A stretch of 64,000 nucleotides of DNA from contig BPKG01000002.1 in NCBI GenBank assembly GCA_026005015.1, forward strand, positions 124,001 to 188,000, read 5' to 3'. Below the pieces are notes generated by a model, which had not been told where the DNA came from, searched no databases, and was given only the letters and a program-made list of their open reading frames with translations. Below, in pieces: positions 1 through 64,000 of the stretch. Within the stretch, counting starts at the first letter, position 1; each line of letters starts with the position of its first letter. Source of the stretch: Burkholderiales bacterium (GTDB lineage: Bacteria > Pseudomonadota > Gammaproteobacteria > Burkholderiales > UBA6910). A program made the position numbers and the translations under genes.

Positions 1-1
1 C

Positions 2-61
2 GAGTTCTTGAAAGTACTAGGCACCCGCATCGAGCACGGCGAGCTGAAAGCGGCGGCGTAG
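2..61 (+). CDS. C-terminal end of an unidentified gene (partial)
   Basis: The first bases read as an open frame of 19 codons ending in TAG at 59-61; the peptide ends in TRIEHGELKAAA. The gene starts outside the window. The fragment is too short to assign a family. The coding call rests only on the open frame and plausible codon use. Confidence 0.35.
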   Translation, partial: EFLKVLGTRIEHGELKAAA

Positions 62-285
62 CCCTTGCGCGGTTTTTCCTCCTCGAGGCGCTCTCCTGGA
101 TTGCGCCGCGGAAGGAGAGCACCGACCGGGAGCCGCTTCTAGGATGGAAGACTGCGCTACGCACGTCGCGGGTAAACCTATGGCCGTGAGGGCGCGCTCT
201 TGTCCGGTATGGCGAGGGCGCGGGACAGTTGGCCGCGCGAGACGTATCCTGCCCGAGGCTGAAGGATGCCAGGCTTGCCTCCGCT

Positions 286-879
286 ATGGAACGCTTTGTC
301 CTTGACACCAGCGTTTTTACCAACCCGGAAAGCTACGCCCAGTTCTCGCCGGAACCGGGGGAGGCGCTCCGGTTGTTCCTGGCCCTCGCGCGCCGGACTG
401 GCGCCGAGTTCTACATGCCGGTGTCGGTGTACGAAGAGTTGCGTCACCTGCGCGCCGTCGACGCGATCGCGCCCCAGTTCGAACTGGCGGTGCGCATCCG
501 TAGTCCGCGCAAGCACGAGCTGCAGATTCCGGCCAACGTGCTCTACGAGTTCATCGACGAGGTGCGGCACCGCATCGACCGGGGTCTGCGCATCGCCGAG
601 GAGTACACGCGGCGCGGTCGCGAGGCGCTGACCGCCGAGGACGCGGGTCTCATGATCGCGCGGCTGCGGGAGCGTTACCGGGAGGCGCTGCGCCGGGGGA
701 TCATCGACAGCCGGGAGGACGCGGACTGCCTGCTTCTCGCCTACGAGCTGGATGCCAGGCTGGTCTCGGCGGACGAGGGCCTGAGGACCTGGGCCGACAA
801 GGTGGGTGTCAAGTTGGTGCTGCCCCAAAACCTGCGGGGCATTCTGGACGCCTTAATCGAAGGCGAGTCTCCCGCCTAG
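286..879 (+). CDS. RNA ligase partner protein (PIN-like domain)
   Basis: A protein of about 197 residues beginning [11 protein letters not shown], the usual opening of the RNA ligase partner family. The VLDTS motif with an early Asp, and later acidic clusters ([19 protein letters not shown]), are the arrangement expected of a PIN-type metal nuclease fold. A TTG at 229 could extend it by 19 residues, but the ATG at 286 matches the family start. It faces the Rnl3 RNA ligase gene, and the two 3' ends overlap by 27 bp (853-879). Established: this family co-occurs with archaeal-type RNA ligases. Inferred: it processes or prepares the RNA ends the ligase joins. Confidence 0.85.
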
Positions 880-1953
880 CAGGTTGTTGAGCGTGCCGCT
901 AGTGATCGGGTAGATCCGGTCGAACTCCAACACCCAGTAGACTCCTTCCCGGCGCAGTTCCCGCGCGAGCACCTGGACCTGGCGGCCCGACTCGCGAGCC
1001 AGGTGTTCGATCAGCCGTTCGGCGACGTCGGGGCTGCGCAGGCGGCAGCGGTAGCGGCGCAGCACCTTCTGCTCGCTCCGCTGCAGGCGGATGGCTTCTT
1101 GAAGCCCGTCGAGCAGCGACGCGCCGACGGCTTCGCCCAGGCGCTTCGCCTGCTCGAGCCCGTGTTCTTCAACGAATACGGCGAGTTGCAACAGGCGGTT
1201 CACGAAATACTCAGGCGGCAGATCGAGCAGCACCCGGGCGCCAAGGCGCAGGTCCTGGATACAGGCGGCGGCGGTGGTGTACTTGGCCCGGTGATCTCGG
1301 GGGGAATCCTCCTTGAACACCACGCCTTCGCGCCCTTCTTCGCTCAGGCGCACCAGGATCGCGCCGATTGCCTCCAGGTCGCCAGCGGTGTAGCGCCCGA
1401 AGCGTTCTACCGCCGGTAGCCCATAGTGCTCGATAAGGGTCTGCTTTTCCCCGTAGGGGACGAAACCGGGCGAGCCGACCCGCATCAGGTCGAACACGAA
1501 CAGGCGCACGTCCTCGCCGACGAACGGCGGGCTCGCTTCGTTATATGGGTTTTCCGGGCCGGCCACTTCGGCGCACACCACCAGCTCGGGGTGATCCTCG
1601 AACACGGCGAGGCTCATGAGGTCCGGCAGGCGATCGGTGGTGAACGGGCACACGAAGCCACCTCGGGTCAGGGCGACGACGCGATCCCGCACGCGCACGA
1701 TCCGCACGTTGTAGCCGTCGATTTTTTCCTCGATCCAGAAGGGCGCCTGGAACTGCTGTCCCAAACCGGGGCCCAGGGCCACGACCCGGCCGATATGGGG
1801 ATAGCCATACACCACGATGTTCCCGTCGAACATCACGGTCCCGCGCGGTATCCCTTTCAGGTCGTCGTAGACCCGAAGGTAGCTGAGTTCTCCGGTGCTC
1901 ACCTCGACGGCTTTGCCTTCATCGAGGGCTCTTTGGATCTCGGGATTGGACAT
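853..1953 (-). CDS. ATP-dependent RNA ligase, Rnl3 (Pab1020) family
   Basis: A 366-residue nucleotidyltransferase. The adenylation motif [10 protein letters not shown] carries the nucleophile Lys77; EGVVFKED is motif IV, and RAKYTT a little downstream probably contains motif V. Length and N-terminal region fit the Rnl3 family, which is best known from archaea and scattered in bacteria. It should seal 5'-phosphate/3'-OH RNA ends, or circularise RNA, through an enzyme-AMP intermediate. Its 3' end overlaps the convergent partner gene. ATG start at 1953. No other RNA-repair genes are adjacent, so the cellular substrate is unknown. Confidence 0.9.
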
Positions 1954-2159
1954 GACGCGACCGATACGGGCTTCAATGGGATTTTAGGGCAGGGCTCGGT
2001 CCCCGCGCCCTGTCCCTCGCTTGCCGGACTACCAGTCGCTGCGTCGGTTCAGCGCCCGGAGCCAGGGGGCGAAGGCGGCGCTCCAGGGATTTGGGTTAGA
2101 CTTCTAAGCTTGCGCAGCCCCCGGGGCTTCCCTGGGTTTAAGAGAACGGTCTTATTGCC

Positions 2160-2897
2160 GTGTTCATTCCCGTCGGCGATTATCCCAATCCTCGCGGCTT
2201 GCCGGTGATGACGATCCTGCTCATCGCCGCCAACGTGGCTGTGTTCGTCCTGATCTCCCTGCCCCTCTCTGTCTCGCCGGTCTCCCTCCACGATCCGCGC
2301 CTGCCCGAGTATCTCGACCTGGTGGCGAGGGCCATGCCAGGCGGGGTCTCCCTGGAGGCCTTCGCGCGCCGGATCACCGCCTACGATCTCCTGGTGTTCG
2401 AGTACGGTTTCCGCCCGGATCGCCCCAGCCTGCTCACCCTATTCACCTCCATGTTTCTCCACGGCGGATTCTTCCACCTGGCGGGCAACATGCTGTTCCT
2501 GTGGATCTACGGCGACAACGTGGAGCATCGCCTGGGGACGGTTCCGTTCCTGTTCTGGTACCTGGTCACAGGGGTCGCCGCGACCCTCACCCATGCTTTC
2601 ATCGCCCCCGGTCCCCCGCTGCCCCTGGTGGGGGCCTCGGGCGCCATCTCGGGGGTGCTGGGCTTCTATTTCCTCCTGTTCCCGGGCCATTTCGTGCGGG
2701 TGTTGCTGCTGCTCTTTCCCTTTTACGTGGGAACGGTCATGATCCCGGCCCGCATCGTGCTCGGGCTCTACCTGGTGGTGGACAACCTGCTGCCCCTGAT
2801 CCTTGCGCCCGCCGGGCCGGTGGCCCACGGCGCCCACATCGGGGGTTTCGTCGCCGGGTTGGCGGTGGCGGCCTGGTTGCGCTTCGGGAGAAAGTAA
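2160..2897 (+). CDS. Rhomboid family intramembrane serine protease
   Basis: A 245-residue multispanning membrane protein. The catalytic dyad is visible: GASGAISG (Ser160) in one membrane segment and AHGAHIGGF (His226) in a later one. The HGGFFHLAGNMLFLWIYG stretch is the L1-loop/TM2 signature of rhomboids. A long insert follows TM1, as is common in bacterial family members. It should cleave single-pass membrane proteins within the bilayer; its substrate is not indicated. GTG start at 2160. It is followed closely by another small membrane protein gene. Confidence 0.92.
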   Translation: MFIPVGDYPNPRGLPVMTILLIAANVAVFVLISLPLSVSPVSLHDPRLPEYLDLVARAMPGGVSLEAFARRITAYDLLVFEYGFRPDRPSLLTLFTSMFLHGGFFHLAGNMLFLWIYGDNVEHRLGTVPFLFWYLVTGVAATLTHAFIAPGPPLPLVGASGAISGVLGFYFLLFPGHFVRVLLLLFPFYVGTVMIPARIVLGLYLVVDNLLPLILAPAGPVAHGAHIGGFVAGLAVAAWLRFGRK

Positions 2898-2930
2898 AAT
2901 GGCGCCGCGGCTATCCAAAGGGGAAAGACC

Positions 2931-3338
2931 ATGACCGAGATCGACGCCCGCACGGGCACCCTGGCGCCCAGCGACAGCCTGGTGCGCCTGACCCACGTGA
3001 TCTACGCCCTGCACGCCTTCAGCGCCGTGACCGGGCTCGTGGGCGCCGCCTTCGTCGTCACCGCATTTCTCACCGGCTGGCCCTCCATCATCGCGGTGAT
3101 CATCAATTACGTGAAGCGGCCCGACGTGCGGGGGTCCTACCTGGAATCCCACTTCCGCTGGCAGATTCGCACCTTTTGGTTTGCCCTGCTCTGGGTGCTG
3201 GTGGCGCTGTTGCTCTGGGCGACCCTGCTGGGCATCCCCCTGGCCCTGGCCATCCTGCTGATCACGGGGCTGTGGGTGCTCTACCGCATCATCCGCGGCT
3301 GGCTGCGGCTCGTGGACCGCAAGCCCATGCCTTTGTGA
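2931..3338 (+). CDS. Small integral membrane protein (DUF4870-like)
   Basis: 135 residues with about three hydrophobic segments, separated by a short charged loop (YVKRPDVRGSYLESHFRWQIRT) typical of the DUF4870/COG3671-type membrane proteins. No catalytic motif is visible. An AAAGGGGAAAG stretch lies just upstream of the ATG. It ends in TGATG, so its stop overlaps the start of the next gene by one base, suggesting translational coupling. Function unknown. Confidence 0.75.
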   Translation: MTEIDARTGTLAPSDSLVRLTHVIYALHAFSAVTGLVGAAFVVTAFLTGWPSIIAVIINYVKRPDVRGSYLESHFRWQIRTFWFALLWVLVALLLWATLLGIPLALAILLITGLWVLYRIIRGWLRLVDRKPMPL

Positions 3339-3886
3339 TGGGGGAAACGGGCACCGTCCCCCGGGTGGAAAAAATCGTCTCCGGGGGGCAGACGGGCGCG
3401 GACCGGGCGGCCCTGGATTGGGCCCTGGCCCGCGGGGTGCCCTGCGGCGGCTGGTGCCCGAAGGGACGGCGGGCGGAGGATGGCGTGATCGACGCCCGCT
3501 ATCCCCTCACCGAGACCCCTTCGGCCGACTATGCCCAGCGCACCGAGTGGAACGTGCGCGACGCCGACGCCACGGTGATCTTTTCCCTCGCCCCGGTTCT
3601 TTCCGGCGGATCCAGGCTTACCCAGGAGCTGGCCGAACGGCTGGGAAAACCTTGCCTGCACCTGCACCCCGGCCTGGGCGCGCCGGCGCTCCTCGCCGAT
3701 TTTCTGCGCCGGCACCGGGTGAGGGTGCTCAACGTAGCGGGCCCCCGCGCGTCCAACGAGCCGGGGGTGTACCGCTACGTGCAACAGGTCCTCGATGCCA
3801 GCGGCATCGCAGGCGGGAACGCGGCGCCGGCCCCGGGCGGCGAAGGAACGACCAGGAGAAAAACCACCACGAGAGCGCGGCGATGA
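3338..3886 (+). CDS. Putative molybdenum carrier (SLOG/Rossmann-like) protein
   Basis: 182 residues beginning MGETGTVPRVEKIVSGGQTGADRAALDWA. The SGGQTGADRAALDWA motif, the GGWCPKGRRAEDG loop and NVAGPRASNEPGVY near the end are signatures of the putative molybdenum-carrier family (a SLOG-type nucleotide/ligand-binding fold). The ATG at 3338 overlaps the preceding stop (TGATG). The last 25 or so residues are basic and low-complexity and may be dispensable. Ligand and role are not demonstrated for the family; a cofactor- or nucleotide-binding role is inference. Confidence 0.8.
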   Translation: MGETGTVPRVEKIVSGGQTGADRAALDWALARGVPCGGWCPKGRRAEDGVIDARYPLTETPSADYAQRTEWNVRDADATVIFSLAPVLSGGSRLTQELAERLGKPCLHLHPGLGAPALLADFLRRHRVRVLNVAGPRASNEPGVYRYVQQVLDASGIAGGNAAPAPGGEGTTRRKTTTRARR

Positions 3887-3898
3887 TCGACCCCCGCT

Positions 3899-4852
3899 TC
3901 AGCTTGGCTTCGCCTGCCTGCGCCGGTGGGCGGGAATGCCAGCGCGGGCGCTCGCGCGCGCCTGTGCGGCGATGAAGTCGGCCAGCAGCTCGAAGTCCCG
4001 GCGCCGCGGGGTGGTGCGGCGGGCCGCCAGCGCCACCGTGCGGGAGGGCACCTGGGCGGCGAAGGGCCGGGCGGTAAGCCGCGTGCCCTTGAGCAGGCCC
4101 GCCTTGAGGGTCATCTCGGGAAGCAGGGTGACGCCGAGCCCGCCTTCCACCATCTGGATGAGGGTATGCAGGCTGGTGGCTTCCACCCGGGAGCCCGAGC
4201 GGGCGCCGCGGGCGCCGCAGGCTTCGATGGCGTGGTTCCGCAGGCAGTGGCCTTCCTCCAGCAGCAGCACGGCATCGGGATCGATGTTTTTCACCGCCAC
4301 TGCCTCCGCCCGGACGAGGGGATCGTCCTCCCGGGCGACGAACCAGAACTCGTCCACGAAGAGTTCCCGCACCAGCATGTCCCCGGTGTCGTAGGGCAGG
4401 GCGATCAGGGCGAAATCCAGCCTTCCCGCCTGCACCTGCTCCAGCAGCCGCTCGGTGAGGTCCTCCCGCAGGTAAAGCTTGAGGGACGGGTAGGCCTTGC
4501 GCAGGGGCGGCAGCAGCCTGGGCAGGAGAAACGGGGCGATGGTGGGGATGACCCCGAGCCGCAGGGGACCGCCCAAGGGCTCCCCCGCCCGGCGGGCGAT
4601 GTCCGCCAGGTCCTGGGCGGCGGCGAGCAGCGCCCGGGCCCGGGCCACCACCTCCTCGCCCACGGCAGTGAGCCGCACGTGGCGCTTGTCCCGCTCCACC
4701 AATTGCACTCCCAGGACGTTCTCCAGTTCCTTAAGGCCGGCGGACAGGGTGGACTGGGTGACGTGCTGGGCCTCCGCCGCTTCGCGGAAATTGAGCCGGT
4801 CGGCGAGCTCCACCAGGTAGCCCAACTGGCGCAGGGTGGGGAGGGCAGGCAT
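3899..4852 (-). CDS. oxyR: LysR-type peroxide sensor/regulator OxyR
   Basis: 317 residues from the start MPALPTLRQLGYL. An N-terminal winged helix-turn-helix (FREAAEAQHVTQSTLSAGLK) precedes a periplasmic-binding-like effector domain. The OxyR redox pair is present, Cys203 and Cys212 in GHCLRNHAIEAC, with the same nine-residue spacing as in E. coli. The frame stays open upstream, but the family N-terminus supports 4852. It is divergent from ahpC, and a strong dyad sits between them. Established: H2O2-formed disulfide switches OxyR to an activator. The genes to its right are the expected targets. Confidence 0.92.
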   Translation of the reverse strand: MPALPTLRQLGYLVELADRLNFREAAEAQHVTQSTLSAGLKELENVLGVQLVERDKRHVRLTAVGEEVVARARALLAAAQDLADIARRAGEPLGGPLRLGVIPTIAPFLLPRLLPPLRKAYPSLKLYLREDLTERLLEQVQAGRLDFALIALPYDTGDMLVRELFVDEFWFVAREDDPLVRAEAVAVKNIDPDAVLLLEEGHCLRNHAIEACGARGARSGSRVEATSLHTLIQMVEGGLGVTLLPEMTLKAGLLKGTRLTARPFAAQVPSRTVALAARRTTPRRRDFELLADFIAAQARASARAGIPAHRRRQAKPS

Positions 4853-4871
4853 GGGGGCACCTTTAGATCGA

Positions 4872-4890
4872 TTTACACGATCAGTGTAAA
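4872..4890. promoter_or_regulatory. Inverted repeat in the oxyR-ahpC divergent promoter region
   Basis: TTTACAC-GATCA-GTGTAAA is a perfect 7-bp dyad with a 5-bp spacer. It lies about 20 bp upstream of oxyR and 85 bp upstream of ahpC. The T-N11-A symmetry suits a LysR-type regulator, so OxyR autoregulation and ahpC activation are the obvious inference. It does not match the E. coli OxyR tetranucleotide pattern closely. A second short palindrome, GATCGATC, lies at about 4906-4913. Confidence 0.5.
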
Positions 4891-4974
4891 CGAATTTTAT
4901 CATTGGATCGATCATAAAGGATGGGGCACACTGGGCGCCGTGTTCAACCGACAACCGCTCAAGGAGGTCATGAC

Positions 4975-5514
4975 ATGCTGACGATTGGCGACCGCATTCC
5001 CCCGTTCGACGTTCAGGCCGTCGTGTCCATCGAGGATGACAAGGCCTTCGCCCGCGTGACCGACCAGTCGGACGAGGGCAAGTGGAAAGTTATCTTCTTC
5101 TGGCCCAAGGACTTCACCTTCGTATGTCCCACCGAGATCGCCGCCTTCGGCAAGCTCGCGGGCGAATTCGCGGATCGGGACGCGGTGATCTACGGCGTAT
5201 CCATCGACAGCGAATACGTGCATCTCGCGTGGCGCAAGTCCCACCCGGATCTCAAGGACCTGCCGTTCCCCATGCTGGCGGACGTGAAGCGGGAGCTGTC
5301 CCAGGCGTTCGGCGTTCTGGACAAGCGGGAAGGCGTGGCGCTGCGGGCCACCTTCATCGTCGACCCGCAAGGCGTGATCCGCTTCGCTTCGGCCCACGAC
5401 CTGAACGTGGGCCGTAACGTGGACGAAGTGCTGCGCACCCTGGATGCCCTCCAGACCGACGAGTTGTGCCCGTGCAACTGGAAGAAGGGCGACCCGGTGC
5501 TCAAGGTCGCATGA
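4975..5514 (+). CDS. ahpC: Peroxiredoxin (AhpC/Prx1-type)
   Basis: 179 residues. Peroxidatic Cys51 lies in [10 protein letters not shown]; candidate resolving cysteines are in the C-terminal CPCNWKKG (Cys165, Cys167). It reduces H2O2, organic peroxides and peroxynitrite in the cytoplasm. A strong ribosome site (AAGGAGGTC at 4961) fixes the ATG at 4975. It is divergent from oxyR and 38 bp upstream of ahpD, which acts as its electron donor in other bacteria. No ahpF is visible, which fits the AhpD-dependent type of system. The C-terminal CPC is shorter than the classic VCP motif of enteric AhpC. Confidence 0.93.
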
Positions 5515-5552
5515 AGTGCGTCGGGACCTTCGATCGAAGAAAGGAGTCTTCC

Positions 5553-6107
5553 ATGACGATTCAGACCCTGAAAGACCGGCTGCCGGATTACGCCAAGGAC
5601 CTGAAGCTGAACCTGGGCACGCTGGCCGCCGAGACGGCGCTCACCGAGGCCCAGAAGGCCGGCGCCTTCATCGCCACCGCCCTCGCCTCACGGGAGCCTC
5701 AGGTGATCGAGGCCGTGGCCGCCGAGTTCGCCCCGAGGCTCACCGCTCGGGAGCTCGCCGCGGCCAAGGCCGCCGCTGCCCTCATGGGCATGAACAACGT
5801 GTATTACCGGTTCCTGCACCTGGTGGAAAACCCGGAATACGGGAGCCTTCCAGCCAAGCTGCGCATGAACGCCATCGCCACCCACGGGATCGCCCGGGAA
5901 ACCTTCGAGCTCTGGTGCCTGGCGGTCTCCGCGGTGAACGGCTGCGGCGCCTGCCTCGCCGCCCACGAAAAGGTGGTGCGGGAGGCGGGGCTCACGCCCG
6001 AGCAGGTGCAGGCCGCGGTGCGCATCGGCGCCGTGGTGCACGCCGTGGCGGTGGTGTTGGAGGGAGAGGCGGCCCTGTCCAAGAGGGCGTTGGCCCAGGC
6101 CGCTTGA
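5553..6107 (+). CDS. ahpD: Alkyl hydroperoxide reductase AhpD (CxxC hydroperoxidase)
   Basis: 184 residues, all-helical AhpD/CMD fold. The active site [14 protein letters not shown] contains Cys131-x-x-Cys134 and His138, the family's proton-relay arrangement. AAGGAG precedes the ATG at 5553. Length matches typical AhpD. In known systems AhpD, reduced through lipoamide, regenerates AhpC and has weak peroxidase activity. The position directly after ahpC in the same direction supports this role. A terminator follows. Confidence 0.93.
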
Positions 6108-6125
6108 AGGTGCACGAAAGACTCC

Positions 6126-6164
6126 CCGGGGCGGCCGCAGCGGTACGGCGCTCCGGTTTTTTTT
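6126..6164 (+). terminator. Rho-independent terminator after ahpD
   Basis: CCGGGGC pairs with GCTCCGG (one G-U pair) across a GC-rich loop and is followed at once by eight T residues. It lies about 20 bp beyond the ahpD stop. Confidence 0.7.
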
Positions 6165-6362
6165 CTGGGCAATGGGCCGGCGCCGCGGCGGGGCGAGGGT
6201 GAAACCCTGGGCCCGAAGCGCAACGGGACCGCCGTCCGTGCTGTCTAATTTGATGTGAAGAAAAAGGTATTGGATGAACGGGAGGGGAAAAGCCGGATGG
6301 CGTGTCCGGCCCGACGGTGACGGCCCGCGAGCCCGGGCTTTCGCTTCTCTCAGCCGAGCCCT

Positions 6363-6857
6363 ATGCAAATCCATGACATCCCTTTGATGGTCCTTTCCGA
6401 ACGCCAGGAGAATCGTGTCGGCGGCCCGGAAGCGCCCGACGCACCGCCACCGGGGGCGCCCGGCGACCGGGGGAGCGGCAAGTGGCCCGCCGATCCGATC
6501 CTGGGGGAGGCCATGGCGCGGATCCGGGGCCTGGCGGAAGACGAGCTTGCTCGGGGCGGGGAACCCAAGGCGGCGACGTATTACGACGTGCTGGCCACGC
6601 GGCTCGAGAACGAGGTGGCCCGGGTGATGCTGCACAGCCGCCTGGCGCCGGGGGCGGACGCCGCCTGGAAGGCGGTGCTAGCGGAGCTCATCCAGGGCAT
6701 CGATGCGCTGGCGGGCAAGGGGCCGCCCGCCGAACGGCAGGCGGGCCTCCGGCACGTGCTGCGCGGGGTGGAGGTATACGAAGCCCGTTTCGAGCACCCC
6801 GCCTGGCGCTCCGACGACCCTGAAGGCCCTCGCCAACCGGAGCGGGATCGAGTATAA
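6363..6857 (+). CDS. Hypothetical protein
   Basis: 164 residues from ATG 6363. A Pro/Gly-rich first 40 residues is followed by a probably helical region (PILGEAMARIRGLAEDELARGGE, then YYDVLATRLENEVARVML). No family or catalytic motif is recognised. Codon use is typical of its neighbours. It lies 27 bp upstream of the transporter gene in the same direction, so co-transcription is likely. A metabolic or regulatory role cannot be inferred from the sequence. Confidence 0.6.
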   Translation: MQIHDIPLMVLSERQENRVGGPEAPDAPPPGAPGDRGSGKWPADPILGEAMARIRGLAEDELARGGEPKAATYYDVLATRLENEVARVMLHSRLAPGADAAWKAVLAELIQGIDALAGKGPPAERQAGLRHVLRGVEVYEARFEHPAWRSDDPEGPRQPERDRV

Positions 6858-6884
6858 ATCGCGGCTCCGTCCCGCGGAGCGCGC

Positions 6885-8120
6885 GTGACCGCCGCCATCC
6901 TCGCCGTCTTCGTCTTTGTGTACCTGGGCATGATCCTGGGCGGGCTGCCCTTCTTGCAGCTCGATCGCACCGGGATCGCCCTGCTCGGGGCGATCGCCCT
7001 GATGGCCCTGGAGGCGGTGAGCCTCGAGGAGGCGTGGGCGGCGGTGCACGTGCCTACCCTGATCCTGCTCTTCGCCTTCATGGTCATTTCCGCCCAGCTC
7101 CGGCTCGGCGGCTTCTACACCTTCGTCACCCGGCGCTTGACCGCGCTGCCCCTTTCGCCGCCGGCGCTGCTTGCCCTGCTGATCGTGACGGTGGCGGTGC
7201 TTTCTGCCGTGTTCAGCAACGACATTGTCTGCCTGGCGGTGGCGCCGGTGCTGATCGATGCCTGCCGCGAGCGGCGCCTGGATTCCGTCCCTTACCTGCT
7301 GGCGCTGGCCTGCAGCGCCAACATCGGCTCGGCCGCCACCCTGATCGGCAATCCCCAGAACATGTTGATCGGCGAGCGGCTGGAGCTGTCCTTCGCCGGC
7401 TACCTGCGGGATGCGGCCCTGCCGGTCGGCGCGGGGCTCGCCATCACCTGGGCCGTCATCGCCCTCGCCACCCGGGGGCGGTGGGGGCAGGCGGCGCCCC
7501 CGGCGCGCTCCGGCGAGCGGCGGGAAGAGGGGCACCCGACCTTCAACCCCTGGCAGGCGATCAAGGGGCTCTCGGTGGCGGCCTTCCTGTTCGCCGCGTT
7601 TCTCCTCACCCCGTGGCCGCGGGAGCTACTCGCCCTGGGCGGCGCAGGGCTGCTCCTCATGAGCCGCAGGCTCCACTCTCGCCACATGCTGGGGCTGGTG
7701 GATTGGCAATTGCTGGTGCTGTTCATCGGCCTCTTCGTGGTGAACCACGCCCTGGAAAAGACCGGCCTGCCGGCCGAGCTGGTGGCGGAGCTGGCCCGGG
7801 AGGGAATCGACCTGCGATCCCCCATGCCCCTTTTCTTCACCACCTTCGTGCTCAGCAATCTCGTTTCCAACGTGCCCGCGGTGATGCTGCTGCTGCCGCT
7901 AGCCTCCCATCCCATGGCCGGGACGCTCCTGGCCCTGGCCAGCACCCTGGCGGGCAACCTGCTGATCGTGGGCAGCATAGCCAACATCATCGTGGTGGAG
8001 GCCGCCGCCCGCCACGGCATCGTGATCGACTGGCGGCGCCACGCGAAGGTGGGGGTGCCCGTGACCCTGCTTTCCCTGGTCTGCGCGGGTGCCACCCTGG
8101 CGTGGTGGGGCGGGGGATAG
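6885..8120 (+). CDS. SLC13/ArsB-NhaD superfamily anion transporter
   Basis: 411 residues with about ten to eleven hydrophobic spans in two repeats. VFSNDIVCLAVAPVLID, ANIGSAATLIGNPQNMLIG and the second-repeat VLSNLVSNVPAVMLLLPL are the paired re-entrant signatures of the ion-transporter superfamily that includes SLC13 carboxylate/sulfate carriers, ArsB and NhaD. The charged cytoplasmic loop (SGERREEGHPTF) separates the halves. GTG start at 6885. The substrate cannot be told from motifs; a dicarboxylate or inorganic anion is most likely. Confidence 0.85.
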   Translation: MTAAILAVFVFVYLGMILGGLPFLQLDRTGIALLGAIALMALEAVSLEEAWAAVHVPTLILLFAFMVISAQLRLGGFYTFVTRRLTALPLSPPALLALLIVTVAVLSAVFSNDIVCLAVAPVLIDACRERRLDSVPYLLALACSANIGSAATLIGNPQNMLIGERLELSFAGYLRDAALPVGAGLAITWAVIALATRGRWGQAAPPARSGERREEGHPTFNPWQAIKGLSVAAFLFAAFLLTPWPRELLALGGAGLLLMSRRLHSRHMLGLVDWQLLVLFIGLFVVNHALEKTGLPAELVAELAREGIDLRSPMPLFFTTFVLSNLVSNVPAVMLLLPLASHPMAGTLLALASTLAGNLLIVGSIANIIVVEAAARHGIVIDWRRHAKVGVPVTLLSLVCAGATLAWWGGG

Positions 8121-8247
8121 GCCCTGGGGGCCTCCAGGCTGCCGGCACGGGCCGTTTTCCGGGTGTTCCAGGTCAACGGCTAGCCGGGGCCGGGCGTTAA
8201 AAATCACTTAAAAAAGTCCATCAGACAAATCCGCTGGAGGGGCTCAC

Positions 8248-9228
8248 ATGAAGACGGTTGTTAAGCGCAGCCTCGGGGCAGCGCTTGCCGGGCTGGGAAT
8301 CGTGGGGATGTGGGGGAATGGTGTTTCTTTCGCCGATACGGCCGTGGTGCTCAATTCCCGGGACGGCACCGTGAGCCTGGTCGACATGGGCGCGCTGAAG
8401 GAATCCACCCGTCTGTACGTGGGCAAGGAGCCCCACCACCTGATCCGGGCGCTGGCGGGGCCCGACATCCTGATCGCCAACGCGGCCGGCAACGACCTGG
8501 TGCTGCTGGACGCCCGGCGCCGGGAGATCCGCGCCCGCATCCCTGGGGTGAGTGATCCCTACCACCTGGCCTATAGCCCCGATCAACGCTGGTTGGTGAT
8601 CAACTCCCTGCGCCTTGACCAGGTGGATCTGTACGAGGCATCTACCCTTAAGCTGGTCAAGCGCCTGGCCCTGGGCAAGATGCCGAGCCACCTGGCCTAT
8701 ACTCGGGATTCGTCCCTGGTGTTCGTCACGCTCCAGGGCGAGAACCGGCTCGCCGCCATCGATCTCGTTACCCAGACGGTCAAATGGAAACATCCGGTGG
8801 GGGAAGCGCCCGCCGGGGTATGGATGACGCCGGACGAGCGCTACCTACTGGTGGGCATGACCGGCGCGGACTATCTGGAGGTGATCGACTGGCGCAAACC
8901 CGCCACGGTGGCGCGCATCCCGACCGGGAAAGGGGCGCATAACTTTCTGGCGCTTCCCGGAGGAAAAAGGGTGCTTGTCTCCAACCGCATCTCCAATACC
9001 GTGTCGGTTGTAGACGTGGATCGGCTCGCCGTGGTGGAGCAGATTCCCGTCCCCGGGGGCCCGGACTGCATGGAGCTCACCCGGGACGGAAAGCAGTTGT
9101 GGGTTACCTCCCGCTGGGCAGCCAGGGTGTCGGTGATCGACATGGAAACCCGCAACCTCATCAAGCAGATCCCCGTGGGCCGTTCGCCCCACGGCATCTT
9201 GCTCGCTTACGCTGCTTCCAGCGAGTAG
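8248..9228 (+). CDS. Periplasmic YVTN-type beta-propeller protein
   Basis: 326 residues with an N-terminal signal peptide (hydrophobic to about residue 29, FADTAVV after it). At least six repeats of the type ...VSLVDMGALK..., ...VSVVDVDRLAVVEQIPV, VSVIDMETRNLIKQIPVG form a YVTN/NHL-like propeller. Ribosome site GGAGGGG lies just before the ATG. Such proteins bind ligands or partner proteins in the periplasm; some accompany quinoprotein or cytochrome systems. The gene sits 6 bp upstream of a polysaccharide deacetylase, suggesting one transcript. Confidence 0.85.
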   Translation: MKTVVKRSLGAALAGLGIVGMWGNGVSFADTAVVLNSRDGTVSLVDMGALKESTRLYVGKEPHHLIRALAGPDILIANAAGNDLVLLDARRREIRARIPGVSDPYHLAYSPDQRWLVINSLRLDQVDLYEASTLKLVKRLALGKMPSHLAYTRDSSLVFVTLQGENRLAAIDLVTQTVKWKHPVGEAPAGVWMTPDERYLLVGMTGADYLEVIDWRKPATVARIPTGKGAHNFLALPGGKRVLVSNRISNTVSVVDVDRLAVVEQIPVPGGPDCMELTRDGKQLWVTSRWAARVSVIDMETRNLIKQIPVGRSPHGILLAYAASSE

Positions 9229-9234
9229 CCGCGG

Positions 9235-9963
9235 GTGAGGGTGAAGGTGCGGCTTTTGCTGTGCGTCCTGGGCCTCGCCTTGGCGGGCGCGGTGGAGGCC
9301 CGGTGCGTAAAGCCCCTCTATCTCACCTTTGACACCGGCAATATGCGCCACGCGGAGCTGATCGCTCAAACCCTTGACAAGCACGGCGTGCGCGTCACCT
9401 TCTTCCTGGCCAACGAAAAGACGTTTCGCGGCGATTACGCGCTGGATCCTTCCTGGGCGGACTACTGGCGGGCCCGGGAGGCCGAGGGCCATGCCTTTGG
9501 CAGCCATACCTGGCGCCACTGGTATTTCCGCCGGGACGTGGGCGAAGGGCAAGTCGCTTACGTAAGCGGAGACGGAGCGCATAAGGAAGCCCTCGACAGG
9601 GAGGGAGTGTGCAGGGAGATTTCCCGGGTGGACCAGGTCTTCAGGGCCATGACGGGCCGGGGGCTCGATCCCTTGTGGCGGGCGCCGGGGGGGCGCACCA
9701 CTCCCAGGACGTTGGAATATGCGAAAGCCTGTGGTTTCCGGCACGTGGGCTGGAGTCCAGCGGGCTTCCTGGGGGACGAACTGCCTTCCGACCGCTATTC
9801 CAATCAGGCGTTGCTCGACAAGGCTCTCGCCGGGGTGCGGGCGGGCGATGTCCTCATGATGCACCTCGGCATATGGTCCCGACGCGAGCCCTTCGCCCCC
9901 ATGCTCGATCCCCTGCTGGCAGGGTTGAAAGCGCGCGGGTTCTGCTTCGAGACGCTGGATTAG
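9235..9963 (+). CDS. Polysaccharide deacetylase (NodB-like), altered motif 1
   Basis: 242 residues, signal peptide to about residue 22. NodB-domain landmarks: LYLTFDTGN (motif 1), GSHTWRH (motif 2 with both metal His), RAPGGRTTPRT (motif 3) and DVLMMHLG (motif 5). In motif 1 the usual TFDDG is TFDTG, so the second, metal-binding Asp is replaced by Thr. The family removes N- or O-acetyl groups from cell-envelope or capsular glycans. GTG start at 9235, 6 bp after the propeller gene. Reduced or altered activity is possible. Confidence 0.82.
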   Translation: MRVKVRLLLCVLGLALAGAVEARCVKPLYLTFDTGNMRHAELIAQTLDKHGVRVTFFLANEKTFRGDYALDPSWADYWRAREAEGHAFGSHTWRHWYFRRDVGEGQVAYVSGDGAHKEALDREGVCREISRVDQVFRAMTGRGLDPLWRAPGGRTTPRTLEYAKACGFRHVGWSPAGFLGDELPSDRYSNQALLDKALAGVRAGDVLMMHLGIWSRREPFAPMLDPLLAGLKARGFCFETLD

Positions 9964-9967
9964 CCCC

Positions 9968-10921
9968 ATGGAAGCGCTGCTCTCCGATCTCCAAGGCTTC
10001 CTTTTCCAGCAGTGGGTGCTGCCGCTGCTTTACGCCTCGGGTCTCGCCGAGTACGCAGAGAGCGCTTTCGACGCGCTGGAGAGTGTGCTCCTTGGCGCAG
10101 CCCAGGTCCTGGTTGCCTTCGCCCTGTTCGCTCCGCTGGAGCGGTGGCGGCCGGTGGAGCGGTGGACGGACCGGCGGGAAGCCCGGATAGACGTGACCTA
10201 CACCCTGCTCCAGCGGCTCGGGCTAGTGCCCCTGTTCCTGTTTCTGGTGCTGACGCCTTTATTTCAGGCATTGGAAGCGTGGCTGCGGCTACGGGGATTC
10301 ACGCCCCTGGAACTGGAAGCCCTGATCCCACCTCTCGCGGCCCATCCGTTCCTGGACTTCCTCGTCTATCTCCTGGTCCTGGACTTCGCCGATTACTGGA
10401 TGCACCGGCTGCAACATCGAGTAGGGGCTTGGTGGGCGCTGCACGCCCTGCACCACAGCCAGCGGCAGATGACCTTCTGGACCGACGACCGTAACCACCT
10501 ACTGGACGACGCGCTGCGCTACAGCGGTTTCACCGCGGTGGCCCTCGCCGTCGGTGTGCCGCCCGACGCCTTCCCCTGGCTCCTGGTCGTCATCGCCCTG
10601 GTGCAGAGCCTGTCCCACGCCAACGTGCGACTTTCCTTCGGTCCGATCGGCGACCGGCTCCTGGTAAGCCCGCGCTACCACCGTATCCACCACGCCATAG
10701 GCCTTGGCCACGAGGGTCCCGCCCGCGGCTGCAATTTCGCTGCCCTGTTCCCGGTGTGGGATCTGCTCTTCGGTACGGCTTGCTTCGCGCCGGTCTACCC
10801 CGCCACCGGGGTGAGGGACCAGCTTGTGGGGCGGGATTACGGACACGGGTTCTGGCACCAGCAGTGGCTGGGACTCAAGCGCCTCGGCCGGGCGCTGCGG
10901 CCGCTTCGCCCGGGAAACTGA
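9968..10921 (+). CDS. Sterol desaturase/fatty acid hydroxylase family protein
   Basis: 317 residues with several membrane spans. The diiron histidine boxes are clear: HRLQH, HALHH and HRIHH, plus a later HGFWH. This superfamily places hydroxyl groups or double bonds in lipids such as fatty acids, sterols, hopanoids and carotenoids, using O2 at a membrane-embedded diiron site. ATG at 9968 is 4 bp after the preceding stop, so it is likely in one operon with the deacetylase. The lipid substrate is unknown. Confidence 0.87.
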   Translation: MEALLSDLQGFLFQQWVLPLLYASGLAEYAESAFDALESVLLGAAQVLVAFALFAPLERWRPVERWTDRREARIDVTYTLLQRLGLVPLFLFLVLTPLFQALEAWLRLRGFTPLELEALIPPLAAHPFLDFLVYLLVLDFADYWMHRLQHRVGAWWALHALHHSQRQMTFWTDDRNHLLDDALRYSGFTAVALAVGVPPDAFPWLLVVIALVQSLSHANVRLSFGPIGDRLLVSPRYHRIHHAIGLGHEGPARGCNFAALFPVWDLLFGTACFAPVYPATGVRDQLVGRDYGHGFWHQQWLGLKRLGRALRPLRPGN

Positions 10922-11021
10922 AGCGAGAAGGCGCCGGGACGATCGGCGCCCCGGTTCAGCTCAGGTATCATAGCGTTTTGCGCGCTCTCGCTTCCTGCAG
11001 CGGTGATCGCGCCGACCCGGC

Positions 11022-11927
11022 ATGAGAACCCTCAACATCATCGGTTGCGGCAAAGTGGGCCGGACCCTAGCCCGGTTGTGGAGCGAAGCCCACATCTTTC
11101 GCGTGCAAGAGGTGGCGAACCGCACCGAGGAGAGCGCCGAGGGGGCGGTCAACTTCATCGGCGCGGGGCGGGCCGCGGCTTCGGTGGAAACCATGAGCCC
11201 CGCCGATCTGTGGCTGGTGGCCACCACCGACGGCGCCATCGTGCCGGCCTGCCGCCGGCTCGCCCAGGCCAGGAAGCTCCGGCCCGGGGACATCGTGTTC
11301 CACCCCAGCGGATCGCTGCCCTCATCCGAGTGCGCGTTCCTGCGGGAGCAGGGCGCGGCGGTAGCGAGCGTCCATCCGGTCAAGACCGTGCCCGATCCAA
11401 AGGCGGCGGTGGCCACCTTTGCCGGCACCTATTGCGCCATGGAGGGGGACGCGGCGGCCCTTTCGGTGCTGCGCCCGGCCTTCGAAGCGATCGGCGGGCG
11501 GGTGTTCCACGTGGAGACGACCTACAAGGTCATCTATCACGCGGCGAGCGTGTTCGCTTGCAACTATCTCACCGCGCTGATGGAGGTGGCCCTCTCCTGC
11601 TACGAGAAAGCGGGCCTGCCCCGGGAGCAGGCCCTCAAGGTGGCCGAGCCCCTTACCCGGGAGACGGTGGAAAACCTCTTCCGGCTGGGGCCGGTGGAGG
11701 CCTTGACCGGACCCGTCGCCCGGGGCGACGTTGCCACCGTGGAACGGCAGTTGCAGGCGCTTGCCGCCTGGAGAGGGGAGATGGCCGAGCTATACCGCCG
11801 CCTGGGCGCCGTGGCCGTCACCCTGGCGGAGCGCAAGGGCGTGGCGGGGCCTGCGGCCCTGGCCCGGCTGCGGGAGGTGCTGGACACCCCCTGCGGCAAC
11901 GGATCCGCCGGTATGGAAAGGAAATGA
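11022..11927 (+). CDS. Rossmann-like plus DUF2520 protein
   Basis: 301 residues. NIIGCGKVGRTLARLW at the start is an NAD(P)-binding Rossmann turn; SVHPVKTVPD and the long helical C-terminal half (YHAASVFACNYLTALMEVA) match the DUF2520 dimerisation region. Overall it resembles the 6-phosphogluconate-dehydrogenase-like fold, as in ketopantoate or F420-dependent reductases, but the substrate of this family is not known. The VOC gene starts 9 bp after its stop. Confidence 0.8.
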   Translation: MRTLNIIGCGKVGRTLARLWSEAHIFRVQEVANRTEESAEGAVNFIGAGRAAASVETMSPADLWLVATTDGAIVPACRRLAQARKLRPGDIVFHPSGSLPSSECAFLREQGAAVASVHPVKTVPDPKAAVATFAGTYCAMEGDAAALSVLRPAFEAIGGRVFHVETTYKVIYHAASVFACNYLTALMEVALSCYEKAGLPREQALKVAEPLTRETVENLFRLGPVEALTGPVARGDVATVERQLQALAAWRGEMAELYRRLGAVAVTLAERKGVAGPAALARLREVLDTPCGNGSAGMERK

Positions 11928-11936
11928 GTTGAAGGC

Positions 11937-12331
11937 ATGACGATCCTGGGGCTTAATCACTTCACCGTCCTCACCGATGACCTGGAGGCCACCCGCCGGT
12001 TCTATGCCGAGGTGCTAGGCTTGACCGAAGGCGAGCGGCCCCCTTTCGGCTTTCCCGGCGCTTGGTTCTATTGCGACGGCCGGCCGGTGCTCCACGTGAT
12101 CGCCGGCCGCGGGCTGCCCGCGCAGCGCTCGGGGGTCATCGATCACATGGCCTTCACGGCGACGGACCTGAAGCAATGGAAGGCGAAGCTGGAACGCTAC
12201 GGCATCCCTTTTGACCTGCGCCTGCAGCCGGGGACCGGTGTGTGGCAGATGTTTTTTCTCGACCCCAACGGCGCCAAGGTGGAGCTGGACTTCGGCGAGG
12301 AGTCCGGGCAAGCCCCGGCGGGAGTTCTTTG

Positions 12332-12332
<1 letters not shown>
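11937..12332 (+). CDS. VOC (glyoxalase/dioxygenase) superfamily protein
   Basis: 131 residues, two beta-alpha-beta-beta-beta modules. NHFTVLTDDLEATRRFYAEVLGL is a typical first module, with a metal His in the first strand; a second His lies in DHMAFTATD and a Glu in AKVELDF. Members include glyoxalase I, fosfomycin-resistance enzymes and extradiol dioxygenases; the specific reaction cannot be read here. Its stop overlaps the next start by one base (TGATG at 12330), so it is translationally coupled to the ABC transporter. Confidence 0.82.
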
Positions 12333-14176
<1,844 letters not shown>

Positions 14177-14339
14177 CCGCGGCGCAAGGACGGATACGGC
14201 GCCGCCGTCCTCCATCGCGGGGTTTGAGCCCGGCGGATTCCATGCTCCGTACGCCCGCTCGCGTCGATGCCTCCCCCGGTCCCGGCAAGGGGGCGCGGGC
14301 GAGCGCGCCTCGCCGGCGAGCCCGGTCACAGGGGTCCCG

Positions 14340-14711
14340 TCATCCTGGCCCGTGGGTGAGCGCCGCCCATTCTTGGTCGGTGTAGAGGCGCGAGCGGGTG
14401 ATGAAGCGCAGCCCGGTGGCGCTCTCCAGGGAAAACATGCCGCCGTTTCCCGGCACCACGTCGATGATCAGGTGGGTGTGTTCCCAGTACTGGAACTGGG
14501 CGCGGCTCATGTAGAACGGCGCTCCGCCGATCTCGCCGAGGAGGACGTCGGAGTCGCCGATCGGGAACTCGCCTTGAGGAAAGCACATGGGGGCGCTGCC
14601 GTCGCAGCATCCCCCCGACTGGTGGAACAGGATCGGGCCGTGGGCCCGCTGGAGCCGTTCGATGAGCGCAAGGGCGGCGCCGGTCGCGGAGACGCGGGAG
14701 GCCTGGGTCAT
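14340..14711 (-). CDS. DUF779 protein, aldehyde-dehydrogenase partner
   Basis: 123 residues from MTQASRVSATGAAL. The cysteine motif SGGCCDGSAPMCFP and the FQYWEHTHLIIDVVPGNGGMFSLE stretch are diagnostic of DUF779. This family is nearly always next to acetaldehyde/propionaldehyde dehydrogenases, as here: it follows the dehydrogenase by 31 bp on the same strand. The vicinal cysteines suggest redox or metal binding; a role in maturing or protecting the dehydrogenase is inference. Confidence 0.88.
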   Translation of the reverse strand: MTQASRVSATGAALALIERLQRAHGPILFHQSGGCCDGSAPMCFPQGEFPIGDSDVLLGEIGGAPFYMSRAQFQYWEHTHLIIDVVPGNGGMFSLESATGLRFITRSRLYTDQEWAALTHGPG

Positions 14712-14742
14712 CGCCGTCGCCTGGCGACCCGGCGCCGGATCC

Positions 14743-16263
14743 TCAGAAAAAGCCAAGGGGCTTGGGGTCGTAGCTCACTAGGATGCTCTTGGTCTGCTGG
14801 TAATGGTCCAGCATCATCTTGTGGGTCTCGCGCCCGATGCCCGACTGCTTGTAGCCGCCGAAGGCGGCGTGGGCGGGATAGAGGTGGTAGCAATTGGTCC
14901 ACACCCTTCCCGCCTGGATGCCGCGGCCCATCCGGTAGGCTTTTGCGATATCCCGGGTCCAGACGCCGGCGCCCAGCCCGTAGAGGGTGTCGTTGGCGAT
15001 GGCGAGGGCCTCGTCCTCGTCCTTGAAGGTGGTGACCGACAGCACCGGGCCGAAGATCTCCTCCTGGAAGATGCGCATCTTGTTGTGGCCCCGGAATACG
15101 GTGGGTTGGACGTAATAGCCCTGCTTCAAATCGCCTTCCAGGACGCTGCGGCCGCCGCCCGCCAACAGCTCCGCTCCCTCCTGTTTCCCCAGGTCGATGT
15201 AGGACAGGATTTTCTCCATCTGCTCGCTGGACACCTGGGCGCCGATCATGGTGCCCTTGTCCAGGGGGTTGCCCTGCTTGATGGCGCCGACCCGCTTCAG
15301 GGCCCGCTCCATGAACCGGTCGTAGATGGATTCCTGGATCAGCGCCCGGGACGGGCAGGTGCACACCTCGCCCTGGTTAAGGGCGAACATGGCGAAACCT
15401 TCCAGGCACTTGTCCAGAAAATCGTCGTCCCACTCCATCACGTCGGCGAAGAAGATGTTGGGGCTCTTGCCGCCCAGCTCCAGGGTGACGGGGATGAGGT
15501 TCTGGGAGGCGTACTGCATGATCAGGCGCCCGGTGGTGGTCTCCCCGGTGAAGGCGATCTTGGCGATGCGGGGGCTCGAGGCCAAGGGCTTGCCCGCCTC
15601 CAGCCCGAAGCCGTTCACCACGTTCAGCACGCCCGGCGGCAGGAGGTCGCCCACCAGTTCCATCAGCACCAGGATCGAAGCGGGGGTCTGCTCCGCGGGC
15701 TTCAGCACCACGCAGTTGCCGGCCGCCAGGGCGGGGGCGAGCTTCCACGCCGCCATCAGGATGGGGAAGTTCCACGGAATGATTTGCCCCACCACGCCCA
15801 GGGGTTCGTGGAAATGGTAGGCGATGGTCTGGTGGTCGATTTCCCCCACGCTGCCTTCCTGGGCGCGGATGCAGCCGGCGAAATAGCGGAAATGGTCGAT
15901 GGCCAGGGGGATGTCGGCGGCCAAGGTCTCCCGGATGGGCTTCCCGTTGTCGATGGTCTCGGCCACCGCGAGCCGCTCCAAGTTCTGTTCCATGCGCTCG
16001 GCGATGCGATGGAGGAGGTGTGCCCGTTCGGCCGACGAAGTGCGGCCCCAGGCGTCCTTGGCCCCATGGGCGGCGTCCAGGGCGTCGTGGACGTCTGCTT
16101 CCCGGGAGCGCGGCACTTCGCAGAAAGGCTGCCCGGTGATGGGGGTGATGTCGGGAAAATATTCCCCGCCCCGCGGCTCCACCCATCGGCCGTTGATGTA
16201 GTTTCCGTAGCGGGTCTTGAAGGGATTGCTCACCCCGAGGGTTTGCAGGTCGAACAGATTCAT
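14743..16263 (-). CDS. NAD-dependent acetaldehyde dehydrogenase (AldB/ExaC type)
   Basis: 506 residues from [18 protein letters not shown] site (FTGETTTGR), catalytic Glu in [13 protein letters not shown], and catalytic Cys in [12 protein letters not shown] are all present. GGAGGCAAGG precedes the ATG at 16263; the frame stays open further upstream, but the family N-terminus fits this start. It oxidises acetaldehyde to acetate, the second step after the PQQ alcohol dehydrogenase encoded divergently. A sigma54-type promoter lies at 16325-16340 on this strand. Confidence 0.92.
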
Positions 16264-16324
16264 CCTTGCCTCCAGTCGAGCGTCGTTGACCGCATCTTCC
16301 ATCGAGCGATCGGTCGCCATTTCC

Positions 16325-16340
16325 AGCAAGGAGCGTTCCA
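16325..16340 (-). promoter_or_regulatory. Sigma54 (-24/-12) promoter for the aldehyde dehydrogenase
   Basis: Read on the minus strand: TGGAACGCTCCTTGCT. This matches the consensus TGGCACG-N4-TTGCW at all but one position, with the essential GG and GC separated by 10 bp. It would start transcription near 16314, about 50 bases before the gene. Confidence 0.65.
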
Positions 16341-16499
16341 GCCAGATAAGGCACGGTCGCGCTAGGGCGGGTGCCTCGAGTGGTCCCTCGTCTTGCGCTC
16401 CAATTTGCAACAACTGTTTTGTCCTGTGGCAGGGAGCCCTGGGCGGCGACTTTCCCGAAAAGGGATCTATCCATGCGGCATGCCGCCAATGGGCGTGGG

Positions 16500-16515
16500 T
16501 GGCACGCGAATTGCC
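16500..16515 (+). promoter_or_regulatory. Sigma54 (-24/-12) promoter for the PQQ alcohol dehydrogenase
   Basis: TGGCACGCGAATTGCC: an almost perfect TGGCACG-N4-TTGC with correct GG-N10-GC spacing. Predicted start near 16526, about 60 bases before the ATG at 16587. A sigma54-dependent activator is encoded just downstream of the dehydrogenase. Confidence 0.75.
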
Positions 16516-16586
16516 AGCGCCCGGGCGGGAGAGGGCCTGGCAAAGGGGCCCCATCGTGCGGGAGTGACAGGAAAGGAGATTGAAGA

Positions 16587-18344
16587 ATGGCGAAGGGCTG
16601 GAAAAGGATCGTCGTCGCAGGCGTCGGGGGCGCCATCTTGGCGGGCATGGCCGCCGCCGTCCAGGCGAAGGGGGTGACCGACGGGGACATCCTGGACGAC
16701 GCGAAAACGCCGGGGGACATCGTGTCGGCCGGCATGGGGCCGTGGGCCCAGCGCTACAGCCCGCTGGTCCAGATCAACACGGAGACGGTGAAAGACCTGG
16801 TGCCGGTCTGGGCGTTTTCCTTCGGCGGAGAGAAGCAGCGGGGCCAGGAGGCGACGCCCCTCGTCCATGACGGAAAGATCTTCGTCACCGCGTCCTACTC
16901 CCGCCTCTTTGCCCTGGACGCGCGCACCGGCAAGAAGCTGTGGAAGTACGAGCACCGGCTTCCCGACGGCATCATGCCCTGCTGCGACGTGGTGAACCGG
17001 GGGGCCGCGCTCTACGACAACCTGGTCATCTTCGGCACCCTGGACGCCCAGCTTCTGGCCCTGGACCAGGACACGGGCAAGGTGGTGTGGAAGGAAAAGC
17101 TGGCGGACTATCAGGCGGGGTACTCCTACACGGCAGCGCCCTTGATCGTGAAGGGCATGGTGGTGACCGGCGTCTCGGGGGGCGAGTTCGGCGTAGTGGG
17201 GCGGGTGGACGCCCGCGACGCCAGGACCGGCCGGCTGATCTGGACCCGCCCCGTGTGCGAAGGCCACATGGGTTACCTCAACGGCAAGGAGAACGGGATC
17301 ACCGGGACCCCGAACGCCACCTGGCCGGGGGACCTGTGGAAGACCTGCGGCGCCGCCACCTGGAACAACTTCACCTACGACCCGCAGACCAACCTGATCT
17401 ACGCCGGCACCGGCAATCCCGCGCCCTGGAACAGTTGGGTGCGTCCCGGGGACAACCTCTATTCCGCCGCCACCGTGGCCATCGACGCCGATACGGGCAA
17501 GATCGTCTGGCACTACCAAACCACGCCCCACGACGGCTGGGATTTCGACGGGGTGAACGAGTTCGTGCCCTTCGACCTGAAGATGGACGGAAAGCTCGTC
17601 AAGGCGGGGGGCAAGGCCGACCGCAACGGCTTCTTCTACGTGAACGACCGGGTGACGGGAAAGCTCATCAAGGCTTTTCCCTTCGTTAGCAAGATCACCT
17701 GGGCCAAGGGCATCGACGAAAAGAGCGGGCGGCCCCTTTACATCCCCGACAACCGCCCCGGCAACCCGGCGCACAGCGCCGGCGGCAAGAAGGGCGGGGT
17801 GGTATTCGCTTGTCCGTCGTTCCTGGGGGGCAAGAACCAGCAGCCCATGGCCTACAGCCCGGATACCGGCCTGTTTTACGTGCCGGCCAACGAGTGGTGC
17901 ATGGACATCTGGAACGAGCCCATCGCCTACAAGAAGGGCGCGGCCTTTCTCGGTGCCGGGTTCACCATCAAGCCCCTCTATGACGATTATATCGGCGCGC
18001 TACGAGCGGTGGACCCGGCGAGCGGAAAAATCGTGTGGGAGTACCGGAACAACGCGCCCCTCTGGGGAGGGGTGCTGGCGACCGGCGGCGGCCTGGTATT
18101 CGCCGGGACGCCCGAGGGCTATCTGAAGGCCTTCGACGCCAAGACCGGGAAGGAGCTTTGGGCCTTTCAGACCGGCTCCGGAGTGGTGGCGCCGCCCGTC
18201 ACCTGGGAGATGGACGGCGAGCAATACGTCGCCGTCGCTTCCGGCTGGGGCGGCGCGGTGCCCCTGTGGGGCGGAGAAGTGGCCAAGCGGGTCGCCTACC
18301 TGGAGCAGGGCGGCATGCTGTGGGTCTTCAAGCTGAAGCGCTAG
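16587..18344 (+). CDS. PQQ-dependent alcohol dehydrogenase, lanthanide type
   Basis: 585 residues, signal peptide to about residue 27 (AVQAKG), then an eight-bladed quinoprotein propeller with repeated ALDA.TGK.LW motifs. The vicinal disulfide Cys132-Cys133 (MPCCD) caps PQQ. Probable metal ligands are Glu200, Asn277 and catalytic Asp319, and there is an extra Asp321 in GWDFDGVNE; that Asp two residues after the catalytic one marks lanthanide-using enzymes (XoxF, PedH, ExaF). It oxidises primary alcohols in the periplasm, passing electrons to cytochrome c (PedF nearby). Substrate preference (ethanol versus methanol) is not certain; the aldehyde dehydrogenase neighbour favours ethanol or other C2+ alcohols. 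Confidence 0.92.
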
Positions 18345-18364
18345 TCCGAGGAGTCACGAAGCGT

Positions 18365-18401
18365 GCACGGAACGGTGCGCCAAAGGCGCACCGTTCCGTG
18401 C
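18365..18401. terminator. Strong hairpin between convergent genes
   Basis: A perfect 17-bp stem (GCACGGAACGGTGCGCC) with an AAA loop sits between the convergent alcohol dehydrogenase and acoR-like genes. There is no T tract, so it is either a bidirectional terminator of weak type or an mRNA 3' stabiliser. Confidence 0.6.
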
Positions 18402-18445
18402 TGCTGGGTGCGCCTCGCTTCGCCCCGCGCAGCCCGCGGCCGGGC

Positions 18446-20431
18446 TTAGCAACGATCCCTGCCGCGCAGGGCTGCCATCTTACGGTAGATGGTGTTGCGG
18501 CTGATGCCCAGCCGCCGGGCGGCAGCGGAAACGTTGCCCCCGGTCTCGGCGAGCACCCGCTGGATGGCGCTTGCTTCCATCTCTTCCAGCTTTTCCACCG
18601 TGGGCCGCCCGGACGCGGGTCCTGCATCCTGGAAGGAAGTGTCGGTGGCCATCTCCTCCAGAAACTCCTCCGGCAGATGTTCCATGGCGATGAGGCGCGA
18701 AGCACCGGCCATGGCCACCGCGGCGCGCAGCACACTGTGGAGCTCCCGCAGGTTGCCGGGCCAGGCGTGCCGGCGGAAGGCCGCCATCACCTCCTCAGAG
18801 ACCCGGGCCGAAGCGCCGGCCGGGTGTTCCCGGGCGAGGAGAAAATGGACCAGTTTCTCGAAGTCGGCCCGCTCCCGTAGGGGAGGGAGCTGGAAGCGGA
18901 TGCCCCGGATCCGGTAATAAAGGTCCTGGCGGAACTTGCCCTTTGCCACTTCCTCGTGCAGGTTGCGGTGGGTGGCGCAGATCAGGAAAAAATCCACCGG
19001 ACAGGACTTGCCGCTGCCCAGCGGGGTCACGCTGCGCTCCTGCAGGACCCGCAGCAGGCGGGCCTGGAGCGGCAAGGGCATGTCCCCGATTTCGTCCAGG
19101 AACAGGGTCCCGCCGTCGGCCTGCTGGATTTTCCCTACGTAGCCTTTGCGCCGCGCCCCGGTGAAAGCGCCTTCTTCGTAGCCGAACAGCTCGGACTCGA
19201 TCAACGTTTCGGGGATCGCCGCGCAATTGACCGCGACGAAGGGCTGGTGCCGGCGAGGGCCGCTGCCCCATAGCGCCCGGGCGAAGAGCTCCTTGCCCGC
19301 GCCGGATTCACCCTGGATGAGCACCGGGATGTCCCGGTCCACGATCAACTTCGCCCGCTCCACCAGGCGGTGCATCCTCGGATCCCCCAGATCCAGGGCG
19401 TCGAGGGTCAACGGACAGTCCCGTCCCCCGCGGGCGGCCGGCGTTTCCGCCTTGGGGAAAGCGCGGCCTTCCTCCACGAAAACAAGGGGCGGGGAAAGCC
19501 TGGGTCCGCCGGCCCTCAACCGCAGGAAGACCCGCAGCCCGTTCCTCAGGTAGACAGGGGTGGTAGGCGGGCTGCCGGAGTACGCCCGTTGCAGCATGCC
19601 TTCCAGGGAGGAATCGAAGAGGGACTCCCAGGTGTGGGCGTGCAAAGCGTCCCGCGACAGGCAGAGCTGATAAAGAGCGCTCCCGTTGGCCGCCAACAGT
19701 TGACCCGTATAGGAAAAGACCGCGATGCCCTCGCACAGGGTCCCCAGGAACTCGGGACGGGGATGGAAGTAGGCGATGATCTCCTTGTCGAACCGGGTAT
19801 TGATCAGCCGGTTCTCGATGATCTGGGCCGACATCCTGACTAGGGCGAGGGTGTGGGCGTGATGGCTTCGATAATCGCCCGAGATGTCCAGGACCCCGGC
19901 GACGCGGCCGCTGGGATCGAAGATGGGTGCGGCCGAGCAGGTGAGAAAGGCATTGCGCTCCAGGTAATGCTCCGGGCCGTGCACCGCCACCGGCGAGCGC
20001 TCCACCACCGCCGTGCCGATGGCATTGGTGCCCTTGGATTCTTCCGCCCAGGAGGCTCCGGGCTCCAGGGCGACCCGCTGGGCCTTTTCCACGAAGTCGG
20101 GATCCCCCAGAGAGTGCAGGATGAAGCCTTGCGGATCGGCCAGAAGGACCATGCTTCCCGTGTTGCGTATCTCCTGGTACAGGGTTTCCATCACCGGCTC
20201 GGCGTAGGAAATCAGGGCGAGGTGCTGTTCCCGCTTCTCCGCCAAAACCAGCCGCTCGAGCCGTTCTGCTTCCCGCGAGCGCTGCTCCGCGGGGAGCCCC
20301 GCCTGGCGGCAGCGCTGCCATGAACGGATGATGGGTTCCCGCAGGAGCCCGTCGGGCGCCTCGGCTTTATGGAAGAAAAGATCCCGCGCCGCCTGGATGG
20401 CGCGGCCCGGGTCATGGGCGGGCGCTTTCAT
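18446..20431 (-). CDS. acoR: Sigma54-dependent transcriptional activator, AcoR type
   Basis: 661 residues: N-terminal GAF-like sensor (about 60-210), a PAS-like segment (about 225-300), AAA+ domain (about 340-570) with Walker A GESGAGKE, the sigma54-contact loop GAFTGA and DEIGDMP, and a C-terminal Fis-type helix-turn-helix (VSAAARRLGISRNTIYRKM). GGAGGAAGC precedes the ATG at 20431. This architecture is that of acetoin/alcohol catabolism activators. With three sigma54-type promoters within 4 kb, control of the alcohol dehydrogenase, aldehyde dehydrogenase and cytochrome genes is the natural inference. The inducer is unknown. Confidence 0.9.
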   Translation of the reverse strand: MKAPAHDPGRAIQAARDLFFHKAEAPDGLLREPIIRSWQRCRQAGLPAEQRSREAERLERLVLAEKREQHLALISYAEPVMETLYQEIRNTGSMVLLADPQGFILHSLGDPDFVEKAQRVALEPGASWAEESKGTNAIGTAVVERSPVAVHGPEHYLERNAFLTCSAAPIFDPSGRVAGVLDISGDYRSHHAHTLALVRMSAQIIENRLINTRFDKEIIAYFHPRPEFLGTLCEGIAVFSYTGQLLAANGSALYQLCLSRDALHAHTWESLFDSSLEGMLQRAYSGSPPTTPVYLRNGLRVFLRLRAGGPRLSPPLVFVEEGRAFPKAETPAARGGRDCPLTLDALDLGDPRMHRLVERAKLIVDRDIPVLIQGESGAGKELFARALWGSGPRRHQPFVAVNCAAIPETLIESELFGYEEGAFTGARRKGYVGKIQQADGGTLFLDEIGDMPLPLQARLLRVLQERSVTPLGSGKSCPVDFFLICATHRNLHEEVAKGKFRQDLYYRIRGIRFQLPPLRERADFEKLVHFLLAREHPAGASARVSEEVMAAFRRHAWPGNLRELHSVLRAAVAMAGASRLIAMEHLPEEFLEEMATDTSFQDAGPASGRPTVEKLEEMEASAIQRVLAETGGNVSAAARRLGISRNTIYRKMAALRGRDRC

Positions 20432-20488
20432 GCTTCCTCCTCTCCAATCGCCGCCGGACCCACTCGCGCGGGAGCTTTTCGCCGATTG

Positions 20489-20505
20489 TGTACCAAAATG
20501 GGACA
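20489..20505. promoter_or_regulatory. Candidate activator-binding dyad
   Basis: TGTACCA-AAA-TGGGACA is a 7-bp inverted repeat with one mismatch, about 58 bp upstream of acoR and about 110 bp upstream of the sigma54-type promoter of the cytochrome gene. The position suits an upstream activating site for the AcoR-like protein. A looser copy (TGTAACAAAAAGCGGGCCA) starts at about 20529. Confidence 0.45.
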
Positions 20506-20613
20506 GTCGCACCGGCGGCAATTCTTACTGTAACAAAAAGCGGGCCATTCGGCTCCTGGCAAACACCACGGGCGTCTTCTTTCATGGCGCGGGTTGTCCC
20601 CTTGCCACCACGC

Positions 20614-20629
20614 TGGCATGAATGCTGCT
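20614..20629 (+). promoter_or_regulatory. Sigma54 (-24/-12) promoter for the cytochrome gene
   Basis: TGGCATGAATGCTGCT, with GG and GC exactly 10 bp apart and a TGGCAtG-N4-cTGCT fit to consensus. Predicted start near 20640, shortly before the pedF-like gene. Confidence 0.6.
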
Positions 20630-20682
20630 CCATGGCCGGCTTCGGCAGGCTTCGCTTCGGTATGACGATTGGGAAGAGCACG

Positions 20683-21120
20683 ATGGGAAAGGAACGAAAG
20701 ACTGGACGGATGTATGCCCGGGTCCTGGCGGTACTGCTGGGGCTGGGCCCTGTGATGGCCCGTGCCCACGGAGACGTGACCCCGCAGCCGGTGGATGTCT
20801 CGGGACTGCAGCCCCTCGGTTCGGAGTGGCGCTCCACCAACCCGTACCGGGGCAACCCCCAGGCCATCGCCATCGGCGCTTCCGCGTACAACCAGAACTG
20901 CGCCCGCTGTCACGGGCTGGAGGCGGTCTCGGGCGGCATCGCCCCGGACCTGCGCCATCTGCCCAAGGGCGATGAAGGAGACGAGATCTATGTCATGCGG
21001 GTGCGCAAGGGCTCATCCCGGGACGGGCGGGTGTACATGCCGCCTTTCGAAGGAATTCTGAGCCAGGAGGCGCTTTGGGCGATCCGGGCGTGGCTGGAGT
21101 CGGTCCATGGGGGGGAATAG
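20683..21120 (+). CDS. pedF: Cytochrome c-550, PedF family
   Basis: 145 residues from MGKERKTGRMYARV: basic n-region, hydrophobic signal sequence ending ARAHG, then a single haem site CARCH in NQNCARCHGLEAVSGGIAPDLR, characteristic of the PedF family. A distal Met is offered by YMPPFEG. It should accept electrons from the PQQ alcohol dehydrogenase in the periplasm and pass them to the oxidase. Other in-frame ATGs (20662, 20710) are possible starts; GGAAGAG favours 20683. It overlaps the next gene by 14 bp. Confidence 0.9.
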   Translation: MGKERKTGRMYARVLAVLLGLGPVMARAHGDVTPQPVDVSGLQPLGSEWRSTNPYRGNPQAIAIGASAYNQNCARCHGLEAVSGGIAPDLRHLPKGDEGDEIYVMRVRKGSSRDGRVYMPPFEGILSQEALWAIRAWLESVHGGE

Positions 21121-21955
21121 GACGGCCCTGGTTCTGTGGGCGTGGTTCGTCATGGGCGCGGGCGCCGCGCTGGCGGTGCAGGCCGAGACCCTCGCAGAGC
21201 TGCGGCAAAGGGGGAGCCTGCGCCTCGCGGTGTACAACGATTTCCCGCCTTTCTCCCAGGCTGGCCGCGGCATCGACGTGGACCTGGCGCAAGCGCTAGG
21301 GGAAAGGCTGGGGCTCGGGGTCGAGCTGGTCTGGTTCAACGCCGACGAGGACATGAACGACGATCTGCGCAACATGGTGTGGAAGGGCCATTACCTGGGC
21401 GGACGCGTCGCCGACGCGATGCTGCACGTGCCCGTGGACCCTTATCTCGCGCAGAAGAACCCCCAGGTCAAGATCCTCGCGCCTTATCACCGGGAGCAGA
21501 TGGCCCTCGCCCGGGATACGCGCCGCATCCCCCGGGTCGAGGACATGGCGGGCCTGGAGGTCTTCGCCCACGAAAAGATCGCGGTCGAGTTGGCAACCCT
21601 GCCGGACGACTTCCTGAGCACCGTATGGAACGGCCGCCTGCGGGAGAACGTGGTGCGCTACCGAACCGCGGCCGACGCGGTGCGGGCCCTCGCGGCGGGA
21701 GAGGTGGCGGCGGTGCTAGCGCCCCGCTCCGAGATCGAAGGGGTTCTGGACGGCACCCACACCCACATCGCGGTCACCCCGTTCGAAGCGCGGAGCGCGG
21801 GTCTTTCTCTCACCGGCTGGGTGTTGGGGCTCGCGGTCAAAGCGGAGGCCACCGAGCTTGCCTTGGCGCTGGAGGAGGCCATGGACGCGCTGCGCCGCGA
21901 CGGCACGGTGGAGCGTATCTTCCGCAGCCACCGGGTGACCTACCGAGCCCCCTGA
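21107..21955 (+). CDS. Quinoprotein-associated periplasmic binding protein (XoxJ/MxaJ-like)
   Basis: 282 residues, signal peptide to about residue 26, then a family-3 solute-binding fold (LRLAVYNDFPPFSQAGRGIDVDLAQALGERLG). The FNADEDMNDDLRNMVWKGHYLGG segment is typical of the substrate-binding-like proteins encoded with PQQ alcohol dehydrogenases. It starts inside the cytochrome gene (14-bp overlap), so the two are coupled. No ABC permease is nearby, consistent with a role in activating the dehydrogenase rather than transport; this is inference from XoxJ. Confidence 0.85.
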   Translation: MGGNRTALVLWAWFVMGAGAALAVQAETLAELRQRGSLRLAVYNDFPPFSQAGRGIDVDLAQALGERLGLGVELVWFNADEDMNDDLRNMVWKGHYLGGRVADAMLHVPVDPYLAQKNPQVKILAPYHREQMALARDTRRIPRVEDMAGLEVFAHEKIAVELATLPDDFLSTVWNGRLRENVVRYRTAADAVRALAAGEVAAVLAPRSEIEGVLDGTHTHIAVTPFEARSAGLSLTGWVLGLAVKAEATELALALEEAMDALRRDGTVERIFRSHRVTYRAP

Positions 21956-22076
21956 GGCGGGCGTCGGAACTCGCAGGGAGCGGGCAGGGTGTGTGAGCGA
22001 AGCCTGCCTGGGGTGCCCTCGTCGCGGCAGGCGAGCGAAACGCGCCGTCAGCGGTACAAGGGGACCTGCCTCAGGC

Positions 22077-22094
22077 GGTGCGCTGAAGCGCACC
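22077..22094. repeat. Short intergenic palindrome, GTAGGGTGCGC family
   Basis: GGTGCGCTGAAGCGCACC followed by CTAC: an 8-bp perfect inverted repeat with a GA loop. It resembles the repeat at 25680-25715. It lies between the convergent xoxJ-like and methyltransferase genes and may act as a terminator. Confidence 0.5.
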
Positions 22095-22119
22095 CTACAA
22101 CGATGCGGCCTCTCGAGGT

Positions 22120-24510
<2,391 letters not shown>

Positions 24511-24612
24511 AGATCGGGAAGCGGGCGGGTAGGAGGTTTCCGGGAGCGGGCGGTCATTATACGGGACCGATGCAGATCCCTGGGCTGCGTCGCCCCGGCT
24601 CCGGAGCGCCCG

Positions 24613-25635
24613 CTAGGGACTCCCGTCGGCCAGATCGGCGACCACGTGGGCCAGACCGCTTACCACCCGCGCCATGGATTCGTAGTCCACCTTGTCCGGC
24701 GTGTCCTGGGGGGAGTGATAATAGGGATAGCGGAACAGGGCGGTGTCGGTCACCATGATGGCCCGGTAGCCCTCCTCCCAGAAGGACCAGTGGTCCGACC
24801 AGCCCGCCCCCATCACCCAGCTTGGCACGGCTCCGCCTTCGGAGGGAAAGGGCGTGCTTTCGCGGAACGCCCGGATCGCTCGGCGTAGCAGCTCCCGGGA
24901 AGAAAGGTTGCCCACGAAAGCGATGAAGTTTCCCGTGCCGGGATAGAAGAGCCCGAGCCCAGCGGGGTAGGACTGGCTTCCGGGGCGATCGGTGTAGTAG
25001 CCGATCGTCTCCAGCGAGAGCATGGCTACGACGTTTTCGTTCCTCTGCCGGGCGCGCCGGGCATAGACCCGGCTCCCCATGACATCGGTATGGAAGAAGG
25101 GCGGCTCTTCGTTGACGAAGGCCACCAGGCGCAGGGTGCGCGCCAGGGGCCGCCCCTTGAGCAGCCGGGCAAGCTCGAGCAAGGCCGCCGTGCCGGTGGC
25201 GTTGTCGTTGGCGCCCGGCGTGCCGGCGAGGGAATCGTAGTGGGCGCCCACCAGGACGATCTCCCGGGGTCTGGAAATACCGGGCTTGGCTGCTTCAACG
25301 TTCCTGACCTGCCGGCCCTCCACCCGGTACGGCTGCTCGGTAACCTGCCAGCCCTCCCGCTCGAAAGCGTCCCGGACGTAGCGGGCCGCCGCTTCCAGGC
25401 CGGCGGGGTTCCAGAGGCTCCGCTCCCCGATTTCCCCCGCCAGGGTCCCGACGTGCCGCTCAAGCCGGTCGCGGAGGAGCCTCTCTTCCGCCGAGAGGGG
25501 CGGATGAAGGCCCGTGTGGGATTTTCCCGGCATGCTGGTCATGAAATGCACGGCGAAAGCGGCCGCCAGGGCCGCGGCGGCGAGGCCCAGACCGAGCCGC
25601 CACCAGGCCGCGGGCCCGATCGGCAGAGCGCTCAT
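24613..25635 (-). CDS. M28 family zinc aminopeptidase
   Basis: 340 residues with one N-terminal membrane anchor (about residues 12-32), so the catalytic domain is probably periplasmic. Zinc ligands and catalytic residues of M28: VGAHYDS, GANDNATG, the catalytic Glu pair in FVNEEPP, a later Asp in MVTDTALFRYP and YHSPQDT. It should trim N-terminal residues from peptides. It follows the methyltransferase divergently only by direction of reading; no operon partner is obvious. Confidence 0.88.
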   Translation of the reverse strand: MSALPIGPAAWWRLGLGLAAAALAAAFAVHFMTSMPGKSHTGLHPPLSAEERLLRDRLERHVGTLAGEIGERSLWNPAGLEAAARYVRDAFEREGWQVTEQPYRVEGRQVRNVEAAKPGISRPREIVLVGAHYDSLAGTPGANDNATGTAALLELARLLKGRPLARTLRLVAFVNEEPPFFHTDVMGSRVYARRARQRNENVVAMLSLETIGYYTDRPGSQSYPAGLGLFYPGTGNFIAFVGNLSSRELLRRAIRAFRESTPFPSEGGAVPSWVMGAGWSDHWSFWEEGYRAIMVTDTALFRYPYYHSPQDTPDKVDYESMARVVSGLAHVVADLADGSP

Positions 25636-25679
25636 TCATCAATCCGGTGAAGGGTCGATTAAAACGTATCTCAAAAGGG

Positions 25680-25715
25680 AGTAGGGTGCATAGAGCGCAG
25701 CGAAACGCACCACGC
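25680..25715. repeat. Dispersed intergenic repeat
   Basis: AGTAGGGTGCATAGAGCGCA followed by GCGAAACGCACCACGC. The ends GGTGC and GCACC are inverted. This GTAGGGTGC...GCGAAACGCACC pattern resembles the intergenic palindrome at 22077-22094 and is a style of repeat common between genes of betaproteobacteria. Confidence 0.45.
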
Positions 25716-25870
25716 ATCCGGAAGCGCCGCCAGGGCGCGCTAAAGCACGCCTTACCGTGCGCGCGATTTCGGGATAGGTTCCAGCCATTTACCGCTTAGC
25801 GCCTAATGGAAGGATGCTCGCCAAGTCTCGTTTGCCCCCTGTTTTCCCCGTCTTGTGACAAGGAGGCGCC

Positions 25871-26212
25871 ATGCCGGAACAGATCTCCAAATACCCCGAG
25901 GTCACGATCCAGGTGCTCCAGAGCGCCGGCGCCCGCTGCGGGCCCGGCGTGGAAAAGAACATTCTCACCCGCTGCCCGTCCGAGCGCTTCTGCGCCCTGC
26001 CGGGCGGGGAGATCTGCGTCTACGGGCTCGACCAGATCCCCCACATGACCCAGATCACCCGGGAGGAGCTGGCCCGGGTGGCGTGTCCACCCCGCTCCCT
26101 CTCCGGGGTCGGGCTCGAGAGCGCTTTGCTTCCCGAGGCGGGCGCCTTGGGGGCCGCGTTCGCCCTGGGGATGGTGGTCGGCGCCCTGTCCCGAAGGCGG
26201 CGGAAGCCTTGA
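25871..26212 (+). CDS. Hypothetical small membrane-anchored protein
   Basis: 113 residues from ATG 25871 with a GGAGG-like site just before. Four cysteines (CGPG, RCPSERFC, EICVYG) suggest a metal or disulfide unit, and the C-terminus is one hydrophobic span followed by RRRRKP, i.e. a tail anchor with a cytoplasmic basic end. Phrases such as YGLDQIPHMTQITREELARV look conserved, but I do not recognise a named family. Confidence 0.65.
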   Translation: MPEQISKYPEVTIQVLQSAGARCGPGVEKNILTRCPSERFCALPGGEICVYGLDQIPHMTQITREELARVACPPRSLSGVGLESALLPEAGALGAAFALGMVVGALSRRRRKP

Positions 26213-26281
26213 CGGCATTGCTTTGCGCCACCTCGGGGACGCAAGAGCGGACAATGCGCCCCGCAAGCATGAGTGCGTGGG

Positions 26282-26956
26282 TCACGGAAGGCCGTCGCGG
26301 CTCCCCCGCAGCTCGGCTACCAGGGCCTTTAACGCCGCGACTTCGGCTTCGAGCTGGGCGAGGCGCTCGGCGAGGGCGGAGAAATCCATCGCCGCGGGGC
26401 CGCGGTCGCTGGCCATGGGGGGCGTGGCGGGAATCCATTCCCTTGACGCCGGGGTCCCGCAGAGCAGGTGAGTCCAGCGGCTTTCCCGTGCGCCGGGCTG
26501 ACGGGGCAGCTCGGCCACCAGGGCCCCGGCCGGTCGCTGGGCCAGCTCCTGCAGGAAACCCTCCACCGCCGAGATGTCGGCGAACCGGTGCAGGCGCTCG
26601 CAGTTGAGGCGCAGCTCTCCGGCGGTCTGGGGGCCGCGCAGCATCAGCACCGCCAGCAGGGCCGCCGATTGGGACGGGATCTGCCACGTCTTTTCCATGT
26701 TGTGGGCGTAGCGCATCACCCGCCCGCCGCTCGATTCGATGACCAGGGTTTGCGCCTTGAGACGCTCGAGGGCTGTCTGCACCTCGGCTTCGTCCAGGGC
26801 CATGACCGGGTCGCGGCTGGTCTTCTGGTTGCAGCCGGCCACCAGGGCGTTGAGGCTCAAGGGGTAGGTGTCCGGCACGGTGCGCTGCTTCTCTACCAGC
26901 ACCGCGAGAACCCGGGCTTCGATGGGGGAAAGCAGGGGAGTCGGGGCGTTCGGCAT
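26282..26956 (-). CDS. yceH: YceH/DUF480 family protein
   Basis: 224 residues from [20 protein letters not shown]. Two winged-helix-like halves: [20 protein letters not shown] followed by NQKTSRDPV, the DUF480 hallmark, and a second domain ([20 protein letters not shown]). The C-terminus is a coiled coil ([22 protein letters not shown]). Cellular role is not established. The start at 26956 fits the family; an ATG at 26980 is also in frame. Confidence 0.87.
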
Positions 26957-26989
26957 GGTCGCGGAGGGGCCCTGGCGCAATTGGATGGA

Positions 26990-27672
26990 TCAACGAGGGC
27001 GCAGACCCGGCGCGGCGATGGGTGGCGTGGTTTCGCCGAGCCTGGCGAGGGCGGCCTGGCGTTGCCTGTCCAGCTCGGCCAGGTCGGCGATGGTCACGTC
27101 CAGGTCCCGCAACAAGCCGTCCTGCAGGGCGTAGATCCAGCCGTAGACCATGAGCGGCTGCCCTCGCGCCCAGGCGTCCTGGACCACGGTGGTCTCGCAC
27201 ACGTGCCGCACCTGCTCGATGACGTTCAGCTCGCACAGCCGGTCCGCCCGCGCCGGGTCGTCGAGCGCCGCCAGCAGCGCCCCGTGCTGCCGCTGCACGT
27301 CCTGTACGTGGCGCAGCCAATTGTCGATCAGCCCAAGCTTCGCGTTGGTCAGCGCCGCCCGCACTCCGCCGCAGCCGTAATGGCCGCAGACGATCACGTG
27401 GCCCACCTTGAGCACGTCGACGGCGTACTGGAGCACCGACAGGCAGTTGAGGTCGGTATGGACCACCACGTTGGCGACGTTGCCGTGGACGAAAAGCTTC
27501 CCGAGCGGGAGATCCACGGTCTCGTTGGCGGGAACCCGGCTGTCGGAGCAGCCGATCCACAGGTATTCCGGCGCCTGCTGGGCCACAAGCCGCTGGGAAA
27601 AGTCCGGCTGCGCCGCGTGACCCGGGCCGCCCAGCGGCGGTTGTTGGAGAAGAGATGGGCGAGGGAGCGCAT
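26990..27672 (-). pseudogene. can: Beta-carbonic anhydrase with N-terminal frameshift
   Basis: The catalytic part is intact: WIGCSDSRVPAN (zinc Cys, Asp-Arg dyad), VHGNVAN and CGHYGCGG (zinc His and Cys). The expected N-terminus MRSLAHLFSNNRRWAARVT lies in a different frame, from ATG 27672; a one-base loss near 27617 breaks the join, after which AAQPDFSQRLVAQQAPEYLW continues in the catalytic frame. Translation from the GTG at 27586 would give a protein lacking the N-terminal helices used in dimer formation. Decay or a sequencing error are both possible. Confidence 0.75.
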
Positions 27673-27752
27673 TCTATGCCTCGACGAAATGAAAACGTTC
27701 AGCTTTCTCGTAGGTCCCGGGAACCCGGGCGAGCACTTGTGTCACGGGGAGG

Positions 27753-28073
27753 TCAGGAGGCATGGGTGAGCTTGAGGCCGAGAATGCCCCCGAAGATGAG
27801 GGCCGCGCACAAGATCCTCCCAACCGAGGCGGGCTCGTTGAACAGCACGATGCCGAGGGCGAAGGTCCCCACGGCGCCGATCCCCGTCCAGACGGCGTAG
27901 GCGGTGCCGACGGGGAGCGTCCGGACCGCAAGCCCCAGCAGAACCACGCTGGCGATCATGGCGAACCCGGTGGCCAAAGAGGGCCAGAAGCGGGTGAAGC
28001 CGTCCGTATATTTCAACCCGATGGCCCAGGCGATTTCAAACAAACCCGCAACGATCAGAATGGACCATGCCAT
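27753..28073 (-). CDS. sugE: SMR family guanidinium exporter SugE (Gdx)
   Basis: 106 residues, four membrane helices. Glu13 in helix 1 ([13 protein letters not shown]) is the proton/substrate site; [17 protein letters not shown] is the SugE-type signature rather than EmrE. It should act as an antiparallel dimer exporting guanidinium with proton exchange. The ATG at 28073 lacks a good ribosome site, and the leader holds a small hairpin at 28097-28112. Confidence 0.9.
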
Positions 28074-28277
28074 GACGTTTTTTTCCGACTTGTCTTCCGT
28101 GGACCCCCACGGCGGCGCCTCGCCGGGAAGGGCCACCCACAGGCCGTGAGGTGCGAGGAATTCCGCGCCAGGTTCGCTGCCGTTTCGCCGGCCCGCGCCG
28201 AGTGGACGATCGTAGCACAAGACCGACTTGCGCTGCTGCCGGATCCGGCGCCATCGACGAAAAGACCGTACGCCTCT

Positions 28278-28721
28278 CTATGTCTCGATGAAATCCTTGC
28301 GCATCACCGTCGCTGTGTGCGGCCGGTACCCCAAAGCGGCGTAGAACGTCACTGCGTCTGCCCGGCTGTCGAGAAAGACCGCGTTGAGCCCCTGTTCCCG
28401 GGCGTACCCCTCGGCGTAGGCAAGCAGCCGCCGGCCGACGCCGCGCCGGCGGGCGCGGCCCGAGACCACCAGGTCGTCGATGTGCAGGTGCGGCCCGCGC
28501 GACATTGTCTCCAACGGCCGCATGCCCATGACCCCCACCAGCTCCCCTAACTGGAAGGCGCCGACCAGCCTGTAGCCATGGGCCCGTTGCTGCCGGGCAA
28601 AGCGCTCGAGAAACAGCTCCCAGGTCAAATGGGTGCGCAGCTCCCACAGCACGGCGTAAGCGGCCGGCAGGTCTCGCTCCGCGAGCGACCGTACGTGGAC
28701 AGCGCTTGCGTCCTCGTTCAT
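28278..28721 (-). CDS. GNAT family N-acetyltransferase
   Basis: 147 residues. LHIDDLVVSGRARRRGVGRRLLAYAEGYAREQG contains the acetyl-CoA pyrophosphate loop (R/Q-x-x-G-x-G/A), followed by the typical C-terminal strand AVTFYAALGYRPHTATVMRK. It should transfer an acetyl group from acetyl-CoA to a small molecule or protein N-terminus; the acceptor is unknown. No operon partner. Confidence 0.85.
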   Translation of the reverse strand: MNEDASAVHVRSLAERDLPAAYAVLWELRTHLTWELFLERFARQQRAHGYRLVGAFQLGELVGVMGMRPLETMSRGPHLHIDDLVVSGRARRRGVGRRLLAYAEGYAREQGLNAVFLDSRADAVTFYAALGYRPHTATVMRKDFIET

Positions 28722-28967
28722 AAATGGGCCTCGTTTATTTCCACGGCAAAAGGTATCTGTTCTCGCTTGAAGAGCCCGAGCTGTATGCGCCGGAGGAAAT
28801 GTCGGCGCTTGTTAATCGAAGACGTGGATTCCGGGTGCCGGCTGGCATGCTGGACTGCGGTGGGTGTGGTGTGATGAGCCCAAATGGAGGCGGCACCGCG
28901 AAGGCATTTGCAGACGGCGTCCTGCTTTAGTAGAATCATTGTAGACACATGACTATGGGGGCAGGTG

Positions 28968-29213
28968 ATGAGCACTCAAAGAGTCGTGAAATGGGGGCAC
29001 AGTCTCGCCGTCCGGCTTCCGGCAGCGTTCGCGAAGACCGTTAATGTGACCGAGGGGACGAGCGTGAACATTTCCATTGATGATGGCCGCATCGTCATCG
29101 AACCCGTCACAGAGGAAAGCCCGAATCTGGCAAGCCTGGTTGAGCGCATTACGCCGAAGAACCGCCATCGGGAGCCAGAAATCGAAGGCCCTGTAGGGCG
29201 CGAAGCGTGGTGA
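28968..29213 (+). CDS. mazE: MazE-type antitoxin (AbrB-fold)
   Basis: 81 residues: N-terminal swapped-hairpin DNA-binding domain (RVVKWGHSLAVRLPAAFAKTVNVTEGTSVNI) and an acidic, probably unstructured tail that would occupy the toxin. It stops 4 bp before the mazF start. It probably represses its own promoter; a plausible -10 (TAGAATCAT) lies at about 28931. Confidence 0.88.
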   Translation: MSTQRVVKWGHSLAVRLPAAFAKTVNVTEGTSVNISIDDGRIVIEPVTEESPNLASLVERITPKNRHREPEIEGPVGREAW

Positions 29214-29217
29214 CAAG

Positions 29218-29556
29218 TTGGCGTACGTCCCCGAAAGAGGCGATCTGGTCTGGGTGCAGTTCAATCCCCAGGCAGGGCATGAACAATCCGGACATCGTCC
29301 GGCGCTGGTCATATCTCCATCAATATACAACCGCAGGGCGGGCTTGGCATTGATGTGTCCCATTACAAGCCAAATCAAGGGCTATCCGTTCGAGGTCGTG
29401 CTGCCACAAGGGCTCAAGATTGGTGGAGCCGTGCTCTCTGACCACGTGAAGACTCTCGATTGGCGCGCACGCCGGGCAAAATATATCGACCGACTGCCGC
29501 CCCAGGCGCTGGCCCAGGTCATCGGCCGGCTGATAGCGCTCATTCGGGTTGCGTGA
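29218..29556 (+). CDS. mazF: MazF-type endoribonuclease toxin
   Basis: 112 residues from a TTG codon at 29218 (MAYVPERGDLVWVQFNPQAG, the standard family start). HRPALVISPSIYNRR and LMCPITSQIKGYPFEV carry the conserved Arg/Ser/Thr residues of the RNA-cleaving site. It cleaves single-stranded mRNA at short motifs when MazE is degraded. No TA-linked gene lies beyond; the next sequence is degraded DNA at the edge of the integron. Confidence 0.88.
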   Translation: MAYVPERGDLVWVQFNPQAGHEQSGHRPALVISPSIYNRRAGLALMCPITSQIKGYPFEVVLPQGLKIGGAVLSDHVKTLDWRARRAKYIDRLPPQALAQVIGRLIALIRVA

Positions 29557-29647
29557 CGGCACGGCGTCGGCTATAGCCAACGCGATGAACGATGCCAGTC
29601 GACGCGATTCGGATAACCACGATCATGACCGAAGCCGCCCGAGCCCC

Positions 29648-29836
29648 TCAGCCGGGCGCGCGATTGGCGCGCTCCTTTACAGCCATGTCTTCAGGCTGGA
29701 CGAATTCCAGAAACGGCCGCCCGATGACCTCGGCCGGGAGGTAACCCATGACCCGAGTGATGGCGGAACTAACGTACTTGATGACGCCGGAAAGATCGAT
29801 GACCGCGACTAAATAAGGGGCGAGCTCCGTTAGCAC
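29648..29836 (-). pseudogene. PAS domain fragment
   Basis: An isolated 62-residue open stretch reads YLVAVIDLSGVIKYVSSAIT and then VMGYLPAEVIGRPFLEFVQP, the core of a PAS sensor domain. Neither the preceding nor the following part of a sensor protein is present, so it is a remnant of a histidine kinase, diguanylate cyclase or similar. It lies at the distal end of the cassette region. Confidence 0.6.
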
Positions 29837-29991
29837 GTGGAACCCATTGCCCCGTGGTGAGCGAGGGAAGCCGGATCGTTAGGCACGGCTGGGCAGTAAC
29901 CGCAGGGTTACCCCGTAACATTTCCCGTTCGGCGGGTAGCCGTGATCGCCTGCAGCTGCCCGTTTTACGGGATGTCCGGAAATTTGTGTCG

Positions 29992-30587
29992 TCATCGTCT
30001 CTTTGCCCAGACTTCCCATCGTTCTCTGCCCTTGAATACCGGCACGGAGGTTGTTACAGCGGCTTCCGCCGTCTTTTCGAACCTGTCGCCCAAGAGTTGG
30101 ACCAATTCACCCGCTTTCAAACAGAATGGCGGACCTCCCTGCTGCTCGCCGTAGACAAAGGAGCCGATAAGCTTGCCTCCTGGGCGGAGCAGCTCCCCCA
30201 AGCGATGCGCGTAGTCGGGTCACATCCTGCGCGGCAGGAAAGCGAGAAAGGCGCGCTCGTAAACGACATCGAAGGGCTTTCCACCGAATCGTACGAGAAG
30301 GAATCCCCGAGCACCACGGCGTCTTGCAGCGCAACCAACAGTTCTTTCGCCCGCGCCACGGCCGCCACGCTGAAGTCGATCGCGACCACTTCGTAGCCTT
30401 TTTCGGAGAAGGTGCGGAGCTCGTAGGCTAAACCGCATCCCGGGATCAACACTCGACCGCTGCCGCTTTCCTGAGCCAGGTAGCGCCCGAGATCCGGCGG
30501 CGTGGACCCGGCATCCCAGGGGGCGCGTTGGTCGCGAAAGCGAGCGTCCCAGAAAGCGGGAGTCGCGGGATCTTCTTTGGTGCCCAA
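29992..30587 (-). pseudogene. Broken SAM methyltransferase (TPMT-like), probable gene cassette
   Basis: Starting at TTG 30587 (PATPAFWDARFRDQRAPWDAG), the protein shows motif I GRVLIPGCGLAYE and VVAIDFS, then loses frame near 30293 by one base (FGGKPFDVVYERAFLAFLPRRM continues in the next frame), meets a TGA at about 30229 where a Trp codon is expected, and resumes as PDYAHRLGELLRPGGKLIGS to a stop at 29992. The family methylates thiols or other small molecules. Orientation matches the other integron cassettes, transcribed away from intI. Confidence 0.8.
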
Positions 30588-30820
30588 GGAGTCGCTTCGT
30601 GATGGCCCTGAAAAGCTGCGATCCTGCTTGAGCCGTCAATTGGCGGACTGTGCGATCGGCCCGGCTGATGGACCTCATTCGGGGTAAGCAACGGCTTGCG
30701 CCGGCTGCAGCGGCTTGTTAGGCATACAGCAGCCTCGGTTGAAGCTCGTGGCCCATCTTGACCCGATAGTGCCGATCCTGGCTTTGGCCATAAGTACCTC
30801 CTGTCGCCAGCCGATCACGA
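30588..30820. other. Cassette remnants between methyltransferase and toxin-antitoxin cassettes
   Basis: No intact gene. On the minus strand a GCCTAAC box (30717-30723) resembles an attC R'' end but lacks a good partner; GTT at about 30689-30691 is the nearest. Between it and the attC at 30821-30887 lie about 100 bp with a strong ribosome site (AGGAGGTACTT) and an ATG at 30792, and a reading frame ending in LQPRLLYA whose TAA falls in the GCCTAAC box. This looks like a truncated miniature cassette. Confidence 0.4.
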
Positions 30821-30887
30821 GCCTGACGCCCGCGGTGAAGCGCGCGGGCGCTCTTCCCGCGCGTCGCTTTCGACCACGCGGTTAGAG
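30821..30887 (-). other. Integron attC recombination site
   Basis: Read on the minus strand it begins CTCTAAC and ends GTCAGGC (one change from GTTRRRY). The 67-bp interior folds as CCGCG...GCGCGGG against CCCGCGCGCTTCACCGCGG, with extrahelical bases as in genuine attC sites. It starts 8 bp after the stop of the toxin-antitoxin pair, the expected position of a cassette's attC. Confidence 0.65.
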
Positions 30888-30894
30888 CGCCCTT

Positions 30895-31164
30895 TCACTT
30901 GAGATCCTCTAACTTCACGCCGCGCCCGGCGCGCAAACTGCTGCGTGCCGACTCAATTCGTCTCAGGAAACGCGGATCGTGCTCGAGCCGATAGTCGAAC
31001 CAGTCGTCCTCGGACGCGAAACCGATCAGCACACCGGCCGGCTTGCCGTGGCGGGTGATGACGATTTCCCCCTTCTCCGCTTCGCGAAGAAAGCGCGACA
31101 GGTCGTCCTTCAGCTCGGACAGGGGGACCTCCTTTACTCGAGACTTCCGAATTGCACCAGCCAT
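30895..31164 (-). CDS. Phd/YefM-type antitoxin
   Basis: 89 residues: an N-terminal Phd fold (VKEVPLSELKDDLSRFLREAEKGEIVITRHGKPAGVLIGF) and a C-terminal toxin-binding tail. It follows and overlaps the toxin gene by 31 bp, so the order is toxin-antitoxin rather than the usual reverse. The pair forms one integron cassette bounded by attC sites at 31475-31519 and 30821-30887. Confidence 0.87.
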   Translation of the reverse strand: MAGAIRKSRVKEVPLSELKDDLSRFLREAEKGEIVITRHGKPAGVLIGFASEDDWFDYRLEHDPRFLRRIESARSSLRAGRGVKLEDLK

Positions 31165-31427
31165 GACTCAGCCTCCGATTTGGCCACGATCGCCAGTACC
31201 TCGACAGTCGAGCCTGAAACGTCGTAGAACACTTGAACCTCTTCGACCCGTAGCCGGTATTGCGGTCTGGATAGGCCGCGCAAGCGCTTGATACGGCTGC
31301 GGCTGGTCTTCGTCGGTTCGTGCCTCAGGTGCATTTCGAGCGCCTCTTTAACCTTGGCACGGAGGTTTGCCTTCAGCCTTCGAAGATCCTCGGCGGCCTC
31401 CGGGGCGAGGATGATTGAGAATCGCAT
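31134..31427 (-). CDS. RelE/ParE-type toxin
   Basis: 97 residues, RelE fold: FSIILAPEAAEDLRRLKANLRAKVKEALEMH, then KRLRGLSRPQYRLRVEEVQVFYDVSG with the basic residues of the family. Likely an mRNA interferase acting on the ribosome, or a gyrase poison if ParE-like. It reads into the antitoxin gene (31-bp overlap). Toxin-antitoxin cassettes are common in chromosomal integrons, where they are thought to stabilise the array. Confidence 0.87.
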   Translation of the reverse strand: MRFSIILAPEAAEDLRRLKANLRAKVKEALEMHLRHEPTKTSRSRIKRLRGLSRPQYRLRVEEVQVFYDVSGSTVEVLAIVAKSEAESWLVQFGSLE

Positions 31428-31474
31428 TCTGGCCAGATTATAGCCAGAAGTTTATTGGCAGGGAAGTGCGCGCG

Positions 31475-31519
31475 CTCTAACGCCGCGCTTCGGGCGTCGC
31501 TTGCAAGCGATTGTTAGGC
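31475..31519 (-). other. Integron attC site (short)
   Basis: On the minus strand it begins GCCTAAC (R'') and ends GTTAGAG (R'), 45 bp in all, with inner complementary segments (TCGCTTGCAAGCGA and CGCCCGAAGCGCGGCG). It lies upstream of the toxin-antitoxin cassette, marking the end of the neighbouring cassette. It is at the short end for attC. Confidence 0.65.
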
Positions 31520-31537
31520 CGTCGACGGGGGTACGGG

Positions 31538-32919
31538 GGTGTCCCAGCCGTAGTTGAAAGTTGAGGGGTGGCGGTTCCCCGGTGGATTCGAGAGAATCGA
31601 GTTCGCCAAAACCTGAAGCTCACGAAAGGAGAACCGCCATGAGCAAACGTAACACGAAACGGCCGGGCCGCGCGAGAGTGGGCGGCAAAGCTTTCCCACA
31701 GGTGCTCGATCGCCGAGGCGGGCCAGGCGCTCATCGAGGGGCTGCTCACGCTCTCGGCCTAGGCGGTGGCGGGGCCGAAGAGCCAGGGACGAGAGGTGGA
31801 GCGCGAGATCGTGTGGCACGGTCGACAGGCAGGGCGGGTCGAGCTGCTGGAGCGGCAGCTTCGGGTCGAGCGGCCCCGGCTTCGCACCCGGGGCCCTCGG
31901 GGGCGCGAGGTGGCGATTCCGGCGTATGAAGCGATGCGGCGCAATCCCCAGGCGGCGGCGAGGATGAGCGAGATCCTGCTCGCGGGCGTATCCACCCGCC
32001 GCTACGCTCCCGTGCTGCCGAAGATGGCGAAGAGCGTCGGGGTGTCGCGTAGCCAGCTCTCGCGCAAGCTCATCGCCGCGGGGGGGCAAGACTGCTCGAA
32101 GGGCTGATGGCGCGCCGTTTCGACGCGCTTGGCATTCTCGCTGTGTCCATCGACGGCCTGGTGATCGCCGGGCAGAGCGTGGTGGTGGCGATCGGCGTGG
32201 GAGCCAGCGGGGATAAACACCTGCTGGGGCTCACCCTCGGGGCCAGCGAGAACGCGGCCGTGGTCACGGACCTGCTCGCCGATCTGGTCAGGCGCGGGCT
32301 CTCGCCGGAGCGCAGGCGGCTGTTCATCATCGATGGCTCGAAGGCGCTTCGGGCCGTCATCGAGCGCACTTTCGGCGAGCGCGCCTTGATGCAGCGCTGC
32401 CGCGTGCACAAGCTCAAGAACGTGCTCGACTACCTCCCCGACTCGCTCAAGCCCCAACGCAAGGCCACCCTGAATGCGGCTTTCAAGCTCGCCCCCAAGG
32501 AGGGCATCGCCAAGCTCAAGCAACAGGCGCTGTGGCTCAAGCGCGAGCACCCGCAAGCCGCGGCGAGCCTGCTGGAGGGGCTTAAGGAGCTGTTCACCGT
32601 CAACCGGCTGGGGCTCACTCCCCGCCTCCTGCACTGCCTCGCCTCGTCCAACCTGATCGAGAATCCGAGCGGGAGGCAGCGGGCGATCGCGCGCCATGTC
32701 ACGCGCTGGCGCGACGGTGAGATGATCATGCGCTGGGCCGCGCTGTGCTATCTGGAAGCCGAGAAGGGTTGGCGAAAATCCAAGGCCATCGCGATCTGTG
32801 GATCCTGCGCCAGGCGCTCGGCTGCCCCGCCGATGCAAAGCGCGTTGACCTCGCAAGCAAGGTCGCTTAGCCTATGTTTCATCCCGCTACCTCGCACTTT
32901 CAACTAAGCGAGGGACACC
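31538..32919 (+). mobile_element. Degraded IS256-family insertion sequence
   Basis: Ends are inverted repeats: GGTGTCCC...TAGTTGAAAGT at the left and the complement of GGTGTCCC...TAGTTGAAAGT at the right. It encloses a broken mutator-type transposase. No 8-bp target duplication is visible (flanks GGTACGGG and ACCCTTTT differ), so one flank may have been rearranged. It sits within a cassette between attC sites at 31475-31519 and 32974-33036. Confidence 0.7.
31639..32907 (+). pseudogene. IS256-type (mutator) transposase, frameshifted
   Basis: ATG at 31639 (MSKRNTKRPGRARVGGKAF), then at least two frame changes: EREIVWHGRQAGRVELLERQ ... MAKSVGVSRSQLSRKLIAAG in one frame and LMARRFDALGILAVSIDGLV ... 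IIDGSKALRAVIERTF ... LASSNLIENPSGRQR in another. The DDE residues are recognisable (SIDG, IIDG, NLIEN). It cannot make a full transposase. Confidence 0.8.
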
Positions 32920-32973
32920 ACCCTTTTGGGCCATCCAAGCAATTGGTTCGGTAGCGACGCCGTAGGACCAAAG

Positions 32974-33036
32974 CAGAACGTTCCGGTTCAGCGGCGGGCC
33001 GCGCAGCGGGCCGTCCGCTGCAACCGGGTGTTAGGC
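32974..33036 (-). other. Integron attC recombination site
   Basis: On the minus strand it begins GCCTAAC, then CCGGTTGCAGCGGACGGCCC, a short loop, and GCGGCCCGCCGCTGAACCGG, ending AACGTTCTGC. The long imperfect stem with an unpaired G is typical of attC; the R' end keeps the GTT core but not RRRY. It starts 24 bp after the stop of the exchanger cassette gene. Confidence 0.75.
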
Positions 33037-33059
33037 GGTTCCACGCTCAGCAGCCATGA

Positions 33060-34160
33060 TCACTTGCTCAAGATGCGGTCTCTCGCAAGCGCTGCTGCGC
33101 CCAGAGCACCAGCAGCGTGACGCCGGGTCAGTGGAAGGACGAACCCCAGCATGGTCGAACCGAAGCTGTGAAGCGCGTCGTGCTGGGCGCTGGCAAGGAT
33201 AAGATATGTTACGTAGACCACGTAGTAAGCCAGGAACAAAGCTCCCTCCCAGCGTGCAATCCGGTGCCCGGTGCCGAAGATCGGCAGGCAGGCAAAGGCC
33301 ACCGCAATCATCACGGGGAGTGTCGAAGAACACCAGCCCCGGAGCCACCGAGAGCCCGCCCGGCGTGACTAAAGCGGCCACCCCGAGGATGCCCAACAGA
33401 TTGAACAGGCTGCTGCCGACAACATTGCCGACGGCGATATCACGCTCCCCGCGCATCGCCGCTACGACGGAAGTAGCTAGTTCCGGAAAGCTGGTGCTTG
33501 CCGCCACGATGGTCAGGCCGATGACTGCCTCGCTGATCTCCAGCGCGCGAGCGATGGACACGGCGCTGTCCACCAGCCACGTCGCGCCCAGCACCAGCAG
33601 GCCCAATCCTCCGAGTACGAGGACGATCTGCACCGGCAGACGCGCCAGCCATCCCGCGGCAGCGACGCCGAACTCCTTCGCATACTCAGCCTGCACTGCC
33701 GGGACTTCACGCCGGGTCTGCCGGATCACAAGCACGGTGTAGGCGGCAAGACCCGCCACCAGCAGCAGCCCATCGAACGGGCCAATTCGCCCATCCAGCG
33801 CCATCACCAGGACCAGCACGGACAGGCCGACGACCAGCGGCACCTCTAAGCGCACCAGTTGCTGCTGCACCATCAGCGGGGCGATCAGCGCAGCCAGCCC
33901 CAGCACGGCGAGCACGTTGAAGATGTTGCTCCCCACCACATTGCCGACGGCGATGTCGGCCTGTCCGGCAAGTCCGGACTGCACGCTCACCCGCCAGTTC
34001 CGGCGAGCTAGTGCCGAAGGCGACCACGGTCAGGCCGACCCACTAGGGGAGAGATGCCGAAGCGCAACGCCAGTTGCGACGCCCCCCGCACCAGCAGATC
34101 TGCACCAGTCAGGAGAGCGGCAAGACCCGCGATCAGAAGCACCCAGACGGTGAGTTCCAA
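33060..34160 (-). pseudogene. Na+/Ca2+ exchanger family (YrbG-like) cassette gene, broken
   Basis: From TTG 34160 the product reads LELTVWVLLIAGLAALLTGA, then by extra bases near 34040 and 33990 it changes frame twice around the alpha-1 motif VAFGTSSPELA, continues in one frame through ADIAVGNVVGSNIFN and the alpha-2 motif IVAASTSFPELATSVVAAMR, and shifts again near 33315 before MIAVAFACLPIFGTGHRI ... RILSK. Both CAX repeats are recognisable, so the ancestor was a ten-helix cation/Ca2+ antiporter. Position between two attC sites and reading direction mark it as an integron cassette. Confidence 0.8.
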
Positions 34161-34214
34161 GGGTTTCTCTCTTCAACGACCGGACGAAAACAGCAGCACC
34201 GTTCGACCTGAGCC

Positions 34215-34284
34215 GCCTAACGTAGAAGTCACCGGCGCTGTGCGGCTTTATCGCGCAGCGTCCGTGTAGACTGCCGGGTTAAGC
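34215..34284 (-). other. Integron attC recombination site
   Basis: On the minus strand it begins GCTTAAC (R'' fits RYYYAAC) and ends GTTAGGC (R' fits GTTRRRY), 70 bp apart in total. Inside, ACGGACGCTGCGCG faces CGCACAGCGCCGGT with extrahelical bases and an ATAAAGC loop. It begins 12 bp after the stop of the split lipoprotein gene, so it is that cassette's attC. Confidence 0.8.
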
Positions 34285-34409
34285 TGGTTTTCCAGCTATG
34301 GTGCAAGAACAACTTCCTTGCTCTCGCCGCCGGTAAGTGTAACGCGCTGCATTAGCGCGCCGCCTTCGTGGAAATAGTCGCCTACGCGCCAAGTAATGAT
34401 GGTGGTTAT

Positions 34410-35783
34410 CACTGCTGTCCAAAACAGCCGAAACCGGACGAGCTACCCTTTGATCTGACTCGGGTTTCGGACGGGTTATGACGAGAATTCAAGATCGAGC
34501 CCCCCCATGTGCTGTCCAAGATCAGGCGAAGGCCGGCGCCGCCTGGGGCTGGGCCTGCGGGTCCGGCGGAGCGGCGAACGGTTCGTTCAGCCAAGCCCGC
34601 AGATCGCGATGGGTGAAGAGATGCATACGCAGCAGCGCCACCAGATTGGACAAGCTCCAGCCGAAGCGGGAAATGAGCTGCAGGTAGCGCAGCAGCATGG
34701 CGATCAGCGCCGTCCAGATCTGAATCTTCACCGCGTTGGCCGAGGTGCCGACGAAGGTCTTGATCTTGAGGTTTTGCTTGAGCGCCTTGAAGAAGAGTTC
34801 GACGGCCCAGCGGTCCTTGTAGATGGCCGCCACGGTGGAAGCGCCGAGCCCATGGTGGTTGGTGAGAAACACCAGCCGCTCGCTGGTATCCTCGCGCACG
34901 GCCTCGATGCGGCGCAGCAGGTGTGGGCATTTCTCTTGGGCGCCCACGCCGGTGAGCCGGATGGTCTGGTCCCTGAGGATGTTGCGGTTCTGGGGGACGG
35001 CATGCTCCTCGAGCACCTCATAGAGCGCGTTGTCCTTCATGCGGGTGACGAAGAAGACGCCCGCATCCGTCCAGTAGGCGAACAGCCGATAGTCGTTGTA
35101 GCCCCGATCATCGACCACCACGGTGCCGGCCGGGAAGGGAATGCGCCAGGCGACCTTCACATCATGGACGTTGCCCTCGGTGATGACCCCGTAGCAGAGC
35201 AGATAGCCGTCATGGTCGAGCACCAGGTGCAGCTTCACCGCGCCTTTGGTTTGGCGAAATCTTGCCCAGTCGAACACCGACAGGCACAGGTCGATCACCG
35301 TCGAGTCGAGGCTCACGAGCTTGTGCTTGAAGCGGAACTTGCGCGGTGGCCGCACGCTGCCCGAGACCCGCTCGAAGAGCCGGTAGAAGACTTGTTCGTA
35401 CAACTGCCAGGGGCGGTGGGTGTTGGCGTAGGAAAGCGACGACCTCGCCGGCGCTTCAATGCCCAGGTGGGCAAGCTTGCCTTCGCAGCTCTTGAGGCCC
35501 CCTTCGATCTCCCGCAGGGAGTGGGCGCGGCCCAACTGACAGAACATCATGGCGACGAACTGGCTCCAGCTCGACAGGACCTTCGAGGCGTATTCGGAGC
35601 CGGTTTCCCGGACCATGCGCTCAAACTCGGATAGCGCGGAATCAACTTGAGTATCTGGCTGAACATGCTGCATGATGCATTCACGACGGGCCTCCTTCGG
35701 TTGGGCAAAAGTGCGTTTGACGATGCACCCATACCCTACACCTTCGGATGGCCCGTCGTCATAACCGGTTTCGGACAAGAGTG
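34410..35783 (-). mobile_element. IS4-family insertion sequence (1374 bp)
   Basis: Left end CACTGCTGTCC and right end GGACAAGAGTG (inverted: CACTCTTGTCC) form the terminal repeats; a shared GAAACCGG follows inside each. The element is flanked by a perfect 9-bp direct repeat GGTGGTTAT (34401-34409 and 35784-35792). It carries one intact transposase gene on the minus strand and has split a lipoprotein gene cassette. Confidence 0.85.
34522..35673 (-). CDS. IS4-family DDE transposase
   Basis: 383 residues from MQHVQPDTQVDSALSEFERM. DDE residues: LVSLDSTVIDLCLSVFDWA (first Asp), VVVDDRGYNDYRLF (second Asp) and YKDRWAVELFFKALKQNLKI, the Y-(2)-R-(3)-E-(6)-K signature of IS4. An N-terminal SYANTHRPWQLYEQVF block is typical of the subgroup. 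The frame is intact, so the element may still be mobile. The frame stays open to 35778, but the family start is at 35673. Confidence 0.9.
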   Translation of the reverse strand: MQHVQPDTQVDSALSEFERMVRETGSEYASKVLSSWSQFVAMMFCQLGRAHSLREIEGGLKSCEGKLAHLGIEAPARSSLSYANTHRPWQLYEQVFYRLFERVSGSVRPPRKFRFKHKLVSLDSTVIDLCLSVFDWARFRQTKGAVKLHLVLDHDGYLLCYGVITEGNVHDVKVAWRIPFPAGTVVVDDRGYNDYRLFAYWTDAGVFFVTRMKDNALYEVLEEHAVPQNRNILRDQTIRLTGVGAQEKCPHLLRRIEAVREDTSERLVFLTNHHGLGASTVAAIYKDRWAVELFFKALKQNLKIKTFVGTSANAVKIQIWTALIAMLLRYLQLISRFGWSLSNLVALLRMHLFTHRDLRAWLNEPFAAPPDPQAQPQAAPAFA

Positions 35784-36246
35784 GGTGGTTATATAAAAGG
35801 TACCGTTCGCGACTTTGTCGAATTTAAAAAAACCCTGAGCATCGCATATCGTTTTGCGCATCAGTTGCCGATACTCTGGCGGTTCGACGTTAAAAGAGAA
35901 ATTACGGCCACCAAAACCGATGGGGTTGTAACCACGATCAACGGAACCGTATAGCGCCCCAATTCTCTCCGTTGCGTATGCTGTGGCTGGCACCAGCTCA
36001 ACCTCGCTACCGGCACACGTAACAACACCGCCTCCTCTTTGCCGAACTAGCGCACTGCTGCGGACAGTGTTGGTACCTTCGGAAAGAAGGGATTGAGCTT
36101 GGGCGACGTCAAAAGTGGACGAAATGCTCCATTTTTGTGGCTGCATTGCACAACCCGACAGCGACAACGATGTGACAGCAATCACACAACAATCCAGTTA
36201 CGCATAGAACTCCCAAAGAAAAGCGAAGATGCCGGCTTCAGGTGAA

Positions 36247-36407
36247 GCCCTAACTATAAATAGCCATCCTATCTGACGCTTTACAAAGCGTCAGATAGGT
36301 GTATATTAATACAGTAACCCGTATTTCTGCATTAAAGAATCAACGGCTTGCTTTGATTTATAAACTCCTAGAGCCAAAAAATCAAACCCGTCATCGTCGA
36401 GGCCTGC
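36247..36407 (-). promoter_or_regulatory. Probable attI and cassette/integrase promoter region
   Basis: This AT-rich stretch lies between the integrase start (36408, plus) and the first cassette (minus). On the minus strand GTTAGGG (36247-36253) is a near match to the GTTRRRY crossover core, so 36247 is the likely attI/cassette junction. The region should also hold the integrase and cassette promoters, but I cannot assign -10/-35 boxes with confidence. It includes the hairpin at 36268-36299. Confidence 0.5.
36268..36299. repeat. Perfect 15-bp inverted repeat in the attI region
   Basis: CCTATCTGACGCTTT, a 2-base AC loop, then its exact complement. It sits 110 bp upstream of the integrase ATG and 63 bp from the first cassette's start. 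It could be a transcription attenuator for the cassettes or part of attI folding. Confidence 0.6.
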
Positions 36408-36536
36408 ATGGAACCCGCACAACCCAAGTTGCTGGATCGGCTGCGCAACCGGATCCGCGTCAAGCACTATAGCATCCGGACCGAAGAGCAGTATGTCTGA
36501 GGTTCCCTCGGTTTTTCGTCTTCCAACGGGCGGGGT

Positions 36537-37424
36537 TCATGCTACCTGTTTTTCCGCATGTTGGGCACTGAGCCAGTCCTTCAGGAACTGGACTGGGGAC
36601 TTATAGCCGAGGGTTGAGTGCAGGCGCTTGCGGTTGTAGAACACCTCGATGTACTCGAAGCAGGCCGCCGTCATCTCAGCCCGCGTGGCGAAGCGCTTGC
36701 CATACACCCGCTCGTTCTTGAAGCTGTTGAACCAGCTCTCCGTCGGGGCATTGTCCCAGCAGTTCCCCTTGCGGCTCATCGAGCAGGGCATGCCGTATTC
36801 GACGAGTTTTGCCTGGAAGGACTGGCTCGCGTACTGGCTGCCCCGGTCGGAGTGGTGGATCAGCCCCGCAGCCGGCTTGCGGCGAAACCACGCCATGGTC
36901 AGGGCATCGGTCACGATGTCCGCGCTCATGCGCGGTGCAAGCCGCCAGCCCACCACCTCGCGATTGAACAGATCCAGCACGATGGCCAGGTACAGCCAAC
37001 CTTCGTCCGTCCACAGGTAGGTGATGTCAGAGGTCCACACCTGGTTCGGCGCCGCGGGCCGGAAGTCGCGCGCCAAGAGGTTCTGCGCCACCGGCAGACT
37101 GTGTTTGGAGTCCGTCGTGACCTTGTAGCGCCGCTTGTGGCGAGCACGGATGCCGTTGTCCCGCATCAGCCGCTCCACCCGATCCTTGCTTGCCGCAAAG
37201 CCCCGTGCCCGCAACGCCTTGACCATGCGGGGACTACCATAGGCACCCTTGAATTCTGCGTGAATGGCTTGGATCAGGGCCAGCATCTGGGAGTCGGCAA
37301 GCCGCTTGCGGTCAGGCTTGCCGCCGCGCTTCCAGGCCCGGTAGCCGCTCACACTCACACCCAGTACCGCGCACATCTCAGCCAGGGCGAATTGCCTTTG
37401 CGCATCAATCCAGGCGTACTTCAC
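36537..37424 (-). CDS. IS3-family transposase OrfB
   Basis: 295 residues from GTG 37424, rve integrase core: NQVWTSDITYLWTDEGWLYL (Asp), HHSDRGSQYAS (Asp) and NAPTESWFNSFKNERVY (Glu) are the DDE residues. An N-terminal HTH_21 region (AIHAEFKGAYGSPRMVKALR) is complete. Its start overlaps the orfA stop by 4 bp; the working transposase should be the OrfAB fusion made by -1 frameshifting. Confidence 0.92.
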   Translation of the reverse strand: MKYAWIDAQRQFALAEMCAVLGVSVSGYRAWKRGGKPDRKRLADSQMLALIQAIHAEFKGAYGSPRMVKALRARGFAASKDRVERLMRDNGIRARHKRRYKVTTDSKHSLPVAQNLLARDFRPAAPNQVWTSDITYLWTDEGWLYLAIVLDLFNREVVGWRLAPRMSADIVTDALTMAWFRRKPAAGLIHHSDRGSQYASQSFQAKLVEYGMPCSMSRKGNCWDNAPTESWFNSFKNERVYGKRFATRAEMTAACFEYIEVFYNRKRLHSTLGYKSPVQFLKDWLSAQHAEKQVA

Positions 37425-37717
37425 AGCGCATTCCTCGCGAAGTACGCCGTGGCTTTTTTTAGGATTTCGTTCTCCCGCTTGAGTCGGATGTTCTCGGCCC
37501 GCAGGCGCGAGAGCTCCATCTCCTCCGGGGTGACCTTCTTGCTCCCCGGGCCGTTGAGCTTGCCGGCATCAAACGCCTTGACCCAGTTACGCAGTGTCTG
37601 TTCGACCAGACCCAGGTCGCGAGCCACTGCCCCAACCGGCTGCCCATCCTTGACACGCTTGACCGCCAGCTCCTTGAACTCGGCGGTGTACTCCTGCTTC
37701 GGGATTCTTGGAATCAT
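37421..37717 (-). CDS. IS3-family transposase OrfA (helix-turn-helix)
   Basis: 98 residues from ATG 37717 ([20 protein letters not shown]). [25 protein letters not shown], then a leucine-zipper region [21 protein letters not shown]. Near its end lies AAAAAAAG (37453-37460, minus strand), the programmed -1 frameshift site that would join it to OrfB. Confidence 0.9.
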
Positions 37718-38780
37718 CATCGTCTTCCTTTCCTTGGGTTCGTCCATCTTACGTCACCCTTGGAAGACGAAATTTCGGGGGAAGCTCAGTCCATTGGGTG
37801 AAGCGGTTCATCCATTTCCACGGAAGGCGGCACCCCGAGACCATGGGAGCGCGGGAGGTTGAGGCTTTTTTGACCCATCTTGCCGTGGAGGGACGTGTCT
37901 CCGCCTCGACCCAGAATCAGGCTAAAAGCGCGCTGCTGTTCCTGTACAAGGAGGTTCTCGGCAAGGAGCTGCCTCGGCTCGAGAACGTGACGAGCGCAAA
38001 GCGTCCGGCGCGTGTGCCGGTGGTGCTGACCCGAAAAGAAGTGGATGCCGTTCTCTCGAGGCTCGAGGGCGTGGCAGCTTTGGCCGCGTGGCTTATGTAC
38101 GGTACCGGAATGCGGGTCATGGAATGCCTGTGCTTGCGGGTGAAGGACGTTGATTTCGCGCGGCGGGAGATCATGATTCGTTCGGGCAAAGGGTCCAAGG
38201 ATCGGGTGACGGTACTTCCGACGACGCTGGTCGTTCCCCTTACGGAGCACTTGGCGCGGGTCCAGCGGCTTCACGAGGAAGACCTCAAGGCGGGCCACGG
38301 TGAGGTCTATCTGCCTTATGCCCTGGCTAGAAAGTATCCGCGCGCCGGTCGGGAATGGGGCTGGCAGTACGTCTTCCCATCCAAGCGACTATCGGTCGAT
38401 CCCCGCTCGGGCTTAACACGCCGTCACCATGCGGACGAGCAGCGGCTGCAGCGCGCGATCAGAAAGGCTGCCCGAGACGCAGGAATCGCCAAGCCGGTGA
38501 CGCCCCACACCTTGCGCCATTCGTTCGCGATGCACCTATTGGAGTCCGGGTACGATATCCGCACGGTGCAGGAGCTGCTAGGGCATAAGGACGTGTCCAC
38601 GACGATGATTTATACCCACGTCCTAAGCCGGGGAGGGCGAGGGGTGGTCAGCCCGCTGGACAACAATGGCGGCGCGGGCGCTTGGCCCGGTTTGTTCGCT
38701 GTCCCGCGGGTCGAGGAACCCGCGGCACCGCCCTATGGCGCGGAGTTCGATCGCCAGGTCAAGCATGAACAGATCGGGCT

Positions 38781-39848
38781 ATGAAACCCGTTGTCCCCAG
38801 GAAAGGCCGCGGCGCTCCCTCCAACCTCCAGGGCCGCTTCGAGCGGTGGGGACGGGAGGCGTTCGACGACGGTTGGTCAAGCGAGGAGGAAGAGCTTCCC
38901 CCGCTCAAGACCGAGGTGACGCTCGTCCAGGCGAAGAGCATCCTCACCCGCAACGTCTCGCCCGACATACCCTTCGACCGCTCCATCAACCCGTACCAGG
39001 GATGCGAGCATGGGTGCATTTATTGCTACGCCCGCCCAACCCACGCCTACTGGGGTTTATCGCCCGGCCTGGATTTCGAAACCAAGCTCATCGCCAAGGC
39101 GAACGCGGCGGCGCTGCTGCGCAGTGAGCTTTCAGCGCCCGGTTACCGGCCCGACGTCATCTCCATCGGTGCCAACACCGATCCCTACCAGCCCATCGAG
39201 CGGGAGCTGAAGATCACCCGCTCGATCCTGGAGGTGCTCGCCGAGTGCGAGCACCCCTTTGGGATCATCACCAAGAACGCCTTGATCGAGCGGGACATCG
39301 ATCTCCTCGCGCCTATGGCAGAAAAGAACCTGGTCCGGGCGTTCGTCTCAGTGACCAACCTGGACAACTCTCTCGCTCGGCGGCTGGAACCCCGCACGTC
39401 CGCCCCGATGCGGCGACTGGAGGCGGTCCGGCGCCTCGCTGCGGCCGGGATCCCTGTGGGCGTCATGGTGGCGCCGGTGATCCCGTTTCTCACCGACCGG
39501 TTCATGGAAGAGGTGCTGGAGCGGGCCCGGGAGGCGGGAGCTACCCTGGCGGGCTATGTGCTGCTGCGGCTGCCCCACGAAGTGGCGCCCCTCTTCAAGG
39601 CGTGGCTCGAAGTCCATTACCCGATGAAGGCCGAGCATGTCATGAGCCTCATCCACCAGATGCGGGGCGGGCGAGACTACGACTCCAACTTCGGCACGCG
39701 CCACCGGGGCACTGGCATCTTCGCCGAGCTGATCGCCAGGCGTTTCCAGCTCGCGTGCGAGCGTCTGGGCTTCAACCGGGCCCAGCCGCCTCTCGATACC
39801 TCCCGCTTCCGGCCGCCCCGAGCAGGCTCTCAGCTCGACCTCTTTTGA
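38781..39848 (+). CDS. PA0069-family radical SAM protein
   Basis: 355 residues. The [4Fe-4S] motif [10 protein letters not shown] is followed by [13 protein letters not shown] and [15 protein letters not shown], hallmarks of the PA0069/Rv2578c group of radical SAM enzymes related to spore photoproduct lyase. The frame is intact to QLDLF. The ATG overlaps the intI stop (ATGA), so the gene was once coupled to, or captured beside, the integron. The reaction is not established for the family; DNA or nucleotide repair is often suggested. Confidence 0.88.
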
Positions 39849-40188
39849 CGGGGGACAGGGATCAGGGGGACTTCCCCCGATCGTCCACCCCCTTGAAAAT
39901 TTCAGCCGTCGACCCCAATGCAAGGCTGGACCCCGCAGCGGGTCCCCAGATGGCCGTCTGAATGCCCGCGCTGACACTCCCCCGGGAGAGGACGGGGGCG
40001 TACGCCTTTCGGGTCAGCAAGGCGATGGCGCGCTCAACAGCATTAGTTTCGCCTACCAGGGAAGTGGCAGTTCAGCGAGCGCCTGGCGAGCAAAAAAAAG
40101 GAGGTCAGTCTCATCCCGTCATAACGCCGCATCGAAGGCCGATTTCGCAGCACTTTTGTGACGTTGGATTTCCGCAGGAGTCCGTTTC
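39849..40188. other. Intergenic region with hairpins, no gene
   Basis: 340 bp. A strong hairpin lies at 39853-39886 (GGAC...GATCAGGGGG-ACTT-CCCCCGATC-GTCC), probably ending the radical SAM transcript although no T tract follows. A second, smaller dyad is GACCC...GGGTC near 39930-39945. Open frames here are short and have no recognisable domains. The last 20 bases hold the ribosome site (GCAGGAG) of the glycosyltransferase. Confidence 0.5.
39853..39886 (+). terminator. Stem-loop downstream of the radical SAM gene
   Basis: GATCaGGGGG-actt-CCCCCGATC, extended by GGAC/GTCC after a small bulge. It begins 5 bp past the stop codon. It lacks a T run, so termination strength is uncertain. Confidence 0.5.
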
Positions 40189-41238
40189 ATGAGGATTGCG
40201 CAGATCGCCCCTTTGATCGAAAGCGTTCCGCCCCGGCTCTACGGAGGCACCGAGCGCGTCGTGCACTATCTGACCGAGGAGTTGGTCCGCCAAGGCCATG
40301 ACGTGACCTTGTTCGCGAGCGGCGACTCGGCAACCTCTGCAAGGCTCGTGGCCTGCGTGCCAGAAGCGCTGAGGCTTAACCCCCGGGTCAAGGAGCCGCT
40401 GCCGTACATGGTCTTGCAGCTCGAGCAGGTTCGGCAGCATGCCCGGGAATTTGATGTCCTCCACTTCCACACCGATTTCATCCACTTCCCGATCTTCCGG
40501 GACATAGCCTACCGAACGGTCACCACGCTGCACGGGCGGCTGGATCTCCCCGACATCCATCCGGTGTACCGGGAGTTCTGCGACATGCCGCTGGTGTCCA
40601 TCTCCCACCATCAGCGACTGCCCATGCCGCCCGTCCACTGGGCGGGGACGGTCTACCATGGGCTGCCCAGGGACGTGTGCCGCTTCAACCCGGTGCCGAA
40701 GGGCGACTATCTGGCGTTCCTCGGGCGCATCTCGCCCGAGAAGCGCCCCGACCGCGCCATCGAGATCGCCCGCCGGGCGGGCGTGCGGCTCATGATCGCC
40801 GCCAAGGTGGACAAGGTGGACGAGACGTACTTTCAAGAAAGAATAAAGCCCTTGCTCGCCGACCCGCAGGTGGAGTTCATCGGCGAGATCGATGAAGCGC
40901 AGAAGTCCGAGTTCCTGGGCAACGCGCTCGGGCTTCTCTTCCCCATCGACTGGCCGGAGCCCTTCGGGCTGGTGATGATCGAGGCCATGTCCTGCGGCAC
41001 GCCGGTGATCGCCTGGCGCTGCGGCTCTGTGCCGGAAGTGGTGGAGCCGGGCGTGACCGGCTTCATCGTGGAGTCGATCGAGGCCGCGGTGGATGCCGTG
41101 CGGCGGGTCTACATGCTGGACCGGACGGTCGTGCGGCGCCGCTTCGAGGAGCGCTTCTCTGCGGAGCGCATGGCGCACGATTATCTCTCCGTCTATCGGG
41201 CCCTGGCGGCGACCGGGCGCGCGACGAGGGCCGCTTGA
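40189..41238 (+). CDS. Glycosyltransferase family 4
   Basis: 349 residues, GT-B fold. The N-terminus RIAQIAPLIESVPPRLYGGTERVV has the acceptor-side Gly loop; the C-terminal half has the FLGRISPEKRPDRAIEIA donor motif and PEPFGLVMIEAMSCGTPVIA with the E-x7-E pair. It should transfer sugar from a nucleotide sugar to an unknown acceptor. The debranching-enzyme gene begins 13 bp after its stop, so the two are probably one operon acting on a glucan or glycoconjugate. Confidence 0.9.
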   Translation: MRIAQIAPLIESVPPRLYGGTERVVHYLTEELVRQGHDVTLFASGDSATSARLVACVPEALRLNPRVKEPLPYMVLQLEQVRQHAREFDVLHFHTDFIHFPIFRDIAYRTVTTLHGRLDLPDIHPVYREFCDMPLVSISHHQRLPMPPVHWAGTVYHGLPRDVCRFNPVPKGDYLAFLGRISPEKRPDRAIEIARRAGVRLMIAAKVDKVDETYFQERIKPLLADPQVEFIGEIDEAQKSEFLGNALGLLFPIDWPEPFGLVMIEAMSCGTPVIAWRCGSVPEVVEPGVTGFIVESIEAAVDAVRRVYMLDRTVVRRRFEERFSAERMAHDYLSVYRALAATGRATRAA

Positions 41239-41251
41239 GCAGGAGCTGACC

Positions 41252-43438
41252 GTGAGCCTAGCGCAAAGCCAACCGTTGGCCCAGGGTCCCACGCCGGAGT
41301 TCTATATTCCGGCCACCTCCTCGCTGGCTGAGCGGCGGCCACGGACGCTCAAGCACGGCGACACGTTCGCCATGTTCGACCACTACGGCGACCTGGTGGC
41401 GGCGGAGCACAGCCCCGAAGGGATCTTTCACCAGGACACGCGATACCTGTCCAAGCTCGCTTTCACCATCCAGGGGCGCCGTCCGTTGCTGCTTTCCTCC
41501 ACGGTGCAGAACAACAACGCCGTGCTCAACGTGGATCTCACCAATCCAGACGTGTTCGAAGGCGGCGTGCTGGTACTGCCCAAGGACACCATACACGTCT
41601 CCAGAGCCAAGTTCCTGTGGGAGTCGGCGTGCTACGAGATGTTGGTGATCCGCAACTACGGCGATCAGCGGCTTCAGGTGCACGTAGCCCTGGACTTCGA
41701 CGCCGACTTCGCCGACCTGTTCGAGGTGCGCGGTTTCCGGCGCGGCCGGCGCGGACGCATCATGGCGGAAGTTTTGGACCCCCGCACCGTGACGTTTTCC
41801 TACGGCGCTCTGGATGGACTGCCGCGCCGCACACGCCTTTGCTTCGACCCGGCGCCGGATCAACTGAGGGCGGAGCGCGCCGAGTTCGTGTTCGACCTCG
41901 AGCCCAAGGAGCGCCGGCCCGTGTTTGTGACCGTTCAGTGCCTGGTAGGCGAGCGGCCGCTGCCTCGGCAGGAGGGCTTCTTCAGCGCCATGCGCCAGGC
42001 CCGCAAGGCACTCGTGGGTGCGGCCGCCCGCGCGGCAGCGGTGGAAACTTCCAACAGTGTGTACAACGAGGTGCTATGCCGCTCCATGGCCGACATCACC
42101 ATGCTGGTGACGGACACGCCCCAGGGAGCGTACCCTTACGCCGGCATCCCCTGGTTCTCCACTGCGTTCGGCCGCGATGGCATCATCACCGCCATCGAGA
42201 TGCTGTGGATCGACCCCTGGATCGCCCGCGGTGTGCTGCGCTTCCTGGCGGCCCACCAGGCCACGGCCGAGAATCCGGATGCGGACGCCGAACCGGGCAA
42301 GATCCTGCACGAGATGCGCCAGTGCGAGCTCGCGCGCCTGGGCGAGATCCCGTTTGGGCGCTACTATGGGTCCGTGGATGCGACGCCGCTCTTTGTCGTA
42401 TTGGCGGGGCTGTACTGGCAGCGCAGCGGTGATCGGGAGACCCTGGAAGCGATCTGGCCCCAGATCCAGGCGGCGCTCGCTTGGATCGATCGCTACGGTG
42501 ATCGGGACGGCGACGGCTTTGTCGAGTACGGGCGCAGGCGCGACAGCGGCCTTGCCAACCAGGGGTGGAAGGATTCGGAGGATGCGGTCTTCCACGCCGA
42601 CGGACGCCTCGCCCGAGCGCCCATCGCCCTCGCTGAGGTGCAGGGATATGTCTATGCTGCGCGCCGGCTCGCCGCCCGCATGGCCCGGGATATGGGGGAG
42701 TCGGTTCTCGCGGCGCGGCTCGACGAGCAGGCGCGGGTGCTGCGGGAGCGCTTCGAGGAGCGGTTCTGGTGCGAGGAGCTGGGGCTCTATGCGTTGGCCT
42801 TGGACGGCGACAAGCAGCCCTGCCGCGTGCGCACGTCTAACGCCGGCCAGGTCCTTTTCAGCGGCATCGCTCGCCCTGAGCGGGCGGCTCGGGTGGCGGA
42901 GGCCCTGTTCGGCAACGACTTCTTCAGCGGGTGGGGGATTCGCACCGTGAGCGCACGGCAGGCACGCTTCAATCCCGCTTCCTATCACAACGGTTCGGTG
43001 TGGCCCCATGACAACGCGCTGATCGGTCTGGGACTTGCCCGCTACGGCCACACGGACAAGGTGCTTAAGCTTGCCTCGGCCCTGTTCGACGCCGCCACCC
43101 ACATGGACCTGCGCCGCCTGCCCGAGCTGTTTTGCGGCTTCCGCCGCAAGCGGGACAGGGGGCCCACCTTGTACCCCGTGGCCTGCGCCCCCCAGGCGTG
43201 GGCGGCCGCGGCGCCGTTTGCGCTATTGCAAGCGTGCTTAGGGCTCGAGTTCGATGCGGCGTCGAGGACGGTGCGGTTGCGCCACCCGCGCCTGCCGGAT
43301 TTTCTGGACTGGGTACAGGTGCGCAACCTGCGCATCGGCGACACGCTGCTCCATATCCTGCTGCGGCGTCACGGCACGGATGTGGCCGTGAACGTGCTGG
43401 AGCGCGACGGCCCTGCTGAGGTAGAAGTCATTCTCTGA
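41252..43438 (+). CDS. Amylo-alpha-1,6-glucosidase family protein
   Basis: 728 residues from GTG 41252, preceded by AGGAG. An N-terminal GDE-type domain (HGDTFAMFDHYGDLVAAEHSPEGIFHQDTRYLSKL) is followed by an (alpha/alpha)6 catalytic domain: PYAGIPWFSTAFGRDGIIT, DGFVEYGRR..GLANQGWKDSEDAV with the catalytic acid, and SYHNGSVWPHDNALIG. It should hydrolyse alpha-1,6 branches of glycogen-like glucans. Upstream in-frame codons belong to the glycosyltransferase region and are not used. Confidence 0.88.
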   Translation: MSLAQSQPLAQGPTPEFYIPATSSLAERRPRTLKHGDTFAMFDHYGDLVAAEHSPEGIFHQDTRYLSKLAFTIQGRRPLLLSSTVQNNNAVLNVDLTNPDVFEGGVLVLPKDTIHVSRAKFLWESACYEMLVIRNYGDQRLQVHVALDFDADFADLFEVRGFRRGRRGRIMAEVLDPRTVTFSYGALDGLPRRTRLCFDPAPDQLRAERAEFVFDLEPKERRPVFVTVQCLVGERPLPRQEGFFSAMRQARKALVGAAARAAAVETSNSVYNEVLCRSMADITMLVTDTPQGAYPYAGIPWFSTAFGRDGIITAIEMLWIDPWIARGVLRFLAAHQATAENPDADAEPGKILHEMRQCELARLGEIPFGRYYGSVDATPLFVVLAGLYWQRSGDRETLEAIWPQIQAALAWIDRYGDRDGDGFVEYGRRRDSGLANQGWKDSEDAVFHADGRLARAPIALAEVQGYVYAARRLAARMARDMGESVLAARLDEQARVLRERFEERFWCEELGLYALALDGDKQPCRVRTSNAGQVLFSGIARPERAARVAEALFGNDFFSGWGIRTVSARQARFNPASYHNGSVWPHDNALIGLGLARYGHTDKVLKLASALFDAATHMDLRRLPELFCGFRRKRDRGPTLYPVACAPQAWAAAAPFALLQACLGLEFDAASRTVRLRHPRLPDFLDWVQVRNLRIGDTLLHILLRRHGTDVAVNVLERDGPAEVEVIL

Positions 43439-43565
43439 CCGGAGGAAGTGATGCGACCGTGGCCTTCCAAAAAGGGGGACTTCGTGTAAGAGCGTGGGGT
43501 AAATTCGCATGCTATTTAAGGCGGACTTATTGCTGTAAAACCGCCGAAACCTGGCGTGTGGCCCC

Positions 43566-44091
43566 TTGATTGAATTGACGCAAAGCCTCAAGCAGAGGCT
43601 GCAACGTCGCCGCTTCATCGTCGCCCTGGCGTATTCGGCATGATTTCGTTGCGCATCGCCAACCGCATGGGATTCGATGTCCTCTACATGACCGATGCGC
43701 GCACCTTCATCGGTCTCGACGAGACGCTACGCCGGGGCGAAGCCTACGCCCGGGCAGGCGCGGACATCCTGTTCATCGAATCCCCGGAGAGCGAGGAGGA
43801 GATGGCCCGCATCGGCCGGACCTTCAACTGCCCTTCGTGGCCAACATGGTGGAAAAAAGCAGTACACCGCTGCTAGGCGCGAAACGCCTGCAGGAGTTGG
43901 GTTTCTCTATCGCGATCTTTCCTGCCACGGGCTTTCTCGCCCCCGGCGCGGCCCTGGAGCGAGCCTACCAGGCCCTGCGGGACACGGGCTCGTCCGAGCC
44001 CGTGCTCGGGGATCTCTACGACTTCGACCGCTTCAGCCGCCTGATGGGCTTCGAACAGATTTGGGAATTCGAGCGTGCCCACGCCGACTGA
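43566..44091 (+). pseudogene. Remnant of a PEP mutase/isocitrate lyase family gene
   Basis: Pieces in two or more frames: LKQRLQRRRFIVA (from about 43584), a lost base near 43632, then MISLRIANRMGFDVLYM joined directly to TDARTFIGLDETLRRGEAYA. In the intact family about 130 residues, including the DADTGYG active-site loop, lie between these. A second shift near 43830 precedes VANMVEKSSTPLLGAKRLQE and LMGFEQIWEFERAHAD. It is thus deleted and frameshifted. It borders the xsc gene tail to tail. Confidence 0.75.
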
Positions 44092-44115
44092 CGAGGATCC
44101 CGATGCCGCCGCGCC

Positions 44116-45924
44116 TCACACGTAGTCCTTGTACTTTTCCAGCAGCCGTTTGGGCTTGGAGAGGGCGTCGCGGCGGAAGGGGTCGCCGAGCTCGCGCGAG
44201 ACCAGGATTTCGAGGATGGTGGTTTTGCCCTCGGCCTGCGCCTGGCAGGCGCTGGAGAGCGCGGGGCCCACCTCCGAGAGCTGGTCGATCGTGACCCCCT
44301 CGGCCCCCATGGTGCGGGCGATGGCGGCAAAGCTCGGGTTTTCCAGATCCGTGCCCACGAAGCGGCGGCTGTAGAAGTCCACCTGGTTTTTCTTCTCCGC
44401 CCCCCACTGGCGGTTGTTGAACACCACCGCGGTCACGGGGATTTTCTCGCGCACGCAGGTCAAAATCTCCCCCATGCTCATCGCCCAGGCCCCGTCGCCC
44501 ACGTAGGCGACGGCCGGCCGCTCGGGGGCGGCCACCTTCGCCCCGATCACGGTAGGAAAGGCGTAGCCGCAGTTGCCGAAGCTCATGGCGGCAAGCATCG
44601 AGCGCGGCCGCTCGAAGCGCAGGTAACTATTGGCCACCGAGCAGATGTTGCCGATGTCGGTGGAGACCATGGCGTCTTGGGGCAGGGCGCGCTCGAGCTC
44701 CTTGAGGACCTGGCGCGGGTGCAGCAGATGGGGCTCGGCGCGGATCACCTCCTCGGAATAGGGGTCGCGCTCGTGGGTCCACTGGGCAAGCTCCTGCTCC
44801 CAGGCTTCCTTCTCCGCCCGGATCGTCTTGAGCCGCGCCTCGCGGTTTTGCGCGCCGGCGAGCCGCTTGCCTTGAAGCCGCGCAAGGAGCGCCTCGGCCG
44901 CGGCCCGGGCATCGCCCGCAATGCCCACCGAAATCTTCTTCACCAGCCCGAGCATCCGGGGATCGGCGTCCACTTGGATCACTTTCGCGCTCTTCGGCCA
45001 ATAGTCAAGCCCGTGCTGGGGCAGCGTGCCAAAGGGGCCAAGGCGCGTGCCCAGCGCCAGCACCACGTCGGCCTGCGCCAAAAGCTTCATGCCCGCCTTC
45101 GACCCCTGGTAGCCCAGGGGCCCGGCCCACAAGGGGTGGGACGCGGGGAAGGCGTCGTTGTGCAGATAGGAGGTCACCACCGGCGCCGAGAGGTGCTCGG
45201 CCAGCGCGACGCACGCCTCCACCCCCTCGGCCAGAATGACCCCGCCCCCGGCGATGATCACAGGAAACTGGGCGCTGGCCAAAAGCTCGGCCGCCTCGCC
45301 CAGGCTTCTCTCGCCCCCCGCCCCCCGCTCGATCACAATGGGCGCGGGAATCTCAAAGTCGTATTCGCCGTAGAAAAAGTCCCGGGGGATGTTGAGCTGG
45401 GCCGGACCCAGCTCCAGCATCGCCCGATCAAAAGCCCGGCCCGTGAGCTCCGCCATCCGGCGGGGGTTGTTCACGTGGGCCTGGAACTTGGTGATCTTGG
45501 AGAAAATGGGCAGCTGCTCCGTTTCCTGAAACCCCCCCAGCCCCATGGTCATGCTGCCCGACTCGGGGGTGATCACCACCACCGGGGAATGCGCCCAGTA
45601 GGCCGCCGCTACCGCCGTCACAAAATTGGTAACTCCAGGGCCGTTTTGCGCCATGCACACCCCGTGGCGCCCGGAGATGCGGGCATAGCCGTCGGCCATG
45701 TGCCCCGCGCCCTGCTCGTGCACCACCGGAATGTAGCGAATGCCCGCCGCAGGAAAAAGATCCAGCGCATCCATCAGCGCCGAACCCACGATCCCAAAGA
45801 CCTCCTTCACCCCGTGCGCCACCAAGGTCTCCACGAACGCTTCGCTCGGGGTCATGCGCACAGGACCCACGCCCACCAGCGCGCTGCCCCGGGGCTCTTC
45901 CATCAGTTTGGGATTGGTTGCCAT
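44116..45924 (-). CDS. xsc: Sulfoacetaldehyde acetyltransferase
   Basis: 602 residues, ThDP enzyme. Catalytic Glu in VVHEQGAGHMADGYAR, the Xsc-style IAQNGPG-like MAQNGPGVTNFV, PAQLNIPRDF, the ThDP/Mg site GDGAWAMSMGEI...FNNRQWGAEKKNQVDFYSRRFV, and the ending LEKYKDYV all fit Xsc rather than acetolactate synthase. It converts sulfoacetaldehyde plus phosphate to acetyl phosphate and sulfite in the cytoplasm. It follows tauXY in the same direction; a phosphate acetyltransferase gene and a sulfite exporter are not in the window. Confidence 0.92.
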   Translation of the reverse strand: MATNPKLMEEPRGSALVGVGPVRMTPSEAFVETLVAHGVKEVFGIVGSALMDALDLFPAAGIRYIPVVHEQGAGHMADGYARISGRHGVCMAQNGPGVTNFVTAVAAAYWAHSPVVVITPESGSMTMGLGGFQETEQLPIFSKITKFQAHVNNPRRMAELTGRAFDRAMLELGPAQLNIPRDFFYGEYDFEIPAPIVIERGAGGERSLGEAAELLASAQFPVIIAGGGVILAEGVEACVALAEHLSAPVVTSYLHNDAFPASHPLWAGPLGYQGSKAGMKLLAQADVVLALGTRLGPFGTLPQHGLDYWPKSAKVIQVDADPRMLGLVKKISVGIAGDARAAAEALLARLQGKRLAGAQNREARLKTIRAEKEAWEQELAQWTHERDPYSEEVIRAEPHLLHPRQVLKELERALPQDAMVSTDIGNICSVANSYLRFERPRSMLAAMSFGNCGYAFPTVIGAKVAAPERPAVAYVGDGAWAMSMGEILTCVREKIPVTAVVFNNRQWGAEKKNQVDFYSRRFVGTDLENPSFAAIARTMGAEGVTIDQLSEVGPALSSACQAQAEGKTTILEILVSRELGDPFRRDALSKPKRLLEKYKDYV

Positions 45925-45957
45925 CGTTCTTCCTTCAGTTAGGTTGACCGGTACGGA

Positions 45958-47345
45958 TCACAGAAGATATTCGTCGCGCAGGAAATACCACCGATACAGC
46001 AGCCACTGGCCAAGCCGGCGAAACGGCGCGAACGCGTGGCCCGGCAAGGGGGAGTTGTAGATGGGCAGGTCGAGCCCGCGCCCCTTGCCCGCGATCCATT
46101 GGGCCATCCGCCGACCGGCCTGGGCGGAGAAGGAGACGCCGTTCCCGCCGTAGCCGAGCGCGTAATAGATCGTCTGCCTCGGATCCGGCTGGACGATACG
46201 CGGCATCATGTCGTGGCTGATGTCCACCCAGCCCCACCACGAATACTCGACCTCGATGCCCTTCAGCGCAGGAAACTTGCGGTGCAAGCCATTTACCAGG
46301 AGCTGAAAGTGCTTCGGGTGAGGGGCGTCCCGCCCGGTGATAGCGCTGCGGCTGCCGATCTGCACGCGGTTGTCCGGCAGCCGGCGGTAGTAGAAGCGGA
46401 GCGTGCGCGTATCGGTGAGCACCTCGGTGGTGCGCCAGTTGCACGCATCGATTTCCTGGGGCGTGAGCGGGCGGGTCACCATGGAATTCGAGAGCACCGG
46501 AAGACGCGATTCTTGAGCAGCGGGTGCAGCGTCTGCATGGTGTAGCCGCCCGTGGCGACGCCCACCGCGCGTGCCCGGACGGTGCCCCCCGGCGTCTTGA
46601 GGTGATGGACGCCGTTTTTCGTCTCCCATTCGACGACGGGACTGACGGGATGCACGGTGGCGCCGAGCTGGCGCGCGAGTCTGAGATAGCCGAATGCCAG
46701 CTTCATCGGGTGCACCCCGATGCCGTCGGGCTCGTGCATCGCACCCGCGGCTTCGGCGTCGTTCACGTAGCGGCGGCGCAGGGTCGCCGCGTCCAGGATC
46801 TCGGCCTCGTAGGCGAACACGTCCTTCATCACCCGCGCCTCCGCCTCGAGCTTCTTCATGACGTGGGGGCGGTGGGCGATCCATAAATGGCCGCCCGGCT
46901 GAGGATCACAGTCGATGTCCTGGATGAGAGACTTAAACGTTTCGAAGCCGTCTCGGATCTCGGCGTGCAGGCGCAGGGCCGTGTCCTTGCCCCAGCGCTG
47001 GAGCCACTGGGAACGGTACAGGCGTCCGCTGGCGTTCTGGGCCTGGCCGCCGTTGCGGCCGCTGCAGCCCCAGGCGGCTCGGTTGGCTTCCAGGACGGTG
47101 GACTTGATGCCATGCTCCCGGGCAAGGAAGATGGCGGTGGCGAGCCCCGTGAAGCCGGCCCCGATGACGGCCACGTCCACGTCCACGTCTTGGGTGATGG
47201 GTCCGTCGTCGGGCGGAGGCGTGCCGGCGGTGGCGGCCCAGTAGGTGGGCGGGTACGCCTGGCCGCACGCCGGAGTGTCCGCGGCCAGCGGATCGAAGGT
47301 CGGATCGTACGTTGCCGGCGCCCGTGGGAAGTCGCTCTGATCCAT
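45958..47345 (-). pseudogene. tauY: Taurine dehydrogenase large subunit TauY-like flavoprotein, frameshifted
   Basis: From ATG 47345 (MDQSDFPRAP) the protein has the FAD site DVAVIGAGFTGLATAIFLA and GRNGGQAQNASGRLY, then near 46499 loses one base after HPLLKNRVF. The next frame carries VLSNSMVTRPLTPQEIDACN through YALGYGGNGVSFSAQAG, the FAD-closing motif, to YFLRDEYLL. Both parts together make a DAO-family enzyme of about 460 residues. Next to tauX and xsc it is best read as TauY, which oxidises taurine to sulfoacetaldehyde. Real mutation or sequencing error cannot be told apart here. Confidence 0.75.
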
Positions 47346-47393
47346 GGCAACACCTCTCATTCTCGTGGGTCCTTGGGTAGCTTCGTGACGCGG

Positions 47394-47798
47394 TCAGCGG
47401 GAAGGCCCCTTGACCGGCGGACGATCCTTGCGGAAGGCGTTCTTGACGGCGATCTTCCCGCCCCGGAAGGTGAAGAGGTCCACGCCGTTCGCCTCGATGC
47501 GGATACCGTCGGCCCGAGTGCCGGTGAACGTCCATTCGGACACGCCTCGATCGCCGCAGACAAAATGGCGTCCATTCCTCCAGCGGGCGTCGGGAAAGAG
47601 GGCCCACACCTGGGCGAACGCGGCGCGCACCGCTTCGCGGCCTTCGTACCGGGTGCCCCAGGCATCCGGTCCGGCCGCGGTCTCGAACACACAGTCTTCG
47701 GTCATGAAGGTCATGAGGGCGTCGATGTCGTGGCGGTTCCAAGCCTCGGTGAAGGCTTGCAGGGTTTCGGTCGTCACGCTGTGTGTTTGCTTGCTCAT
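47394..47798 (-). CDS. tauX: Taurine dehydrogenase small subunit TauX (NTF2-like)
   Basis: 134 residues, SnoaL/NTF2-like fold: AFTEAWNRHDIDALMTFMTEDCVFETAAG, then YEGREAVRAAFAQVW and NGVDLFTFRGGKIAVKNAFRK. This matches TauX of the two-subunit taurine dehydrogenase. AAGGAGAAAGAAAGC precedes the ATG at 47798. tauY follows 48 bp downstream. Its intact state contrasts with the frameshifted tauY. Confidence 0.82.
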   Translation of the reverse strand: MSKQTHSVTTETLQAFTEAWNRHDIDALMTFMTEDCVFETAAGPDAWGTRYEGREAVRAAFAQVWALFPDARWRNGRHFVCGDRGVSEWTFTGTRADGIRIEANGVDLFTFRGGKIAVKNAFRKDRPPVKGPSR

Positions 47799-48016
47799 GC
47801 TTTCTTTCTCCTTCGGCAGTTGTCCTGTCGTTCCGGCGGGTGCTTCCACCCGCGGGATTTGGAAGCCCCTCGGCACGGCGATCACCTTAGGAGAGTGAGC
47901 GGTCAGACGGTAGCGCCAGATGGCGGAATTCGCTTGGGCCAACGGGCGGCGCGGTGGCGAGGCGCCGAAAAGGGATCTTCAAGCGGGCGGAGAACGCCCG
48001 GGCTAAGGCGCCTTGC

Positions 48017-49522
48017 TTATCCGGATACTGCGGGAGCCGGCCTGTTCGTCCAGCGCCTCGGCGAGGCGCGGATGCCGGGCTCGATTTTGTCCACGGGGAT
48101 GGAAGAGAAGCCGAGGCGGAAATGATGACGAGGCGGATCCTCCGCCATGAAAAATATGTCCCCCGGCTCGATCAGCACGCCCCGGGCGGCCGCCGCTCTT
48201 GCCAGCTCGCGGGCGTCCAGCCAGTCCGGTCCCCTGACCCAGCAGGAAGCGCCGCCGGTGACGGGGACATGGGCCACTTGGGGCAAATAGCGGTCGATGG
48301 CCTCGGCCAGCACTTGGGCCCGCTCCCGATAGGCGTAGGACAGGCGCCGCAGCAGGGCGTCGTGGTGGCCGAGGGCGAGAAACAGCGCGAAGGAGCGCTG
48401 GATGAACGCGGAAGGGTGGCGCAGCATGAGCCGGCGCAGGGCCCGCACTTCCCGGATCAAGGCCTCGGGCCCAACGATGTACCCCAGACGCAAGCCCGGC
48501 GCGAAGGTCTTCGAGAGGCTGCCGATGTAGATCACCCGGTCGCTGCGGTCGAGGCTTTTGAGCGCCGGGGTCGGCTCCTTGGAAAAGCCGTACTCGCACT
48601 CGTAGTCGTCCTCGATCAGGACGAAATCGGCTTCTTCCGCCCGTTTGAGGAGAGCTTCCCGCCGCTCGAGGGGTAGGGTGACCGTGGTGGGGCATTGGTG
48701 GCTGGGCGTCACGTACACGTAGTCGCACCGGTCGAGAGCCTCGCTCATGGGGAGCCCCTGCTCGTCCACCGGCAAGCCGATCACCTGGAACGTGCGGCTC
48801 GCGAAAATATTGCGCGCGTCGGGATAGCCCGGGTCCTCTATGCCGACCACCGTCCGGTCGGTGACCAGCAGGTCGGCCAGGAGATAGAGCGCCTGCTGGG
48901 CGCCCACGGTGACCACGATCTCTTCCTCCGACGCCCACACCCCGCGCCGGGGCAGCACCCGGGTGCGGATCTGCTGGATGAGGGAAGGATCGTCCCGGGC
49001 GATGAGGTCCGGGGCCCAATCGCGGATCTCCATGACCGACAGCTCCTTCATGCAGCACTCCCGCCACTCGGCGGTGGGAAAGAGCGACGGATCGAACTGG
49101 CCATAGATGAACGGATAGGGAAACTTCTGCCAGTCCGCCGGTTTCACGATGTTGCGCTGCCGGGAGGGCTGGAAGCGGAATCGCTCCGTCCACTGGGGAG
49201 CCGGCCCGCCGCCCGCCGTGCCGCCGCGGGGGGACGCTTTGCGCCCCAGGATGTCGGGATTGACGAAGTGGCCGCTGCGCTCCCGGGAGATGAGGTAACC
49301 CTCGTCGATGAGCTGCTGGTAGGCGAGCACCACGGTGTTGCGCGCAACGCCGAGCTGCTCAGCCAGCTCGCGGCTGGAGGGCAGGGGCACCCCCACCGGG
49401 ATCTGGCCGTCGAGAATGGCGGAGACCAGCATTTGCCGGATCTGCCCCTGCAGGCTCATGCCGCCCTGGGCGGAGCGCTGGAACAGCCGGTCCCACATCA
49501 CCGTCCTGAGCCTGCCCGCCAT
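48017..49522 (-). CDS. tauR: MocR/GntR-family regulator TauR
   Basis: 501 residues: N-terminal GntR winged helix (SSRELAEQLGVARNTVVLAYQQLIDEGYL) and a C-terminal class-I aminotransferase-like domain (about 120-485) with the PLP Lys in GSLSKTFAPGLRLGY and IEDDYECEYGF. In characterised taurine clusters TauR senses taurine through PLP and activates uptake and catabolism genes. Its position between tauXY-xsc and the divergent aminotransferase-tauABC genes supports this. Candidate operators lie at 49654-49667 and 49727-49769. Confidence 0.87.
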   Translation of the reverse strand: MAGRLRTVMWDRLFQRSAQGGMSLQGQIRQMLVSAILDGQIPVGVPLPSSRELAEQLGVARNTVVLAYQQLIDEGYLISRERSGHFVNPDILGRKASPRGGTAGGGPAPQWTERFRFQPSRQRNIVKPADWQKFPYPFIYGQFDPSLFPTAEWRECCMKELSVMEIRDWAPDLIARDDPSLIQQIRTRVLPRRGVWASEEEIVVTVGAQQALYLLADLLVTDRTVVGIEDPGYPDARNIFASRTFQVIGLPVDEQGLPMSEALDRCDYVYVTPSHQCPTTVTLPLERREALLKRAEEADFVLIEDDYECEYGFSKEPTPALKSLDRSDRVIYIGSLSKTFAPGLRLGYIVGPEALIREVRALRRLMLRHPSAFIQRSFALFLALGHHDALLRRLSYAYRERAQVLAEAIDRYLPQVAHVPVTGGASCWVRGPDWLDARELARAAAARGVLIEPGDIFFMAEDPPRHHFRLGFSSIPVDKIEPGIRASPRRWTNRPAPAVSG

Positions 49523-49653
49523 TTCAGCGTCTCCGGCCGATACGCCTTATCACCTAATCACCTAATACCCTAATGTACGGCGAAACCAGGGGAATGAAAA
49601 CGTGCGCTAGCCTCCGGCACGGGCATCCCCTTGGCCCCATTGATTCCCGCCAA

Positions 49654-49667
49654 CTGGTTCTAACCAG
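49654..49667. promoter_or_regulatory. Inverted repeat upstream of tauR
   Basis: CTGGTT-CT-AACCAG is a perfect 6-bp dyad in the tauR/aminotransferase divergent region. Its CTGGTTCTAA half resembles the CTGGACTTAA-type sequence reported for TauR sites, which is a loose match only. Confidence 0.4.
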
Positions 49668-49726
49668 CCTTCCCACGGGCATGCAATATGGCGTCACGCT
49701 CCAGCCGGTTCCAGGCTGGGGCCCAA

Positions 49727-49769
49727 TGCCAGGGTAGCGCTGCATCCATGCGGTCAAGTGCCAGGATAG
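49727..49769. promoter_or_regulatory. Direct repeats, candidate TauR operator
   Basis: TGCCAGGGTAG at 49727 and TGCCAGGATAG at 49759 are direct repeats one base different, 32 bp apart (three helical turns). MocR regulators usually bind paired direct repeats at such spacing. They overlap the chosen start of the aminotransferase gene, which may therefore be set too early. Confidence 0.45.
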
Positions 49770-51103
49770 TCCGATCAGACAAGAAATCCGGGAACGAGCG
49801 GCCACTCCGACTAGAGCACCATTGGCTGCCCTTCACGCCGAACCGGGACTTCCGGGCCGAGCCGCGAATTATCGCCCGCGCCGAGGGCATGTACTACTGG
49901 GACGATCGCGGGCGGCGCATCCTGGACGGGTCTTCGGGCCTCTTCACCTCTCCAGCGGGCCACGGCCGGCCGGAGATCGCCGAGGCGGTCAAGCGCCAAT
50001 TGCTGGAACTCGACTATGTCCCGAGCTTCCTGCGGGGGCACCCCGGCGCCTTCGAGCTGGCCGAGCGCCTGGCGGCCCTCACCCCGTCCGGGCTCGACCG
50101 GATCTTCTTTGTCAATTCCGGCTCGGAGGCGGTGGATACCGCCATGAAGATCTGCCTTGCCTACCACCGCGCGCGCCGCGAGGCAAGCCGGACCTTGTTC
50201 GTGTCCCGGGAGCGGGCGTACCACGGGGTCAATCTCGGCGGCTTGGCCCTGTCGGGGATGGTACAGAACCGCCGCGGCTTCGGTGGCCCCGTCGTCGGCG
50301 TCGCCCACATGCGCCACACCTGGCTGCCGGAGAACCGGTTCACCCAGGGACAGCCCGGTTCCGGTGCCGAGCTGGCGGAAGACCTGCAGCGCCTCGTGGA
50401 CCTGCACGGCGCCGAGAACATCGCTGCCTGCTTCGTCGAGCCCATCGCCGGCTCCACGGGCGTGCTGGTCCCGCCCAAGGGCTACCTGGAGCGCCTGCGC
50501 CAGATCTGCGATGAAAGCGGGATTCTGCTGGTGTTCGACGAAGTGATCTGCGGTTTCGGCCGCACCGGCCGCGCGTTCGGCGCCCAGAGCTTCGGGGTCA
50601 CCCCGGACTTGATCACCATGGCCAAGGGGATCACCAACGGCGCCCAGCCCATGGGGGCCGTGGCGGTGAGAAGGGACATCTACGAGACCCTCTTGAGCGC
50701 GGCAGCGCCAGAGGCGATCGAACTCGCCCACGGGTATACCACTTCCGCCCATCCGGCGGCCTGCGCCGCCGCCTTGGCCGCGCTGGATGTCTACGAGAAG
50801 GAAGCGCTGTTCGAACGCGGCGCCGCCCTGTCGTCCTGCTTCCTCGAAGCGGTGTTCGCCCTGGGGGATCTGCCGGTGATCACCGACATCCGGGGCTACG
50901 GAATGATCGCCGGCATCGAGTTCGCGATGGACGCGGTGCCGGGGCGTCGCGGCTACGAGATCCAGAAGCGGCTGTTCGACGCCGGGCTGCACATCAAGAC
51001 GACCGGCGATGCCGCGATCCTAGCGCCGGCGCTCGTCGCGCAGCGGCACCATATCGAGGAGATGTGCCACATTCTGCGGGGCGTGCTCTCCGCCTGCGGG
51101 TAG
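49748..51103 (+). CDS. Class III omega-amino acid:pyruvate aminotransferase
   Basis: 451 residues from ATG 49748; the family core starts at LEHHWLPFTPNRDF. Pyridoxal site: FVNSGSEAVDTAMK, the Asp in LLVFDEVICGFGRTG and the Schiff-base Lys in TMAKGITNGAQPMGAV. Sequence style is beta-alanine/omega-amino acid:pyruvate transaminase. Placed just before tauABC, it probably uses taurine, giving sulfoacetaldehyde and alanine, and could bypass the broken tauY; that is inference. It is not a close match to Bilophila Tpa. Confidence 0.87.
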   Translation: MRSSARIVRSDKKSGNERPLRLEHHWLPFTPNRDFRAEPRIIARAEGMYYWDDRGRRILDGSSGLFTSPAGHGRPEIAEAVKRQLLELDYVPSFLRGHPGAFELAERLAALTPSGLDRIFFVNSGSEAVDTAMKICLAYHRARREASRTLFVSRERAYHGVNLGGLALSGMVQNRRGFGGPVVGVAHMRHTWLPENRFTQGQPGSGAELAEDLQRLVDLHGAENIAACFVEPIAGSTGVLVPPKGYLERLRQICDESGILLVFDEVICGFGRTGRAFGAQSFGVTPDLITMAKGITNGAQPMGAVAVRRDIYETLLSAAAPEAIELAHGYTTSAHPAACAAALAALDVYEKEALFERGAALSSCFLEAVFALGDLPVITDIRGYGMIAGIEFAMDAVPGRRGYEIQKRLFDAGLHIKTTGDAAILAPALVAQRHHIEEMCHILRGVLSACG

Positions 51104-51173
51104 AGACGATCGGCCCGCGGTTTTTGCAGCAGTACGTTAGCCAAAACGACTTTTCTTGCGAGGAGGACGTGGG

Positions 51174-52202
51174 ATGAAACGCATCAAGACCTGGGTATGC
51201 AACGCTCTGGGGGTGGGGCTGGCGCTTGGGCTGTTGGCCGGTTCCGGCGGCTCATGGGCCCAGCAGAGCGAAGTCACCGTCGCCTACCAGTTGATCGTCG
51301 GTCCGCTGCTGGTGGGTATCGCCGACGGCCGCTTCGAGAAGGCGACCGGCTACAGGATCCACTGGCGGCAGTTCGATTCGGGGGCCAAGGTGGCGACCGC
51401 CATGGCCTCGGGCGACGTGCAGGTGGGCGTGATCGGCTCGAGTCCTCTGGCGGCGGCGGTGAGCCGAGGCGTGGACCTGCAGCTCTTCTGGATCCTGGAC
51501 GACATCAACGAGGCGGAAGCCCTGGTGGTGCGCAACGGCTCCGGCATCAACGGTCCGCAGGATCTTAAAGGCAAGAAGATCGCCGTGCCGTTCGTTTCCA
51601 CCACCCATTTCCATACCATGTTCGCCCTCGAGGTCTGGGGCATCAAGCCCGCCGAAGTGCGGCTGCTCAACATGCAGCCCAACCAGATCGCCGCCGCCTG
51701 GGAGCGGGGCGACATCGACGCGGCCTACGTGTGGGACCCGGCGCTCTCCCGCATCAAGCAGAGCGGCAAGGTGTTGATCACTTCGGGTGAGCTTTCCAAG
51801 AAGGGCAAGGCGACCTTCGACGGCATCGCCGCCCACCGCAAGTGGGCGGAGGCGAACCAGGACTTCATGGTCAAGTTCACCAAGACGCTGGCCGACCTCT
51901 ACGCCGGCTACGCCAGGGAGGGCAAGCGCTGGACCGCGGACTCGCCGGAAGTGAAGGCCATGGTGAAGCTGGTAGGCGGCGAGCCCAAGAACGTGGCGGA
52001 GGCGGTAAAGCTCTACGGCTTCCCGACCGCGGAGGAGCAGGCGTCGGCCGCCTGGCTGGGCGGCGGCCAGAATGGCGGGGCCGTGCGGGCCCTCAAGGCC
52101 ACCGCCGAGTTCCTGAAGGCGCAGAAGAGCATCGACAGCCTGGCGCAGGATTATGGCAGATTCGTCACCTCGAAGTACGCCGAGGCGGCCATGAGGCCGT
52201 AA
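51174..52202 (+). CDS. tauA: Taurine ABC transporter, periplasmic binding protein
   Basis: 342 residues from ATG 51174 (site GAGGAGGACG). Signal peptide to about residue 25 (SWAQQ). The domain [44 protein letters not shown] and [16 protein letters not shown] are typical of TauA/SsuA-type aliphatic sulfonate binding proteins. With TauB and TauC it imports taurine into the cytoplasm. Confidence 0.9.
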
Positions 52203-52299
52203 CCATCCGCTCTCCTGGGGCCGCCGGGCTGGCTCGGCCCGGCGGCGCCGCAGAGGAAAGGATCCCGCCAAGGCGGGCAACATGGAGGAGGAAATCGAG

Positions 52300-53115
52300 A
52301 TGGAAAGCCTACATATCAAGGGCGTGAGCGTCGTCTATCCCGGGCGGCGCCGCGGAGAGGAGGTGCATGCCCTGGACAACATCAACCTCTCCATCGAGAG
52401 CGGCGACTTCGTCGTGGCGCTGGGCGCGTCGGGGTGCGGCAAGACGACGCTGCTCAACCTGATGGCGGGATTCATCTCGCCCTCGAGCGGCGAGTTGCTT
52501 TTGGGCGGACGCCGCATCACGGGACCCGGGTCCGACCGCGGCGTCGTGTTCCAGAAGCACGCCCTCCTGCCCTGGCTCAACGTCATCGAGAACACGGAGT
52601 TCGGCCTCAAGCTCCAGGGTGTGCCCAAGCGGGAGCGGCGGGAAGTCGCGGCGAAGAACCTGGCCCTGGTGGGGCTGCAGGACTTTCACCGCCATATGAT
52701 ATACCAGCTCTCGGGCGGCATGCAGCAGCGGGTAGGCATCGCCCGAGCTCTCACCTGCAATCCCTCCATGCTGCTCATGGACGAGCCGATGGCGGCGTTG
52801 GACGCCCTCACGCGGGAGACCATCCAGGAGCTGCTCCTCGACGTGTGGCAAAGAACGAAGAAGATGGTGTTCTTCATCACCCATAGCGTGGAGGAGGCCC
52901 TGTTCCTCGGCAGTCGCCTGGTCGTGATGTCGCCGCGGCCGGGCCGCATCACCCACACCTACGAGCTGGACTTCAACCGGAGGTTCCTGGAGTGCCGCAA
53001 CGCCCGGGCCATCAAGTCGAGCCCCGACTTCATCCAGGTGCGCGAGGAAGTGCTTTCCATCATCTACGGCGACGAAAGGGCGGGAGACAGCGCCCGGGAG
53101 GTGGTCCATGCCTAG
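52300..53115 (+). CDS. tauB: Taurine ABC transporter, ATP-binding protein
   Basis: 271 residues. Walker [10 protein letters not shown], signature [15 protein letters not shown], Walker [13 protein letters not shown] and the H-loop ITHSVEEA are intact. GGAGGAGG lies 9 bp before the ATG at 52300, preferred over the ATG at 52282. The C-terminal segment [19 protein letters not shown] is typical of nitrate/sulfonate importers. Its end overlaps tauC by 8 bp. Confidence 0.9.
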
Positions 53116-54043
53116 GAGCGTTTTTTTATTCTCGACGCGGAGGACGGCGTCCAAGCAGCAGGGCGCCGTTAGCATCCCGAGGCCGATGAAGACCGAGGAG
53201 ACGAGACTGCACGCGTTGCTGACCCGCTGGTTCGGCGCCGGCGCAGTGAAGCCGGGCGACGCCTACGGGGCGCCCGGCCAGGGCAGCAGCACGGCGATCA
53301 ACGTCGCCACTGTTGTGACTCTGGTAACGTTGTGGGTCGTGGTCACCAACCTGGGATGGGTCAAGCCCCTGTTCCTACCTTCACCCCAGGCTGTGTTCCA
53401 GAAGTTCATCGTGGTGGCGACGGAAGGCTTCGCCAACTCGACCCTACTGGAGCACACGATCACCAGCCTGTCCCGGGTGTTCGGCGCGTTCCTGCTCGCC
53501 TGCGTGACCGCCATCCCCATCGGCGTGCTCATGGGGGTGAACCGGGTGGTGCGGGGGATCTTCGACCCGCCCATCGAGTTCTACCGGCCCCTGCCGCCCC
53601 TAGCGTATCTACCCCTGGTGGTGATCTGGTTCGGTATCGGCGAGTCTTCCAAGGTGTTCCTCATCTACCTGGCGATCTTCGCCCCCATGGCCATCGCCGC
53701 CCGGGCCGGGGTGCGCTCGGTGTCCATCGAGCAGATCCACGCCGCCTATTCGATGGGGGCGACCCGGCTCCAGGTCATCCGCTTCGTGATCCTCAAGGCC
53801 GCCTTGCCGGAGATCTTCACCGGCATGCGCATCGGCATCGGCGTGGGCTGGACCACTCTGGTGGCGGCCGAAATGGTAGCCTCGACCCGCGGCCTGGGAT
53901 TCATGGTGCTCAACGCTGCCGAGTTCCTGGCGAGCGACGTGGTCATCATGGGTATCATCGTGATCGGGTTCTTCGCCATCGCCTTCGACCTGTTGATGCG
54001 CTACCTTGAGCGGGTGCTGGCGCCGTGGAAAGGGAGGGTTTAG
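53108..54043 (+). CDS. tauC: Taurine ABC transporter, permease
   Basis: 311 residues, about six membrane spans. The permease coupling motif EAA-G is in [24 protein letters not shown]. An N-terminal extension of about 26 residues before [12 protein letters not shown] is unusual, and a start at 53186 is possible; GGGAGG before 53108 supports the longer form. It forms the membrane channel of the TauABC importer. Confidence 0.9.
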
Positions 54044-54127
54044 GGGCAGCTCCCGTCTTTTGCCCTGGCGTTTCTCTTAAGTTTCGGCGCTCGGTCTAAA
54101 ATAGGGCTGGTCCGCTTTCTCCGGCAG

Positions 54128-55405
54128 ATGCGGGCCCATGCCATGAACCGAGCTTCCGATCGAGCGAAAGGAGAAACCCAGCCCCTGTGGCGGTACGTTC
54201 CCCTTGGCGACCATCATTTGCCGCCCGAAGCGGTCCAGGACACAGCCCGCCACTGGACAGTGCAGTTCTGGAGCCGATTGCGGGGCAAGGAGGAATCGAG
54301 CGGTTCTGTAGATGAGCTGGAGGCGTTGCCGCCAGAGGCGTCGGAGCGCATCGCGCCGTCGCCCGACTGGCGGGACGCCGCCCGGGCACTGGATGGAGCG
54401 CTGGCCGAGAGCAATGGCGTGATCTCGACCGCTCCGGCACGGCCGGCCGTAGTGGTCGGCCCGCCCTACAGCGGAACGACCCAGGTGCTCGTTCTGTGGG
54501 CGGAAGCGCGCGGATGGACGGTCAAAACTGGCCCGTCGCCCAAGGAGGTTCTCGCTGGCGGGGAGCGCTGGCTCGAGGGCCTGGCTTCTGGGCCCTTGGA
54601 GCCCTTCGTTCTGCCGCGCCTCGAACGCTGCTTTCTTCGCCACCATCATGGCTTGAGTCTGATGCGCGGCCTCGTCGACTGGCTGCTTGCGTCGGAACGG
54701 GCTTGTCTGATCGGCTGCGACAGTTGGGCCTGGGCGTACTTGAGCACTGCTCTCGGCATCGATCGGCTCGCGCCCGTGCTCACGCTGGAAGCGTTCGACG
54801 GCGAACGCCTTGCTCGATGGTTTGCTCAGCTCTCCCCCGGTTTCGACCAGGGTGGCTTGGAATTCCGCGAGCGCAAGAGCGGACGGCCGATCTTGCGCTC
54901 GGCGGTCTCGGACGGCGCCCTTGGATCGGAGAACGCGCCCGGCGCGCCAAGGCGGGAGCAAGGCGAGCTCAGCGACTTTCTGGAGCGGCTGGCAGCCCGC
55001 AGCCGCGGCATTCCGGGGGTAGCTCTCGCGATTTGGCGCCATGCCCTGCGGCTCGGCCCGGACAGGGAACAGGCGGGCCCGAATCGTTCGGCCGAAGCGT
55101 CCCTCGGCCGCAGGACGGTGTGGGTCGAACCCTGGGCGGAGCTCGAGCTTCCCGAAATCCCGGGATCGGTTTGCCGCAGCGACATCCTGGTTCTTCACGC
55201 CCTGCTCTTGCACAACGGGCTGGAGTCGGAGCGGCTCCGCGATCTTGTGCCGGTGTACGGACCTGACGTGTTCGAGGTGTTACGCCGGCTGGAGGCGGCC
55301 CGACTGGTCGCGTCGATAGATGGGCGGTGGCGGGTCACGGCGCTGGGGTATCCCGCAGTGCGCCGCTGCCTGGCGAGCGAGGGTTACCTGGTGGATAGCC
55401 TGTAG
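54128..55405 (+). CDS. Protein with degenerate P-loop and winged helix, MscS neighbour
   Basis: 425 residues, soluble. VVVGPPYSGTTQVLVLWAEARG resembles a Walker A region, but the invariant Lys is Thr (GPPYSGTT). Later segments include SERACLIGCDSWAWAYLSTALG, in the place of an ATPase core, and a C-terminal winged helix (ILVLHALLLHNGLESERLRD...). No named family is recognised. It ends 12 bp before the mscS gene, so the two are co-transcribed. A regulatory or scaffolding role for the channel is inference. Confidence 0.6.
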   Translation: MRAHAMNRASDRAKGETQPLWRYVPLGDHHLPPEAVQDTARHWTVQFWSRLRGKEESSGSVDELEALPPEASERIAPSPDWRDAARALDGALAESNGVISTAPARPAVVVGPPYSGTTQVLVLWAEARGWTVKTGPSPKEVLAGGERWLEGLASGPLEPFVLPRLERCFLRHHHGLSLMRGLVDWLLASERACLIGCDSWAWAYLSTALGIDRLAPVLTLEAFDGERLARWFAQLSPGFDQGGLEFRERKSGRPILRSAVSDGALGSENAPGAPRREQGELSDFLERLAARSRGIPGVALAIWRHALRLGPDREQAGPNRSAEASLGRRTVWVEPWAELELPEIPGSVCRSDILVLHALLLHNGLESERLRDLVPVYGPDVFEVLRRLEAARLVASIDGRWRVTALGYPAVRRCLASEGYLVDSL

Positions 55406-55417
55406 GAGGAGCGCGGC

Positions 55418-56242
55418 ATGGAAGGCAAGCTCGGTGCGATCCGGATCTTGCGCCCAGCGGCGGAGATCGACGTAGGGCAGATCCTGCTGGTGGTCGCGAT
55501 GGCGGTGCTCGCCGCCGGCTTCGTGACCCAGCTCCTTCCCCGGATCGCCGAGCGTACGCCGGGGCGGATACGGCTGCGTATCGTCGCCTGGGTTCCTCCG
55601 CTCAAGCTGCTGATCCTATTTCTCGCGGTCGCGCTCATCATACCCTTAGTGATCGAGCCGACTCTGGGCAACCTGGTGGCGGTACTAAGCGGCGCCGCGG
55701 TTGCCATTGGGTTCGCGTTGAAGGATTATGTGAGCAGCCTGGTCGCTGGGGTGGTAGCGAGCTTCGAGCGGCCTTACCGGCAGGGCAATTGGGTGAAGGT
55801 GGGGGATGCCTACGGGGAAGTGCGCGCCATCGGCTTGCGGGCGGTCAAGCTGGTGACCGCTGACGACACCGCGGTAACGGTGCCCCACGGCCTGCTCTGG
55901 ACGTCCTTGGTGCACCAGGCCAACGACGGTACCGGAGACTTGATGTGCGTCGCGAACTTCTACCTCCAGCCGGCCCACGACGGAACACAGGCGCGCCGCG
56001 CGCTGTACGATGTGGCGCTCACGAGCGCGTTCGTGAATCTTTCAAAGCCCATCGCTGTCATCGTTACCGAGGAGCCGTGGGGTACGCACTATCGCTTGAA
56101 GGCGTACCCGGTTAACCTGCGGGACCAGTTCGAGTTCCTGAGCGACTTGACCGTGCGCGGAAAGGCGGCGCTGACGGCCCTCGGCATCGCTTACGCGACG
56201 ATGCCCGTAGCGGTGAGCAAGGACGGTCCCCGGGTAGGCTAG
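55418..56242 (+). CDS. mscS: MscS family mechanosensitive ion channel
   Basis: 274 residues: two to three membrane spans, then the pore-lining helix NLVAVLSGAAVAIGFALKDYVSSLVAG with the Ala/Gly pattern of TM3, and the beta domain (RQGNWVKVGDAYGEVRAIGLRAVKL, VTVPHGLLWT). It should open under membrane tension to release solutes. It is preceded by the P-loop-like gene. Its TAG and the TAG of the convergent treY share the bases CTAG at 56239-56242. Confidence 0.9.
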   Translation: MEGKLGAIRILRPAAEIDVGQILLVVAMAVLAAGFVTQLLPRIAERTPGRIRLRIVAWVPPLKLLILFLAVALIIPLVIEPTLGNLVAVLSGAAVAIGFALKDYVSSLVAGVVASFERPYRQGNWVKVGDAYGEVRAIGLRAVKLVTADDTAVTVPHGLLWTSLVHQANDGTGDLMCVANFYLQPAHDGTQARRALYDVALTSAFVNLSKPIAVIVTEEPWGTHYRLKAYPVNLRDQFEFLSDLTVRGKAALTALGIAYATMPVAVSKDGPRVG

Positions 56243-59200
56243 CCGGGCACCAGCACCGCCCAGGGAATCGTCCTGAAGAGCTCGGCAGCCGGCACGGACG
56301 CCGTCCCCGATCCGTCGGTGGCGGTGATGCGCTCCCCGGTGAGCACGTTGAACCATTCCCCCGGCGCCGGCGTTTCCACCGCCGTGCCGGTCCAGAGGTC
56401 CCCCACAGGCTTCACCGTCACCGCGTTCAGCTTGGCGAACCAACGGGTAACCGCCACGGCCACGGAGGCGTTGCCATGACTGCGCGCGTAGGCGATCACA
56501 TGGTCGGCGCGGGGACCCATGATCCGCAGGGGCAGGTATTCGCCGCAGCGAAAAAGCTCGTCTCGCTCAGCGCGCAAGGTGAGGAGCTTCCAAGTGAAAT
56601 AGAGTTTGAGCCGGCCGTCCTCGATACCTTCGTAGAGCTCGGCTACGTAGTCGGCGAGGGCAGAAGGGTCGCCCGAGGCGGCCTGACGAAGCTGGGCCAA
56701 CAACCGGGCGCGATGCTCGTAATCCACCGGCCGGCGGTTGTCCGGGTCCACCAGGCTGAAGTCCCACAGCTCGTTGCCCTGGTAGAGGTCGGGAACGCCG
56801 GGCACGGTGAGCTTGAGCAGCACCTGGGTGAGGCTGTTCAGCAGCCCCAGCCGCGCCACCTTGCGCTGGAAAGGAAGGAATTCGGCGAGGAAAGGGTTAT
56901 CGGCGTCCGGCGCCAGCAAGGCGCCAATGAAGCCGAGCATGGCCTCTTCGTACGCCGGGTCCGGGTTGATCCAGGAGGTGTAGGCCTTGGCCTCCCGGAT
57001 GGCCTTGAGCATGGCGCTTGCGATGCGCTCCCGGAAAGCGGCGAGGCCCGCCTGGTCCAGCGGCTCCAGGGGCCAGGCCCCCAGCAGAGTCTGGTAGAAG
57101 AAGTACTCGTCGTTCAGGCTTGGCGCCCGTAACGTTTCCAGCTTGCGCTTGTGGGGGCGGTTGATCCGGTGCCAGCGCAGGACCTTGGCGCGCCACTCGT
57201 CGGGAATCTCCGACAGGACGTGGAGCCGCGCCCGCACGTCTTCCGAGCGCTTGTTGTCGTGGGTGGAGGTGGCGAGCAGGGTATGGGGCCAGCTCTTCTG
57301 CCGCTCCCGGTTGGCCCGGTGGAAGGCGAGGGGCGTCACCCCGAAACGGCGCGGATCGCCGCCTACCTCGTTCAGGGAGATGAGCCGGTTGTAGAGATAG
57401 AAGCTCGTGTCCTCCATGCCCTTGGCGGTCACGGGCGCGGTGTACTGCTGCAGCTTCATGGCGAAGGTCATCACCTGCCGGCGGTAGGCGTCGCCCTTGC
57501 CCTCGGCGACGGCGGTGAGCATGACATCGCGCACGAAGTCGAACACGCTCACGTCGCCGGCGCGCGAGCGGCGCTTGGCGGCTTCCACCGCCTGGTGGAT
57601 GGTGCGCCGGTCGTCCTCGCGGGCGGCCCCGTGGGCGATGTACGTCCGGTACACGGGGAAGCAGGCCACGATCTCCCGCAGCGCGTAGCGCAGATTGTTC
57701 AGCGTGAAGTCGCAGGTGTGGCGGTCTCCCTCGGAAATGCGGTTCAATTGGGTGGCCAGCACGTTAAGCTCGCCCGCTAGGGAGGTGCGCATGATGAGGC
57801 GCTTCGCCTGGTAGAGGATTTCGTCGAAGGAATTCGCCTCCCGGGTGAAGGCGCGGTAGAAACGCTCCAGCCGCGGCCCGGCAGCGGGATCGAGGAGGAG
57901 GCCCCCCACCAGGTTCATGAAGTCGTATCCCGTGGTGCCGTGCACGGGCCAGTCTTCCGGCAGGCGCTCGTCGCCCTCCAGGATCTTTTCCACCACCACG
58001 TAGGTGGAGCGGAAGGGTGGCTGGCCTTCCGGCTCCGCCGACGGCGGCGGCACTTGGGCACGGCGGTACTGCAGTCGCCGGAAGTATTCCGCCGGGTCGA
58101 ACAGGCCGTCGGGATGGTCGATGCGCAGAGCATCCACCTTGCCGGCGTTGAGGAACTCCAGCACCCGGCGGTGGGTGAACTCGAACACCTCCGGGTTTTC
58201 CATGCGCAACGCGGCCAGATCGTTGATATCGAAGAAGCGCCGGTAGTTGATCTCGTCGGAGGCGACCCGCCAGTAGGCGAGCCGGTAGGCCTGGGCCTCC
58301 AGCAGGAGATGCAAGGCGTCGAAGGACAAGGGATCCCCCGGCGTGCCGTTCAGCTCCCTCACCACCTCGTCGAGGTACCAGGCAATGTCGGGCGAGCGGC
58401 GCACGAGCTCCCCCAAGTGGCGCTTGTGGATCTCCTTGTCCCGGTGGCGCTCCGCGAGCCTGACGGGGTCGGTCTCGCCGCGCCCTGGAAGATTCTGAAA
58501 AGCGGTGGCGAGGCTTTTAAACTCCAAGGCGTTGGGATCGTCCGGACCCAGGCGGGCGTCCAGCCGCTCGATGGCGGCGAGCAAGATGCGGGGATACTCC
58601 CGGGGGTCTATGGGGAAGCGGTGCTCGTAGTACCAGACGCTGAATTCTCCCCGCTGGGCGTCGAAGGCGAGCTTCAGCTCGCCCCGCTCCAGGATGATCC
58701 CGTATTGATCCCCCAGCACCGGCACCAGCACCTTGCCCTGGATCTCGTCCTTGACCGGCTCCCAGTCGATGTCGAATACGCCGGCGTGGACCGAGGCCGG
58801 GCCGTTCTCCAGCACGTCGAGCCAGTAGGCGTTGTCCGCCCCCAGCACCCCCATGTGGTTGGGAACCAGGTCCAGGATCTGGCCCATGCCGTGGGCCCTC
58901 AAGATAGCGACGAAGCGCTCGAAGTCTGCCTCGGAGCCGATCTCGGGGTTGAGGGCTGTGTGGTCGATGATGTCGTAGCCGTGGAGACTTCCGGGGCGGG
59001 CCTTGAGATAGGGGGAGCAGTAGACGTGGGAGATGCCAAGCTGGGCGAGGTAGGGCACCAGCTCGGCGGCGCGGGTGAAGGTGAAGGCCCGATTTAATTG
59101 CAGGCGGTAAGTTGCCCGGGGAATGATGGGGGTGGCCTCGGGACGCCCCGGGGCGGCCGCTTCCTCTTTGGGGTGAACGCCCGCTCCGCGGCTGCGCTTG

Positions 59201-61377
59201 AGGGTCTCCGCTAGAGCGGTGAAACGTGGGTCGGTGCCCCACTCCTCCAGGTTTAAGGGAAGCTTGCGCTGCCAGTTGGGATGCTGGTCGGTGGTTCCCG
59301 GAAGGTTCACCTGCTCGAGCTGGCCCAGCACGTCCTCCATCTGGATCATCATGATCTTGGCCGGGCTGCGCGCTAGGTAGGCGTGGATGGCGAGCATGAG
59401 CTCGGGGGTCATCTCGGGCGCCGAGATGGGATGGTGGCTCACCCCGGCGGGCAGCAGCCCCTCTTGCTCCAGTGCCCACAAGAGCCGCGCCCGGTCCTGG
59501 GAGCGCTCCACGAGCTGCCGGGCCCGCATCTCCTCATTGGGATAGAGGTGCAAGTTCGCCCGCAGATCCAGGTCGTGGCCGAGCCAGAGGCTCTTCAACG
59601 TCGGCAGATCATGGGTGCTCACGGCCACCAGCGCCTGGGCCGGGTACGCCTGGGGTGGCTTGAAGGCGCCGTCGCTCTCCTTTTCGAACAGGAGTAGCCG
59701 GTAAGAAAGCACTCCCACGGGCTCGAGGCCTGCGTGCACTTCGTCGGGCACCGTGCCCAGATCCTCCCCCACCACCAGGCAACGGTTGCGTTGGCTCTCC
59801 AGCGCTAGGATTCCCAGCAGTTCCTGGAACGGGTAGTAGACATAGCACCCTTCAGAGGGCTTTCTCCCCGCTGGCACCCAGAACAGGCGCAAGAGACCCA
59901 TCACGTGGTCGATGCGCAGGGCCCCCGCGTGGCGCATGTTGGCACGCAGCATGGCGATGAAGGGCGCGTAGGCGGCTTCTTCCAGCCGCTCCGGGATGAG
60001 GGGCGGCAGCCCCCAGTCCTGGCCGTGGAGGTTGAAGTCATCCGGCGGCGCGCCGATGCTGACCTCGAGTGCGTACAACCTCTGCCACGCCCACGCCTCG
60101 GCGCCGGCCCGATCGATGGACACCGCCAGATCTTGGTAGAGGCCGACGCCCAGTCCCATTTCCCAGGAGCGCTTCCCACACGCGGCGAGCTGCTCCTCGC
60201 ACAGCCACTGCAGCCAGGCGTGATAGTCGATGCGGTCGCGATGGGTTTGAGCGAAGCGCTGCACCGCCGGAGCCAGAGGATCGCGGTAGTCCTCTGGCCA
60301 CACCGGCCAGCCCCATATGCCCGGGTCCTGAGCGTGGAGGTGCTCCTGGAGCGCGTGATAGACGGCGAAGCGCTCTAGGGCTTCTCCCTGGGCCTGACGA
60401 TATTGCTGGAACGCTTTGGCTCGCGCCGTGCCGGTAGCCAGATGCCGCTCCTGGAAGTGGGCGAACAGAAGCTCTAGCACCGGGAGCTTCACCTCGGCGA
60501 CCCCGGCGTAGTCCACCAGCTCCGCTGCCCGCAGTGCCCGCAGCCGGGCCTGGAACTGGGGATCGGCCACCCGCTCCCGGGCCTTCACGCACTCGGCGAA
60601 CTCCGGCACCGCCTCCACGTCCAGGTAGAACACGTTCAGGAATTGCCGGCTGGACGGGCTGTAGGGGCTCTTGTGCTGGGGATTGTGGGGAAACAGGGCG
60701 TGCAAGGGATTCACGCCCACGATGCCGGCGCCCGCGCGGCCGGCGATCTCCACCACGCTGCGCAGGTCGGTGAAGTCGCCCATGCCCCAGTTGCGGGCGC
60801 TGCGCAAGGCGTAGAGCTGCAGCGCCGGACCCCACACCCGGCCCTCCCCCTCCAGGGCGGGGGGCAAGTAGCACCGATCGGGCGCGACGATGAGACTCGT
60901 TGTCGCTGCGGTCTGGGTGCCTGGCGGATGAACGGCGAAGCGGTGATAGCCGAGGGGCAGTCGATCGCGCCACTGGAACGCGACCTCCACGAAAGGAACC
61001 CCGTCCACGTCCCGGCGGCCGCGCTGCTCGAGCTGCCCGGGCTGAAACTCGCCGGTTTTCGTCTCGCCGTTTTCCAGCGTGAGGGTCCAGCGGTGGCTGC
61101 GGGCGGCGAGGCTTTCGGCGCAGCGATAGACGATGACGTACGGCGGTGCCGCCTGCCGCACCACGGTCGCCGGGGCGAGCCCCCTGCGCCAGGGCCGCTC
61201 CTCCCGCTCCTTGAGCGCCGCGGGCACGTCGGCTGCGTTCCGGATTACGCCCATGGCGTGGAGCAGGCCGAGACGCGTCGCGTCGGGTACGCGGTGGACC
61301 TTGCCCCAGATGTCGGTGTACTCGGCGGCGATGCCGACGAGCTGGCACAGGCGCTCGAGGGCGTGGGGCTCGGTCAT
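56239..61377 (-). CDS. treY: 4-alpha-glucanotransferase / maltooligosyl trehalose synthase fusion (MalQ-TreY)
   Basis: 1712 residues. Residues about 1-735 are GH77 MalQ (ALRIDHVMGLLRLFWVP, VVGEDLGTVPDEVHAGL, VSTHDLPTLKSLW); about 750-1712 are GH13 TreY (ATYRLQLNRAFTFTRAAELV, ILDLVPNHMG, ALRIDHPDGLFDP). A Pro/Glu/Ala linker (PKEEAAAPGRPEATP) joins them. MalQ lengthens maltodextrins and TreY turns the reducing end into a maltooligosyl trehalose. The ATG overlaps the treZ stop by 4 bp. Confidence 0.92.
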   Translation of the reverse strand: MTEPHALERLCQLVGIAAEYTDIWGKVHRVPDATRLGLLHAMGVIRNAADVPAALKEREERPWRRGLAPATVVRQAAPPYVIVYRCAESLAARSHRWTLTLENGETKTGEFQPGQLEQRGRRDVDGVPFVEVAFQWRDRLPLGYHRFAVHPPGTQTAATTSLIVAPDRCYLPPALEGEGRVWGPALQLYALRSARNWGMGDFTDLRSVVEIAGRAGAGIVGVNPLHALFPHNPQHKSPYSPSSRQFLNVFYLDVEAVPEFAECVKARERVADPQFQARLRALRAAELVDYAGVAEVKLPVLELLFAHFQERHLATGTARAKAFQQYRQAQGEALERFAVYHALQEHLHAQDPGIWGWPVWPEDYRDPLAPAVQRFAQTHRDRIDYHAWLQWLCEEQLAACGKRSWEMGLGVGLYQDLAVSIDRAGAEAWAWQRLYALEVSIGAPPDDFNLHGQDWGLPPLIPERLEEAAYAPFIAMLRANMRHAGALRIDHVMGLLRLFWVPAGRKPSEGCYVYYPFQELLGILALESQRNRCLVVGEDLGTVPDEVHAGLEPVGVLSYRLLLFEKESDGAFKPPQAYPAQALVAVSTHDLPTLKSLWLGHDLDLRANLHLYPNEEMRARQLVERSQDRARLLWALEQEGLLPAGVSHHPISAPEMTPELMLAIHAYLARSPAKIMMIQMEDVLGQLEQVNLPGTTDQHPNWQRKLPLNLEEWGTDPRFTALAETLKRSRGAGVHPKEEAAAPGRPEATPIIPRATYRLQLNRAFTFTRAAELVPYLAQLGISHVYCSPYLKARPGSLHGYDIIDHTALNPEIGSEADFERFVAILRAHGMGQILDLVPNHMGVLGADNAYWLDVLENGPASVHAGVFDIDWEPVKDEIQGKVLVPVLGDQYGIILERGELKLAFDAQRGEFSVWYYEHRFPIDPREYPRILLAAIERLDARLGPDDPNALEFKSLATAFQNLPGRGETDPVRLAERHRDKEIHKRHLGELVRRSPDIAWYLDEVVRELNGTPGDPLSFDALHLLLEAQAYRLAYWRVASDEINYRRFFDINDLAALRMENPEVFEFTHRRVLEFLNAGKVDALRIDHPDGLFDPAEYFRRLQYRRAQVPPPSAEPEGQPPFRSTYVVVEKILEGDERLPEDWPVHGTTGYDFMNLVGGLLLDPAAGPRLERFYRAFTREANSFDEILYQAKRLIMRTSLAGELNVLATQLNRISEGDRHTCDFTLNNLRYALREIVACFPVYRTYIAHGAAREDDRRTIHQAVEAAKRRSRAGDVSVFDFVRDVMLTAVAEGKGDAYRRQVMTFAMKLQQYTAPVTAKGMEDTSFYLYNRLISLNEVGGDPRRFGVTPLAFHRANRERQKSWPHTLLATSTHDNKRSEDVRARLHVLSEIPDEWRAKVLRWHRINRPHKRKLETLRAPSLNDEYFFYQTLLGAWPLEPLDQAGLAAFRERIASAMLKAIREAKAYTSWINPDPAYEEAMLGFIGALLAPDADNPFLAEFLPFQRKVARLGLLNSLTQVLLKLTVPGVPDLYQGNELWDFSLVDPDNRRPVDYEHRARLLAQLRQAASGDPSALADYVAELYEGIEDGRLKLYFTWKLLTLRAERDELFRCGEYLPLRIMGPRADHVIAYARSHGNASVAVAVTRWFAKLNAVTVKPVGDLWTGTAVETPAPGEWFNVLTGERITATDGSGTASVPAAELFRTIPWAVLVPG

Positions 61378-63215
61378 GCCGGGCTTCTTCCTTCGTCCAG
61401 GAACCAGACGGCGCTGGCGGGAGGCAGGCGACCCGCGGAGAGCGCAGTGCAGGCACTCTGGGGCTCGGCGAAGAAGGGCCGATCCTCAGGCGGTGTGTCG
61501 ATCGCCACCGACTGGGGCCCAAGATTGAGCCATAGGACGAGACGGCTTCTGTCCCCCAGCTGCCAGCGGACAGTGAGCGCCCCCTCGGCCAGCACCTGGA
61601 AGCTTCCCGCGCGCCCGGCCATGCCGGGAAGCCGCGGCACGATGTAGTCGCGGCGCAGCTCAAGCAGGTGCCGGTACAGGGCAAGCCAGCGATTATGGGG
61701 CGCCCGCCGCAGGCAGTTCCAGTCGAGCTTGCTGCGGGCGAAAGTTTCCTCGGCGTTGGGATCTGGGATTTTTTTCCGGGCTTCCGGGTCGGCGAAGCGG
61801 GTGAAGCGGGCGAACTCTCGTCGCCGCCCCTGGGTGACCGCCTCGGCCAGCTCCGGCCCGAAATCGCAGAAGAAAAGGAAAGGCGTCGCAGCACCGAACT
61901 CTTCCCCCATGAAAAGCATCGGCGGGGAGGGGGCGAGTAGCCAGGCGGCGGTTGCGGCGCGCAGGCCCGCTTCCAACGCGAGCGCCGCCAGCCGCTCGCC
62001 GAAGGCTCGGTTGCCCACCTGGTCGTGGGTCTGGAGGAAGGTGACGAAGGCGCCCGGCGGCAGCTCGGCGCTGGGCTCGCCTCGGGGCTTGTGGTGCCGG
62101 TAGGGCGAAGGCTCGCCCTGGTAGGCGAAGCCCTCGGTGAGGCAGCGGCCCAGGCACCAGGCGGGCTTGGCAGCGTAGTCAGCGTAGTAGCCGTCCTTTT
62201 CCCCAGTCAGCAGCACGTGGAAGGCGTGGTGGACGTCGTCGTTCCACTGGGCGTCGTACCAGCGGGGGCGGCCGGAAGGCTCGCGCACCAGGTAGCGGGC
62301 CTGGTTCTTGTCGTTCTCCAGGATGAGGTGCACGGGGCGCTCCCTTCCCGGGCCGCGGCGCACCGCTTCCGCCAGCTCCTCCAGGATGTCGGGGCGCGAA
62401 TCGTCGGCGATGGCGTGCACCGCGTCGAGGCGCAGCCCGTCCAGGTGGAATTCCTCGATCCAGTAGAGGGCGTTGTGGATGAAGAAGTCGCGCACCACCC
62501 GGCTGCCGGGACCGTCGAAGTTGATGGCGGCGCCCCAAGGGGTCTGATGGCGCTCGGTGAAGAACGGCTTCGCGTACAGGTGTAGGTAGTTGCCCTCGGG
62601 ACCGAAATGGTTGTACACCACGTCCAGCAGCACCATGAGGCCCCGGGCGTGGGCCGCCGCCACCAGGCGCTTCAGCTCCTCGGGCCGCCCGTAGGCCGCG
62701 TCAGGGGCGAAGGGAAGGACACCGTCATAGCCCCAGTTTCTCCGTCCCGGGAAGTCCGCCACCGGCATGAGCTCCAGAGCGGTTACCCCCAGCCCTGCGA
62801 GATGGTCGAGCCGTGCCTCCACGCCTGCGAAAGTCCCCTCCGGGGAGAAGGTGCCCACGTGCAGCTCGTAGATCACCGCCTCTTCCCACGGCCGCCCGCG
62901 CCAGGCCGAGTCCGGCCAGTCGAAGGCGCCCGGGTCCACCACTTCGCTCGCCCCGTGCACGTCGTCGGGGTTGAACCGGGACGCAGGATCGGGCACGGCC
63001 AGGCCCCCGTCGATGCGCAGCCAGTAGCGGGTACCGGGGGGCGCAGGGACAGTGCGTTCGAACCATCCCTCCCCCACGGGCGCCATGGCCAGGCCTCCGC
63101 CAGCGCCTTCCAGCTCCAGATCCACCTCCCGGGCGGAAGGCGCCCAGAGGCGGAAGCGGGTGCGGCCGTCCCCCTGCACCTCGGCGCCGAAGGGCATCGA
63201 GTGGGCACGTCTCAT
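61374..63215 (-). CDS. treZ: Malto-oligosyltrehalose trehalohydrolase
   Basis: 613 residues from ATG 63215. N-terminal CBM48 (RFRLWAPSAREVDLELEG), then GH13: VVYNHFGPEGNYL, GLRLDAVHAIADDSR (nucleophile Asp), LILENDKNQAR (acid/base Glu) and FLQTHDQVGNRA (third Asp). It releases trehalose from the product of TreY. Its stop overlaps treY, and its start overlaps the glgX stop, by 4 bp each, so the three are translationally coupled. Confidence 0.93.
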   Translation of the reverse strand: MRRAHSMPFGAEVQGDGRTRFRLWAPSAREVDLELEGAGGGLAMAPVGEGWFERTVPAPPGTRYWLRIDGGLAVPDPASRFNPDDVHGASEVVDPGAFDWPDSAWRGRPWEEAVIYELHVGTFSPEGTFAGVEARLDHLAGLGVTALELMPVADFPGRRNWGYDGVLPFAPDAAYGRPEELKRLVAAAHARGLMVLLDVVYNHFGPEGNYLHLYAKPFFTERHQTPWGAAINFDGPGSRVVRDFFIHNALYWIEEFHLDGLRLDAVHAIADDSRPDILEELAEAVRRGPGRERPVHLILENDKNQARYLVREPSGRPRWYDAQWNDDVHHAFHVLLTGEKDGYYADYAAKPAWCLGRCLTEGFAYQGEPSPYRHHKPRGEPSAELPPGAFVTFLQTHDQVGNRAFGERLAALALEAGLRAATAAWLLAPSPPMLFMGEEFGAATPFLFFCDFGPELAEAVTQGRRREFARFTRFADPEARKKIPDPNAEETFARSKLDWNCLRRAPHNRWLALYRHLLELRRDYIVPRLPGMAGRAGSFQVLAEGALTVRWQLGDRSRLVLWLNLGPQSVAIDTPPEDRPFFAEPQSACTALSAGRLPPASAVWFLDEGRSPA

Positions 63216-64000
63216 GGGGAAACCTTTTGTTGTTGCAGAAGGGCAAGGGACCGGCCCTGTAGAGGATAGGAAGCGCCCGCCATGTACACCCCATCCCAGG
63301 CGAGGCCCTCCTCGTAGGCCGTGTCCAGCACCACCAGCCAGCGGGGCCCGCCGGCGAGCTGGGGCAGGCTGAAAGGGATCTCCTCGTGGTGGGCATTGAA
63401 TAGTACGAGGAAATTGCTGTCGGTAATGGGGCGGCCCCGCTCGTCGGTCTCGGTGAGTCCCTCTCCCGCGAGATAGACGCCCAAGCAACGGGCGTGGTGC
63501 TGGTTCCATTCCTCGTCGGTCATCTCTCGGCTATCGGGGTTGAGCCAGACGATGTCCTTGACCCCGGTGCCATGGATGGGTCGTCCCTGGAAGAAGTGGC
63601 GTCGGCGGAACACCGGATGATCGCGCCGCAGGGCCACCATCCGCTGGACGAAGGCAAGGAGTTGGCGTTTCGGCTGGGTCAGGTTCCAGTCCACCCAGGA
63701 GATTTCGTTGTCCTGGCAATAGGCGTTGTTGTTCCCCCGCTGGGTGCGGCAGATCTCGTCCCCGGCGAGCAGCATGGGCACCCCCTGGGACAGGAGCAGG
63801 GTGGCGAGCAGATTGCGCTTCTGGCGTGCCCGCAGGGCGTTCACCTGGGGATCATCGGTCTCGCCCTCCACGCCGCAGTTCCACGACAGGTTGTGGTTGT
63901 GGCCGTCCCGGTTCTCCTCCAGGTTGGCCTCGTTGTGCTTCTCGTTGTAAGTGACGAGGTCGTGCAGGGTGAAGCCATCGTGCGCGGTCACGAAGTTGAT
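63212..64000 (-). CDS. glgX: Glycogen debranching enzyme GlgX (partial, 5' end outside the window)
   Basis: The C-terminal 262 residues of a GH13 enzyme: FVTAHDGFTLHDLVTYNEKHN, the third catalytic Asp with the GlgX-type loop, RARQKRNLLATLLLSQGVPM, and AYCQDNEISWVDWN. The gene continues past the right edge. It cleaves alpha-1,6 branches of phosphorylase-trimmed glycogen to feed MalQ-TreY and TreZ. First gene seen of the operon. Confidence 0.92.
   Translation of the reverse strand: MNFVTAHDGFTLHDLVTYNEKHNEANLEENRDGHNHNLSWNCGVEGETDDPQVNALRARQKRNLLATLLLSQGVPMLLAGDEICRTQRGNNNAYCQDNEISWVDWNLTQPKRQLLAFVQRMVALRRDHPVFRRRHFFQGRPIHGTGVKDIVWLNPDSREMTDEEWNQHHARCLGVYLAGEGLTETDERGRPITDSNFLVLFNAHHEEIPFSLPQLAGGPRWLVVLDTAYEEGLAWDGVYMAGASYPLQGRSLALLQQQKVSP

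What the first reader, a model, noticed from the sequence alone, without database searches (positions are those of the whole stretch)
36408..37791. intI split after codon 30 by an IS3 element with an exact 3-bp duplication
GTC is repeated on both sides (36495-36497, 37789-37791), and excising 36498-37788 plus one copy restores ...EEQYV-HWVKRF... in frame. The rest of intI is undamaged, so the insertion looks recent and precise excision would restore a full-length integrase. The array may have been frozen by this single event.
Basis: seen in the sequence. Interest (0 to 1): 0.6.

Follow-up and report, generated by a model that had tools for sequence, protein, structure and literature searches.

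The report
Integron integrase split by IS3 element
A bacterial gene-capture enzyme (integron integrase) is cut in two by a jumping DNA element; this is a common way for such genes to die, and the same genome carries another, intact integrase, so gene capture has not necessarily stopped.

Summary
A 1,291-bp IS3-family element (36498-37788) sits after codon 30 of an integron integrase gene, between two copies of GTC. The two intI pieces, aligned as separate rows with 95 distinct relatives, abut without gap or overlap, and the long piece keeps its catalytic residues. "Recent" and "one event froze the array" are weaker.

(1) The genome has three integron integrases of different lineages: this one, an apparently frameshifted one (contig C5) and an intact one (C6). 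The C6 gene is 97% identical to its sister-species counterpart up to the attI core, where the arrays change completely, as a working integrase would leave them. Cassettes here might therefore still move in trans.
(2) The array also holds an IS4 element, a decayed IS256 element and attC-like sites off consensus, so decay has several steps.
(3) The one same-genus genome has an integrase remnant beside the same downstream genes, without this IS, but lacking the catalytic domain.
(4) IS3 elements are known to transpose by copying out, so precise excision should be rare.

Inactivated integrases, IS-interrupted ones included, are already described. This is an ordinary new instance; the side finding (several integrases, shared attC types) is mildly interesting.

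The parts
36408..36497 (+). intI 5' piece, codons 1-30
   Evidence: translated; six of eight fetched loci match it at 55-65%, a seventh (L126) at 50%; ends at the column next to the 3' piece
36495..36497 (+). left copy of the 3-bp target duplication (GTC)
36498..37788 (-). IS3-family insertion sequence, 1,291 bp, transposase on the minus strand; one match in this genome
   Evidence: terminal repeats 25/31; NF033516 IS3 transposase; single match in own genome
37421..37747 (-). IS3 OrfA (108 aa, HTH_Tnp_1)
37453..37460 (-). A7G run, the likely OrfA/OrfB -1 frameshift site
   Evidence: role inferred from recalled IS3-family knowledge
36537..37424 (-). IS3 OrfB (295 aa, rve/DDE)
37789..37791 (+). 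right copy of the 3-bp target duplication (GTC)
37792..38784 (+). intI 3' piece: rest of the integrase with its catalytic residues and a 40-residue C-terminal tail; its stop overlaps the start of the next gene (ATGA)
   Evidence: TIGR02249 448 bits over the first 290 residues of the 37795-38784 query; conserved residues; tail 40 residues against a median of 2 in the 88 of 95 relatives where the motif before it was found
36248..36254 (-). candidate attI core (reads GTTAGGG on the minus strand; last base off consensus)
   Evidence: read; same side of intI as the attI core of the intact integron; inferred
35736..36185 (-). lipoprotein-like ORF, probable first cassette; its 3' end runs into the IS4 region
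   Evidence: no Pfam or NCBIfam hit
34522..35778 (-). IS4-family transposase ORF inside the array; ends of the element not settled
   Evidence: NF033592 249 bits, cut-off 115; end search gave only short imperfect repeats
34215..34284 (-). attC-like site between first and second cassette; the only hit of the strict scan in the 64-kb window
33031..33990 (-). sodium/calcium exchanger ORF, probable second cassette
   Evidence: PF01699
32973..33036 (-). attC-like site with one core off consensus (GCAGAAC on the plus strand)
   Evidence: sequence printed; 92% identical over 59 nt to a site in the C5 array, 89% over 57 nt to a site in the sister's contig C43
31535..32922 (+). decayed IS256-family element in the array
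   Evidence: 27-nt terminal repeats, 22 matching, reading frame broken; best ORF below the NF033543 cut-off
31475..31519 (-). short attC-like site, one core off consensus
   Evidence: relaxed scan

Best explanation
An IS3-family element transposed into codon 30 of the integrase gene of an ageing chromosomal integron, duplicating 3 bp, and knocked that integrase out. The 5' piece has no catalytic domain; the 3' piece lacks its native start and the beginning of its N-terminal domain. Shown: element, ends, duplication, frame, catalytic residues, presence of another intact integrase gene. Inferred: loss of activity; that the C6 integrase works and might still excise cassettes of this array in trans. 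The order and age of the insertions in the array cannot be resolved.
For: Anatomy. Pieces abut exactly. Catalytic residues kept. N-terminal domain matched only from position 25. One copy of the IS here; nearest full-length copies elsewhere 76-79% identical. In this genome two integrases are damaged and one is intact. The C6 intI and leader are 97.3% identical to the sister's over 1,399 bp, homology ends at the attI core and the arrays beyond differ. Integrase inactivation is frequent in print: 43% (46% in another passage) predicted inactive (PMC3108266 passages).
Against: A reading from a TTG inside the IS (37708) runs in frame through the 3' piece for 358 codons, and in-frame starts follow at 37798 and 37843, so a truncated protein could be made. 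Activity was not tested for any integrase. The C5 frameshifts could be assembly or sequencing errors. I have no reads for this genome, so a mixture of cells with and without the IS cannot be excluded. The published 43-46% did not count events over 100 bp, so it does not measure IS insertions.
Confidence: 0.9

Rival explanations
1. Recent single event: the integron worked fully until this insertion, which alone froze the array, and precise excision could reopen it.
For: No frame-breaking damage in the 3' piece. Departures from conserved columns are within the range of relatives: 6 against a median of 2, with 18 of 92 relatives at 6 or more. One copy of the IS.
Against: Other elements in the same array, one of them decayed; attC cores off consensus; the only same-genus genome found has also lost the integrase beside the same downstream genes, by another lesion; an intact integrase elsewhere. 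Copy-out-paste-in does not repair the donor (recalled; IEE needed for IS629).
Confidence: 0.25
2. The 3' piece is still expressed from a start inside or just after the IS and works as a truncated or IS-fused integrase.
For: Open in-frame reading from 37708, its first 28 codons from the IS end and duplication; catalytic residues present.
Against: Only a GGGA three bases before the TTG at 37708, too close for a usual ribosome-binding site (my reading); the first 24 positions of the IntI profile are missing.
Confidence: 0.06
3. The insertion is an assembly artefact.
For: Reads are not available to me.
Against: Exact element ends and a target duplication; one match in this assembly, so no repeat-driven misjoin is expected.
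Confidence: 0.02

Closest known systems
Inactivated integrases of chromosomal integrons (Xanthomonas and others)
   Same: Integrase lost by frameshift, stop, deletion or IS interruption while cassettes remain (PMC12444791 and PMC9229058 passages; PMC3108266 passages).
   Different: Here an intact integrase of another lineage remains in the same genome; I did not check how often that occurs elsewhere.
CALIN (cluster of attC sites lacking an integrase)
   Same: One proposed origin is loss of a recognisable intI through mutation, insertion or deletion (PMC8618304 passage).
   Different: intI is still recognisable and next to the array, so this is an integron with a broken integrase, not a CALIN.
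IS3-family insertion sequences
   Same: OrfA/OrfB with an A-run between them, TGA...TCA ends, 3-bp duplication.
   Different: Nearest full-length copies found are 76-79% identical; partial matches in 2 plasmid records reach 90-95%. I had no ISfinder, so name and subgroup are open.

Membership tests
IS3-family insertion sequence | OrfA (HTH) and OrfB (DDE/rve) in overlapping frames | tested here: met
   PF01527 and PF00665; NF033516 368.9 bits for OrfB, cut-off 160
IS3-family insertion sequence | A-rich -1 frameshift site near the OrfA/OrfB overlap | tested here: met
   A7G at 37460-37453, minus strand; actual frameshifting not testable here
IS3-family insertion sequence | terminal inverted repeats with TGA...TCA ends and a short (3-5 bp) duplication | tested here: met
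   25 of 31 terminal bases; GTC/GTC; 3 of 7 related copies with 3-4 bp duplications, 4 of 7 without
Integron integrase (IntI) | tyrosine recombinase matching TIGR02249 above cut-off | tested here: met
   448 bits, cut-off 265, for the 3' piece alone; 0 of 14 control genomes over the cut-off
Integron integrase (IntI) | catalytic R, H, R, H and Y | tested here: met
Integron integrase (IntI) | uninterrupted reading frame | tested here: not met
   frame split by the IS; so it is a broken IntI gene, not a working member
Integron integrase (IntI) | recombination activity | not testable with these tools
   needs an assay
Chromosomal integron | cassettes with attC sites beside intI, read away from it | tested here: met
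   one site passing the strict scan (34215-34284); two further sites with one core off consensus. The scans are home-made; in L120 one of two hits lies inside a long ORF and is probably false
Chromosomal integron | attI site between intI and first cassette | tested here: inconclusive
   candidate core 36248-36254, last base off consensus (read)

The most novel reading that the evidence does not exclude
One cell keeps several integrons of different descent that share attC types, and a single intact integrase (C6) serves the arrays of the two broken ones in trans, so losing a resident integrase is nearly neutral and its array stays in circulation instead of freezing.
Probability: 0.2. Interest if true: 0.4.

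Novelty: new member of a known kind. Interest (0 to 1): 0.17.

Why it matters
On its own it adds one clean case to the known list of dead integrases. The wider setting (three integrases of separate lineages in one genome, one intact beside two broken, attC types shared between arrays) gives a natural system to ask whether an orphaned cassette array is really frozen or is still served in trans.

Tried and rejected
Rfam scan of the window: 0 matches at gathering score. tRNA scan: 0. A strict attC scan gave one hit in the whole window; relaxed rules, printed only for 27-37 kb, added one; a third (32973-33036) I saw by eye and confirmed by its likeness to other sites.

I considered whether the 40-residue C-terminal tail is a stop-loss scar: in the DNA comparison with the sister only the start of the next gene matched, but two rows grouped with this integrase in the tree (L097, L057; support 83/83) have tails of 29 and 31 residues, so it may be a trait of the group; left open. 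I considered departures from conserved columns as a sign of decay after the insertion and rejected it: 18 of 92 relatives, the intact C6 gene with 11 among them, have as many or more. DNA upstream of intI did not align with the sister above shuffled controls, so the same-locus claim rests on the rSAM/glycosyltransferase side alone. I did not look for IEE in the genome.

Rows dropped: 108 loci had an integrase match spanning most of the piece and 105 of them enough N-terminus. From the 105 I removed 4 copies of the window itself and 6 duplicates, leaving 95; for the count and the tree also three aberrant rows (L013, L028, L081).

Full report
Observation. ATG at 36408 opens a frame of 30 codons that ends in GTC (36495-36497); a 1,291-bp element follows (36498-37788), then GTC again (37789-37791) and a frame that runs to a stop at 38784. 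The element has two minus-strand genes, OrfA 37421-37747 (HTH_Tnp_1) and OrfB 36537-37424 (rve); both hit NCBIfam's IS3 transposase model, OrfB above its cut-off. An A7G run lies at 37460-37453 on the transposase strand, and the terminal repeats match at 25 of the first 31 bases. The ends are not guessed from this copy alone: full-length relatives on plasmids (best 76.6%, Cupriavidus campinensis) and in other genomes of the order (best 79%) share them. Partial matches reach 90-95% in 2 of the 358 plasmid records hit. Of seven relatives with both flanks held, three have a 3- or 4-bp duplication (L139, L147, L148) and four have none (L138, L140, L146, L149); L137 has no left flank; for L139 and L140 the first five bases were extrapolated. 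In the order-level search 116 of 300 genomes had some match, most of the listed ones partial; the same-genus genome and both same-family genomes had none, but only 2 candidates per listed genome were scored, so its misses are soft. In the window's own genome the element has one match.

The gene. The 3' piece alone scores 448 bits on TIGR02249 (integron integrase, cut-off 265) from profile position 25 on, and Pfam's N-terminal SAM-like domain is matched from its position 25. The 5' piece matches the N-termini in six of eight fetched loci at 55-65%, and in L126 at 50%. As separate rows in one alignment the pieces abut without gap or overlap. The catalytic R, H, R, H and Y are present and the same in 92 of 92 relatives counted; the lysine is present too, and is lysine in 86 of 92. 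The piece departs from 6 of 135 columns that are at least 90% conserved in 95 relatives; 18 of 92 relatives depart at 6 or more, the intact C6 integrase at 11, so this is no sign of decay. No stop occurs in 330 codons; 105 of 2,970 single substitutions would make one. By my arithmetic that excludes, at 5%, only about 83 or more neutral substitutions (about 8%). 'Undamaged' holds; 'recent' is only loosely bounded. The 3' end has a tail of 40 residues after the SPLD motif, against a median of 2 in the 88 of 95 relatives where the motif was found; five of these have 20 or more. Its stop overlaps the start codon of a PA0069-family radical SAM gene (38781-39848).

The genome. TIGR02249 gives nine matches in the 3.38-Mb, 7-contig genome. 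Two are over the cut-off: contig C6 (468 bits; an open frame of 331 codons) and this one (452 bits). Three pieces on C5 (214, 183 and 44 bits) belong to one gene whose parts lie in three reading frames (4706-4780, 4771-5262 and 5259-5609 of L121), thus two frameshifts if the assembly is right. The other four are weak (83 bits or less) and I take them for other tyrosine recombinases, unchecked. In a tree of 94 rows the three integrases lie in different groups; support near the window's integrase is weak (83/83) and the bootstrap had not settled, but C6 and its counterpart in the same-genus genome G001 form a 100/100 pair well away from it. C6 gene and leader are 97.3% identical to that gene over 1,399 bp; the identity starts at the attI core (GCCTAAC, L120:10669 and L123:7298). 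To the left, in the stretches held, the two arrays share only three matches of 169-299 bp, none of them next to attI in L120. Different cassettes behind a near-identical integrase, with the break at the crossover site, is what a working integron would leave; activity itself was not tested.

The array here. Going left from intI: a candidate attI core (36248-36254), a lipoprotein-like ORF whose 3' end runs into an IS4-family element, an attC-like site (34215-34284), a sodium/calcium exchanger ORF, another attC-like site (32973-33036), a decayed IS256-family element and a short attC-like site (31475-31519). Further left are a thiopurine-methyltransferase-like fragment, a MazEF pair and a GNAT acetyltransferase. 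Nine array ORFs were scanned with Pfam and four with NCBIfam; none was recognised as drug resistance. Smaller ORFs were not scanned and no resistance database was used. The 32973-33036 site is 92% identical over 59 nt to a site in the C5 array and 89% over 57 nt, in the opposite orientation, to one in contig C43 of G001, which also holds the intact integrase; weaker or shorter matches (82-88%) lie in G001 and G002, and none in G003. One of its cores is off consensus. attC types are thus shared between arrays, although by DNA no cassette gene of 28-40 kb matched the C5 or C6 stretches compared.

The same-genus genome. In G001 the radical SAM gene (88-90% identical) and the glycosyltransferase gene (97%) downstream are conserved, and an integrase remnant lies in front of them. 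It has no element at the corresponding site. It keeps about the first 80 integrase residues in an open frame of 125 codons, and nothing of the catalytic domain was matched there. It is only 60% identical to the window's gene over 50 residues, so it may be a decayed ortholog or a different integrase; the other flank is cut by the contig end. At this place, then, integrase function seems to have been lost by two different lesions in two species.

Mechanism. The best reading is loss of one integrase by an IS3 insertion in an ageing integron, in a genome that keeps another, probably working, integrase. Whether the array is frozen depends on the C6 enzyme. A published assay tested IntI1 on synthetic cassettes with VCR sites (PMC5371416; I saw a figure-legend passage, not the result). 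I recall that attC recognition is generally broad and attI recognition narrower, so excision in trans is plausible and re-entry at this attI less so. Precise excision of the IS is not the expected product of the copy-out-paste-in pathway that is described for IS911 of this family. For IS629 precise excision is transposase-dependent and mediated by the extra protein IEE (PMC9330008 passages). I did not test whether IEE is present.

Known or new. One study predicted 43% (46% in another passage) of integrases inactive, not counting events over 100 bp (PMC3108266 passages). [quoted passage not shown] a Shewanella paper names interruption by insertion sequences among the causes there (PMC9229058 passage). 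CALINs are proposed to arise in part by loss of intI (PMC8618304 passage). So this is a new instance of a known kind. The searches cover open-licence PMC papers only; of the six papers used I saw passages, not whole texts.

The host. Its relatives come from an order with dozens of families, and the 80 best named integrase matches kept are mostly metagenome-derived Pseudomonadota. I did not establish a species name.

Noticed in passing
L126 (G001:C9), about 5222-4181, minus strand: The same-genus genome carries an in-frame intein-like insertion with a LAGLIDADG domain inside its PA0069-family radical SAM gene (Pfam LAGLIDADG_3 2.9e-12; Intein_splicing 7.8e-7, below its curated cut-off). The window's copy (38781-39848) has none.
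   Followed up: partly
window 36268-36299: A perfect 14-bp inverted repeat with a 4-nt loop lies between the candidate attI core and intI (read); role unknown (terminator, regulator site or part of attI).
   Followed up: no
L121 1-556 and window 32369-32922: Contig C5 begins inside a copy of the IS256-family element that sits in this array (98.6% identical over 556 bp), so the C5 array may continue beyond the contig break.
   Followed up: partly
L121 4625-5609: A third integron integrase in the same genome, with two apparent frameshifts, beside an array with several attC-like sites and two near-identical neighbouring ORFs (2026-2328 and 2445-2747).
   Followed up: partly
window 38660-38784: The integrase has a 40-residue C-terminal tail that overlaps the start of the radical SAM gene by 4 nt; tails of 29 and 31 residues occur in two rows grouped with it in the tree.
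   Followed up: partly
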